DNA from: Bdellovibrio sp.
GTDB taxonomy: Bacteria > Bdellovibrionota > Bacteriovoracia > Bacteriovoracales > Bacteriovoracaceae
Direction of reading: 5' to 3'
Length of the DNA stretch: 46,217 nt
Assembly: GCA_022729855.1 (NCBI GenBank)
Contig: DZBG01000008.1
Coordinates: 1 to 46,217, forward strand
The notes under the pieces are model-generated. The model ran no database searches. It was not told the DNA's origin and saw nothing but the letters and a program-made list of their open reading frames with translations. Each line of letters starts with the position of its first letter. Position 1 is the first letter of the stretch. The position numbers and the translations under genes were made by a program. Below are positions 1 to 46,217 of the stretch, one piece after another.

Positions 1-26
1 TTCTGAAATCAGCAACTTAAATGTGG

Positions 27-41
27 AGTTGCACTAGGAAA
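27..41. repeat. 15-bp sequence, inverted copy at 46177-46191
   Basis: AGTTGCACTAGGAAA here is exactly the reverse complement of 46177-46191. Both copies are intergenic. In a 46-kb AT-rich sequence about one 15-bp inverted match is expected by chance, so this is recorded mainly because of its position near both ends. Confidence 0.3.
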
Positions 42-100
42 AATTTTTCGGGATACAATTTTGAGAACAATTTGCTAATTTAAGAATTGTGAAGTTTTTT

Positions 101-116
101 TGGTCCTATAGGACCA
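101..116. promoter_or_regulatory. 16-bp perfect palindrome, operator-like
   Basis: TGGTCCTATAGGACCA reads the same on both strands with no loop. A run of T precedes it on the plus strand, so on neither strand does a U tract follow it, and it is not an intrinsic terminator. A loopless GC-flanked dyad about 130 bp upstream of the start at 245 fits a dimeric repressor or activator site. Which regulator binds it is unknown. Confidence 0.4.
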
Positions 117-244
117 CTCGAAATTGCCCCGACTATCCATGAGTACTCACCAAAAAAACACCCCACATACCACTGACTAATCAAAAAGCAACAGGCAATA
201 GATTCATCTCTTTAGAATTTCGCAATATCCGTTAGAATAAAAGG

Positions 245-2317
245 GTGATGAATCATTTTGCTAACCGCGCTTTCTCAACACTTTCGTTGGCCCTGTATTT
301 GGGTCTGTTTGCATTTGTGGCAAAATTATCTTTTGTTCCCACTGAATCTATCTCGTTTTCTCTGCCTGATATTTCGCTTTTTTCACCTGAGCCACCACAG
401 TTAAATTGGATGGCAGCAGCAGCTCCGATTAAAATCGAAAAAGAAACAATCAAAAACGCTGAGACATTTAAAATTAAAGAAGTGAAGTCACTGAAACATG
501 CCAAGCTTGTTGTGACAGCAGCTAAAAAAATTGAGATGAAGCCAGAGCTAATTGTGGCCAAACCTATTGAGACGACCCCTGAGAAATTAGTGTGGAAAAC
601 TCACGTCGTTAATAAAGAGCTTCCAGTTTCGACTATCCATAATTATTTATCTGAAGTGAAATTTGAATCTACTTCAATTCAATATGCTGTCTTATATAAT
701 GATATCGCTTTACCTGTTGAAACTAAGCTAGCGGTTGCAGAAGCTCCGGCCCAGGCAGTTGAAGATAAGATTTCAACATCTCTGGCCTCTACTGTAACGG
801 TTGAAGATGATCTAATTCTTTATGATTATCAAGATGAAGCAAAGCCAGTTGAAGAGCAAAAAACAGAAGTGATCTTGGCCGATGAAAAAGTTCAAACAAT
901 CGCCCCTGAAGTTATCCACACTCAAGATGTGGATAAAGTAGAAGAGATTGCAGTCAGTGATCTTTTAAGTTTTGACTACTCAAAGGCCTCAGCAGTTTCA
1001 CCTGTAGTCACTGTTAATACAGTGAAGACACAAGAAGTGAAGAAACCAGCTGAAGTAAAGAAGGCAGCAACTCCACAGGTTCAAGCTGCACAAAATGAAT
1101 ACTCAAATGCGGTAACAGCTCCTGAAGACACAACTCCTCAAGAGGGTTTCGTGAATGGAAAGATGTCGTCACAAGAGAGATCTTCAGTCGTTATTTCGGC
1201 CGTTTCAGTAGATGGAAAAAACCTTGTTGATATGAAGGGGTTTGAGGTTCAGTTTAAAGATGATGCCAATGACTACTCACAAGACTTAAATAATGGTCAG
1301 GTCGTTTTCACTTATAACTTAAATGATTCAGTCGCCGTAAGATCGGCCAAGTTGATTGCTACTAATCATGTGATTACTCATACTGACTTAGTACTTGAAA
1401 AAAACCACACACCTGAACTGATTCCTGTTCTGACTGAAACTTATTTTAATGAGCTTCAAGAAGGTAACAAAGTGAATGGTGGTCTTTTAGTGAAGGCCGA
1501 TCAGAATGTTGGGAATATTCGTATTGATAAGAATTTCTCAAAAGCAATTCTTTTAGATGGTGATCTTAAAGAATCAAAAAATGAATCATACGAGTTTGTT
1601 TATTTCGCCAATATTCCTAGTGGTAATTTACTAGTGAGCTTTGAGACCAATAAAAAGGTGATTAACAAAATTATTCATATTCATGAGCGTGAGCTTACAT
1701 ATGAGAAAAATATTGTTGAAGATTTTGGAATCGTTCAGATTTCAATGTTTGAAGATAATCTTCTTGCTAAAGAAAAGACTCCCCTTAATATCAATGCAGA
1801 AGAGCTGACTGAGTTTACTCAGCAACCTCGTACAGAAAAAACCTCTCTGAATACTTATAAAATCCCTGTAGGCCATGGGCTTTACGGTGAAAGACTTTAC
1901 TTAGAGATGGCGCATTTAAACGAATCAATTTTTGTTGGTGTTGGGGATAATAGAAAGATTAATATTCCTTCTGAAGACTACCTAAGGCTCGTGTTAAGTA
2001 ATTTTCCAGAAGGAAAACTTAAGAGTCGTTGTATGGTTCAAGTAAACCTCTCAAAGAAAGCTACTGGTGTTTTTCATTCTGCAGAAGGTGTTGAAGACGC
2101 TCTTATGACAAATGCTATGATGGTTGATAAAGATGGAAGATTCCATCATTCACTAAGTGGAAAAACTGAAAAGATTTTCATTCAAGGTGAATACCAAGGT
2201 AATTCTAAAAATGATTCAAATGGTGTTGTTCATGTAAAAGTGAATTATGCTGATGGTACAAATGACTATCTTAAAACTTTCTGCTCGCCGAATACTTATC
2301 TCGTTGAACAACTCTGA
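245..2317 (+). CDS. Membrane-anchored, Glu/Lys/Pro/Val-rich hypothetical protein
   Basis: I do not recognise a family. A hydrophobic segment at about residues 9-27 looks like an uncleaved signal anchor. Residues about 60-300 are a low-complexity stretch rich in E, K, V, A, T and P, of the kind that spans the periplasm in TonB-like proteins. Residues about 305-690 look like folded beta-rich modules and contain only a few cysteines. The likely topology is N-terminus in the cytoplasm, linker and C-terminal domains in the periplasm. Translation could start at GTG 245 or the adjacent ATG 248; the purine run AAAAGGG lies too close to either to decide. Its 3' end overlaps the convergent transglycosylase gene by 22 bp. 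Coding is well supported by length and composition; function is unknown. Confidence 0.85.
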   Translation: MMNHFANRAFSTLSLALYLGLFAFVAKLSFVPTESISFSLPDISLFSPEPPQLNWMAAAAPIKIEKETIKNAETFKIKEVKSLKHAKLVVTAAKKIEMKPELIVAKPIETTPEKLVWKTHVVNKELPVSTIHNYLSEVKFESTSIQYAVLYNDIALPVETKLAVAEAPAQAVEDKISTSLASTVTVEDDLILYDYQDEAKPVEEQKTEVILADEKVQTIAPEVIHTQDVDKVEEIAVSDLLSFDYSKASAVSPVVTVNTVKTQEVKKPAEVKKAATPQVQAAQNEYSNAVTAPEDTTPQEGFVNGKMSSQERSSVVISAVSVDGKNLVDMKGFEVQFKDDANDYSQDLNNGQVVFTYNLNDSVAVRSAKLIATNHVITHTDLVLEKNHTPELIPVLTETYFNELQEGNKVNGGLLVKADQNVGNIRIDKNFSKAILLDGDLKESKNESYEFVYFANIPSGNLLVSFETNKKVINKIIHIHERELTYEKNIVEDFGIVQISMFEDNLLAKEKTPLNINAEELTEFTQQPRTEKTSLNTYKIPVGHGLYGERLYLEMAHLNESIFVGVGDNRKINIPSEDYLRLVLSNFPEGKLKSRCMVQVNLSKKATGVFHSAEGVEDALMTNAMMVDKDGRFHHSLSGKTEKIFIQGEYQGNSKNDSNGVVHVKVNYADGTNDYLKTFCSPNTYLVEQL

Positions 2318-3657
2318 GATTTTAGTCCGTTAATCCAATCTTTAGGCTTCTTTTTTATAATCATCTCCATAGGAACTTGGTGAAAGTGTCTATTTGAGAG
2401 AATATAAGGAGAGGTAATAATGGTTCCTCTTTGAATAGGACGAGTAAAACTCAGGTGTTGATTAAAATCCATCAGTTTTCCCAGTTCGTGGGACGTAAGC
2501 TTAATATCTTTATTTAGTTTTAAAGTGCATTTAGCGAGGTAGATATAGAAGTCTTTTACAGATTGAGTTTCATCCTCATGTTTCACAACTTCCGATATTT
2601 CGTCACGATAGGCCAGAGTGTAAACCAAGGCCAAAAATTCAGAGTAAAAATTCTTCGAAGCAAATCCAAAATTTCCAGAATCTGAACTTTCAATAATAAG
2701 AGCGAGGTCTAAGTTTTCGGCTGCAAGAGAGCGACGCATTTTGACTAAGTGTTTTGTTCCAGAATTATAGGCCGTGACTGCGAGGTCCCAGCGCTTAAGG
2801 ATCTTTAAATTCTCAGCAAGTAAATGACTGGCAGCTAGAGATGAGAGAATAACATTTTGGCGATAATCAATACGACTGTGCTTAGGCAAATAATGACGAG
2901 AAATAAATGGCATAAACTGCCAAACACCAAGGGCCCCAACTTTAGATTCTGCTCTCGGATTAAAGCTAGATTCTAAAAATGGAATGGCGAGAAGTGAGTA
3001 GGGTAAACCCCGAGCTTCAAAAATTCTCATCAAATAATCTTTATAGGGAGAAGATCTCACGAGACCTTTCTGAATATAATTGGCCTGACCTGTCTGAGAG
3101 CGAATAGTACTTCTTAAATCTTTTAAAACTTTTATGCGTAATACTTCCTCATCTGGAAGTGATATTCCGGCCTGGTGAATGGCATTGAGAACAAGACCAG
3201 TTTCTTGATCTCGAAGAAATGGTTTTTGAATTAATTTATCGTAAGACTCTTTAACTTGATTCACGTTATCTGTGGTTAAACGTTTTTGAAGATTATAAAG
3301 AGTCATTCGGTGAAGATTCTTCTCTTTTAATGTTTGAAAATCTAGTACACGGTAGATGAGAGAGAGATTATCTCTGTCATGAATAACAATTTGATGAGAT
3401 GAGAACTGTGTATAAATTAAAAACCAAAAGCGAACACTTGATTCAAAATAAGCAGGAATTTTAAAATCCGCTTGGATCTTATTATCTGGATCCAGTAAAT
3501 ATTTATCCATGACTTCTGAACTGGCCCAAGGAAGACTTACCACATTAGAAGAATCTCCCTCTTCAATATGAGGGTTCCAAAATGATTTCTCTCCAAAAAA
3601 GGGATCAGAGGAAACAAAAAAGAAAATAATGAGAACAAATAATACGTTTTTTACCAT
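2296..3657 (-). CDS. Lytic transglycosylase, SLT/MltD-like
   Basis: Predicted to cleave the MurNAc-GlcNAc bond of peptidoglycan in the periplasm, forming 1,6-anhydro ends. A hydrophobic N-terminal segment (about residues 3-17) is a signal peptide or anchor. The SLT domain occupies about residues 205-330: the catalytic glutamate is Glu229 in the segment PFLESSFNPRAES, followed by GALGVWQFMP and the AYNSG motif typical of family 1 transglycosylases. The N-terminal 200 residues are not recognised, and I see no clear LysM repeats although MltD often has them. The gene follows the patatin gene, overlapping it by 7 bp, so the two are very probably co-transcribed and translationally coupled. In a predator such enzymes can serve growth or digestion of prey wall; which applies here cannot be read from sequence. 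Confidence 0.88.
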   Translation of the reverse strand: MVKNVLFVLIIFFFVSSDPFFGEKSFWNPHIEEGDSSNVVSLPWASSEVMDKYLLDPDNKIQADFKIPAYFESSVRFWFLIYTQFSSHQIVIHDRDNLSLIYRVLDFQTLKEKNLHRMTLYNLQKRLTTDNVNQVKESYDKLIQKPFLRDQETGLVLNAIHQAGISLPDEEVLRIKVLKDLRSTIRSQTGQANYIQKGLVRSSPYKDYLMRIFEARGLPYSLLAIPFLESSFNPRAESKVGALGVWQFMPFISRHYLPKHSRIDYRQNVILSSLAASHLLAENLKILKRWDLAVTAYNSGTKHLVKMRRSLAAENLDLALIIESSDSGNFGFASKNFYSEFLALVYTLAYRDEISEVVKHEDETQSVKDFYIYLAKCTLKLNKDIKLTSHELGKLMDFNQHLSFTRPIQRGTIITSPYILSNRHFHQVPMEMIIKKKPKDWINGLKSQSCSTR

Positions 3658-4835
3658 TGTTTCTGACTAAAAATTTCCATTGTGCGTTTATATCCAGCTT
3701 CTACAGCATGAGCAGACAAGTCAGCATTAAGTGAGAACGAGTTTGCAAAAAATAATTTATAGTCGTGATGACTTGGATAAATATCAATGAGCTTAACTTT
3801 TGGGTTAGTGTGCATTTTTCTTTGGAGAATAGCAAGAATCTCACGACGATGTTGATTAGAGAATTTTTCTTTCTTCATATAATCAGAGACAGTATCCATA
3901 ATATCAATCGAGCGTGCTCTATCTGCGCGAGAAGCAATAATCTTTTTTTGAATCATTAAATAAATTGATTGAACTAAAATGGGAGTCAGTCCGTAGTGAA
4001 CAAGAGATCCCACTTCATCATGAAAATGATAAGGTGTATGAGTCCATGAACTGATGATCACTTCACATCCATTATCCTCAGCTACGTGAGTTGAGAGAGT
4101 CTCACGAATTTCACCATCAATATAATAATCAACCTGATCAGTTTGTCTGTTCTTGATGGGATAAGGTTGAAAAAACGGAGGCACAGACATACTAGCTGCC
4201 GTAGCGTAAGAAATATTAGTCCCAGTATAATAAACAGAAGTACTGTCATGAGAAGGGTTGGGATAATTATATTTAGAGAAAATAACTTTTCTTGAGTGAT
4301 CTAACTGAGTTGCCACAATAAATAGATCTGGCCCAAAATCTTCAAAGCGATCACTTTCTAAAACATTTTTAAGTAAATACTGGCGAAGACCTTCAGTTGA
4401 GAAAAAGCCAGGGAATGAAACAATGGGTTTAAGAACAGTCTTTAAGACTGACGGAAGGCCATCCAGCGGGTGATATAAATCACTTTTTGGGGATTTAACG
4501 CCATTAGATTTAAGATAGAACATATCTTTGTAGCTAATGCCTTTAAGTTTTGCGCCCTTTATTCCAAGGGTCGATTTAATCACATCTTGGGGACTATAGC
4601 CGCTCACAAGGTAATTACAAATAAGGGCACCGGCCGAAGAACCCACATAAGTCCCGATTTCTAAGGGTCTTGGATTAATAGGGTCATCCACAGATTTATT
4701 ACTTTTGAGAATGAAACCTAGGTCTTCAAGAGCGTGAGCGACACCTAAGTGCCAAGCTGCAGCCTTAACTACACCTCCCGATAATACGAGGGCGATTTTT
4801 TTGTTTTTAAATTCATTTAGATCAATTGACTTCAT
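3651..4835 (-). CDS. Patatin-like phospholipase
   Basis: A Ser-Asp dyad lipid acyl hydrolase. Residues 19-31 (SGGVVKAAAWHLG) form the glycine-rich oxyanion-hole loop, slightly altered from GGGxRG. Ser67 is the nucleophile in GSSAG (65-69). The catalytic Asp lies in the DGE motif at about residue 240 (patatins have DGG/A/E). There is no signal peptide, so it acts in the cytosol or is exported by an unrecognised route. The C-terminal 100 residues are helical and not conserved in my memory. It is the first gene of a two-gene unit with the transglycosylase and is divergent from the operon starting at 4913, sharing a 77-bp intergenic region. A weak purine-rich ribosome site precedes the ATG. Confidence 0.9.
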   Translation of the reverse strand: MKSIDLNEFKNKKIALVLSGGVVKAAAWHLGVAHALEDLGFILKSNKSVDDPINPRPLEIGTYVGSSAGALICNYLVSGYSPQDVIKSTLGIKGAKLKGISYKDMFYLKSNGVKSPKSDLYHPLDGLPSVLKTVLKPIVSFPGFFSTEGLRQYLLKNVLESDRFEDFGPDLFIVATQLDHSRKVIFSKYNYPNPSHDSTSVYYTGTNISYATAASMSVPPFFQPYPIKNRQTDQVDYYIDGEIRETLSTHVAEDNGCEVIISSWTHTPYHFHDEVGSLVHYGLTPILVQSIYLMIQKKIIASRADRARSIDIMDTVSDYMKKEKFSNQHRREILAILQRKMHTNPKVKLIDIYPSHHDYKLFFANSFSLNADLSAHAVEAGYKRTMEIFSQKQW

Positions 4836-4859
4836 TGCTCAACTTATTGTTTTTAGATT

Positions 4860-4888
4860 TTGCTTATATATATCGGAATCTTTATACT
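4860..4888 (+). promoter_or_regulatory. Sigma-70-type promoter for the 4913-11355 gene cluster
   Basis: TTGCTT (4860-4865), a 17-bp spacer, then TATACT (4883-4888), which is close to consensus. Predicted start of transcription is near 4895. A strong ribosome site GAAGGAG (4902-4908) stands 4 bases before the ATG at 4913. The -10 box lies inside the inverted repeat at 4877-4895, suggesting repression at this promoter. Confidence 0.7.
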
Positions 4889-4895
4889 AAAGATT
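4877..4895. promoter_or_regulatory. Inverted repeat covering the -10 box (putative operator)
   Basis: AATCTTTA-TAC-TAAAGATT has perfect 8-bp arms around a 3-bp centre and is centred on the -10 element of the promoter at 4860-4888. This geometry is typical of an operator whose bound protein blocks RNA polymerase. The first gene downstream encodes a small helix-turn-helix protein, so autoregulation is a natural hypothesis. Confidence 0.5.
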
Positions 4896-4912
4896 AGTCA
4901 CGAAGGAGTACT

Positions 4913-5254
4913 ATGGCGACCAAGGAAGGGGTTTGGCTCTCAATTTTAGACTATTCACAGTATAAAAAGGTTTCAATTTCAACGATTCGCCGACATATCA
5001 AGTCGAATATTGTGAAATCAAAAGAAGTTGAAGGCAAATATTTTATTTATGTGCCAGATGTAGAAAAGGTTTCACTCAAAGGTGAAGGCGAAGTGCTACG
5101 TCTAAAATTAGAAATTGAGTTCTTAAAACAAGAATTAAAAATGATTCAAGAAGAAAATAACGAATACAAAATGCTCGTTGATCTTTATGAAAAAAAACAA
5201 TCATCATCACACACATCAGACTTACCACCTGAGTTTCCCTATTTAAAAATATGA
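4913..5254 (+). CDS. Small helix-turn-helix protein with C-terminal coiled coil
   Basis: 113 residues. Residues about 8-50 fit an excisionase/MerR-like winged helix-turn-helix (a helix ending SISTIRRHIKSN, then a wing with GKYFIYVPDVEKV). Residues about 58-95 are a heptad-rich amphipathic helix that probably dimerises the protein. The tail is short, polar and proline-containing. It is the first gene after the promoter at 4860 and overlaps the next gene by 4 bp (ATGA), so it is translationally coupled to it. The inverted repeat over the -10 box is a candidate autoregulatory target. The target and role are inferred; the fold is a moderately confident reading. Confidence 0.75.
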   Translation: MATKEGVWLSILDYSQYKKVSISTIRRHIKSNIVKSKEVEGKYFIYVPDVEKVSLKGEGEVLRLKLEIEFLKQELKMIQEENNEYKMLVDLYEKKQSSSHTSDLPPEFPYLKI

Positions 5255-6717
5255 AAAATATAATTTTTATTTTGGCCTTACTTATTTCTTTCTCTGCTTG
5301 GTCACAGGCCAGTATGAGACGTTGCACACTTTTACCTGTTACTGACAGTGTGGGTGGTGCCATTGGATTTAAAGTTTTTGAAGAACTGGAATCTGATCTT
5401 AGAAGAAGCTCATGGTGTACATATATTTCTAATTCATCAATGATGGGAGTCTTTTCAAGATACAAAGAAAATCTTCCAAAGTATTTGAAAGAGCCAGATG
5501 TGGTCAAGGCCGTTTCAAGTAAGCTGCAAGTGGGCTCGATTCTAAGAATCAATATTGTGAGTGAACTTAAAGGTATTGAGCTTCAATTAGAGATTGTTGG
5601 GGAAAATGGAATTGATCTTTATTTTTCTGAAAAAATAGTTCTTGATTCTGATGACACAGAACTTATTTCTCAATCTGTAAAAAATTGGCTTGATGTTTAT
5701 GCCAAGCAAATTCCTTACGATGGAAAAGTGACAGGAATTTTAGGCGAGCAAATTACATTTGATGTTGGTAAAGGTTATCCCATTAAAATCGGACAACCAT
5801 TCACAATTAAAAGACTTACTGGAACGAGAAAGCACCCACTCTTAAAAAAGATTGTAGATTTTGATTCTGAAGTCATGGCCCAGGGTGAGATTTTTAATAT
5901 CTCAGATAACCAAGCTTTAGGAATGGTGAAAGTTTATAAAAAAGATAAAAATTTAAAAGTTGGAGACTGGTTAAAGCTAGAGGCTCCAAATATAAATACT
6001 GATATTGCCATGAGAGATGCTTTAGAAAAACCTGAAGCTCCTAAGCCAGGGACACTAGGTCTTCTAAGCTTTGCTCTTTTTGGATCACAGTCTAGTACAT
6101 CCACTGCAACGGTCACAGACTCACAAAGAATGTCAGGTTTAATGATGGGCTTTGATTTACGTGGAGAGCTATGGCTCACAAGAAATTATTTTGCGGCATT
6201 AGAACTTGTAAGTGGCATTGGATCTCAGAAAAAATCTTCAGGTAATCCAGAAAATAAAACGGCTAATGTAAACAGCAATAGCTTTAAGGTCACTGGTGGT
6301 TATAAGTATCTTCCCATTGGATTTTTCTACGGACCACAGATTGATATTTATGGTGGATATGCCTCTCATACATTTGATGTAGATTATTCGGCCCAAGATG
6401 GTTTTGGAAAAAATCAAATCTCAGGTCTTGTTCTTGGAACAAATGTGAATGTTCCTATTAGTCGTGATTACCGCTTTTTTGCGAATGCTGAGTTTATTCC
6501 CTTTCCAACGTTTAAAGATTCTGACGATCTATTTGGAACGGCCAAGAGTGTGAGTTCAATGGAACTTGAAGTTGGTGGAAAATATCAATACATCACCAAT
6601 ATTACTCTCGATGGTTCAATTGAAGTGACTTCGCAAAAAGCAAAATTTAAGGGAACGATTAATGAAGTCTCTTATAAGAGCACACGAATTAAATTTGGTG
6701 CAACTTTCAATTTTTAA
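5251..6717 (+). CDS. Secreted protein with C-terminal outer-membrane beta-barrel
   Basis: Signal peptide at residues 1-20 (hydrophobic core, cleavage probably after WSQA). Residues about 25-155 form an alpha/beta region beginning with a Cys-containing strand. Residues about 155-255 look like a small beta-rich domain (GKVTGILGEQITFDVGKG), reminiscent of FlgT-type periplasmic modules, though I cannot confirm that. From about residue 270 to the end there are alternating amphipathic strands with aromatic girdle residues and a terminal Phe (KFGATFNF), the hallmark of a BAM-assembled barrel. The start ATG overlaps the upstream stop (ATGA), with no independent ribosome site. It sits between the HTH gene and the amino-acid symporter. 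Exact function is unknown. Confidence 0.8.
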   Translation: MKNIIFILALLISFSAWSQASMRRCTLLPVTDSVGGAIGFKVFEELESDLRRSSWCTYISNSSMMGVFSRYKENLPKYLKEPDVVKAVSSKLQVGSILRINIVSELKGIELQLEIVGENGIDLYFSEKIVLDSDDTELISQSVKNWLDVYAKQIPYDGKVTGILGEQITFDVGKGYPIKIGQPFTIKRLTGTRKHPLLKKIVDFDSEVMAQGEIFNISDNQALGMVKVYKKDKNLKVGDWLKLEAPNINTDIAMRDALEKPEAPKPGTLGLLSFALFGSQSSTSTATVTDSQRMSGLMMGFDLRGELWLTRNYFAALELVSGIGSQKKSSGNPENKTANVNSNSFKVTGGYKYLPIGFFYGPQIDIYGGYASHTFDVDYSAQDGFGKNQISGLVLGTNVNVPISRDYRFFANAEFIPFPTFKDSDDLFGTAKSVSSMELEVGGKYQYITNITLDGSIEVTSQKAKFKGTINEVSYKSTRIKFGATFNF

Positions 6718-6727
6718 AGAGTAAACA

Positions 6728-8077
6728 ATGAGTGAATTTCTTCAAAATGCAGCAGACTTTATTTGGGGTCTGCCGCTTCTTATTTTTATCTTCATCGTTA
6801 ATATTATTCTCATCTATCACTCAAAATTTATCCCTCTTCGTGGCTTCTTCCATGGAATAAAACTTCTAACAGAAAAAAAAGAAGAATCAGCAGAGGCGGA
6901 AGGTGAGATCTCTCACTTTGAAGCTTTTTGTAATGCCATTGCTGCGACAGTTGGTTTAGGAAATATCTCTGGTGTGGCCGTGGCCATTGCAACAGGAGGT
7001 CCAGGGGCACTTTTTTGGATGTGGGTAGCCGCTTTTTGCGGGATGAATACAAAGTTTTTTGAATGTTCTGTGGCCCAACTTTACCGCGGGAAAGATTACC
7101 GCGGTGAAGTTCAAGGGGGAGCAATGTACGTCATTGAGAAAGCTCTCTCACCAAAACTAAAATTTCTCTCTTATATGTTTGCGATCTGTGGTCTGGTGGG
7201 AACTCTCTCTCTTTTTCAAATTAATCAAGTGGCCGATTATGCTGAGGCCTATTATGGTGTGAGTAAACTTAGTTCAGGACTATTCTTTAGCGCGCTTACA
7301 TTTTTGGTCCTCTTAGGTGGACTTAAAGGGATTTCAAAGTTTTGCTCATCAGTCGTCCCTGTCATGAGTATTCTTTATTTTGTCGTTGCCATGGTTATTG
7401 TTTATTTGAATATGGATAAGGTCCCAAGTGTGATCGTCCTCGTTTTTAGTGAGGCCCTTAATCCTCAAGCCGCTTTTGGGGGAATTGTTGGTTATAGTTT
7501 TATGAAGATTCTAACCATTGGCTTAAAGCGCGCCACATTCTCAAATGAAGCTGGAATTGGAACCGCACCTATGGCCCATTCAAATTCAAAAACCAGTGAG
7601 CCTATTTCTGAAGGTTATGTCGCCATGCTTGGGCCATTTCTAGATACAATTATTGTTTGTACCTTAACGGCGATTGTTATTTTAGTGAGTTTTCCACAAG
7701 GGGCCACGGAGCACTCAGGGATTAAGCTGACCAACGAAGCTTTTGTGATGAATTTAGGACAATGGGGACAGCACTTTCTTGCTATCACTATTCTTCTTTT
7801 TGCCACTTCAACGATGATTGGCATGGCCAATTATAATCAGAAATGTTGGGATTATTTGTTCAAAGGAAGATGGGGACTTGGGAGAAAAACTTTTCTCGGA
7901 TTTTATAGCCTTTCAATTTTAGTGGGGGCACTTATCCCTATGATGAATGTTATTAATCTTATGGATATAGCTTTTGCTTTGATGACAATTCCCAATGTGG
8001 TCGCAACATTGTATCTTGCTCCTAAAGTTAAAGAAGAACTTTTTAAATATAATCAAAAACGTTTTAAAAAATTATGA
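6728..8077 (+). CDS. Sodium:alanine symporter, AGCS family
   Basis: An inner-membrane Na+-coupled transporter of alanine, glycine or similar small amino acids. Length (449 residues) and about eleven hydrophobic segments match the family. Signature regions are visible: GLGNISGVAVAIATGGPGA near residue 78, the GMNTKFFE segment following it, and FSNEAGIGTAPMAH near residue 271, which is the AGCS hallmark. It starts 10 bp after the barrel gene and overlaps ligA by 4 bp (ATGA). Membership of the family is nearly certain; the exact substrate cannot be told from sequence. Confidence 0.95.
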   Translation: MSEFLQNAADFIWGLPLLIFIFIVNIILIYHSKFIPLRGFFHGIKLLTEKKEESAEAEGEISHFEAFCNAIAATVGLGNISGVAVAIATGGPGALFWMWVAAFCGMNTKFFECSVAQLYRGKDYRGEVQGGAMYVIEKALSPKLKFLSYMFAICGLVGTLSLFQINQVADYAEAYYGVSKLSSGLFFSALTFLVLLGGLKGISKFCSSVVPVMSILYFVVAMVIVYLNMDKVPSVIVLVFSEALNPQAAFGGIVGYSFMKILTIGLKRATFSNEAGIGTAPMAHSNSKTSEPISEGYVAMLGPFLDTIIVCTLTAIVILVSFPQGATEHSGIKLTNEAFVMNLGQWGQHFLAITILLFATSTMIGMANYNQKCWDYLFKGRWGLGRKTFLGFYSLSILVGALIPMMNVINLMDIAFALMTIPNVVATLYLAPKVKEELFKYNQKRFKKL

Positions 8078-9969
8078 AAACTATTCAAGATTTAGAAAAA
8101 GATATCCTTAAGCATAAAGAACTTTATTATTCTGGAAAAGCATCCATTTCAGATGAAAAGTATGATCAACTAGAAAACAAACTTAAAAAACTTGATCCCG
8201 AAAATCCTGTTCTGAAAATTGTAGGGCATAAACTTGAAAGCTTTACAGATAAAGTCGGTCATCAACACAAGATGCTTTCTTTAGAAAAAACATATTCAGA
8301 AGATGATCTGAAGAAATGGTCAGAAAAACATAAGGTCATGTCGATTTTTAAAATTGATGGCTCAAGTTGCTCTCTTATTTATGAGAATGGTCACCTTGTA
8401 ATGGCCAAGACCCGTGGTGATGGACAGTTTGGAGAAAACATTACAGCGAAAGCGATGTTTATTCCCTCTATTCCTAAATCTATTGATTTTAAAGGAACGG
8501 TTGAGATTAGAGGAGAGGTTTATTGTATTGAGAATGATTTTTATCATCTCTCTGAAACAATGAAAGAACTAAAGCTAGAAGCGCCTACGTCAATGAGAAA
8601 TATTGTGGCTGGACTTCTTGGCCGAAAAGAAAATATTCATTTATCAAGATACTTAAGTTTTAAGGCCTTTGATTTCATAGATAGTAATTCTGTTTTTAAG
8701 TTTGAACATGAAAAGCTTGATATCCTCTCAAAGAATGGTTTTGATATTCCCGACTATAAACTTCACGACTCTTTTAAAACTATCAAAACTCATCTCACGG
8801 ACTGCAAAGATTTCATGGATAACGGAGACTATCTCATTGATGGTTTAGTCCTTGTTTATGATGAGCTAAAGCTTCAAAGAGAAATGGGTGAGACCGCACA
8901 CCATCCAAGATATAAAATTGCCTTTAAGTTTGCAGGTGACACAAAAATTACTGCGATTAATGAAATAGAATGGGGAGTTTCTAGAAATGGAATTCTCACG
9001 CCTGTGGCAAATGTGGAGCCAGTGGAATTATCTGGGGCCATGATTGCCAGAGTCACTCTTCATAATATGGGTCTTGTTAGAAATTTTGAACTTAAAGCGG
9101 GTGATAAAATAGAGATCATTCGTTCAGGCGAAGTGATCCCAAAGTTTTTATGTGTTGCCGAAAGAGGAAAAAAGGGTGAATTTCATCTTCCAGAGACATG
9201 TCCGAGCTGTTCATCAAAGCTAGTCATTGATGATATATGGCTGATGTGTGTGAATGAAGCGTGTCCGGCAAAAGTAAAAGAAGAAATTCTTAATTATATT
9301 AAAAAATCTGGCATGGAAGAAATCTCAGATAAAAGACTTGAGGAGATGATCTCAAAGGGACTTGTGACTGATATTCCTTCTCTTTATAAAATTTCAGTTG
9401 ATGAGTTTCTAGGTCTTGAAAAAGTAAAAGAGAAACTTGCAGGCAAAATGTTTGAGCAAATTCAAAAAACGAAAGATCAAACGCTGATTCAGTTTATCAG
9501 TGCTATTGGCATTGAAGGAATTTCTGCGACTAAGTGTGAGAAAATTATCGCCAATGGATATAACAGCCTAGAGAAGATGATGGATCTCACTGTAGAGAAA
9601 ATGATTCAAATTGAATCTTTTGCAGAAAAATCATCTACAGATTTTGTTCACGGAATGAAAAAGAAAAATCATCTTATTAAAGAGTTGTTAAAACTTGGGG
9701 TGAAAGTTAAGACCGATGAAGTCGCCACTGGCGAAGGCCCTCTTAAGGGGTTTAAGTTCTGTATTACAGGGGAGTTATCAAATCCACGGGCCATGATTGA
9801 AAAAGAAATCAAGATGAATGGCGGGGTGATGGTGAGTTCAGTTTCAAAAAATACCAGCTATCTTGTCACAAATGAAAAACTTAGTAGCTCATCAAAATTT
9901 GTGAAGGCCACAGAGCTTAAAATACCTGTAATAAGTGAGGATGAACTTCTTCAAATGATTAAAGGTTAA
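8074..9969 (+). CDS. ligA: NAD-dependent DNA ligase LigA
   Basis: Seals nicks in duplex DNA using NAD+. All family domains are present in order. The NMN-binding Ia domain has H14, Y18/Y19, D27 and Y30-D31. The adenylation domain has the KxDG motif with Lys93 as the AMP acceptor. An OB fold contains SRNGILTPVANVEPV. A four-Cys zinc finger (CPSC...C...C) follows at about residues 370-395, then the helix-hairpin-helix region and a C-terminal BRCT domain (about 555-631). At 631 residues it is a little shorter than the usual 670. Several motif positions differ from the common LigA sequence (for example RNIVAGLLG rather than RNAAAGSLRQ), so this may be a divergent or second ligase. It overlaps the symporter gene by 4 bp and is 3 bp from radA. 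Confidence 0.92.
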   Translation: MKTIQDLEKDILKHKELYYSGKASISDEKYDQLENKLKKLDPENPVLKIVGHKLESFTDKVGHQHKMLSLEKTYSEDDLKKWSEKHKVMSIFKIDGSSCSLIYENGHLVMAKTRGDGQFGENITAKAMFIPSIPKSIDFKGTVEIRGEVYCIENDFYHLSETMKELKLEAPTSMRNIVAGLLGRKENIHLSRYLSFKAFDFIDSNSVFKFEHEKLDILSKNGFDIPDYKLHDSFKTIKTHLTDCKDFMDNGDYLIDGLVLVYDELKLQREMGETAHHPRYKIAFKFAGDTKITAINEIEWGVSRNGILTPVANVEPVELSGAMIARVTLHNMGLVRNFELKAGDKIEIIRSGEVIPKFLCVAERGKKGEFHLPETCPSCSSKLVIDDIWLMCVNEACPAKVKEEILNYIKKSGMEEISDKRLEEMISKGLVTDIPSLYKISVDEFLGLEKVKEKLAGKMFEQIQKTKDQTLIQFISAIGIEGISATKCEKIIANGYNSLEKMMDLTVEKMIQIESFAEKSSTDFVHGMKKKNHLIKELLKLGVKVKTDEVATGEGPLKGFKFCITGELSNPRAMIEKEIKMNGGVMVSSVSKNTSYLVTNEKLSSSSKFVKATELKIPVISEDELLQMIKG

Positions 9970-9972
9970 AAA

Positions 9973-11355
9973 ATGGCAAAAGTTAAATCAGTATTTACCT
10001 GTCAAGAATGTGGATATCAAACAGCAAAATGGTTAGGGAAATGCCCTGATTGTAATCAATGGAATTCTTTTTCTGAAGAGGAAGTCACCAAGGCTTCTAA
10101 ACTTGCTCAAAAAGTAAGTACTGTCTTGGGTGGTAAAGTTTCAAAACCGAAAAATATTTCAGAAATAGAAAATGATAAAGTTCAGCGCTATACAACAGGC
10201 ATTAAAGAATTTGATCGCGTAATGGGTGGCGGAGTGACTTATGGTTCACTGACTTTAATAGGTGGAGAACCAGGGATTGGGAAATCTACAATCTTAATGG
10301 AAGTCTGTGGAAAACTTCTCACTAATTATTCAAATGAGAAGATTCTCTATGTCAGCGGAGAGGAATCGGAATCACAAGTTGCAGACAGGTCTAAAAGACT
10401 AGGTGTGGATAGCCCGCATTTATATATTTATAATGAAACAAATTGGCAGAAAGTTTTAGAACAAGTGAAAGAGCTCAAGCCTAAATTTTTAGTTCTGGAC
10501 TCTATTCAAACAACTTATTCCTCTGAAGTGGATTCGGCCGTAGGAACTTTATCTCAAATTAGAGAAGTGACCTATGAGGTCATGAATTATGCCAAGGCCT
10601 ATGGCCTCACTGTTTTTCTCATTGGCCATGTGACGAAAGAAGGACAAATTGCAGGTCCTAAAATTCTTGAGCACATGGTTGATACTGTTATTTATTTTGA
10701 AGGTGATCAGTTGGGTCAGTACCGCATGCTTCGAGTGATGAAAAACAGATTTGGAAACACCAATGAAGTGGGTATTTTTGAAATGCAAGAGAAGGGACTT
10801 GTTGAAGTTTCTAATCCATCTCAATATTTTCTTGAGCAATCTCTTCCTGGATCGTACGGTCGATCAATTACATGTATTTTAGAAGGATCACGTGCTCTCT
10901 TTATTGAGATGCAGGCCCTTGTTGTTGAAAATAAATTTGCAGTAGGAAGAAGAACGACTCAGGGGCTTGATACAAATCGAGTGGCCTTACTTGTGGCAGT
11001 CATTGATAAATATTTTGGTATCCCTCTTTCTTATAATGATATTTACGTCAACGTCGTTGGGGGAATGAAGCTTTCTACTAGAGAGTCTGATCTCTCAGTG
11101 ATGGCCTCACTTCTCAGCTCATATTTTATGAAGCCTCTTCCTAGTGATACTGTCTTCTTGGGTGAGGTTGGTCTCACTGGTGAAGTGAGATCAGTACCCA
11201 TGATGGAGCTTAGATTACGTGAAATTGCTCAAATGAATTACAAGCGTGTAATCACGGCCAAACGAGTGGCCAAGGACTATGAGGGTAAATTTAAAATAGA
11301 AATTATCGGAGTCACTAAGGCCCGAGACTTAAAAGACCTCCTTTTTAAAGAATAG
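9973..11355 (+). CDS. radA: DNA repair ATPase RadA/Sms
   Basis: A RecA-like branch-migration ATPase that helps process recombination intermediates. An N-terminal C4 zinc finger is formed by Cys10, Cys13, Cys24 and Cys27. Walker A is GEPGIGKST at 98-106. The RadA-specific KNRFG motif is present at about residue 257. The C-terminal Lon-protease-like domain (about 280-460) includes GEVGLTGEVRSV. The 460-residue length is typical. It is the last gene of the unit starting at 4913, three bases after ligA, and is followed by two small hairpins that may end the transcript. The pairing with a DNA ligase suggests a repair-oriented end of the operon. Confidence 0.97.
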   Translation: MAKVKSVFTCQECGYQTAKWLGKCPDCNQWNSFSEEEVTKASKLAQKVSTVLGGKVSKPKNISEIENDKVQRYTTGIKEFDRVMGGGVTYGSLTLIGGEPGIGKSTILMEVCGKLLTNYSNEKILYVSGEESESQVADRSKRLGVDSPHLYIYNETNWQKVLEQVKELKPKFLVLDSIQTTYSSEVDSAVGTLSQIREVTYEVMNYAKAYGLTVFLIGHVTKEGQIAGPKILEHMVDTVIYFEGDQLGQYRMLRVMKNRFGNTNEVGIFEMQEKGLVEVSNPSQYFLEQSLPGSYGRSITCILEGSRALFIEMQALVVENKFAVGRRTTQGLDTNRVALLVAVIDKYFGIPLSYNDIYVNVVGGMKLSTRESDLSVMASLLSSYFMKPLPSDTVFLGEVGLTGEVRSVPMMELRLREIAQMNYKRVITAKRVAKDYEGKFKIEIIGVTKARDLKDLLFKE

Positions 11356-11367
11356 CTCCCCTATTAA

Positions 11368-11404
11368 CCCTGTTTAATTTACAGGGTAGCCCCATTCCAA
11401 GGGG
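11368..11404 (+). terminator. Two tandem small hairpins after radA (possible terminator)
   Basis: CCCTGT-N7-ACAGGG (11368-11386) is followed by CCCC-N7-GGGG (11390-11404) and then a pyrimidine-rich stretch ATTCTTTCTT. The stems are short and there is no uninterrupted T run, so termination would be inefficient. Position between radA and the next gene supports the call only weakly. Confidence 0.4.
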
Positions 11405-11438
11405 ATTCTTTCTTATACTCAAAGAAAAGGATCTCTTT

Positions 11439-11909
11439 ATGAAAAAACTAATCGTCTTGATCATGCTTATGACTATTTCATTTCAATCATTTGCTGATTG
11501 CAGAAGTAAAATTGAATCAAACTTAGTTGAACTCAAAAGAGAGAACGCTCAAACTAATCAGAATTTATTGGTAGGAGTTGGACTTGGTACCATTTTTCTT
11601 TTCTCTTATACCCCTGTAGGTGTCGTCATTGTGGGTCTGGTGGGTGCAGGAAGTGGAATCCATGAAATCCGTAAAAGTAATCTTAAAGGCCTTAAACAGG
11701 CCATTGATGAAGCTTATGCCTATAGTGAAACTGATAAAGCAGGAAGAAAACTTAAACGCCTTCTTCGTAAAGTGAATAGAAAGCTTAAACAAGATATTTC
11801 AATGAATGATCTTGTAGATTCAATCATTGCTTCGAATGAAAACGAAGAAATTTGCACGGCGAGAAGTATGAATAGCTTTGCTAAAAAGATCAAAATAGAA
11901 TTAGAGTAG
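11439..11909 (+). CDS. Small secreted or membrane protein, unknown function
   Basis: 156 residues. A signal peptide ends near FADC at residue 20. A glycine-rich hydrophobic segment at about residues 43-70 (LLVGVGLGTIFLFSYTPVGV) looks like one or two membrane-inserting helices. The rest is charged, Lys/Arg-rich and helical. A purine-rich ribosome site (AAAAGGA) precedes the ATG. The gene ends 4 bp before the GNAT-oxygenase fusion and could be co-expressed with it. I do not recognise the family. Confidence 0.75.
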   Translation: MKKLIVLIMLMTISFQSFADCRSKIESNLVELKRENAQTNQNLLVGVGLGTIFLFSYTPVGVVIVGLVGAGSGIHEIRKSNLKGLKQAIDEAYAYSETDKAGRKLKRLLRKVNRKLKQDISMNDLVDSIIASNENEEICTARSMNSFAKKIKIELE

Positions 11910-11913
11910 TGCC

Positions 11914-13254
11914 ATGGACCTATCATTCTTAACTCCTGAATCAGAAGAAAGCATTCGTGTTTATGCTCAGTTGATTAATGAGAGTTATGAACTAGAAGAA
12001 GCCGGATTCTGGAAACCTAATCACCAAAGAATTACCATTGATGAACTTCGCTCTTTAGTTTCAAAAGGCGAAATAATTATCGCTACAGATAATTGTCAAA
12101 TTGTTGGTGGATGTCGTATTAACGTCCTTGATAGTACTCGTGGCGAAATGTGCATGTTATGTGTGCGAGATGATTATCGAGGGAAGGGGTTAATGAGTCA
12201 GCTCATTAATTTTATGGAAAATACGTTTAGAGAAAAAAAACTTACGACCTCATGTATAGAAATTCTTAAACCAACAACTTGGACCCATCCTAAAAAAGAA
12301 CAATTTATTTCGTACTATGAATCTAACGGTTATGTTTCAACTGGAATAGCTGATTTTTTAGATTATTACCCTGACGCCAAAGAAAGTTTAGCAACACCTG
12401 TTGAGTTCTATTTGATGGAAAAAGATCTGACTAAAGAGACTTTTCCAAAAAAGACAGATGTTATAACGACTTATCAATTAAATGCCGGCCTTCTTGAAAA
12501 GTTATTTTTAGGAAAAATTACAGCGATTATTATAAAAAATTTTTCAAACTCTTTAGTTTGTAAGCAACTCTCAGAAAAGCTTTCTATTCAAGAATCTATC
12601 GAAAAATATATGTATATTATTTCAAACGGAGAAACAGAGAAAAAATTATTTCTCGGAGTTTCACGTTTAGGTATTCCCTTTTCTTCAACTTTTAGAAAAG
12701 ATTCAAGTTCCAAAGAAGTTTTAAAATATAAAAGCATGGTGAAACCTTCGCTCGCAAGAATAAGATCGTTTGCTTCCCCTTATCTAAGTCCCATTGATAA
12801 GCTACGAGTTGTCATGGATGAAGAATGGCCATCTGGGGCCAATCTTGGTGTTTTTGATGGAATGAAAATGAATTCCGGAATTGTTCGTTATACTGAAGCC
12901 GATGCTGAACTTTCTAAAAAGGCCCATGTGGATTCGCTTATTCCTGAATTCGCTTTTAAAGAACAATTTGCAGCTAATATTTATCTTGAAGTTCCTGATT
13001 CCGATGGGGAGCTTATTGTTTGGAGTAAACATAAGCGTGCAACTCCTGAGGAGGTGCACGATAGTAAATTTAATGATTATCTTTGGGGTCTAGATGAAAA
13101 CGAGGCCATAAGAATTAGGCCTGAACAGGGAGATCTTGTTCTTTTTCCGACTCAACTTCCTCATGCCACTAATACTTTCAAATCTGGAAAGCGTATTAGT
13201 CTTCAAACTTTCTTCGCTATCGATAAAAACAATAAGATTCAACTCTGGTGCTAG
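11914..13254 (+). CDS. GNAT acetyltransferase fused to a 2OG-Fe(II) oxygenase
   Basis: Residues about 1-170 form a GNAT N-acetyltransferase domain: the acetyl-CoA pyrophosphate loop is RGKGL at 89-93 after the strand GEMCMLCVRDD. Residues about 175-280 are a poorly conserved linker. Residues about 285-446 are a double-stranded beta-helix 2-oxoglutarate/Fe(II) oxygenase: the metal triad is His338 and Asp340 (AHVD) plus His417 (LPHATN), and Arg427, ten residues on, would bind the 2OG carboxylate. The segment PEQGDLVLFPTQLPH is characteristic. No frameshift is involved; the two domains share one continuous frame. The substrate is unknown: a peptide, amino acid or small metabolite that is both acylated and hydroxylated is an inference. 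The stop overlaps the convergent glpK stop (CTAG). Confidence 0.85.
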   Translation: MDLSFLTPESEESIRVYAQLINESYELEEAGFWKPNHQRITIDELRSLVSKGEIIIATDNCQIVGGCRINVLDSTRGEMCMLCVRDDYRGKGLMSQLINFMENTFREKKLTTSCIEILKPTTWTHPKKEQFISYYESNGYVSTGIADFLDYYPDAKESLATPVEFYLMEKDLTKETFPKKTDVITTYQLNAGLLEKLFLGKITAIIIKNFSNSLVCKQLSEKLSIQESIEKYMYIISNGETEKKLFLGVSRLGIPFSSTFRKDSSSKEVLKYKSMVKPSLARIRSFASPYLSPIDKLRVVMDEEWPSGANLGVFDGMKMNSGIVRYTEADAELSKKAHVDSLIPEFAFKEQFAANIYLEVPDSDGELIVWSKHKRATPEEVHDSKFNDYLWGLDENEAIRIRPEQGDLVLFPTQLPHATNTFKSGKRISLQTFFAIDKNNKIQLWC

Positions 13255-14732
13255 ATAAAGACTTTTTTTAAAGTTTTATCCCAGAGCTCTCTTTTGCTTG
13301 GATAATATTTTTCATCTGTTGGATTAAACTCTTTTTCAAGCTTCCACAATTTACCAAGATCTGAAATTTTAATTTCTCCTCGAGAAACGAGGGCCCCCAT
13401 GGCCACACCATAAGCAGTTGTGTCTGTGACTTCTGGGCGAAGAATTTTTTTATCTGAGAAGTTTGCCTGCATTTGCATAAGAAGATTATTTGCCGAAGCT
13501 CCACCATCAACACGGATATCGTTAAGTTTTGAGAAATCTTTCTTAAAGCTTGAGACAGAATCATTTACAGAAAGAGCAATTCCTTCAAGACAAGCACGGG
13601 CTATATGTCCGTTGTGAGTATCTCTTGTAAGTCCCATAATGGCTGCTTTGGCCTCTGAGTTCCAGTAAGGAGTCCCAATGCCAGTGAAGAATGGGAAAAA
13701 GAGAACATGCTCCATTTGTGATAAGTTACTGGCCTCGTTAGCGAGACGTTCAACTTCTGAGCTTGACCGAATTGAGCGCAGGTTATCACGGAGCCATTGA
13801 ACAGCCGCCCCTGCAATATAAGTAGATCCTTCAAGAGCATAAACTTTTTTTCGCTGATAAAAATAGGCAGCAGTGGTGAGTAATCCCGTTTTTGAATAAA
13901 CTTTCTTCTCACCTGTATTTAAAAGTAGGAAGGCCCCTGTCCCATAAGTACATTTGATATCACCCTCATTCACACAGGCCTGTCCAAAAAGAGCGGCTTG
14001 CTGATCTCCTAAAATAGAAAGAATAGGAATACCATCAGGAAGAAACCCACAATTTTTAGTTGTCCCAAAAGAAGTAAATGATTCACAAATTTCAGGTAAG
14101 TGTTTCTTGTTAATCCCAAAAAAATCTAAAAGTGATTTATCCCATTCAAAACTTTCTAGACTCATGAGCATTGTACGAGAAGCATTTGAAGCCTCAGTCA
14201 CATGCGCAAGTCCTGCGGTTAAGCGGTAAACCATATAGGTATCAATGGTTCCAAAAAGGAGATCATCTTTAGATTCTGCATTTTTTACTTCTTGAGAATT
14301 ATCAAGAAGCCAGCGCATTTTTGTTCCTGAAAAATAAGGATCAAGAGGAAGGCCTGTTAGGGGGCGAAACTTTTTCTCATACTCATCACGATGTGAATCA
14401 CACCAGCTGGCCGTTCTTCGGTCCTGCCAAACAATGGCATTATGAAGGGGTTTGCCTTGGCGGTTAAAGGCACAAGTTGTTTCTCTTTGATTGGTAATAC
14501 CGATGGCAATGAGATCACCTTTAATAACTTTCTGTCTCTTTAAAATAATTTCAATGGAATCCTCAATGGATTGCCAAATATCATTAAGGTCGTGTTCGAC
14601 CCAAGCAGGATTAGGATAAATCTGACGGTATTCAACTTTCTCTTTGTCGACAACTTGAAATGATTTTGCATCAATTAGTAATGAAGTTGTTCCAGTCGTC
14701 CCTTGATCAATGGCCAATAGATAATGACTCAT
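13251..14732 (-). CDS. glpK: Glycerol kinase
   Basis: Phosphorylates glycerol to sn-glycerol 3-phosphate with ATP, in the cytosol. The FGGY-family fold is clear: the N-terminal phosphate loop AIDQGTTGTTSLLID at residues about 7-21, the glycerol-binding region NQRETTCAF near 82, the FGGY_C region DGGASANNLLMQ near 410, and a total length of 493 residues typical of GlpK. A good ribosome site (AAGGGG) precedes the ATG. It lies 17 bp downstream of the PEP carboxylase gene and is probably co-transcribed with it, linking glycerol entry to anaplerosis. No glpF or glpD is visible nearby. Its stop shares four bases with the convergent fusion gene. Confidence 0.97.
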   Translation of the reverse strand: MSHYLLAIDQGTTGTTSLLIDAKSFQVVDKEKVEYRQIYPNPAWVEHDLNDIWQSIEDSIEIILKRQKVIKGDLIAIGITNQRETTCAFNRQGKPLHNAIVWQDRRTASWCDSHRDEYEKKFRPLTGLPLDPYFSGTKMRWLLDNSQEVKNAESKDDLLFGTIDTYMVYRLTAGLAHVTEASNASRTMLMSLESFEWDKSLLDFFGINKKHLPEICESFTSFGTTKNCGFLPDGIPILSILGDQQAALFGQACVNEGDIKCTYGTGAFLLLNTGEKKVYSKTGLLTTAAYFYQRKKVYALEGSTYIAGAAVQWLRDNLRSIRSSSEVERLANEASNLSQMEHVLFFPFFTGIGTPYWNSEAKAAIMGLTRDTHNGHIARACLEGIALSVNDSVSSFKKDFSKLNDIRVDGGASANNLLMQMQANFSDKKILRPEVTDTTAYGVAMGALVSRGEIKISDLGKLWKLEKEFNPTDEKYYPSKRELWDKTLKKVFI

Positions 14733-14749
14733 TCGTTACCCCTTAAATT

Positions 14750-17074
14750 TTAACCAGTAGTCAACATTCCAGATGAAATGCCAGTTACAGTTTCTCTTAA
14801 TAGATGATCTTCATGCCTTTTAATGGCCTGAAGTTGAATAATATTTAAAATATGAATAATTGGAGAGCGGATCATGATGCTCTCTCCAAGCCATGGACGA
14901 TACCAAGTATAAGAATCTTCACCTGTGACTTCATGAAAGAATTTTTGTGTTCTTCTTAATTCAGAGAGGAAATCCTTTTCGAACTGTTTGGTATAAGAAG
15001 AGCTTTGACCTAATTCTTTAAGATAAAGTTTGAGGATTGATGGTTTAATCTTTTCAAGTGTGAACCCTAAAAGTTTAACAAATGAATTTAAAATAGGATG
15101 ATTTTTATAATTCTTTCGAATTATCTTACGTTGCTTATCTGAGAGTTCATGCCAGGCACTTCCCACTCCCCACCATGTTTGCAGAAGAGCACGAGTTTGT
15201 GTCCAACATAAAACCCAAGGAATAGCACGAAGAGACTCAACATTAATTCCCGTCCCAGCAGTTCTTTTACTTGGTCTTGATCCAATTTTTAAAGTTTTTA
15301 AATATGAATAGGGTGTGGCCAGTGCGACAAGATCTAAAAACTCTGGGTTCTTAATAAGAGTGCTATAATGATGTTCAACTCGTGAGGCAAACTCATCAAT
15401 CTCTTTCCAGAATTTCTCTTTTTTAGGCTCAATCTTTTTGGCGGTCGTAATAACTTCGATATTTCTCAAAAGAATTTCTGGAGATGAAAGTGTTCTTGCA
15501 ATCATCTCGCCTTGAATGGTCGCCTTATAATTTTTAATAAGTGCACTTGGTATCCAAGAAACTTGCTCACTTATTGGGCCACCGCCTCTATCAACACTTC
15601 CACCAGATCCGTGAAAGAGGAGAAGTTCGGCCTTATGAGAACTGACAAACTTATTAATTGAATTAACTTTTTCAAAAAGGAGCAGGCGACTGGGAAGAGA
15701 TCCTAGAACTTTAGCGGTATCAGAGTAGCCCAGCATCACTTCAAGTTGATTTCCAAAAAGAGTTTTGAGTGACTTCTTGTAATCTGAGTAAGTAAACAGC
15801 GGCGTGAGAAGATTTTTATAATCCGTGAGTGCCTCTTTGGTTTCCAAAAGTGGAATCACTGGAATTTTTATTGATTTGAAAATATGTTTTTGTAAATCCA
15901 TGGCCCCTTTCACTTCATTGGGGCTCGCTAGTTGAGAAAGGATTAAGCCTTTCACATAATGAAGAGGAGTTGTGCCTTCTGAGACATTCTTTAAAGCAAA
16001 CAACATTCTGGTGATAGCAAACTTTGACTTCGCTGAAGGTTTCTCAAGAGAGGCCTCACGGATAATGGCAGCATCTTCACGAAATTCAAGCGGCATAACA
16101 AGTGAGGGAAATATTTTAAGTAGATTATAAAAATCTTGAATTTCGGGAACTGATAAGTTTTTCTCATTTAAGTTCTGGAGAGAGTTTATTTTATCATGAA
16201 GCTTAATAATCAGCCTTCCATCATTCTCTTTAAGCTTTTGGAGTTGCTTAACAAGACTTTCAATTTCAGTCACAGTTTTTTGAACAGTAGGCTTAAGAGT
16301 ATACTTCTGGGCCGATGTTAAAATTTGCAAACAGTGAGTGGCCAGAATACTTCTTGAGATTTGGAGCGAGGCCAAGAACTCTACTTCAGAAACAAAAGGA
16401 TTCCCATCCTTGTCACCACCGGCCCAAGATCTCAATTCAACCAGAATATTATTTTCTGAAATAAGCTTTATTGTATTAAGAACATCATCTCTTAAGGCAA
16501 TGCTTGAAACTTGAAGAGCTTCATCTTTAACAGTTGGTTTAATATGTGGAGCAAGTTCAGTTTTTAAAGCTCTCGCAATAAGAGCAAAAAGTTTATCTTC
16601 AGTTGTTTTTTGATTAAATTGAATAAGCTGCTGAATAAGAATATTAATTTTAAAGATTATTCTCATCATCTGAGGAGATCTTGCTTCTGTAGGATGAGCT
16701 GTAAAAACAAAGCTTACTTGTTTTGGGTGTGCAGAAGATAGATTGAATTCTGCTTTACTGGCCCTTTCCTTGAGCTTTACAGTTCGATAAGCCGTTTCAC
16801 AGGCATTACAAAGTTCAAGATAAATAGAGAAGGCCTTATTGATTTTGTTCAAATCAGCAGTAGATTTTTTTCCAATAATTTTTTCAAGCTTAATGAGATG
16901 AGCAATTGATTTCTCATGACCTAAAGGGCGAATTTTTTTGACAGCGAGGCGGTAGGTTTCTATTTCATTATAAAATTTAAGACCCTCTTGCTCCTTGATC
17001 ACATCTCCCAAAATTTTCAGAACCTTAGACACCGTCTCTTTGAGAGCGGGTGGCAGAAGTGTTTTCTCAGACAT
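14750..17074 (-). CDS. ppc: Phosphoenolpyruvate carboxylase
   Basis: Carboxylates PEP with bicarbonate to oxaloacetate, replenishing the TCA cycle. Catalytic His127 lies in FTAHPTE, and AGGDKDGNPF, the FRED segment, GSRPSKR, ESLRAIPW and a C-terminal TG are all present. At 774 residues it is about 110 shorter than the E. coli enzyme. I chose the ATG at 17072-17074 (MSEKTLL) rather than an in-frame ATG 90 bp upstream, because the extension would run into the upstream gene and has no family likeness, while AGAGAAAA precedes this ATG. One oddity: the loop normally written HGRGGS reads HGSGGSVDRGGGP, so the first Arg (Arg581 in E. coli) is Ser, encoded at 15605-15607, while the second Arg is kept. 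It is likely an operon with glpK. Confidence 0.93.
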   Translation of the reverse strand: MSEKTLLPPALKETVSKVLKILGDVIKEQEGLKFYNEIETYRLAVKKIRPLGHEKSIAHLIKLEKIIGKKSTADLNKINKAFSIYLELCNACETAYRTVKLKERASKAEFNLSSAHPKQVSFVFTAHPTEARSPQMMRIIFKINILIQQLIQFNQKTTEDKLFALIARALKTELAPHIKPTVKDEALQVSSIALRDDVLNTIKLISENNILVELRSWAGGDKDGNPFVSEVEFLASLQISRSILATHCLQILTSAQKYTLKPTVQKTVTEIESLVKQLQKLKENDGRLIIKLHDKINSLQNLNEKNLSVPEIQDFYNLLKIFPSLVMPLEFREDAAIIREASLEKPSAKSKFAITRMLFALKNVSEGTTPLHYVKGLILSQLASPNEVKGAMDLQKHIFKSIKIPVIPLLETKEALTDYKNLLTPLFTYSDYKKSLKTLFGNQLEVMLGYSDTAKVLGSLPSRLLLFEKVNSINKFVSSHKAELLLFHGSGGSVDRGGGPISEQVSWIPSALIKNYKATIQGEMIARTLSSPEILLRNIEVITTAKKIEPKKEKFWKEIDEFASRVEHHYSTLIKNPEFLDLVALATPYSYLKTLKIGSRPSKRTAGTGINVESLRAIPWVLCWTQTRALLQTWWGVGSAWHELSDKQRKIIRKNYKNHPILNSFVKLLGFTLEKIKPSILKLYLKELGQSSSYTKQFEKDFLSELRRTQKFFHEVTGEDSYTWYRPWLGESIMIRSPIIHILNIIQLQAIKRHEDHLLRETVTGISSGMLTTG

Positions 17075-17090
17075 AATTTTCTCTTTTTGA

Positions 17091-17318
17091 TTATAAATCA
17101 AGGCGACTATTTTGCGTTTCGTCGTCAACAATAGTCTTGGCCAAATCCACCCAAATGCTAGCAATTTGGGAATTCACTAGTTTCACAAATGTAAATGAAA
17201 TGGTACTAACTACTAACAGAAGAAGAATGAATTCGATAAGAGATTGGCCACACTCATTGAGCACGGCTTTTGCCTTATTTAACTTTATCTTAATGCGTGT
17301 TACGATACGTCCAATCAT
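17091..17318 (-). CDS. TadE/Flp pilin-like small membrane protein
   Basis: 75 residues. A basic N-terminal leader ends at Gly24, followed by QSLIEF, giving Glu at +5 relative to a predicted prepilin peptidase site, and then a 20-residue hydrophobic helix. This is the class III signal layout of Flp and TadE-type pseudopilins. There is no other Tad or type IV pilus gene in the window. An alternative start is GTG at residue 19, which would shorten the leader. It ends 16 bp before the ppc start and may be transcribed with it. Its start is only 11 bp from the divergent TlpA start, so the two promoters must overlap the opposite genes. It could be a chance orphan, but the motif is specific. Confidence 0.65.
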   Translation of the reverse strand: MIGRIVTRIKIKLNKAKAVLNECGQSLIEFILLLLVVSTISFTFVKLVNSQIASIWVDLAKTIVDDETQNSRLDL

Positions 17319-17329
17319 TTGGGGTACTC

Positions 17330-17881
17330 ATGAAAAAGTTTTTACCTATTACACTCTTTATTATGGCCTTCTTCGGGTTTCTTGCCACACAAATCGTCTG
17401 GGACACTTTTCACCTAGGTGCTGAACAAGTCCAAGTGGAGAAGGAAAAATATGCTCTTTACGAGAATGTTTTCCAAGAGTTATCAGTCAATACAAGCAAA
17501 GGTACTACTTACGTTCTAAAGGACATTAAAACACCAATTGTGTTGGTTAATTTTTGGGCCAGCTGGTGCGTTCCCTGCCTCAAAGAATTCCCATCTTTGG
17601 TGAAATTCAAGGAAAAGTACAAAGGTCAGGTCACTGTTATTGGTATCAACGGTGACGAAGATGAGGCAGATATTGCTGTTAAAAAAATGGAAGCTAAGTA
17701 CAAACTCAATTTCGAATCCGTACTTGATCCCGCGAGTGTGGTATCAAATAAATTCATGATTAATACCTATCCTGTCTCAATTCTTTACTACAAAGGTAAA
17801 GTTATCTACGTGAACAAAAAACTTCATAACTTCATGGATCAGGACTTTTTGACCATGGTTGATAAGCAAATCAGTCTCTAG
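17330..17881 (+). CDS. TlpA/ResA-like periplasmic thioredoxin
   Basis: 183 residues from the ATG at 17330. A frame extension to a GTG 33 bp upstream exists, but the downstream ATG gives a normal signal anchor (hydrophobic residues 4-23). The thioredoxin fold has the active-site CxxC as Cys80 and Cys83 in NFWASWCVPCLKEFP, followed by VIGINGDED and a cis-Pro strand (NTYPVSILYYKGK). It is likely membrane-anchored and keeps periplasmic thiols reduced, for example in cytochrome c maturation. A secreted protein of unknown function follows 49 bp later on the same strand. Confidence 0.92.
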   Translation: MKKFLPITLFIMAFFGFLATQIVWDTFHLGAEQVQVEKEKYALYENVFQELSVNTSKGTTYVLKDIKTPIVLVNFWASWCVPCLKEFPSLVKFKEKYKGQVTVIGINGDEDEADIAVKKMEAKYKLNFESVLDPASVVSNKFMINTYPVSILYYKGKVIYVNKKLHNFMDQDFLTMVDKQISL

Positions 17882-17930
17882 TTAAATAACCACATATCTA
17901 TTATTAGAAATTTTTGCATAAGGAGTATGC

Positions 17931-18446
17931 ATGAAGTGGTTTATTTGCCTAGGATTGGCGCTGTTATCTTTTTCTGTTTTTGCTAAAGAACAATTACTCA
18001 CAACTATCACTAGTGATGTGGATAAAGAAGTTAGTTACCTCTCTGTTGATATTGACGATGTCTCAAAAGAAATCACAAAAATGATTCTTAAAACGAAAAA
18101 TTCGTCAGGTGTTGAAACTGGTAGTCGCGAGTTTGATTACGATGAAGTCATGAGCAAAGGTGTGGTTCTCTTGAATAAGGAAGGCCGTGATGTGGTTTCT
18201 CTAAAACCAGCTGATAAAGCTTTTAACTTTTTCAACGCTGGAACAATGAGAGTGATCTATCTTTACAGTGGGATTAATAATTCAACTCGTGAAGTGAAAA
18301 TCAATCTTGTTCCTCTGGCCGATGGTGGGAGCTATCACTTAACGACAGAGAATGGAACAAAGACGAACCAGATGTTCGTCAAAGCTAATAAAGCTCTTGG
18401 ACGTGTGATTGGAATTAAAGAAATCCAATTTTCTTTTAAAAACTAA
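17931..18446 (+). CDS. Small secreted protein, unknown function
   Basis: 171 residues with a clear signal peptide (hydrophobic residues 3-17, cleavage near VFAK). The mature part is polar and beta-rich with no cysteine, so it is not an obvious substrate of the neighbouring thioredoxin. A strong ribosome site (AAGGAG) precedes the ATG. Its stop TAA overlaps the stop of the convergent hutI gene by four bases (CTAA). I recognise no family. Confidence 0.8.
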   Translation: MKWFICLGLALLSFSVFAKEQLLTTITSDVDKEVSYLSVDIDDVSKEITKMILKTKNSSGVETGSREFDYDEVMSKGVVLLNKEGRDVVSLKPADKAFNFFNAGTMRVIYLYSGINNSTREVKINLVPLADGGSYHLTTENGTKTNQMFVKANKALGRVIGIKEIQFSFKN

Positions 18447-19654
18447 ATTTTGACTGATAGGTTTCGGCCCCATGAATAAAAAATTTCTTCATGGGTGCTG
18501 GCCTTAAAAACGCTAAGGCGCGGTCTATGTCCAGCAATGATCGCCCCTTGTTCATAAAGACCAAGAGCGTGAGCCGCATTTAACGTAATCCCGGCCCAGA
18601 TTTCTACGGGTGTAAGTCCTAAATTTTTTGCACTAATCGACGTTAATAAAATCAAATTATCACAGTGACATGATCCCGGATTATAGTCTGAGGCAATGGC
18701 CAGTTTTACTCCGGCATCAATCATATTACGGGCCGGTGCCAAAGGTTTTCCTAAAAATAAAGCAGTTCCAGGAAGAATTGTGGCCACTGTAGGTGAAGCA
18801 GCGAGGGCGCGAATCCCGGCATCTGAAACTTGAAGAAGATGATCGGCACTAAGAGCAGAAAATTCTGCGGCGATAGCTGCCCCGTTATTATCATTCATCT
18901 CATCCGCATGCATTTTAACTTTTAGGCCTAAGCCTTGGGCCTTAGTGAAAAGCTTACGAGTATCCTCATCTGTAAAATAATTTTTCTCATGAAAGATATC
19001 CACAATATCAATGAGATCCTCTGATTGAAGTTTCTCCATTAGGGGAATAACTAACTCATCAATAAACTGCTGTGATGATAAAAATGACTTGGGAACTGCA
19101 TGGGCCGCCATGTATGTGCGAACAATTTTAATTCTAGGCTGAAAGTGTTCTTTTAATTTATTGATCGCTTTTGAAATTTTGTATTCAGCTTCAAAATTTA
19201 AACCATAGCCACTTTTAATTTCAATCGTACCTACACCGTATGAGTTAATTCTCTCAATACGAGCACAAGCCGTTTTAAATAATTCCTCTTCTGAGAGATG
19301 AGCTGTTTTATCAGCTGTATGAAGGATTCCCCCACCTGCAGTAGCTATTTCTTCATAGGTTGCACCCTTAAGGCGCAAACCGTATTCAAAACTTCTATTT
19401 CCACCAAAAACTAAGTGAGTATGTGAATCAACAATTTCAGGAGTGACAATATGACCTGATAAATTGGTGGTAGGAATTTTTTTATAATCTTCGGGAAGAT
19501 CTTCTGTTTTTCCTACCCAGTGTATAAGCTCATCATCAACAACAATGGATGCATTCTCAATGAGTGAGAGATCAGAATCAACTAGCTTTCTTCCATCTTT
19601 GGCGTGGGCACCAGAGAGAGTGAGAAGCTGAGAAATATTTGAATAGACCTTCAT
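18443..19654 (-). CDS. hutI: Imidazolonepropionase
   Basis: Third step of histidine degradation: hydrolyses 4-imidazolone-5-propanoate to N-formimino-L-glutamate. It is an amidohydrolase with the metal-binding HTH pair His78 and His80 in DSHTHLVFGG, GTIEIKSGYGL near residue 158, KMHADEM near 247 and IASDYNPGSCH near 320, all characteristic of HutI. The 403-residue length is typical. It starts 15 bp after hutU and is the last gene of the hut group. No hutG or hutF is found in the window, so the downstream step to glutamate must be encoded elsewhere. Confidence 0.97.
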   Translation of the reverse strand: MKVYSNISQLLTLSGAHAKDGRKLVDSDLSLIENASIVVDDELIHWVGKTEDLPEDYKKIPTTNLSGHIVTPEIVDSHTHLVFGGNRSFEYGLRLKGATYEEIATAGGGILHTADKTAHLSEEELFKTACARIERINSYGVGTIEIKSGYGLNFEAEYKISKAINKLKEHFQPRIKIVRTYMAAHAVPKSFLSSQQFIDELVIPLMEKLQSEDLIDIVDIFHEKNYFTDEDTRKLFTKAQGLGLKVKMHADEMNDNNGAAIAAEFSALSADHLLQVSDAGIRALAASPTVATILPGTALFLGKPLAPARNMIDAGVKLAIASDYNPGSCHCDNLILLTSISAKNLGLTPVEIWAGITLNAAHALGLYEQGAIIAGHRPRLSVFKASTHEEIFYSWGRNLSVKI

Positions 19655-19669
19655 CGAGAGCTCTTTTAT

Positions 19670-21328
19670 TTAAAGTGATGGAAACTTAATTTTAGTCTCA
19701 GGGCTTTTCGCAATATTTAAAGCAATATCGTATCCAGCATCAGCGTGACGAACAATTCCCATTCCTGAATCTGAATTCAGAACACGTGATAAACGAATAT
19801 CCATTTCAGGAGTTCCATCGCACACAATGACCATCCCAGAATGCTGAGAATAACCCATTCCAACTCCACCACCATGGTGAAGTGAAATCCAGCTCGCCCC
19901 ATTATTAATATTGATCATGGCATTGAGAAGTGGCCAGTCAGAGACGGCATCACTGCCATCTTTCATGCTTTCTGTTTCACGGTTGGGACTTGCTACCGAA
20001 CCACAGTCTAAGTGATCGCGTCCAATCACAATGGGAGCTTTCACTTTTTTCTCACGAACAAGTTGATTAAATAATAACGCCGCTTTTTCACGGTCACCAT
20101 ATTTCAGCCAACAGATTCTTGAAGGAAGACCTTGAAAGGCAATCATCTCTTGAGCTTTGTTAAGCCAATTAATCATAGATTTATTTTCAGGAAATAATTT
20201 TTTAAGCGCTTCATCAGTCACACGAATATCTTCTGGATCTCCAGAAAGGGCCACCCATCTAAAAGGTCCAGAGCCTTCACAAAAGAGAGGGCGAATATAA
20301 GCAGGAACAAATCCAGGGAAATCAAAAGCGTTAGTCACATCCACTTTAAGGGCCCCTGCGCGCAGATTATTTCCGTAATCAAAAACAAATGAGCCACGTT
20401 TTTGAAACTCAAGCATGGCCTTCACATGATCACCCATCGTTAAATATGAGAGTTCTGTGTATTTAACAGGATCAGATTTTTTAAGCTCCATGGCCACTTC
20501 AAAGCTCATGCCTTGAGGAACATAACCATTGAGTGGATCGTGAGCGGAAGTTTGATCAGTCACTAGATCTGGAACAATATTTTTATCTAAAACAAATTTA
20601 AAGAATTCAGAAGCGTTTCCAACGACACCGATTGAGATAGCTTTCCCTTCCGCTTTCGCCTCAAGAGACATCTTAAGTGCCTCTTCAAAGCTATTGGCGA
20701 GTACATCTAAGTATTTTGTTTTCAGACGTTTCTCAATACGAGTGATATCTACATCACAACAAAGACAAACACCTTCGGCCATTTTTACAGCAAGAGGCTG
20801 AGCTCCGCCCATTCCACCAATACCACCAGTTAAAACGAGTTTACCTTTAAGCGTAGAACCAGCACCCCAGTGTTTGCGTGCAGCACTCATAAATGTTTCA
20901 TAAGTTCCTTGGATAATTCCTTGAGAACCAATATAGATCCATGATCCCGCAGTCATCTGCCCGTACATCATCAGGCCTTCATCTTTTAATTTATTAAAAT
21001 GATTCCAGTTGGCCCAATGAGGAACTAGATTTGAGTTGGCAATAAGAACACGTGGGCCTTGAGGATTTGAAGGAAAAACTGCAACGGGTTTTCCTGATTG
21101 AACAATCATCGTCTCATCATTTTCTAAATTTTGAAGAGTATGAATAAGATCAGCGAGTGCTTTATGATTTCTTGCCGCTTGGCCATTACCGCCGTAAACC
21201 ACAAGATTATCACGGTCTTCAGCAACATCTGGGTGCAGGTTATTTAAAAGGCAGCGAAGAGCGGCTTCTTGATGCCAGCCTTTACAAGTTAATTTATCAC
21301 CAGTTGGTGGAAGAGGGATTTGAGTCAT
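19670..21328 (-). CDS. hutU: Urocanate hydratase
   Basis: Second step of histidine degradation: converts urocanate to imidazolone propionate using tightly bound NAD+ as a cofactor. The protein is 552 residues, as usual. NAD-binding [11 protein letters not shown] near residue 48, [11 protein letters not shown] near 167 and the signature [16 protein letters not shown] near 438 are present. A strong ribosome site (AAGGAGCTC) lies in front of the ATG; the stop codon of the upstream ATPase gene runs into this ribosome site. Between it and hutH, which would normally be directly upstream in the operon, sit the AAA ATPase and the divergent membrane gene. Confidence 0.98.
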
Positions 21329-21338
21329 AATGAGCTCC

Positions 21339-22520
21339 TTAAAATAATTCTCTCGGCTTCTCTGAAGATTTTCTATTTATATACTGATCTATTAGAGGAA
21401 TAGTGTAGTCATAACCTGATGCTTTTTTTAGTAAAAGACCCTTTTGCACTAATCTGAATATTGCTTGTCTTATTGCAACCTGGCTTTTAGCATCTTCTGG
21501 ATTTTTTTCATTATATTTTTGAAGTAAATCTTTAGGCAGAAATGGTTTTTCTAATTCTAATGTGATTTCGAAATATTTTCTATCAGATTCACTTAAGGTT
21601 TCAAATCTTGAGTCATAAAATTTAGTGTCAAGTTCTTTAATAATTTTGCTTTGGCATGCTTCAAGGTCCAGCAATGTAAATTCTGTTTTCTTGCTTTGAA
21701 TATGAATGTATTCATCAATTAGACGTGATGAAATGTATTGAATAAAGTAGGGGTACCCAGAGCTTAGTTCTGCAATTTTGCTAATTAAGTCATTTGAAAA
21801 AGTTAAATTACTTGTTGAACTTTCAAGAGTTTTAGCAATTAATTCTTCGGCTTCTTGTAAATTTAAATGATCAAGCTTTTCATAAAAACCAAAAGCTCTT
21901 TCTATGTTTGGTTTAGATTCTTGGAGGGATGGAAGCAGTGTTGGTAATCCTGCAAACGCAAAAAAAAATGGCAGTCCATGTGCCTGAATATTTTGAACTA
22001 AGCTAAGCAGGGTAGATCTTGGATATTCTTCAATTGCCTTATTATCAACAATGAATTGAGCCTCATCAAAACCTATCATTAATCCTTTAAAACCTTTGTT
22101 TTGAATTTCTTTTATACAAAATTCAATCACTTTAGTTGCTTTGGTTTCAATTGAGCCTATTGTCTCCCTTATAATTTGGTAAAATATTTCATTATAATTT
22201 TGTTCTCTGCTTACTTTTTCTTGCATAACAATTTGAAGGTTTTCTAAAATAAAAGTAAGAAGATCTTTTGTTCTTCGGCCCTTATTTTCAAAAACGATAA
22301 CGACTAATGATATCCATTGATTATTCTCAAGGTCTGTTTTTAGCTTGTTGAGTAAAACGCTTTTACCTACGCCACGTAAGCCAGTAACAATATAGTTCTT
22401 TTTTCTAAAATCTTCATCTACGGTACTGATACGTTTAATGTTATCCAGTTCAGTACTTCTTCCTGCTATATAAGGGGGGATACGACCTGAATCATCTGCT
22501 ATAAATGGATTGATGTGCAT
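21339..22520 (-). CDS. AAA/archaeal-type ATPase with C-terminal winged-helix-like region
   Basis: 393 residues. Walker A is GLRGVGKS at 47-54; Walker B ends with Asp152-Glu153 in GFDEAQ. A sensor-type strand ([10 protein letters not shown]) follows at about 190, and the GYPYFIQ segment at about 257 is typical of ORC/Cdc6-like, STAND-like and archaeal ATPases. Residues about 305-390 look like a winged-helix region ending [17 protein letters not shown]. It resembles the AAA proteins often annotated simply as 'ATP-binding protein' (opening PPxLAGRxxEL). The gene is visibly AT-richer than the adjoining hut genes. It lies 10 bp before hutU and reads in its direction, so it probably now drives hutU-hutI from its own promoter. 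The function is unknown; a role in a defence or stress module is inference. Confidence 0.85.
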
Positions 22521-22556
22521 GCAATTCCTCTGTTTTCGATGGGTTATAGGAGAAAG

Positions 22557-22701
22557 GTTACCGTTATATGATAACGCTTCGTAACGTTACTGTCAATTGG
22601 TAACGTTACTTTTTGTTACTGTAATACGGTAACGTTACGAAGGGTTACTAATATTTAGTAACGTTAGAAGGGGTTACTAATATTCAGTAACGTACTGGAA
22701 A
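22557..22701. repeat. Five 29-bp iterons, each a GTTAC-N9-GTAAC dyad
   Basis: Dyads of 19 bp start at 22557, 22586, 22615, 22644 and 22673, an exact 29-bp period. The arms are GTTAC and GTAAC (the first unit has ATAAC). The 9-bp centres vary but are mostly AT-rich. After each dyad most units add another GTTA and about five variable bases. The array fills the intergenic region between the divergent ATPase and membrane genes and overlaps a near-consensus promoter. Operators of this kind suggest cooperative binding of a dimeric protein along the helix. The absence of unrelated spacers and the short dyads exclude CRISPR. Confidence 0.9.
22568..22596 (-). promoter_or_regulatory. Sigma-70-type promoter for the AAA ATPase gene
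   Basis: On the minus strand a perfect TTGACA (22591-22596) is followed by a 17-bp spacer and TATCAT (22568-22573). The -35 box lies in the centre of iteron 2 and the -10 box in iteron 1, so a protein bound to these dyads would block polymerase. Transcription should begin near 22561, about 40 bases before the ATG at 22520, which has the ribosome site AGAGGAA. Confidence 0.75.
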
Positions 22702-22740
22702 TACAGTCAAGAAAAAGTGAAAGATTGCCGAAAGAAGAGA

Positions 22741-23373
22741 ATGAACTGTACAGAAACGCTAATTATATACCACCTCCGTGAAGTTTCATTATTATTAATG
22801 ATTATAATTGCAGGATTACTGGGGGGGATTGCCAGAAATCTTTTTGAAAACAAAAAGCCGCTAGAGCCCTTAAACATAGTTCTTGGCTTGGTTGCAACCT
22901 TAATAACCCCCTTGTTTCTCAAAACTATTTCAAGCGACTTACTTAAAACTTACTTAAATTATGGTGTGGATTTTGTCTCGAATGAAGCATTTTTAATATT
23001 TTCAATTATGATTTTATCATCGTTCTTTGCGCAAAATTTCATTCAATCTGTTAGAGATAAAGTGCTTAGGGATGATATTAAAAATCTTGAAGACAAAGTA
23101 GATGAAAACTCTGATCAGTTTTTGAAAAAAAGTTACCTAGACTTGAATGAAAATTCAAAACAACTACTCAAAAATATTATTTTAACCAAAAAGAACTCTT
23201 CTTTTACAAAAGAGGAATTGGATGAAGTTAGTTCTTTAGTAGGAGAAGAGTTTAACCTCTCCTATCAAGAACTGTTGGAAACAGGAATTTTAAAAAAGAA
23301 TCAAAACAAGTATCAAATTTCACAATTTAGTGAAATAAGTGAATTAGATAAAGTATTTGGCCCAAATTATTAG
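22741..23373 (+). CDS. Three-TM membrane protein with winged-helix-like tail (YEATS-associated-helix-like)
   Basis: 210 residues from the ATG at 22741, which has a purine-rich site AAGAAGAGA before it; a GTG at 22717 would add 8 residues. Hydrophobic segments lie at about 16-32, 46-62 and 84-98. The motifs AGLLGGIARN, GLVATLITPLFLKTISS and FFAQNFIQSVRDKVL recall, from memory, proteins annotated as YEATS-associated helix-containing, placed by comparative genomics in predicted conflict systems. Residues about 100-130 are a coiled coil, and 139-200 look like a small winged helix. It is divergent from the ATPase across the iteron array, and its stop overlaps the hutH stop by four bases (TTAG). 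The family link needs a profile search. Confidence 0.75.
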   Translation: MNCTETLIIYHLREVSLLLMIIIAGLLGGIARNLFENKKPLEPLNIVLGLVATLITPLFLKTISSDLLKTYLNYGVDFVSNEAFLIFSIMILSSFFAQNFIQSVRDKVLRDDIKNLEDKVDENSDQFLKKSYLDLNENSKQLLKNIILTKKNSSFTKEELDEVSSLVGEEFNLSYQELLETGILKKNQNKYQISQFSEISELDKVFGPNY

Positions 23374-24908
23374 AGTAATTCGCCGAGAATTGATTCAACT
23401 TCATGCAAAATTTCATTTGATTCAACTAAACGCGCGAGATTTTCCATATCTTTATAAAAAATTCTATCTTGATCTATTGGGGCCACATGTTTTCTGACAA
23501 GAGCGTGGACTTTTTCAAGAGCAGGAGAAGTTTTAAGCGGTCTTAAAAACTCAAGGCCTTGAGTATTACAAAGAAGCTCAATCGCTAAACAGTGCTGAAC
23601 ATTTTTAATCACTTCATGAAGCTTGCGTCCAGAGGTCACTCCCATCGACACGTGATCTTCTTTATCAGTAGATGTTGGAATTGAATCTACACTGGCAGGA
23701 TGGCATAGGTATTTATTCTCTGAGGCCAGTGCCGCCATAGTTACGTGAGCAATCATGAGTCCTGAATTCAGTCCTGAATCTTTAACTAAAAATGCCGGAA
23801 GATCTGAGAAATGTGGATTCATCATTTTCTCCACTCTACGTTCTGCAATATTACAAATTTCACTCATGCCCATGGCCAGATAATCCATACTAAGAGCAAG
23901 TGCTTCCCCGTGGAAGTTACCACCTGAGATCACGTCCCCTGTTTCAAAGAAGACAAGTGGATTATCAGTTACTGAGTTAAGCTCAATATTCATCACTTCT
24001 TCAGTATGTTTTAGAGTTTGTCTACAAGCTCCGTGAACTTGCGGAATACAGCGAAGTGAATAGGGGTCCTGAACTTTTCCATCTTCAGGATGAGAATTAA
24101 TAATTTCTGAACCATTAATAATTTTTAAAAGATTTTCTGAAACAGCAAGCTGTCCTGGTTGTGGTTTTAATTGAGCAATTCGAATATCAAAGGCAGAGGC
24201 TGTTCCACGAACAGCATCCAACGTTAAGCAGCTCACAATATCAGCAAGCTTCATTAGGCGCGTACATTCAGTCACGGCAAGTGATCCGAGGGCCAGCATT
24301 ACAGATGTACCATTAATGAGGGCCAAACCATCTTTAGGTCCAAGCTTAGCGGGAGTTTTTTTAATTTGGTGAATGGCAAAATCTGCGCGAACAATTTTTC
24401 CTTGGTATTCAACTTCGCCTTCCCCAATCAGGGCCAAGGCCACATGAGAGAGAGGAGCTAAATCGCCAGAGGCACCCACTGATCCTTTTTCAGGAATAAC
24501 AGGAGTGATGCCATAATTAATAAAATCAAAAAGTAGCTCAATGATACTTGGAGTAACACCAGAGAATCCTTGAATTAAACAATTTGCACGGGCAATCATG
24601 ATGGCACGTGAGACATCACGAGAGAACGGAGCACCAACTCCAGTACAATGAGATCTAATAAGATTATATTGAAGCTGCTCAAGATCCTCATTGGGGATTT
24701 GCATACTAGCAAGGGCACCAAATCCAGTATTGATTCCGTAGACAGCTTTACCTTTTTTAACGATATCAAGAACAGTTTGACGGGCCTTAATCATTCGCTC
24801 CATTGAAGCAGGGGCAATTGAAACTTGAACCTCGCCAACTTTAGCACGTGCAATATGAGTTAATTCATCAATAGTAAGATTGGTTCCAGTGAGTACGTAG
24901 TTTTTCAT
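23370..24908 (-). CDS. hutH: Histidine ammonia-lyase
   Basis: First step of histidine degradation: eliminates ammonia from L-histidine to give urocanate. The Ala146-Ser147-Gly148 triad in GSVGASGDLAPLSH cyclises to the MIO electrophile. YGINTGFG (58-65), GNFHGEAL, and SVDSIPTSTDKEDHVSMG are typical of HAL. The 512-residue length is normal. It begins 6 bp after the rpe stop and is preceded by AGGAT, so it belongs to the long minus-strand operon. The stop overlaps the stop of the convergent membrane gene, and its partner hutU lies beyond the inserted module. Confidence 0.98.
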   Translation of the reverse strand: MKNYVLTGTNLTIDELTHIARAKVGEVQVSIAPASMERMIKARQTVLDIVKKGKAVYGINTGFGALASMQIPNEDLEQLQYNLIRSHCTGVGAPFSRDVSRAIMIARANCLIQGFSGVTPSIIELLFDFINYGITPVIPEKGSVGASGDLAPLSHVALALIGEGEVEYQGKIVRADFAIHQIKKTPAKLGPKDGLALINGTSVMLALGSLAVTECTRLMKLADIVSCLTLDAVRGTASAFDIRIAQLKPQPGQLAVSENLLKIINGSEIINSHPEDGKVQDPYSLRCIPQVHGACRQTLKHTEEVMNIELNSVTDNPLVFFETGDVISGGNFHGEALALSMDYLAMGMSEICNIAERRVEKMMNPHFSDLPAFLVKDSGLNSGLMIAHVTMAALASENKYLCHPASVDSIPTSTDKEDHVSMGVTSGRKLHEVIKNVQHCLAIELLCNTQGLEFLRPLKTSPALEKVHALVRKHVAPIDQDRIFYKDMENLARLVESNEILHEVESILGELL

Positions 24909-24914
24909 AATATC

Positions 24915-25568
24915 CTAGCGAAGAGAGTTAATGCGAGTTGCGTAGTCCATATTCGGAGCACCAAATACATATGATCCTGCTACTAAATTAGTAGCACCAT
25001 TTGAAATAAGGTCTTTAGCGTTTTGATCAGTCACACCACCATCTACTTGAATTTCAAATTTATAATTATTCTTTTTCTTGATTTCGTTGAGTTCTTTCAC
25101 TTTATCTAAAACAGCGGGAATAAATTTTTGTCCACCAAAGCCTGGATTTACACTCATCAGAAGGACGAGATCAATTTTTCCTAGAATATATTCAGGAATC
25201 ACAGAAAGGGGAGTTGATGGATTGAGTGAAATACCAACAGAGGGATAAATTGTTTTTGCGTGCTGAATAAGTCTGTCGTGATGAGTGACGGCTTCCCAAT
25301 GAAAGGTAAAATTATGAAGTCCTACATCTTTAAAACCTTCAACATAAACTTCAGGATTAGTGACCATGAAGTGAGCATCTAGTTTGTGCTTCGTAATTGT
25401 TTTAACTTGATTGAGTACCGGAGCGCCAAAAGTGAGATTGGGGACAAAATGTCCATCCATAATATCAAGATGAAGCCACAAATCATTAATTCCATCTAGG
25501 CGCTTGATATCAGCACCCATTTCTAAAAAATGACATGAAAGAAGACTTGGTGAAATAGTAACTGACAT
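24915..25568 (-). CDS. rpe: Ribulose-phosphate 3-epimerase
   Basis: Interconverts ribulose 5-phosphate and xylulose 5-phosphate in the pentose phosphate pathway. TIM-barrel signatures are present: LHLDIMDGHFVPNLTFG near residue 32, MSVNPGFGGQ near 139 (catalytic region) and VDGGV near 175, with metal-binding His and Asp residues conserved. The length of 217 is typical. It lies 9 bp after fmt and 6 bp before hutH, in the operon running from 29852. Confidence 0.98.
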   Translation of the reverse strand: MSVTISPSLLSCHFLEMGADIKRLDGINDLWLHLDIMDGHFVPNLTFGAPVLNQVKTITKHKLDAHFMVTNPEVYVEGFKDVGLHNFTFHWEAVTHHDRLIQHAKTIYPSVGISLNPSTPLSVIPEYILGKIDLVLLMSVNPGFGGQKFIPAVLDKVKELNEIKKKNNYKFEIQVDGGVTDQNAKDLISNGATNLVAGSYVFGAPNMDYATRINSLR

Positions 25569-25577
25569 ATTTATCCT

Positions 25578-26513
25578 TTAGATAGAAATTTCAACTTCTC
25601 CACGTAGACCATTGAGTAGCTCGTGATCTGCACAGGCCTTCTTTCCTTCCAGCTGAATGAATGAAAGTTGAAGAGTTCCATCGGTGCAACCAACAAGAAG
25701 CTGGCCCATATCATTTTTTGTTTTACCGGCAGGAAGTTTTACGTAACTAGGTTCAGCAATAAAAACTTTGAGACGTTTTTTATTTAAGAAACAATAAGTT
25801 CCAGGCCATGGATCAAGAGCCCGGATTTGATTAATAATTTTTTCCATACTCGAGTTGGCAAAATCAAGAAGCCCATCTTCTTTTTTTAGAGTGGGCGCAA
25901 AAGAAACTTTTGTTTCATCTTGAGTTTCAGTGGTTACCTTGCCAGAGATAATTTTTGTTATTAAATCATTCATGGCCAGTGCCGCTTGATACTTAAGTCT
26001 TGTGTAGAGCTGTCCACCATTTTCAGTAGGAGCTATCAAGACAGGATGTGAGTGAACAATTTCACCAGCATCCATTTTTTTCACCATCTTCTGAATTGAG
26101 ACACCAGTATCTTTGTCACCATTAAGAAGGGCGTACTGTATAGGAGCTGCTCCTCGATATTTTGGGAGAAGCGAAGTGTGAATATTAAAGCATCCCATTT
26201 TAGGAGCAGTTAAAACTTTTGATCCCAAAAATTGAGCAAAAGCAAGCACCACCATAAAATCTAAATTTAATTCTGGAAGTTTGCTGAGAAACTCTTCTTC
26301 CTTATTAATATTCTCACATTGAAAAAAAGGAATTTTTTTTGCTTTAGCGTATTCAATGACTTCAGGAGACTTTAATTCCATTCCACGCCCAGCTGGACGA
26401 TCCGGCATTGAAATAACCATAACAAGTTCTATATGGGGATGATTGGCCAGAAGATCTAGAGTCGGAACTGAGAAGTCAGGTGTACCACAATATGCAACTC
26501 TAAATTTTTTCAT
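25578..26513 (-). CDS. fmt: Methionyl-tRNA formyltransferase
   Basis: Transfers a formyl group from 10-formyl-THF to initiator methionyl-tRNA. N-terminal Rossmann-like domain with FNIHTSLLPKYRGAAPIQ near residue 105, including the catalytic Asn, His and the SLLP loop, and the catalytic Asp in KMDAGEIV near 142. The C-terminal OB-fold domain for tRNA binding follows. Length is 311, as usual. Its start ATG overlaps the def stop by one base (TAATG), the classical def-fmt pairing. Confidence 0.98.
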   Translation of the reverse strand: MKKFRVAYCGTPDFSVPTLDLLANHPHIELVMVISMPDRPAGRGMELKSPEVIEYAKAKKIPFFQCENINKEEEFLSKLPELNLDFMVVLAFAQFLGSKVLTAPKMGCFNIHTSLLPKYRGAAPIQYALLNGDKDTGVSIQKMVKKMDAGEIVHSHPVLIAPTENGGQLYTRLKYQAALAMNDLITKIISGKVTTETQDETKVSFAPTLKKEDGLLDFANSSMEKIINQIRALDPWPGTYCFLNKKRLKVFIAEPSYVKLPAGKTKNDMGQLLVGCTDGTLQLSFIQLEGKKACADHELLNGLRGEVEISI

Positions 26514-27085
26514 TAACCGTTCTTCTCTTTTGCAAGTTTCTTTTTATAAAACTGCTTTTTCAAATTTGATAAACGTTCAATAAAGACGACGCCATCAAGA
26601 TGATCATTTTCATGTTGAACACAGATAGCAAAAAGCTCATCTGCTTCCATAGAATGTTTATTACCTTGAAGATCTTGGTAATCTACTTTGATATGTTCAA
26701 AACGTTTTACTTCTTCATAAACACCAGGAACAGAAAGGCATCCTTCCTCATAAAGAATTTTCTCTCCACTACTTTTGATCACAGGGTTAATTAAAACCAT
26801 GGGATTAAAGTTGGTGTAGCGCATTTCTTCTTTCCCATCGGCCGTAGTCACTTCTTCACGGTCATAATCAACATCCATGACAAAAAGACGAATGCTTTTT
26901 CCAATTTGTGGTGCGGCCAAACCAATGCCAGGTGCGTGGTACATGGTATAAAGCATATCCATGACAAGGTTCTCTAAATCCTTATCAAAAACTGTGACTG
27001 GCACAGCAACTTTTGAAAGGACAGGATCAGGATACGTAACGATAGGGAGCAAGGTCCCCTTGAATTCATAATTTTCAATTTTCAT
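26513..27085 (-). CDS. def: Peptide deformylase
   Basis: Removes the N-formyl group from nascent proteins, using a ferrous or zinc ion. The three motifs are GIGLAAPQIG near residue 55, EGCLSVPG near 113 (Cys metal ligand) and QHENDHLDG near 155 (the two His ligands and catalytic Glu). Length is 190. It follows the LptF/LptG-family gene by 31 bp and overlaps fmt by one base. Confidence 0.98.
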   Translation of the reverse strand: MKIENYEFKGTLLPIVTYPDPVLSKVAVPVTVFDKDLENLVMDMLYTMYHAPGIGLAAPQIGKSIRLFVMDVDYDREEVTTADGKEEMRYTNFNPMVLINPVIKSSGEKILYEEGCLSVPGVYEEVKRFEHIKVDYQDLQGNKHSMEADELFAICVQHENDHLDGVVFIERLSNLKKQFYKKKLAKEKNG

Positions 27086-27116
27086 GATGCATTTATAGCA
27101 TGAAATGAGGTGTTAT

Positions 27117-28208
27117 TTAAACTGCCAGTTTCCTATTCTTCCAGAATGTATGGGCCACAAATGCCAAGAAAATACCCGGAATGACGAACACCGCCACGAC
27201 AGCAGGTAAGTTTCCTGAACTTCCATAGGCCACAAGTGAGCTATGGGCCACCCAAAAGGTGATTGTGACTGCCAAAGTGAAAACGACATTTTTCCCAAAT
27301 GAGCTATTTCTTCGATTGGGATTAAACAGGGATGACAGGGGGATAAGAGCAAAAATTAAACATGTGAGAGAGAGGGCGACTTTATTAAGTAAAATCACAT
27401 TAAATTCATTCATATTAATGCCGGTTTTTGAGAGACGGCGCACAAATTCTGATAATTTAAAAAAGCTGAGTGTAGTGAGATCGGCTTCAAACTCACCAAA
27501 ATCTTCTGGAACTTCTTTTAGCCCTAAGATTTTTTCAGGAATATTATAAATTTGAGGAAATCCTACGTTGGCTAGATTAGTTGTTTCCTGAACATTCTTG
27601 AAAATCCACTGACCATTCACAAATTGTGCTTCTTGGGCCTTGGCAATTTTATTTGTTCTGGCCTCATTATCAAACCAAAAGACTTCTATACCTTGAAGTT
27701 TTTTATTAGTTCGGTCAAAAAAATCAAAGGCCGCAAAATAATGTTGTGATTTATACCAAAATTTTCCACCTTCAAGAGTACTCCGTGTGAGGTAGCGTCC
27801 TTCAGATTTTTTACTTTTTTCAATATGCTCACGTTTTACTTTGTTAGCATAGGGTTCAATATAGCCAAGATTAGCAAATTGAAGAATCACCATGCAAAGT
27901 GAACAAATTCCAATAAGAGAATAAATTTTAGTATAAGAATATCCAGCAGCAAGAATCGCAATGAGTTCAGAATGCCCTTTCAATTTATTTATTGAAAAGA
28001 GAGAAGCCACAAGACAACAAATAGGAAGCATTTTTCCCATGAGGTCGGGCATCTTGAGAGAGTATTCTAGGATCACTTGAAGGAAAGCTTTTCCTTGAAG
28101 AAAGCCGTTAATGATATCCCCAGTAGTAATTAGGAGAAAAAGAACCACAAGTGCTGCGATTAAACTTTTAAACCATTCTTTTACAATTAACTGAGAGAGA
28201 ATCAACAT
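27117..28208 (-). CDS. LptF/LptG family permease (YjgP/YjgQ)
   Basis: Inner-membrane part of the LptB2FGC transporter that lifts lipopolysaccharide from the membrane into the periplasmic bridge. The N-terminal segments (about residues 14-35, 45-75, 95-120) and the C-terminal ones (about 285-360) flank a periplasmic beta-jellyroll. The motif GHSELIAILAAGYS near residue 77 is the family hallmark. Only one of the two paralogues is in this window, and sequence alone does not let me decide firmly between LptF and LptG; the C-terminal part favours LptG. It overlaps the upstream CFI-box gene by 7 bp. Confidence 0.92.
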   Translation of the reverse strand: MLILSQLIVKEWFKSLIAALVVLFLLITTGDIINGFLQGKAFLQVILEYSLKMPDLMGKMLPICCLVASLFSINKLKGHSELIAILAAGYSYTKIYSLIGICSLCMVILQFANLGYIEPYANKVKREHIEKSKKSEGRYLTRSTLEGGKFWYKSQHYFAAFDFFDRTNKKLQGIEVFWFDNEARTNKIAKAQEAQFVNGQWIFKNVQETTNLANVGFPQIYNIPEKILGLKEVPEDFGEFEADLTTLSFFKLSEFVRRLSKTGINMNEFNVILLNKVALSLTCLIFALIPLSSLFNPNRRNSSFGKNVVFTLAVTITFWVAHSSLVAYGSSGNLPAVVAVFVIPGIFLAFVAHTFWKNRKLAV

Positions 28209-28930
28209 GATTTAAGTATATGGGGCAATATGAATTTAGCAACCATGCGGAGTGAGAATTTGATTGGTAAGATAAAAAAAGATGAAATCCGAGGGTATTC
28301 TTCACAAGTTTTAATAAGTTTTGGAGAAAAGGCATAATAATACTGAACGAATTTATGTCCTAGTGAGTAATCGAGCATCCATTCTTTAAAGCTACGGAAA
28401 TCTTGAGTTATCTGATGTGTTTCACCATAACAATGAGTGACCACAAAACACTTCTTCGATTGAATATAAATCTGATGATAAGCATTTTGAAAATCTCCCA
28501 TTAGTTTTAGGCGAGATTTTTTTACGTATTTACGAATGAGTTCAGAATTTACAACTTGATAAGGTTGATTCGCACTAAAGTGAACAAATCGATCTAGACA
28601 GCGCTTGGCCTCATCGTGAAACTTATCACTTGAATCATAGATTCTTGCGAGTTCAAAATAAATATGGCTAATCATCAGCATTTCAGTGAGATCAGTTTTA
28701 GGGTTAAATTTATCAGTTGAGAGAGAGTAGATATCTTTACAATCCAAAACTTCTGCTTGAATTTCAAGATACTCGGTATACTTTTTTACGGCATTTCCGT
28801 AGTCACCTAAATCAAATGATTCTTTTCCAAACTTAGCGATAGTAATTCGATTCTCAAACTTATGTTTAAGAATAAGCTTTCTTTCACGTTCTTCACGTGT
28901 CAATTTGGCTTTGTTGGTAAGACTTGTCAT
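28202..28930 (-). CDS. TPR-like protein ending in a CFI-box-like segment
   Basis: 242 residues with no signal peptide. Residues about 30-120 have TPR-like helices (FDLGDYGNAVKKYTEYLE and a second pair). The C-terminal third begins CFVVTHCYG at about residue 160, continues with FRSFKEWML, GHKFVQYYYAFSPKL and a hydrophobic end. This is a variant of the CFIATAAYG motif followed by a conserved hydrophobic helix pattern seen in many deltaproteobacterial and Bdellovibrionota proteins, whose role is unknown to me; three alanines of the motif are replaced. It sits between the barrel gene and the lpt gene, which suggests an envelope role. This motif recognition is from memory. Confidence 0.8.
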   Translation of the reverse strand: MTSLTNKAKLTREERERKLILKHKFENRITIAKFGKESFDLGDYGNAVKKYTEYLEIQAEVLDCKDIYSLSTDKFNPKTDLTEMLMISHIYFELARIYDSSDKFHDEAKRCLDRFVHFSANQPYQVVNSELIRKYVKKSRLKLMGDFQNAYHQIYIQSKKCFVVTHCYGETHQITQDFRSFKEWMLDYSLGHKFVQYYYAFSPKLIKTCEEYPRISSFFILPIKFSLRMVAKFILPHILKSC

Positions 28931-28949
28931 AGAAGCTGTGTCGGTCTTT

Positions 28950-29852
28950 TTAGAACTGAACTACAGCTGAAAGAGTTGTATCCACGATTTTTTCTTTCTC
29001 GTAAAGATAAGTGTTTTTATCTGACATTCTGTCTGAATACTTTTGAGCGAATTCAACACCTAACTTAGGCCCAATCCAGCTCACACCCCATCCTGTCCCT
29101 TGATAAAAAGTAATATGGTCATAAAATTTACCGGCGCGAATAAAGAAGTCGCTAAAAAGGTTGAGTTGGACTGCGGCACGCCAGAGATAACGGCTTTGGT
29201 AGCTTCTTGAAGGTTGGATTCCTCCATCGGCCGTTAAAAGTAATTTTTGAGTAATACCATATTGGAATCCTCCAAGAAAGCGATCGTCACCCTTGTTTGC
29301 ATTAAGGGGATCGACAATAACAGCTCCCAGAGTGAGGTCTTCAGAGACAATAGTGGTGGTTCCGATGACGACTTGATGAAAAGTTTTGTGTTTTTTAGAG
29401 CTATAGAATTCAGGTCTCTCATCTTGAGTATAACGGTAGAGAACACCCACTGATGTATTTTTTCCTGTCATACTGGCGCCGTGAAGTGTGTATCTCGTTC
29501 TGTTGAATCCATTTTCTTTTTGATTTTGGTAACTCACGCCACCTTTAACACTACCTGAGTGATCGGCCGCAAATGCTGCCTGTGTTCTTGGGTTTCCCCA
29601 TTTTCTGTCGGTATTATTCTTACGAGCATCATTCTCATTTTTAAGAGATACTGTAGTGTTTTGATATGATAATCCTGATCCATCAAAAAAAGCTGAAGAT
29701 GCGGGGTTGAGGATGGCCCCTTCTGTCATTAAAATAGAGGCCACACCAGTTCCGGCAGAAGAATTGAGCCGTGCAGTTTGGAGATCACGGATTTGTGCCC
29801 AAGTTGAAGAAATAATGAGAACATTGAAAAAACAAATTAATAATAAACGCAT
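28950..29852 (-). CDS. Outer-membrane beta-barrel protein, unknown function
   Basis: 300 residues. Signal peptide at 1-19 (core LLLICFFNVLIISS, cleavage after TWA). The N-terminal motif GTGVASILMTEGAILNPASSAFF resembles the NPA segment of PorV/FadL-like barrels. The rest alternates amphipathic strands and ends in Phe (SAVVQF), expected for BAM recognition. It is the first gene of the minus-strand operon leading to lptG, def, fmt, rpe and hutH, and lies 43 bp from the divergent galU. Substrate or role is unknown. Confidence 0.82.
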   Translation of the reverse strand: MRLLLICFFNVLIISSTWAQIRDLQTARLNSSAGTGVASILMTEGAILNPASSAFFDGSGLSYQNTTVSLKNENDARKNNTDRKWGNPRTQAAFAADHSGSVKGGVSYQNQKENGFNRTRYTLHGASMTGKNTSVGVLYRYTQDERPEFYSSKKHKTFHQVVIGTTTIVSEDLTLGAVIVDPLNANKGDDRFLGGFQYGITQKLLLTADGGIQPSRSYQSRYLWRAAVQLNLFSDFFIRAGKFYDHITFYQGTGWGVSWIGPKLGVEFAQKYSDRMSDKNTYLYEKEKIVDTTLSAVVQF

Positions 29853-29895
29853 ATAAAAAAACTATAGAAAGAATGATTATCACACAAGGACTTTC

Positions 29896-30780
29896 ATGAA
29901 AATTCGTAAGGCGATTATACCAATTGCAGGAAAAGGAACTAGATTCTTACCCGCAACCAAAGAAATCGCTAAAGAGATCATCCCCATTATCAATGTTCCA
30001 ATGATTCATTATATCGTTGAGGAAGCTGTTAATGCAGGTGTTGAGCAAATTATATTTGTAACTTCCTCAGGAAAGTACTCAGTAGAAGATTATTTTGACC
30101 GTAATCAAGAGCTTGAAGCTTTTTTAGAAAGAAATAATAAAACAAAAGAACTTGAGCTTATAAAAAGAATTGGTTCAATGGTTTCAGTGACAAGTGTTCG
30201 CCAAAAAGAACAATTGGGTCTTGGCCACGCTGTTCTAATGGCCAAAGAGATGATCGGTAATGAGCCCTTTGCTGTTCTTTTAGGTGATGATATTGTGATT
30301 AATGATATTCCTGCCATTAGGCAGCTAATGAATGTTTCAGAAGAAAATCATGGAGCCGCAGTCATTGGAGTCATGGAAGTTCCCCCTGAGGACACTTCAA
30401 AATACGGGATTGTGAAAGGTGATTTTATTACTGACAGAACCCTTAGAATGACTGGAATGGTAGAGAAGCCAAGTTCTAAAGATGCACCAACAAACCTTGC
30501 AACACCCGGAAGATATATTTTAACTCCTGAGATCTTTTCTATCTTAGAGAAAATTCCTAGAGGGGCAGGGAATGAGTATCAGCTCACTGATGCCATTAAC
30601 GTTTTATGCCAAAAGAAAGATGTTTTTGCTCACAAGTTTATTGGTGAGAGATTTGATACTGGAAATGTTCATGGATATCTAGATGCAACCATTGATTTTG
30701 CGCTTAAAAATCCTGAAACCAGAGATCAGATGATTAGCTCTATTCGTACAAGACTTAACAAATATGGAATTACATTATGA
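29896..30780 (+). CDS. galU: UTP-glucose-1-phosphate uridylyltransferase
   Basis: Makes UDP-glucose from UTP and glucose 1-phosphate, feeding envelope polysaccharide and LPS synthesis. The nucleotide-binding GKGTRFLPATKEIAKE near residue 12, the LGDDIV metal motif near 131, VEKP near 197 and GNEYQLTDAI near 234 match GalU. Length is 294. The signature differs slightly from the common LGTRFLPATKAQPKEM, but this is within family variation. Its stop overlaps the start of the next gene (ATGA). Confidence 0.96.
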   Translation: MKIRKAIIPIAGKGTRFLPATKEIAKEIIPIINVPMIHYIVEEAVNAGVEQIIFVTSSGKYSVEDYFDRNQELEAFLERNNKTKELELIKRIGSMVSVTSVRQKEQLGLGHAVLMAKEMIGNEPFAVLLGDDIVINDIPAIRQLMNVSEENHGAAVIGVMEVPPEDTSKYGIVKGDFITDRTLRMTGMVEKPSSKDAPTNLATPGRYILTPEIFSILEKIPRGAGNEYQLTDAINVLCQKKDVFAHKFIGERFDTGNVHGYLDATIDFALKNPETRDQMISSIRTRLNKYGITL

Positions 30781-31718
30781 AAATATTACTTCTCTCTCTC
30801 TTTATAACAACTTCGGCCCTGGCCTATACGCCAACAGTAGAATCACTTTTTCGTCATGGTTCAAATCCTGATGTGACAACTTCGGCACTTAATCTTTCTT
30901 TTTCGGTGAAAGATTTGGCGAATGTTGAAAACACTAGTTTTTATAAAATTTATTTTGATGTCTTTGATTCGAAAACTTTAAAGTTTTCGCAAACCGCTTA
31001 TAACCAAGATTCATTCTCTGAAGGATCACTCCTTGGAAAAATTTATTATTCTCAGTTAAGCCCACTGAGTTTTAAGTCGCAGTCAGTTGATCGTGGTCTG
31101 TTTTATTCTCTTATCCATTCTATCATTCTTAATGACGGTGGGTTTCTCATTGAATACTTAAAACTTCACAACGTTCCAGTGAAGACAAACTCAGAAATTT
31201 TAAACTCAGATAAAATTAATCTGATGAAAGATTATAAAAATTATCTCCGTTCAATTAACAATGATCGCTCACTTAAAAAAACTCTCGTTTCTCCTTTGAA
31301 ACCAGAAAATGATCAGGCTCAAGAAAGGGCCAATCGCCTTATGAAAGAGCCAATGTATCTCGATGCTGATCAAGTCAAACTTTCAAGTTATGAAGGGAAA
31401 CCTGCTTGGTTAGTTATTGCTGGTGAGTTTCAGGCCTATGTTTCATATGAAGAGAGACGTCCGCTCAGTGTTAGGTTTAAAACAAGTGCAGGCGAAGTGA
31501 CAATTCAGTGCTTAGATTATTGGAGACCAGATGCGGCCCATGCTGTTCCTAAAAAACTTATTATTAAAACGAGTAAGGGTGAAACTTATCAAGTTGAAAC
31601 TCTTTCATTGAGATATTATAACGAAAAAGAAGAAGACCTTATTAAGCGTCTTCGTCATTGGGATGAAATTCTTAAAACGCCAAAGGATCAGCCTTTACGT
31701 CCAGATTTTCTTTTTTAA
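30777..31718 (+). CDS. Secreted protein, unknown function
   Basis: 313 residues with a signal peptide (core LLLSLFITTSALA, cleavage near residue 16). The mature part holds two predominantly alpha or mixed regions and a C-terminal beta-rich part (residues about 200-290), with one cysteine. I recognise no family. The start ATG overlaps the galU stop (ATGA) and the gene ends 3 bp before priA, so it is translationally coupled in the galU-priA operon. Confidence 0.82.
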   Translation: MKILLLSLFITTSALAYTPTVESLFRHGSNPDVTTSALNLSFSVKDLANVENTSFYKIYFDVFDSKTLKFSQTAYNQDSFSEGSLLGKIYYSQLSPLSFKSQSVDRGLFYSLIHSIILNDGGFLIEYLKLHNVPVKTNSEILNSDKINLMKDYKNYLRSINNDRSLKKTLVSPLKPENDQAQERANRLMKEPMYLDADQVKLSSYEGKPAWLVIAGEFQAYVSYEERRPLSVRFKTSAGEVTIQCLDYWRPDAAHAVPKKLIIKTSKGETYQVETLSLRYYNEKEEDLIKRLRHWDEILKTPKDQPLRPDFLF

Positions 31719-31721
31719 TTA

Positions 31722-33731
31722 ATGCAAGTTGTTCGAGTCGCAGTAAATTTTCCTCAAAAAAACTCGGGGCTTCTTTATCATGTGGAAGCTCCTCCTTTGC
31801 TTGAAGTTGGTCAGGTGGTGGAAGTTCCCCTAGGGAAGAGAAGCGCCTTGGGTTGTGTTATTGGTGTTCAAGAAGAGAACTCAGAAGAATACAAATCAAC
31901 TCCAAGAGAGAAAATAAAATCCATCAAAGAAGTCATGAAGGATTGGGTGTTAAGTTCTGATGAACTCAAGCTCTATGACTGGATGGCCCAGTACTACCAC
32001 TATGCCTTGGGCCAGCTTATTTTTGACTGCGCTCCTAATCACCTCAAAAGACCACGCACAGTCCAAGTCAGAGTTGGGGATAATAAAGAACTTAAAATCT
32101 CTCCTAATTCTGAACAGCAAAATGTAATTGATAAAGTAATTGCCTCACAAGCTGGTTTTAGGCGCTTTCTTATTCATGGTGTAACAGGCAGTGGTAAAAC
32201 ACTTATTTATTTAAAGCTCATTCAAAATGCGATTAAGAATAAGAAAAACGTCATGTTTCTTATTCCTGAAATAAATCTGACTCCTCAATTAATTGATACT
32301 TTTGCTGAATATCTTGATTGTGAAATTTTTGCTTATCACTCGGAACTATCTGATTCAGAAAAATTTATGATGTGGAAGCGTGCACAGGATAATACATCTC
32401 CGGCACTTTTTCTTGGAGTACGTAGTTCTGTTTTTCTACCGGTGAAAGACCTCGGCATTATTATTATTGATGAGGAACATGATACTTCATTTAAACAAGA
32501 AGATCGTTGTCCATACAATGCCAGAGATGTGGCCACAAAAAAGGCACAGCTTCATCAAGTTCCAATTATTATGGGATCGGCCACTCCATCAGTTGAAAAC
32601 TATGCTCAGTTTCATAAACCTGAAAATAAAGAGTTTCTTTTTGAACTAAAAAATAGAGCGGGTAATGCTTTTCTTCCTAAAATTGAACTTATTGATGCAC
32701 GCTCAGATAAATCGGATGAAAATCAGGGACTCTGGCCTTTGGTTCCCAAAGCAAAAGAGGCCCTTGCTGAAGCTCTAGCAAAAGGAGAGCAGGCCCTCGT
32801 TTTTGTAAACAGACTTGGTTTTGCTAATTTTCTTCAATGTAAAGAATGTGGACATCAATTTAATTGTCCTAATTGTGCTATCACTCTTCGTTATTATAAA
32901 AAGAAAAATCAATTGGCCTGTCACCATTGTGACTACAAAATCTCAATGCCAAATCAGTGTGGTGCCTGTGGATGCATGACCTTGATGCAAAAGGGGTTTG
33001 GAACAGAAAAAGTTCAAGAAGTTTTACAGGGTGTTTTCCCTGATAAGAAAATTGAACGCTTTGACCGCGAAGATATAAAAAACTTTAAGCAGCTTGAAGA
33101 GCGCTTAGGTAATTTTCATAATGGAAATATTGATATTCTCGTTGGAACACAAATGCTCTCAAAGGGTCATAATTTTGAGAGAGTGAAATTGGTTCTAGTC
33201 CTAGGAATTGATGGACAACTTAATTTTCCAGACTTTAGATCACCGGAGAGAGTCTATCAAACTGTGACTCAGGTTGCAGGGAGATCAGGACGCTATTCGC
33301 AAGATGGTAAAGTTGTGATTCAAACTTTTAATCCAGACTCCCCACTATTTTTAACCATTGAGAAACACGAGTTTCATCAATTTTATACAGATGAACTCGA
33401 GATTAGACATCTGTGTGATTGTCCCCCTTTTAAAAGATTAGTGATGATTCATTTTTCATCGCGCTTTCAAGATCGATTGATTACCCATATGAACCAGAAT
33501 GTGGGGCCCATCATGCAGCAGCTGATTACTAAAAATTTTAATCAAGTTCATTTATTGGGCCCACGTCCCGCCTTCATCGAAAAAAAATCAGGGCAGTTTA
33601 CTTGGTCCCTTTTATTAAAGACTGAGGACTTAAGTCAGCTTCATAACTTACTAAAAACATTCGAAAGTAATTACAGGGTTCCCTCGGGAATTAGTTATAA
33701 GATAGACGTAGATCCTTATACACTCATGTAA
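31722..33731 (+). CDS. priA: Primosomal protein N', replication restart helicase
   Basis: Superfamily 2 helicase that reloads the replisome at stalled forks. Walker A is GVTGSGKT near residue 152, the DEEH box is in IIIDEEHD near 250, and TQMLSKGHNF and QVAGRSGR in the C-terminal half are helicase motifs V and VI. Eight cysteines in CKECGHQFNCPNC and CHHCDY...CGAC form the two zinc sites. Length 669 is slightly below E. coli's 732. No clear Shine-Dalgarno site precedes the ATG; coupling to the gene 3 bp upstream probably helps. Confidence 0.97.
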   Translation: MQVVRVAVNFPQKNSGLLYHVEAPPLLEVGQVVEVPLGKRSALGCVIGVQEENSEEYKSTPREKIKSIKEVMKDWVLSSDELKLYDWMAQYYHYALGQLIFDCAPNHLKRPRTVQVRVGDNKELKISPNSEQQNVIDKVIASQAGFRRFLIHGVTGSGKTLIYLKLIQNAIKNKKNVMFLIPEINLTPQLIDTFAEYLDCEIFAYHSELSDSEKFMMWKRAQDNTSPALFLGVRSSVFLPVKDLGIIIIDEEHDTSFKQEDRCPYNARDVATKKAQLHQVPIIMGSATPSVENYAQFHKPENKEFLFELKNRAGNAFLPKIELIDARSDKSDENQGLWPLVPKAKEALAEALAKGEQALVFVNRLGFANFLQCKECGHQFNCPNCAITLRYYKKKNQLACHHCDYKISMPNQCGACGCMTLMQKGFGTEKVQEVLQGVFPDKKIERFDREDIKNFKQLEERLGNFHNGNIDILVGTQMLSKGHNFERVKLVLVLGIDGQLNFPDFRSPERVYQTVTQVAGRSGRYSQDGKVVIQTFNPDSPLFLTIEKHEFHQFYTDELEIRHLCDCPPFKRLVMIHFSSRFQDRLITHMNQNVGPIMQQLITKNFNQVHLLGPRPAFIEKKSGQFTWSLLLKTEDLSQLHNLLKTFESNYRVPSGISYKIDVDPYTLM

Positions 33732-33799
33732 TTCTCAAGTTTTAATGCTTACCCACCGACAAGACCTTGAGTCAGGTTTTATCTGTATAAGGGTATGTT

Positions 33800-35893
33800 A
33801 TGAAAACTAAATTTGCTTTAACCTTTACCTTATTGGCAGTCTCATCAGGAGTCATGGCACAGGATTTTTTCTCGGCCATGGAGTCTTATCAGAAATCAAT
33901 AGGCGTAGACATTGAAGGCTCAAGCCACGGCACCATTAAAAAATCAGGGACACCAGAGGATCCAAAAAAGCCCACTGTTATTTCTGTTAATGGATCAAAT
34001 AAACCGTGTGAAAGTTCAGATCAAACTTCACTTCCACTAAATTATATTCACCGTTTATTATTATCTTCAAATCCAGAACTCAAAGTGGATCATTCTCCAA
34101 AAAATGAAAAGCTGACTGTGAAGGGTGGATCTTTTGTGGCCAATTGCCAATCAATGCTTGAGTGGAATTTGCAACAACCAGGAACTGAACCTAAAGAATA
34201 TGATCTTGAGCTAAAGTTCGCAAAACCTTCTGACAAATGTACTGATGGAAAGTGCGAATATACAGTTTCTAAAAAAGTTGATGGTGCATTCCAAAATATT
34301 AAGATGAGCTTCTCTCCAAATCTTGCGGGATTTAAAGAGTGTATGAAAGCCTCTGGAATTATGGATGAGAAAGGCAAAGTGATTGCGGCCAATATTTACC
34401 GTGATCAAATGGAAACTTCTTTCTCTGAAATCTCTGAGTCAGGAGCAATTAATCTATTATCTAATGGACCTGAAGGTAAACAAACTGATCCTAAGTTTGG
34501 TTACGAAAAACAAAATGGATGTATGGTTTATGAAAAGCTATCAGAAAAAGGACTTGAAGTTCTCTCTGTAGCTGATGCTGATACAAAACGTTTGGAAAAT
34601 GAAAAAGCAAAAGTTTGTGAATCTGGTGATTATCGTCAGGTAGCAGATTTTATTTCTAAAAATGAAGCTTTCTCATCTGAACTTCAAGTGATTCTAAAAG
34701 AGATGGTACTTGAGCAAGCGAAGAAGACAGCAAAAAAACTAGATGATATGGAAAAAGATCCTAAAGTGACTCTTGATCCTGAAGATTTATCAGTTATTTC
34801 TGACTTCAATAAATATGTCGTAGAACCGTTGGCGAAAAAAGCTGATGCCAAATATGCTGAGTATGAAGCAGCTACTGGTGATGAAAAAGCTCATAAGAAA
34901 AAAGAACTTGATGATCTTATCCTAGAGATTAAAAAGTATAATACGACTCCTTATTTCAAAACAAATCACAAGAATACACTTGTAGCGAAAGGTCAGTTTG
35001 ATTCAGCGAGAATTCTCAATACTGCTCAAGCAAACTTGAAAAATAGATATCGTCTTGGGGCCAAAGAATCTGGAGTGATTGTCACTCCTGATGTTGTACA
35101 AAACGCAGTTGAAAACAATGAAGAAAGTTATGAAGGAATTCTAGCGACGAAGATTGAAGAATATGAATTCAAAACTGGTCAAAGAGAATCAAAATCACCG
35201 TATTTTTATTCAGTGGCCTCTAATTTAAGAGAAAATGTAAAAATAAGAACAGCAAATTATACTGCCGAAATTCAGTATGAATACTCTCGTATGCAACAAG
35301 GTGGGTATTGTTACCAGTACTACCGCAATACTCAAAAATGTCTTCAGGATTCTGCGACTCGAATTCAGCAGCTACAAGCCGAGATGACTCAGTTTAATAA
35401 AGTGGATGAAGAAAGAGCGACGGAATTTTCAGAGAAGGCCGAATACTATAAAGGTCTTGAAGATGAAGGGTCTCGTTATGTGGCCGGCCAGTATGGCGAT
35501 GACGATGCGGCAGCCCCAGCAGCTCCCGCAAATAATGTTCCTACAACTCCAGTTTCACCCTCTCCAAGAGCGGCAGAGACAAGTGTAGGAATTCAGCCGA
35601 ACGGTTCTTATAATTTTAATATCCCTCAGCAGGGTCAACAGCAACAGTACCAACCACAGCAGCAACAATATAATCCTTACCAATATACAAGTCCGTATAT
35701 GGGTCAGCAAAATTATGCGAGCACAGGATTTAATTATACGATGAGTGGAAATGTTAATAGTGGTTATTATGGACAAATGCCGTGGTCACAACAGCAGCAA
35801 TATAATCCATATCAGTACCAGCAACAACAATACAATCCATATCAGAATTACAATGGTGGAGCTCAAGGGCAGTACAGTTTTTATATAAGATAA
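33800..35893 (+). CDS. Secreted protein with coiled-coil and Gln/Tyr-rich repeats
   Basis: 697 residues. Signal peptide at 1-21 (cleavage after GVMA). Residues about 35-230 are a mixed region with several cysteines (about seven in the first 260 residues), probably disulphide-bonded. Residues 270-560 are charged and helical. From about 590 the tail is rich in Gln, Tyr, Asn, Pro and Gly, with repeats of the type QQQYNPYQ at about 620, 664 and 675. Such tails occur in surface adhesins and low-complexity proteins. It is followed immediately by a strong bidirectional terminator. No family is recognised. Confidence 0.85.
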   Translation: MKTKFALTFTLLAVSSGVMAQDFFSAMESYQKSIGVDIEGSSHGTIKKSGTPEDPKKPTVISVNGSNKPCESSDQTSLPLNYIHRLLLSSNPELKVDHSPKNEKLTVKGGSFVANCQSMLEWNLQQPGTEPKEYDLELKFAKPSDKCTDGKCEYTVSKKVDGAFQNIKMSFSPNLAGFKECMKASGIMDEKGKVIAANIYRDQMETSFSEISESGAINLLSNGPEGKQTDPKFGYEKQNGCMVYEKLSEKGLEVLSVADADTKRLENEKAKVCESGDYRQVADFISKNEAFSSELQVILKEMVLEQAKKTAKKLDDMEKDPKVTLDPEDLSVISDFNKYVVEPLAKKADAKYAEYEAATGDEKAHKKKELDDLILEIKKYNTTPYFKTNHKNTLVAKGQFDSARILNTAQANLKNRYRLGAKESGVIVTPDVVQNAVENNEESYEGILATKIEEYEFKTGQRESKSPYFYSVASNLRENVKIRTANYTAEIQYEYSRMQQGGYCYQYYRNTQKCLQDSATRIQQLQAEMTQFNKVDEERATEFSEKAEYYKGLEDEGSRYVAGQYGDDDAAAPAAPANNVPTTPVSPSPRAAETSVGIQPNGSYNFNIPQQGQQQQYQPQQQQYNPYQYTSPYMGQQNYASTGFNYTMSGNVNSGYYGQMPWSQQQQYNPYQYQQQQYNPYQNYNGGAQGQYSFYIR
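35641..35850 (+). repeat. In-gene Gln/Tyr-rich repeats (QQQ-YNPYQ)
   Basis: Three copies of a coding unit (CAR)3-4-TAY-AAY-CCN-TAY-CAR lie near 35656-35684, 35789-35815 and 35819-35844, separated by other Gly/Asn/Tyr-rich sequence. The unit gives QQQ(Q)YNPYQ. Near-identical repeats favour slippage or recombination and length variation between strains. Confidence 0.75.
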
Positions 35894-35903
35894 GAAATGA
35901 GAT

Positions 35904-35931
35904 AAAAAAAGGGCCTTTCGGCCCTTTTTTT
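35904..35931. terminator. Bidirectional rho-independent terminator
   Basis: A run of seven A, GGGCC-TTTC-GGCCC and a run of seven T give a GC stem with A/T tracts on both sides. It ends transcription of both the plus-strand gene stopping at 35893 and the minus-strand porin gene starting downstream at 37420 and stopping at 35936. It is the only convincing terminator in the window. Confidence 0.92.
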
Positions 35932-35935
35932 GAAT

Positions 35936-37420
35936 TTAGAATTGAAGAGTCGCTCTTAAACCACCACCGTGAACAGCAGAAGTCTTAAGTTTTGTCGTTG
36001 TATTAGAGAATGAGTAATAGTCACCCACCATCCAGTAACCATAATAACCAGAAATTGTTACATTTGGATTCCAACGATAATCAAATCCAACATCAATCTC
36101 AGTTCCTAAATCATTTTTTTGTTTCTGAGTTGATTGGAAAGAATATTGTTCTTCGTGATGGTAAGATCGTGTTCCTGCATTGGCCGTTTCCATCGCCTTG
36201 GCCATAATAGCAGCAAATTTCCACGTCCACTTATCAGTCATATAATTAGCAGCAACTTTTGCATAACGAGTATTTGTGATTGATGAATCAAATACACTTC
36301 TTCCACCCTCATTAATTGATGGGTAGTAGTAACGGAACATTAAGTCAGCAATTTGATAATTTGGGTGAAGATACATCGCTTCAAATTTATTTGATGAACC
36401 TTTATCTCCGTTAATTTGACCAAGGTGAAGATTTAAATTCCATTTTGGATTTAATTCATAACCTGCTTCAAGGATATAAGAAGTGGCCGCAATTTTTGAT
36501 TTTGTTCCAGCTCCGTAAACATTTCCGTAGTCACCATTCATCATAGGAACTTCGGCAGCGATATTAAACTTATTCCATTTTTTTGAAATATAAGCATCGA
36601 TGATTGTGACATTCGTTTTTCCACGTGCTGTCGCAGTTGCCGAAGCATCTGTATCAGCGTGGTAGAATTGGTTTCCAACTTCAGAAAATCTTTTTGCATA
36701 AAGGACACTAACTACTAAATCACGATTTTTATTATCGTACTGAGCTGTTACACCCATTTCACGAACATCCGCTGATTTGTTATTAGCAGCATTGTTATTG
36801 GCATAGTTTTTAGCTGAATCACCTTGAGAAGAAATCTTTGCCCAGTATGGAGTTACTGAAAAATTTCCGATTCTCATTGTCGCTTCAATTCCGTCATACA
36901 TAGTAAAGAAACGATCCCATGCTTCTTTTCCATCGTCGTAAACGGCACCTAGACCGTAGTGCTTTGACATACGTCCGATTTTAATCAGAGCTGTATCAGC
37001 ATAAAGCTCCATATAGGCCTGATTAATATTTAAACCAGATTGGTTAGCTGGAGTTGTGAAGTAGTAAGCGTTGTTCCCTGATCCATCAGCATTATTGGCC
37101 GAATTATCACCAAGAAATCCACCGCGAATCTGCCCTGTTGAAAGTTCAGATTTAAATGTTACTCCATCATTCACAATAACTTGTGGTTGAAGGCGAAAGA
37201 TATAAGTTTGAAAGTTAGCAGTGTTTCCACCATTACTATCAATTCCTTGAGTTCCTGTTTTTGCAGCAGAGTTTTTAGTTACGTTGTCATCAGTTCTGCG
37301 AAAATTATTGATATAGTGAGTATCGGCACCAAAGATTCCTGACCAATCAATTGGTAGGGCCTGTGCAGAATTAATGCTCAGAGTAGAAAGTACTGCAACA
37401 AGCAGTAGCGACTTTTTCAC
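35936..37420 (-). CDS. Porin-like outer-membrane beta-barrel protein
   Basis: 494 residues from GTG at 37418-37420, with a ribosome site AAGGAG six bases upstream. Signal peptide at about 1-21 (cleavage near QALP). The rest alternates polar and aromatic residues in strands, has few cysteines and ends in Phe (RATLQF). The organisation fits a large barrel of 16 or more strands; it may be a major outer-membrane protein of the Bdellovibrio-like type, but I cannot confirm this. It is monocistronic, ended by the bidirectional terminator. Confidence 0.85.
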   Translation of the reverse strand: MKKSLLLVAVLSTLSINSAQALPIDWSGIFGADTHYINNFRRTDDNVTKNSAAKTGTQGIDSNGGNTANFQTYIFRLQPQVIVNDGVTFKSELSTGQIRGGFLGDNSANNADGSGNNAYYFTTPANQSGLNINQAYMELYADTALIKIGRMSKHYGLGAVYDDGKEAWDRFFTMYDGIEATMRIGNFSVTPYWAKISSQGDSAKNYANNNAANNKSADVREMGVTAQYDNKNRDLVVSVLYAKRFSEVGNQFYHADTDASATATARGKTNVTIIDAYISKKWNKFNIAAEVPMMNGDYGNVYGAGTKSKIAATSYILEAGYELNPKWNLNLHLGQINGDKGSSNKFEAMYLHPNYQIADLMFRYYYPSINEGGRSVFDSSITNTRYAKVAANYMTDKWTWKFAAIMAKAMETANAGTRSYHHEEQYSFQSTQKQKNDLGTEIDVGFDYRWNPNVTISGYYGYWMVGDYYSFSNTTTKLKTSAVHGGGLRATLQF

Positions 37421-37459
37421 AAGGGGCTCCTTAATAGCGTAATATTTTGAACTTTAAAA

Positions 37460-37489
37460 CTATAAGGTAATCCAACCAAATGTGTCCAA
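37460..37489 (-). promoter_or_regulatory. Possible promoter for the porin-like gene
   Basis: On the minus strand, TTGGAC (37484-37489), 18 bp, then TTATAG (37460-37465). The -10 match is weak, so the call rests on position in front of the gene. Transcription would begin about 37453, leaving a leader of about 33 bases. Confidence 0.35.
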
Positions 37490-37530
37490 CAATGGAGTGA
37501 AAGAATCCTAATAAAGTCCTGCTTCCCCGC

Positions 37531-37559
37531 TTGCAAAACTCAAGATCTTCTTTTATATT
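37531..37559 (+). promoter_or_regulatory. Promoter for the tRNA-Gln and prs transcript
   Basis: TTGCAA (37531-37536), 17-bp spacer, TATATT (37554-37559). Transcription should start near 37566, about 18 bases before the tRNA 5' end. Being the only good promoter before prs, it implies a joint transcript for tRNA-Gln, prs, pth and perhaps ychF. Confidence 0.7.
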
Positions 37560-37583
37560 CTTTGGACATTGCATTTCATTTGT

Positions 37584-37658
37584 AGGGGTGTCGACAAGTG
37601 GTAAGTCAGCAGATTTTGATTCTGCTATGCGCAGGTTCGAACCCTGCCACCCCTACCA
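37584..37658 (+). tRNA. tRNA-Gln(UUG), with encoded CCA
   Basis: A full cloverleaf folds: acceptor AGGGGTG with CACCCCT, discriminator A and genomic CCA (37656-37658), D stem GAC/GTC, anticodon stem GCAGA/TCTGC with loop TTTTGAT and anticodon TTG at 37616-37618, five-base variable loop, and T stem GCAGG/CCTGC with loop TTCGAAC. All stems are perfect. It lies 8 bases ahead of the prs ribosome site. Confidence 0.98.
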
Positions 37659-37665
37659 CTTTATG

Positions 37666-37671
37666 AAGGAG
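37666..37671 (+). promoter_or_regulatory. Ribosome binding site that fixes the prs start
   Basis: AAGGAG stands six bases before GTG at 37678. An in-frame ATG at 37663 is overlapped by this site and upstream in-frame codons run through the tRNA gene, so GTG is the true start. Confidence 0.85.
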
Positions 37672-37677
37672 CTCCGA

Positions 37678-38622
37678 GTGAGACGTATCGTTCTCGTATC
37701 TGGTTCATCTAACCCTTCTCTCTCAAAAAAAATCTCTGAGTTTCTAGACGTGCCTCTTGTGAATCCTCAATTGCGTAAATTCGCCAATGGTGAAATTTAC
37801 TGTGAGATTGAGAAGAACGTCCGTGGCGCTGATGTTTTTGTGATTCAATCAACCTGCTCACCTGTGAATGACAGCTTGATGGAATTATTAATTATGATCG
37901 ATGCCCTCAAGAGAGCATCTGCAGCATCAATTACGGCAGTTATGCCTAATTACGGCTACGCGCGACAAGATAGAAAATCGGCACCAAGAACACCAATCAC
38001 TGCAAAACTTATCGCTGATATGTTGACTGTGGCCGGAGCTTCTCGTGTGGTAACAATGGATCTTCATGCCGGACAGATTCAAGGTTTCTATAATATCCCA
38101 TTTGATAATATTTTCGCCTCTCCTGTGATTCTTGATTACGTAAATAAGAATCTTAAAAGCAGTAATCTAATCTGTATCTCACCAGATGCAGGTGGGGTTG
38201 AGCGTGTTCGTCATTTTGCTAAAAAACTTTCAACTGATTTGGCGATGATTGATAAACGCAGAACTGGACCGAATGTTGCGGAAGCGATGAACGTGATTGG
38301 AGATGTGAATGGACGTGATTGTATCATCATTGATGATATGATCGATACTGCTGGAACACTTGTTCAAGCAGCAATTGCTTTAAAGAAAAATGGCGCTAAT
38401 AAAATTTACGCCGCTGCCACTCACGGAGTTTTCTCAGATCCTGCCATCAAGAGAATTGCTGAATGTGCAGAGCTTGAAGAAGTGATTGTGACAGACACGA
38501 TTCCGCTCTCAGAAGAAGGGCGTAAAGTTTCAAAAATTAAAGTGTTATCAACAGCAGATATTTTAGCAAAAGCTATTCACCGTACATTTAATCACGACTC
38601 TGTTAGCTCACTTTTCATCTAG
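37678..38622 (+). CDS. prs: Ribose-phosphate pyrophosphokinase
   Basis: Makes PRPP from ribose 5-phosphate and ATP, feeding purine, pyrimidine, NAD and histidine synthesis. From the GTG start the protein is 314 residues, the family norm (about 315). MDLHAGQIQGFYNIPFDN and the PRPP-binding loop IIIDDMIDTAGT are present, as is KFANGEIYCEIEKNVRG near the N-terminus. A longer frame reading through the tRNA gene to a TTG at 37531 is not a real extension. It is followed one base later by pth. Confidence 0.97.
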   Translation: MRRIVLVSGSSNPSLSKKISEFLDVPLVNPQLRKFANGEIYCEIEKNVRGADVFVIQSTCSPVNDSLMELLIMIDALKRASAASITAVMPNYGYARQDRKSAPRTPITAKLIADMLTVAGASRVVTMDLHAGQIQGFYNIPFDNIFASPVILDYVNKNLKSSNLICISPDAGGVERVRHFAKKLSTDLAMIDKRRTGPNVAEAMNVIGDVNGRDCIIIDDMIDTAGTLVQAAIALKKNGANKIYAAATHGVFSDPAIKRIAECAELEEVIVTDTIPLSEEGRKVSKIKVLSTADILAKAIHRTFNHDSVSSLFI

Positions 38623-38623
38623 T

Positions 38624-39193
38624 ATGTTTGATCTAGTTGTAGGAGTCGGAAATCCTGGTACTGAATACGCTCAAACTAAGCATAATATTGCTTGGCTTTT
38701 TTTTGATCAACATCCTGATCTGAGATCAGTTAATTGGAAATCAAAATACAAAGGTCTTTACGCTGAAGCTCAGGTTTCACGTTCAAAATTTTATATTTTA
38801 AAACCTCAAACATTTATGAATCTCTCAGGCGAATCAGTGCAACCGATGGCGGCCTTTTTTAAAATTCCACCTGAGAAAATTTTAGTGGTTCATGATGAGC
38901 TTGATATTCCTTTCGGACAAATTCATTTCAAAATGGGTGGGGGATTTGCCGGCCACAACGGTCTTAAGTCTATTGCCGGCCTTCTTGGAACAGATCAATT
39001 CGCTCGTTTGCGCATTGGAATTGGAAGACCTCAGGTTGGAGGCGTGGCAAATTGGGTACTTACACCCTTTGCTAAGGATCAGCAGATTCAGCTTTCACTG
39101 CTACTTGAAAAAATCAATGACCCCTTTACCGAGTGTATGGTAAACGGATTAGCCAAAGCATGTATTTATAATAAGAAACAACTGATTAGTTAG
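38624..39193 (+). CDS. pth: Peptidyl-tRNA hydrolase
   Basis: Recycles tRNA from peptidyl-tRNA that drops off ribosomes. The protein has 189 residues; Asn10 and His20 in GNPGTEYAQTKHN are the active-site residues, KPQTFMNLSG near 60, the HDELD segment near 90 and GGGFAGHNGLKSI near 105 are conserved. It starts one base after the prs stop with no separate ribosome site visible, so it is likely coupled. It is followed by ychF, the usual pairing in many bacteria. Confidence 0.97.
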   Translation: MFDLVVGVGNPGTEYAQTKHNIAWLFFDQHPDLRSVNWKSKYKGLYAEAQVSRSKFYILKPQTFMNLSGESVQPMAAFFKIPPEKILVVHDELDIPFGQIHFKMGGGFAGHNGLKSIAGLLGTDQFARLRIGIGRPQVGGVANWVLTPFAKDQQIQLSLLLEKINDPFTECMVNGLAKACIYNKKQLIS

Positions 39194-39203
39194 GAGATAC
39201 TTT

Positions 39204-40313
39204 ATGGGTTTAAATTGTGGAATCGTAGGATTACCAAACGTAGGAAAATCGACGATTTTCTCGGCACTCACTTCAGCACCTGCGGAAGCGGCTAATTATC
39301 CATTTTGTACGATCGAACCTAACGTTGGTGTGGTTCATGTTCCAGATCCTCGTATGGAAAAAATTGGCGCTATCATTGGTCCAGAAAAAATGGTTCCCGC
39401 CATTGTTGAGTTCGTAGATATTGCAGGACTCGTTAAAGGTGCTTCAAAAGGTGAAGGACTTGGTAACCAATTTTTAGGACATATTCGTCAGGTAGGAGCA
39501 ACTTGCCACGTAGTTCGTTGTTTTGAAGATGACGATATTATTCACGTTGCAGGAAAAGTTGATCCTGTTTCTGATATTGAAGTTATTAATATTGAACTAG
39601 CACTGGCCGATCTTGAAACTGTCACAAAAAGAATTCAGAACTTAGATAAGATGCTTAAGTCGCAAGATAAAATTGTTCAGAACAAAGCAAAAATTGCAAA
39701 ACCTGTTCTTGAAAGACTTAAAGCAACTCTTGAAGAAGGTCATCCTGGACGTTCTTTAGATCTTAATGAAGATGAAAAAGATTCAATCGCAGATCTTCAA
39801 TTGATCACGATGAAAAAAATGCTTTATGTTTGTAACGTAGATGAAGATTCGATTCTTGAAGATAATGAGCATGTCAAAAAAGTAAAAGAGCTAGCAAAGA
39901 AAGATAATTCAGATGTCATTACAATCTGTGGAAAAATCGAATCTGAAATTGCTTCTTTAGAATCAAAAGAAGAGAAGGCTGCCTTTCTTAGTGATATTGG
40001 AATTACAGAATCAGGTTTATCAAAAATGATTAAAGCTGGTTACGAAATGCTTGAAATGAAAACATACTTCACGGCCGGTGTAAAAGAAGTACGTGCATGG
40101 ACATTCCCTAAAGGAGCTAAAGCTCCTCAGGCGGCTGCTGTGATCCATACTGACTTTGAAAAAGGTTTTATTAAAGCAGAGGTTTTTCACTGTGATGATC
40201 TTTTCCAATATGGATCAGAAGCAAAAGTGAAAGAAGCTGGTAAGTTTCGTATTGAAGGTAAAGAATACGAAGTGAAAGATGGCGACATCATGCACTTCAG
40301 ATTTAACGTTTAA
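39204..40313 (+). CDS. ychF: Redox-responsive ribosome-associated ATPase YchF
   Basis: An Obg-family P-loop protein that binds the ribosome and prefers ATP. 369 residues. GLPNVGKSTIFSALT near residue 9 is Walker A, then NYPFCTIEPNVGVV and DIAGLVKGASKGEGLGN, YVCNVDED in place of the GTPase NKxD, and a C-terminal TGS domain ending in HFRFNV. A good ribosome site (AGGAGA) precedes the ATG. It overlaps the convergent transglycosylase gene by 11 bp. Confidence 0.98.
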   Translation: MGLNCGIVGLPNVGKSTIFSALTSAPAEAANYPFCTIEPNVGVVHVPDPRMEKIGAIIGPEKMVPAIVEFVDIAGLVKGASKGEGLGNQFLGHIRQVGATCHVVRCFEDDDIIHVAGKVDPVSDIEVINIELALADLETVTKRIQNLDKMLKSQDKIVQNKAKIAKPVLERLKATLEEGHPGRSLDLNEDEKDSIADLQLITMKKMLYVCNVDEDSILEDNEHVKKVKELAKKDNSDVITICGKIESEIASLESKEEKAAFLSDIGITESGLSKMIKAGYEMLEMKTYFTAGVKEVRAWTFPKGAKAPQAAAVIHTDFEKGFIKAEVFHCDDLFQYGSEAKVKEAGKFRIEGKEYEVKDGDIMHFRFNV

Positions 40314-42402
40314 ATCCTAAGGCTACGTTCTGAATGCGGTTGAGCTCTGGTTTCACTGGTCGCTCACCGCCTTCTATAAGTAATTTATAGAAGAAGATAT
40401 TTCTAAAAATCAATTTTACATAATTTCTAGTTTCTCTAAATGGAATAATCTCAATATTCTTGATGATTGTGTCTTCTTCATTAAAATAGGTGGTTTTCCA
40501 TCTATCAACACGGTTTTCTCCCGCATTGTATGAGGCAAGGACATAAACGAGATTGCCATCAAATCTCTTCATGAGTTGCTGAATATACTTTGTCCCTATC
40601 TCCATATTCTTTTGAGGTTGAACAAGGTGACGGTCACGTACTGAGCGCTGAAATCTCTTGGCCGTGACCGGCATTAATTGCATGAGCCCACGAGCACCAA
40701 CTGGAGATCTTGCTTGAGGATTAAAAACTGATTCTTGTCTAATCAGAGAAAGAACGACGATTGGATCTAGTTCAACTTTTTTTAATGTCTTCTTAAGATC
40801 GTTGTAAAAAGGGGTAGGATAAAGCATATCTAGAAGTTGTCTGTTAAACAGAACTTCCTTTTTATCTAGGGCATCGTAGAGATACCTGAAGCTTGCTAGA
40901 TAATCTTGGTTTTCTGCGATGAGACCGCCAGTTAAAAAATGAATATCAGATTTTAACTGAAGCATTTTGTCTAAATTAAATCTTGATTGAAGATTAGGAA
41001 TTGAGTGGTTATGAAGTCTTTGAACTTCAACTGTCATAAACTTTTTGGCATTGAGCTTCGCCCATACTTTAAGACGAACAAGAGAGCTCACAGAATCGCC
41101 ATCAAGAGATTCTAAATTAATTGATGAAGTCGCAGGGCCAAGGATTTCTGGTGAAGCAAAAAATTTAATAAGTGGTGAGTCAGACTTCAACTGGTTCAAT
41201 CTTTTTACACTCATAATGGCGTAATAACTTAAAGGGTGAGATGAAATAATATGTTCATAAAATTTTACAGCATCATCTTTTTTCTCAAGTTCTTGATAAG
41301 AATAAGCAATCCAAAACTTCAATTTTGAATCAGTTAAATCATAAAAGCTTTTAATAAGTCCGAGTTTTTCAGCTTCTTTAAGAGCGTCTTTGTACTCACT
41401 CGGGTGAATATAGGTCCACAAGAGTGAGAACTGAGCATCTTCTAAAACTTCTTTATCATTCGTTTTAATGACATCTTTAAAAATTTTGCGGGAGAGATCG
41501 ATATGTCCATATCGAAAAAATGCTTTTCCAAGATCTGCAATTCTAACGAGGCATCTTCCACTTGGAAGATGATCACGATTTAAATCAAAATAATTTTTTA
41601 TTCCGGTGTAATGTTCTTTTGCCTTTTTCTCTTCTGAAGTGGCATCTAATTCTTTATAAGCTTTTTCAATTAGCTTTCCAAATTCGCCATAAAAAACATT
41701 TCCAGAAGACATTGACTCAATTCCTTGGGCCTGGACGAGTTGAGTTAATTGTTCATTAATCACGATGTCTTTCAATACTTCTTGAGAAGGAACAAGGCTG
41801 TGTTGAACAGAATAAAGTGTCACTTCTTGAGAGAGTGATTTTAAAACCTCAGATCTTTCAGATTGTTGTCTGATGAAAAATGAAAAGTTTTCTCGCAAAT
41901 CTGAATCCAGATAAAATTTCATTTCTGATTTGATAAAGCCAAATGAGTCTTGAGAAAGAGCAGGGCTCTTTTCTAAGTCTCGTGAAATAAGTTCAAGGGC
42001 CTTGACTCTGCAAAACTTGGCGGTCTGAGCAGCGAGCATTTTTTCAAAGGCCGGAAGCTGACTTGAATTTGAAAGACTTCGACAAAAATTGAGTAAGTCT
42101 GATGTAATTTGAAATTCATCAACCCTTTTCGTCTGATTCAGCCAATCTTGAAAAATCGAAAAATGAGTATATTTTTTTACACCCTTAAGTGAACTTTCAA
42201 TAAGTTCTCTATTTGCATAACCTTTTTCTGTGAATGAAAAATTTGAAATAAGCTGTTCTGCCAGAATCAGCTCAGCTTGAGTAACTTTAAGTTGAGGAGC
42301 TTCAGCCAAATTTGAATACGGCTTGCTCGCTTCAGCAAAAGCAATCAAGCTAAGTGAAGCAAATAATAATATAAAAAATTTATATAATATTTTCAAACTC
42401 AA
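40303..42402 (-). CDS. Soluble lytic transglycosylase, Slt70-like
   Basis: 699 residues with a signal peptide (core LLFASLSLIAFAEA). The N-terminal 500 residues are alpha-superhelical with TPR-like repeats, as in Slt70. The catalytic SLT domain is at the C-terminus: Glu557 in RQESVFNPQARS, then GARGLMQLMP, ASYNAGENRV and a final segment resembling RNYVKLI. It cleaves peptidoglycan in the periplasm. A second transglycosylase is at 2296-3657. It overlaps ychF by 11 bp at its 3' end and may be transcribed after the HAMP gene 48 bp upstream. Confidence 0.92.
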   Translation of the reverse strand: MSLKILYKFFILLFASLSLIAFAEASKPYSNLAEAPQLKVTQAELILAEQLISNFSFTEKGYANRELIESSLKGVKKYTHFSIFQDWLNQTKRVDEFQITSDLLNFCRSLSNSSQLPAFEKMLAAQTAKFCRVKALELISRDLEKSPALSQDSFGFIKSEMKFYLDSDLRENFSFFIRQQSERSEVLKSLSQEVTLYSVQHSLVPSQEVLKDIVINEQLTQLVQAQGIESMSSGNVFYGEFGKLIEKAYKELDATSEEKKAKEHYTGIKNYFDLNRDHLPSGRCLVRIADLGKAFFRYGHIDLSRKIFKDVIKTNDKEVLEDAQFSLLWTYIHPSEYKDALKEAEKLGLIKSFYDLTDSKLKFWIAYSYQELEKKDDAVKFYEHIISSHPLSYYAIMSVKRLNQLKSDSPLIKFFASPEILGPATSSINLESLDGDSVSSLVRLKVWAKLNAKKFMTVEVQRLHNHSIPNLQSRFNLDKMLQLKSDIHFLTGGLIAENQDYLASFRYLYDALDKKEVLFNRQLLDMLYPTPFYNDLKKTLKKVELDPIVVLSLIRQESVFNPQARSPVGARGLMQLMPVTAKRFQRSVRDRHLVQPQKNMEIGTKYIQQLMKRFDGNLVYVLASYNAGENRVDRWKTTYFNEEDTIIKNIEIIPFRETRNYVKLIFRNIFFYKLLIEGGERPVKPELNRIQNVALGFKR

Positions 42403-42450
42403 AGGCCTCCGTGCTGTTAAGGACTTTCATTATAACAGGAAAACAAGACT

Positions 42451-43008
42451 TTAGTTTTCTTTTGTATAACGAGAAATTATTTCTCTGAGTTTGTTACTGA
42501 TTTCATTTAATACAGGTTTCTTATCGTCAGGAACAATAGGCGATAAATTCTGAATATATTGAGCAACTTCTTCTAGATAGAGGAAATCGTTTTCTTGATT
42601 AAGTTGGATATTTTCTAAAAACAATGAAACATCCTCAGCAACATCAGTAAAATAGTCCCCACCACGAAAACGAAGAGGAGTGATAACTTCACCATCACGT
42701 ATAGCATTTAAGTGGCTTCTTAACTTATACATTGGTCCAGCTACTTTGTGTGTCATGAATATGAAAATGATAAAAACAATTACTGTGAGAATGAACTGAA
42801 TAATCATCAAGAAAATAACTAGCTGATTTCGTGAAGTTAAAAACTGTTCGGCTAAATGAGGAACATGGTTACTTAACTCATCAATGAATCCCATAAAGAT
42901 AAATGGATAAATTAGACTTGTTAAAAAGACTAATGAAGCCACTGTAAGACTAAATCTTATTTGAAATTTTGGATCAATTAAAAAGATAGAACGTTTATAT
43001 GCTGCCAA
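42451..43008 (-). CDS. Two-TM membrane protein with HAMP-like segment
   Basis: 185 residues. Membrane helices at about 18-42 and 62-86 flank a short periplasmic loop. A HAMP-like region starts with HKVAGPMYKLRSHL just after the second helix and continues about 50 residues to a second amphipathic helix. The C-terminal part is helical. There is no kinase or methyl-accepting domain, so it is not a complete receptor. It is a family seen in deltaproteobacteria as short HAMP proteins. It may modulate a partner kinase or transglycosylase (48 bp downstream). Function is unknown. Confidence 0.75.
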   Translation of the reverse strand: MAAYKRSIFLIDPKFQIRFSLTVASLVFLTSLIYPFIFMGFIDELSNHVPHLAEQFLTSRNQLVIFLMIIQFILTVIVFIIFIFMTHKVAGPMYKLRSHLNAIRDGEVITPLRFRGGDYFTDVAEDVSLFLENIQLNQENDFLYLEEVAQYIQNLSPIVPDDKKPVLNEISNKLREIISRYTKEN

Positions 43009-43094
43009 GCAAATCCCTATGCGAAGTTATATAAAAATCATAAGATAAAGCTACTTTTTAAGCTAGATAGAAAAGTTTTTATATTGGGGAAATT

Positions 43095-44273
43095 ATGAGT
43101 GCTAATATTCGTTCACTTTTGTCAGTTATTACTAATCCAGTTACAGGAAATAGCCTTGAATCTGAAAATAGACTTGAGTTAGTCGACGTTCAGGGTGACA
43201 AGGTAGTTATTCAGTATCAAAGAGATGGAATATCACCGCAAGATAAGAGAGTAATTGAGACTGCTATTTATGAGGCCTTAAAAACTTCATATCCAATGAG
43301 CAATATTACAGTAAAAACGAGCTCAACAAGCTCGCAGGATGTTTATAAGGCCGTTGAAGGCAATACAATAACTAAAGCTGAAGAACCTCAGCAACCAGCG
43401 CAACTTAAAACTGGTCATGGCTCAATTGGAAATAAAAAATCAATTGAAGGTGTCTCTAAAATCATCGCAATCGGTTCTGGTAAGGGTGGGGTTGGTAAAT
43501 CAACTTTTACAGCTAACCTGGCCGTGACACTTGCGCTTCAAGGAAAAAAAATTGGTGTGATTGATGCCGATATTTATGGACCATCTCTTCCAATGCTTTT
43601 TGGAAAAAGAAATGAAAAACCAAAATCAACTCCTGATAAAAAAATTATTCCCATAGAAGCTTTTGGTGTGAAGTTTATGAGCTTTGGTTTTTTTATTAAT
43701 GAAAATGATCCTGTCATTTGGCGTGGGCCAATGCTTGGTGGAGTTCTTAATCAATTTCTTTTTGATGTTAATTGGGGAGAACTGGATTATTTATTAATCG
43801 ATCTTCCTCCTGGAACTGGTGATATTCAATTATCAATGATTCAGAATGCAAATGTAGATGGGGCGATTATTATTTCTACTCCCCAAGATATTGCTCTTCT
43901 AGATGCGACTAAGGGTCTTGAGATGTTTAAAAAACTCAAGCTTCCAGTGATTGGTATGGTTGAGAATATGAGTTCTTTTATTTGTTCAAATTGTGATCAT
44001 GAACATTTTATTTTTGGTCATGGTGGTGTTGAAGAAGCAGTGAAAAAACTTGAGACTAATTTTTTAGGTTCAGTTCCTCTTGAAATAGAACTTCGTAAAT
44101 CTGCTGATGATGGAAAACCTTATATGAGCAATCCACAGAATGCGGGACGACCAGTTTTTGAAGGATACCAAGGCATCTCTGAAAAAGTTCATAACTTTTT
44201 TCACTCACCGGTTGGGCCTGCTAACGGAAAATCAGGAGTGATATCTAAAATTTTTGGTTTCATGAATAAATAA
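43095..44273 (+). CDS. Mrp/NBP35-family iron-sulphur carrier ATPase
   Basis: A P-loop ATPase that binds and delivers Fe-S clusters. 392 residues. The N-terminal 80 residues are an FSCA (DUF59)-like domain, a poorly conserved linker follows, and the deviant Walker A is GKGGVGKST (129-137). DADIYGPSLPMLFG, DLPPGTGD and the CxxC of FICSNCDHEH are Mrp-type. A short purine site precedes the ATG. It is 10 bp before the next gene, in a small operon. The gene name mrp/apbC is commonly used for this family, but I leave the symbol blank because orthology to a specific subgroup is not shown. Confidence 0.95.
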   Translation: MSANIRSLLSVITNPVTGNSLESENRLELVDVQGDKVVIQYQRDGISPQDKRVIETAIYEALKTSYPMSNITVKTSSTSSQDVYKAVEGNTITKAEEPQQPAQLKTGHGSIGNKKSIEGVSKIIAIGSGKGGVGKSTFTANLAVTLALQGKKIGVIDADIYGPSLPMLFGKRNEKPKSTPDKKIIPIEAFGVKFMSFGFFINENDPVIWRGPMLGGVLNQFLFDVNWGELDYLLIDLPPGTGDIQLSMIQNANVDGAIIISTPQDIALLDATKGLEMFKKLKLPVIGMVENMSSFICSNCDHEHFIFGHGGVEEAVKKLETNFLGSVPLEIELRKSADDGKPYMSNPQNAGRPVFEGYQGISEKVHNFFHSPVGPANGKSGVISKIFGFMNK

Positions 44274-44283
44274 GGATTGAGTT

Positions 44284-44838
44284 ATGTCAGTCATTGAATC
44301 ATTACAAATTTTTCAAGTTCTTGATGAACAAACTTTGGTTGGATTTACCGGAAAGGTAAATGTTCTCTCTAAGCTTAATCGTCAGTATCTTGGACATTTA
44401 TTACTGATTAATGGTGATGTTATTCAAGGCTTCTATAAAAATGTTAGTGGTATCAAAGCTTTCTATAATATTGTTGTCGCTGATTACGAGCTTGAACCAA
44501 TTAGTTTTGTTGTTGAACCTGAAACGGTTGACGAAAAACTTAGAGGAATTCATTTTCCATACTCTGTTTTAAAAAATAGAACTGATGAAGTGATTCAAAA
44601 ATATCTCACAACCGTAAAACATCGCCCACCCCAAGGACTTAAACTTTTAGTGAAGGCCAGTTTTATGGATATTCAAGTTGATGTCACGGCCGATGAGTTT
44701 GAAGTTCTGGCGACTATGTCAGACTGGAATTTAGTCAAAGACATCTATGAAAACTGCAATTTAGTAGATTACGAGATAACACTGGCCCTAGTAGGACTCA
44801 GAAAAAAGGGTGCGATTAAAGTAATTTCAGTCACTTAG
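44284..44838 (+). CDS. PATAN/DUF4388-like protein
   Basis: 184 residues, no signal peptide or membrane segment. The N-terminal half has FTGKVNVLSK, GHLLLINGDVIQGFYKN and GIKAFYNIVV, which resembles the PatA N-terminal (DUF4388) fold used in signalling. The C-terminal third resembles a small winged helix (VLATMSDWNLVKDIYENCN). Ribosome site AAGGATTGAG overlaps the mrp stop, so the two genes are co-transcribed. The assignment is by resemblance; function is unknown. Confidence 0.7.
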   Translation: MSVIESLQIFQVLDEQTLVGFTGKVNVLSKLNRQYLGHLLLINGDVIQGFYKNVSGIKAFYNIVVADYELEPISFVVEPETVDEKLRGIHFPYSVLKNRTDEVIQKYLTTVKHRPPQGLKLLVKASFMDIQVDVTADEFEVLATMSDWNLVKDIYENCNLVDYEITLALVGLRKKGAIKVISVT

Positions 44839-44845
44839 GAAACAC

Positions 44846-44873
44846 TCGACAGCTTAATAAAATGGTATAGAAT
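44846..44873 (+). promoter_or_regulatory. Probable promoter for the ribbon-helix-helix gene
   Basis: TCGACA (44846-44851), 16-bp spacer, TAGAAT (44868-44873); five of six -35 bases and five of six -10 bases match consensus. It lies just after the stop at 44838 and 32 bp before the start at 44905. Confidence 0.5.
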
Positions 44874-44904
44874 AACGACCAAACATCTACAGGGGTTTCA
44901 TTTA

Positions 44905-45096
44905 ATGAAAACGCAAGTGCACAATGAAGGCGAACTTCAAGAAATCAAAGTTAAAATTGAAAAGAAAGTTGCTCAAGACTTAGAGATCATGTCTAAGAAT
45001 TCAGGAATCAAAGTGGAGGATATTGTTGTTATCGCCCTTAAGCGATTCAGAGCAAGCCACAACGATTATATGAAAACAGTTCAAATATACGAATAA
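44905..45096 (+). CDS. Small ribbon-helix-helix-type DNA-binding protein
   Basis: 63 residues. A strand LQEIKVKIEKKVAQDL is followed by two helices (AQDLEIMSKNSGIK and VEDIVVIALKRFRASH), the layout of Arc/CopG/MetJ ribbon-helix-helix repressors. It would act as a dimer. There is no antitoxin-type partner next to it, so it is probably a stand-alone regulator. A purine-rich site (AGGGG) stands nine bases upstream. Downstream is a large hairpin. Confidence 0.75.
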   Translation: MKTQVHNEGELQEIKVKIEKKVAQDLEIMSKNSGIKVEDIVVIALKRFRASHNDYMKTVQIYE

Positions 45097-45102
45097 TGGA
45101 CT

Positions 45103-45137
45103 ATTGGCCCAAGTCTCTCCGGTTTGGGCCGTCCAAT
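45103..45137 (+). terminator. Hairpin without U tract after the ribbon-helix-helix gene
   Basis: A 7-bp perfect stem GGCCCAA (45106-45112) with TTGGGCC (45124-45130), 11-base loop, extended by ATT/AAT at the base. There is no T run after it, so it would be a weak intrinsic terminator; a protein-binding or RNA-stability role is also possible. Confidence 0.4.
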
Positions 45138-45248
45138 ATTGTAAAATCTTCCATCACTGTCTAAATATTATACATTATCATCCTAAGCCCTAAATCATAA
45201 AATTCATTAATATCAAATAGATACATCTTATAACCGTATTCCTTAGTC

Positions 45249-45264
45249 TGGCATGCCCCTTGCT
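45249..45264 (+). promoter_or_regulatory. Sigma-54 (RpoN) promoter for the 45302 gene
   Basis: TGGCATGCCCCTTGCT has the invariant GG at 45250-45251 and GC at 45262-45263 separated by exactly 10 bases, matching the consensus TGGCAC-N5-TTGC at all but one base of the -24 box. Transcription would begin near 45275, 27 bp before the ATG at 45302, which has ribosome site AAGGAA. A bacterial enhancer-binding activator would be required; none is encoded nearby. Confidence 0.7.
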
Positions 45265-45301
45265 TTAATAGTGGCATAGACCAACTTACAAGGAACCCTT
45301 T

Positions 45302-46132
45302 ATGAAATGGGCACAATCAAAAAAGAAAGCATTCACATTCCTAGCAGTCACTGCTTTGGTTGTTTCAGGGACATATAACTCTGTAATGGTGAACTCAGAC
45401 TCTTTTATGAATGAGCAAGAGGTACGTTTCGTTAAGCGTTTAGACGAAGTTTACGGAGTTGTTAAAGTTGGTCGTCAATATGCTTCAACTGAATCTCAAT
45501 GGGTAAAACTAACTAATAAAGAAGTAGCTGCTGTTGCAAAAAACTTAGTACCAGCACCAGCTCCAAAACTCGAAGTTCAAAAAACTGAAGTAGCATCGGC
45601 TCCGGTAGAAACTGAAGCAGCTGTGAAAGAAGAGTTAGATCTTCGTTTAGTAGAAGTTGTTAATCCTAAGAAATACCAAGGTAATGTTCCTGTTTCACTA
45701 TTTAGTGGAAACTTAATCGCTAATGATGGAAGAATTGAAACTCTTTCTGTTTCTCTTCCAAACGGTGATGGTCTTTCAATCAATTCAACAGAAATGGTTG
45801 GAAACGTTTTTGAGTACGATCTTGATGGAGAAAAACTTTCAGGAATGATTTATCAAGTTGATCAAACAACTTATATGGTAACTCTGACTAATGGTGCTTT
45901 TGAAGGAACAAGAATGAAGTTTTCTTCTGGTGCAGCACCTGTTGAATTTACTCAGGAAGTAGTTGCTGATTCAAATATCCAAGTAGGTCAATTTGGTGCA
46001 GCTGCTGATGCTTATCCTGAAATGTCAGCAGATATGAATCCAGATGCAGCTATGCAAGCTCAAGCTTCTGAGTTCGTAGAAGGCCAAGCAGTTTCAAATG
46101 GCTTTAACTTTAATGCTCAACAAGCTCTTTAA
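45302..46132 (+). CDS. Membrane-anchored or secreted protein behind a sigma-54 promoter
   Basis: 276 residues. A positively charged N-terminus (KWAQSKKK) and hydrophobic residues 11-25 form a signal peptide or anchor. A stretch of Pro/Ala/Glu/Val-rich residues follows at about 80-115, then a beta-rich domain at about 118-230 (SGNLIANDGRIETLS) with many Gly and Asn residues, and a Met/Ala/Gln-rich tail. No cysteines are present. The architecture (anchor, low-complexity linker, beta domain) loosely recalls the protein at 245-2317, but I see no clear homology. A short hairpin GGGTT-N7-AACCC (46152-46168) follows but has no T tract. Function is unknown. Confidence 0.85.
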   Translation: MKWAQSKKKAFTFLAVTALVVSGTYNSVMVNSDSFMNEQEVRFVKRLDEVYGVVKVGRQYASTESQWVKLTNKEVAAVAKNLVPAPAPKLEVQKTEVASAPVETEAAVKEELDLRLVEVVNPKKYQGNVPVSLFSGNLIANDGRIETLSVSLPNGDGLSINSTEMVGNVFEYDLDGEKLSGMIYQVDQTTYMVTLTNGAFEGTRMKFSSGAAPVEFTQEVVADSNIQVGQFGAAADAYPEMSADMNPDAAMQAQASEFVEGQAVSNGFNFNAQQAL

Positions 46133-46176
46133 TTAATATTTTCAGACAAAAGGGTTACTAAACAACCCAACTACCA

Positions 46177-46191
46177 TTTCCTAGTGCAACT
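46177..46191. repeat. Inverted copy of the 15-bp sequence at 27-41
   Basis: TTTCCTAGTGCAACT here is the exact reverse complement of 27-41. Both are intergenic. It may be chance, a dispersed regulatory sequence or part of a genome repeat. Confidence 0.3.
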
Positions 46192-46217
46192 TTTCTTCAT
46201 CATAACTTCATAAGGTG

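Follow-up and report, generated by a model that had tools for sequence, protein, structure and literature searches.

The closest described counterparts of the ATPase gene found in the window (the whole 46,217-nt stretch of DNA analysed here, from Bdellovibrio sp. contig DZBG01000008.1) are the phrog_6841 genes, solitary 'ATP-binding protein' genes known from plasmids and prophages. These share with it full-length homology, size, solitary occurrence and promoter-embedded palindromes, as well as the motifs NP[FY]..G..PP..AGR, GLRGVGK[ST], DEAQ, GLP and GYPYFIQ. Compared with them, the window ATPase has diverged, with about 32% as the highest identity observed; an internal stretch of about 25-30 aa is missing from it, and its gene is accompanied by an enlarged palindrome array with spacing 19/29 rather than 18/28. 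The archaeal STAND-type ATPases (ATPase_2; SSO1545, 2fna, and PABY2304, 2qen) resemble it in AAA+ core, lid, winged helix and motifs, with fold matches at E 4.5e-10 and 5.3e-10, respectively; in contrast to them, it lies below the Pfam ATPase_2 cut-off, and identity is about 14-17%. The motif set of STAND / ATPase_2 proteins comprises hhGRxxE, Walker A, Walker B and GxP. Orc1/Cdc6 initiators (2qby, 1w5t, 2v1u) have the AAA+ plus winged-helix fold predicted for the window ATPase and, as proposed here, a comparable repeat-binding logic; however, the window gene has no origin or replicon context, being located inside a hut operon with its sites overlapping a promoter. The second protein of the locus corresponds to the YLATT (PF20303) / SLATT membrane proteins, with a score above the YLATT cut-off and three transmembrane (TM) segments; unlike in those systems, its gene is divergent from an ATPase gene. 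In Pfam, PF20303 bears the name YEATS-Like-Associating Three TM. Burroughs and Aravind reportedly predicted in 2020 that YLATT-type proteins are immune effectors.

The features of the locus are as follows.

19670-21328, minus strand: hutU, intact, directly downstream of the ATPase gene.
21339-22520, minus strand: solitary-type AAA+ ATPase with a C-terminal winged helix, 393 aa, phrog_6841 family (ORF, profile match, AF2 model).
21363-21593, minus strand: winged-helix region at the C-terminal end of the ATPase (about residues 310-386), presumed to read DNA (model and low-score profiles).
22557-22696, no strand: putative operator array of five 19-bp GTTAC-N9-GTAAC dyads with 29-nt spacing (pattern, shuffles and family comparison).
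22568-22596, minus strand: candidate sigma-70-like promoter of the ATPase gene, TTGACA-17-TATCAT, with an operator palindrome in the spacer (consensus match only).
22741-23373, plus strand: YLATT three-TM protein (PF20303), ATG start at 22741, alternative GTG start at 22717.
22786-23100, plus strand: YLATT domain with three TM segments (PF20303 match; TM count 3).
23149-23319, plus strand: C-terminal winged-helix-like region of the YLATT protein (H-H-H-E-E pattern, low-confidence model).
23370-24908, minus strand: hutH, intact, its stop overlapping the YLATT stop.

A preliminary description of this DNA held that hutH and hutU, normally adjacent, are separated here by an AT-richer ATPase gene and a divergent three-TM gene, and the ORFs and base composition agree. 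The gap between hutH and hutU is about 2.03 kb of AT-rich DNA with the ATPase gene (minus strand), the palindrome array and the divergent three-TM gene (plus strand). GC content is 0.313 in the ATPase gene and 0.303 in the TM gene, against 0.409 in hutH, 0.415 in hutU and 0.402 in hutI, and the insert has the lowest GC among all 2-kb stretches of the window. The ORF coordinates also confirm the close fit that had been claimed at both ends: the ATPase ORF ends 10 bp ahead of hutU, with its TAA overlapping the hutU Shine-Dalgarno, and the three-TM ORF (end at 23373, plus strand) shares 4 bp with the stop end of hutH. We inspected 29 relatives from the same family for an uninterrupted junction, a comparison proposed in that description. 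hutH and hutU were directly adjacent in 24 of them, and in 13 junctions that were read the hutH stop lies 0-17 nt from where hutU starts; in the remaining five hutH was not seen beside hutU, and the insert was likewise absent. Thus none of the 29 relatives had the insert at this junction, or the arrangement found here. The histidine-breakdown (hut) operon is split by a 2.03-kb horizontally acquired segment, with hutH and hutU both unbroken. No target-site duplication was found at the insert (the longest shared word was 6 nt), and no integrase or transposase gene is encoded in it. Elsewhere in the window, a tRNA gene at 37584-37655 was the sole Rfam match.

Profile searches, also suggested beforehand for both proteins, assigned the ATPase to phrog_6841 and the membrane protein to YLATT. 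The phrog_6841 match had an E-value of 1.7e-23 for the window ATPase, and of down to 8e-119 for its relatives. Pfam gave only generic AAA matches: the protein scores just above the cut-off of AAA_22 (PF13401; 28.0 vs 27) and under that of ATPase_2 (PF01637; 29.4 bits vs 33.2). The profile libraries searched provided no function for the family. A single-protein scan of genome contigs with the ATPase gave no matches, and alignments were required to detect its relatives. These turned out to be numerous: we confirmed at least 573 in GTDB genomes, ranging from CPR and Planctomycetota to one archaeal metagenome-assembled genome (MAG), and found family loci in 32 IMG/VR contigs and matches in 94 plasmid records, 86 of which cover at least 80% of the protein. 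Full-length relatives have 22-32% identity to the window protein. By profile search, 24 further genomes of the phylum to which the window belongs have family members, and the eleven ATPases compared from these have at most 27% identity to that of the window. The relatives occur as single genes, whether on chromosomes, in prophages, on plasmids or in one integron-like cassette, and no Pfam family was common to more than two of 135 adjacent proteins. The ATPase is a member of a very large, widespread and functionally uncharacterised family of solitary mobile genes. We found no relevant literature on this ATPase type or on its operator sequence.

Several individual relatives deserve description. 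In a Vibrio plasmid (L008:3444-5720), the ATPase gene stands alone between two near-identical repeats of about 125 nt, which we take to resemble integron attC (VCR-like) sites; a phage abortive-infection protein is annotated in the same region. Four IMG/VR prophage contigs (L010, L011, L013 and L018) encode ATPases sharing one N-terminus; in the first three the gene directly precedes the terminase-like region, in the manner of a moron gene, and the neighbourhood in L018 differs. One profile match, in genome G144 (L175:1501-2676), has one in-frame TGA, which probably represents the stop codon at the end of the ORF.

The AlphaFold2 model of the window ATPase, built with 64 sequences, was of high quality (pLDDT 94.2, pTM 0.90), and predicts an AAA+ core, a helical lid and a C-terminal winged helix, an architecture that is both Orc1- and STAND-like. 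The top Foldseek ranks were Orc1/Cdc6, Orc2, SSO1545, PABY2304, RuvB and plant NLR NB-ARC, with TM scores of 0.4-0.6; among these best matches are the DNA-binding Orc1/Cdc6, SSO1545 and RuvB. Solved STAND-type folds matched over the full length (2fna, TM 0.54/0.59; 2qen, TM 0.57/0.63), and Orc1/Cdc6 2qby matched with an E-value of 2.9e-11 and TM 0.52/0.55. The complete STAND / ATPase_2 motif set is present in the protein, and the core residues are conserved in the 64-row alignment. In the model, the winged helix is formed by helices 311-322, 329-339 and 347-359 and strands 363-366 and 369-372, and this region had low-score profile matches to BlaI (1p6r) and to MCM winged helices.

Upstream of the ATPase gene, five GTTAC-N9-GTAAC dyads are found at 22557-22691, with a spacing of exactly 29 nt; 0.56 matches were expected in the window, and none of 100 shuffles reached five. 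Seen as palindromes, the same array contains GTAACGTTAC at 22581, 22600 and 22629, and a degenerate copy at 22687; GTAACGTTAG, at 22658, is a GTAACGTTAC-type palindrome with G as its last base. Four sites are exact matches to TAANNTTA, the family element described below. In a pattern search this was the single concentrated array of the 2.8-Mb genome, with only a few scattered one-mismatch matches elsewhere. The candidate promoter inside it matches 11 of the 12 positions of the sigma-70 consensus.

We compared the upstream regions of 89 non-redundant members of the ATPase family. Identical 5-mers recurred with period 18 in 48 of them (7.4 expected, z 19), with peaks also at 10, 28 and 36. What recurs is the palindrome TAANNTTA, most commonly as CTAAATTTAG: 56 of the 89 members have it upstream (8 expected) and 33 have two or more (0.7 expected), and 33 of 36 successive spacings are exactly 18 bp. 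Most copies begin 5 or 23 nt past TTGAC, and the typical location is immediately behind the -35 box. In the main subgroup (GAG[HQ]), at least one site was present in 53 of 60 members, against 6 of 228 control promoters (those of genes neighbouring family members), and at least two in 32 of 60, against none of the 228. This contrast alone is inflated, because the control promoters are less AT-rich than those of the family (AT content 0.43 vs 0.59); stronger evidence comes from the shuffles and from the spacing of exactly 18 bp, since neither depends on the AT content of the controls. Sites of the GTAACGTTAC type, with the same CG centre, recur in three relatives (L059, L060 and L088). The window array differs from the family in its spacing (19 and 29 vs 18 and 28) and is longer than in nearly all members; by sequence comparison, it is an enlarged variant of the family's putative promoter-embedded operator. 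A correlation between recognition helix and operator core was weak (Fisher p 0.015, post hoc and confounded by ancestry); their covariation is no more than suggestive. In distant subgroups, a test for a 26-nt ungapped palindrome was negative; one of them ('MDP') had a modest dyad signal, with gap-9 repeats in 41% vs 14% of controls.

These results bear on the nature of the repeats, which the preliminary description had called iterons and assigned to the insert. That they belong to the insert and are probably regulatory stands; the replication sense of the term does not. Were they replication iterons, the ATPase would be the initiator, of Orc1/Cdc6 type, of what was once a plasmid or another replicon, as might be thought from the regular repeats adjoining its gene and from its best fold match, an Orc1/Cdc6 bound to origin DNA. 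We rejected replication iterons because the repeats overlap a promoter and have the geometry of the promoter-embedded operators found family-wide. Moreover, the insert has no replication genes, and the ATPase relatives stand as lone genes, in chromosomes and prophages as well as in an integron-like cassette; we regard this reading as very improbable.

The membrane protein, on its profile score, is identified as a bona fide YLATT protein: the PF20303 match reached 54.6 bits against a gathering cut-off of 26.7 (E 1.1e-14), hydropathy counted three TM helices, and four strong YLATT proteins of other phyla can be aligned to the window protein. Folded alone, it gave a pLDDT of 48. Helical C-termini are also seen in short YLATT relatives (L134, L137). 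YLATT was found in one of 369 genomes of the phylum, namely the window's own, which argues for its horizontal gain. It was found neither in plasmids and phages (tblastn) nor in viral contigs (single-protein scan). The window's genome had no match to pYEATS (PF20305), although the controls were silent too in this assembly of 177 contigs. No relevant literature on YLATT or pYEATS was found. Two genomes encode a long YLATT protein (357-377 aa) at an equivalent position (L135:4893-10516 and L136:4763-10690), with the same two kinds of flanking genes, encoding a protein of about 240 aa and one of about 1195 aa; this suggests that these long forms are settled and vertically inherited.

Insertion, AT-richness and inclusion of the array bear out the preliminary description, but its "two-gene cassette", taken as a dedicated pair, is not borne out: YLATT was beside the ATPase relatives at none of about 112 loci, and no phrog_6841-type ATPase was found beside the good YLATT relatives. 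Of the latter, one is next to SLATT and ThsB-TIR genes, one next to MoxR-like and vWA genes, and two are among metabolic genes. At the first of these (L134:6060-9721), the YLATT gene lies amid SLATT_1/DUF4231 and two ThsB-TIR-like genes, a defence-island-like setting. A dedicated conflict system, in which the ATPase would sense an invader and YLATT would act as membrane-damaging effector, could draw on that neighbourhood, on the immune role predicted for YLATT-type proteins, and on the ATPase relatives found on plasmids, in prophages and in the integron-like cassette. However, the pairing is not conserved, there was no convincing match to a defence model (PADLOC best E 3e-4; NCBIfam DS41_1 22.6 bits vs 370), and a PADLOC scan around the ATPase family found defence genes among near and far neighbours alike, with no contrast. 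Such a system therefore seems unlikely to us. A conflict role for the ATPase is possible, and none of our tests supports it specifically.

The lack of conserved pairing would also be expected if the two genes were unrelated hitchhikers, the ATPase autoregulating through the array and YLATT having co-travelled or been acquired separately, with no functional link. Consistent with this, of eight genomes in which YLATT was matched, a single one also encodes the ATPase; there the two are on separate contigs, and the YLATT matches are weak. YLATT relatives also have no dyad array upstream. Yet the unusually long array extends toward YLATT, and both genes have a common intergenic region, a common insertion site and similarly low GC. 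We consider their independence doubtful, though a good deal more credible than a dedicated conflict system.

The explanation that we favour, with moderate confidence and on comparative sequence grounds, is a mobile autorepressing ATPase with its own operator, a co-acquired divergent YLATT gene, and an operator that also spans the YLATT promoter. The segment carrying ATPase, operator and YLATT gene was inserted between hutH and hutU. ATPase multimers would use their winged helices to bind the GTAACGTTAC palindromes, thereby blocking the -35/-10 region and holding the ATPase gene repressed; since this gene travels alone, the ATPase is the most economical, and the only constant, candidate binder. 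Binding to the array would probably control the divergent YLATT gene as well, given the unusual length of the array, which takes up the intergenic region between the two divergent genes. This control is plausible from position, the argument being positional because no clear YLATT promoter was found in the window and the regions upstream of YLATT relatives have no repeated dyads. On some cue, the ATPase would change its nucleotide state and let go of the DNA, and ATPase and YLATT levels would rise.

More tentatively, the family may represent an undescribed conflict or selfish class of pan-prokaryotic, mobile, one-gene, self-repressing Orc1/STAND-like ATPases, with an operator that in this genome was extended to drive a membrane effector. 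If so, the promoter palindromes spaced by 18 bp would be the recognition mark of an ATPase family that is scattered as a single gene across plasmids, prophages, an integron-like cassette, CPR and an archaeon, without an assigned function. With this conserved and predictable operator, a single protein and a short piece of DNA would suffice to study binding, repression and the cue for induction. Should the ATPase turn out to act in defence or as a selfish gene, a large class that is still uncharacterised would open up to testing at once.
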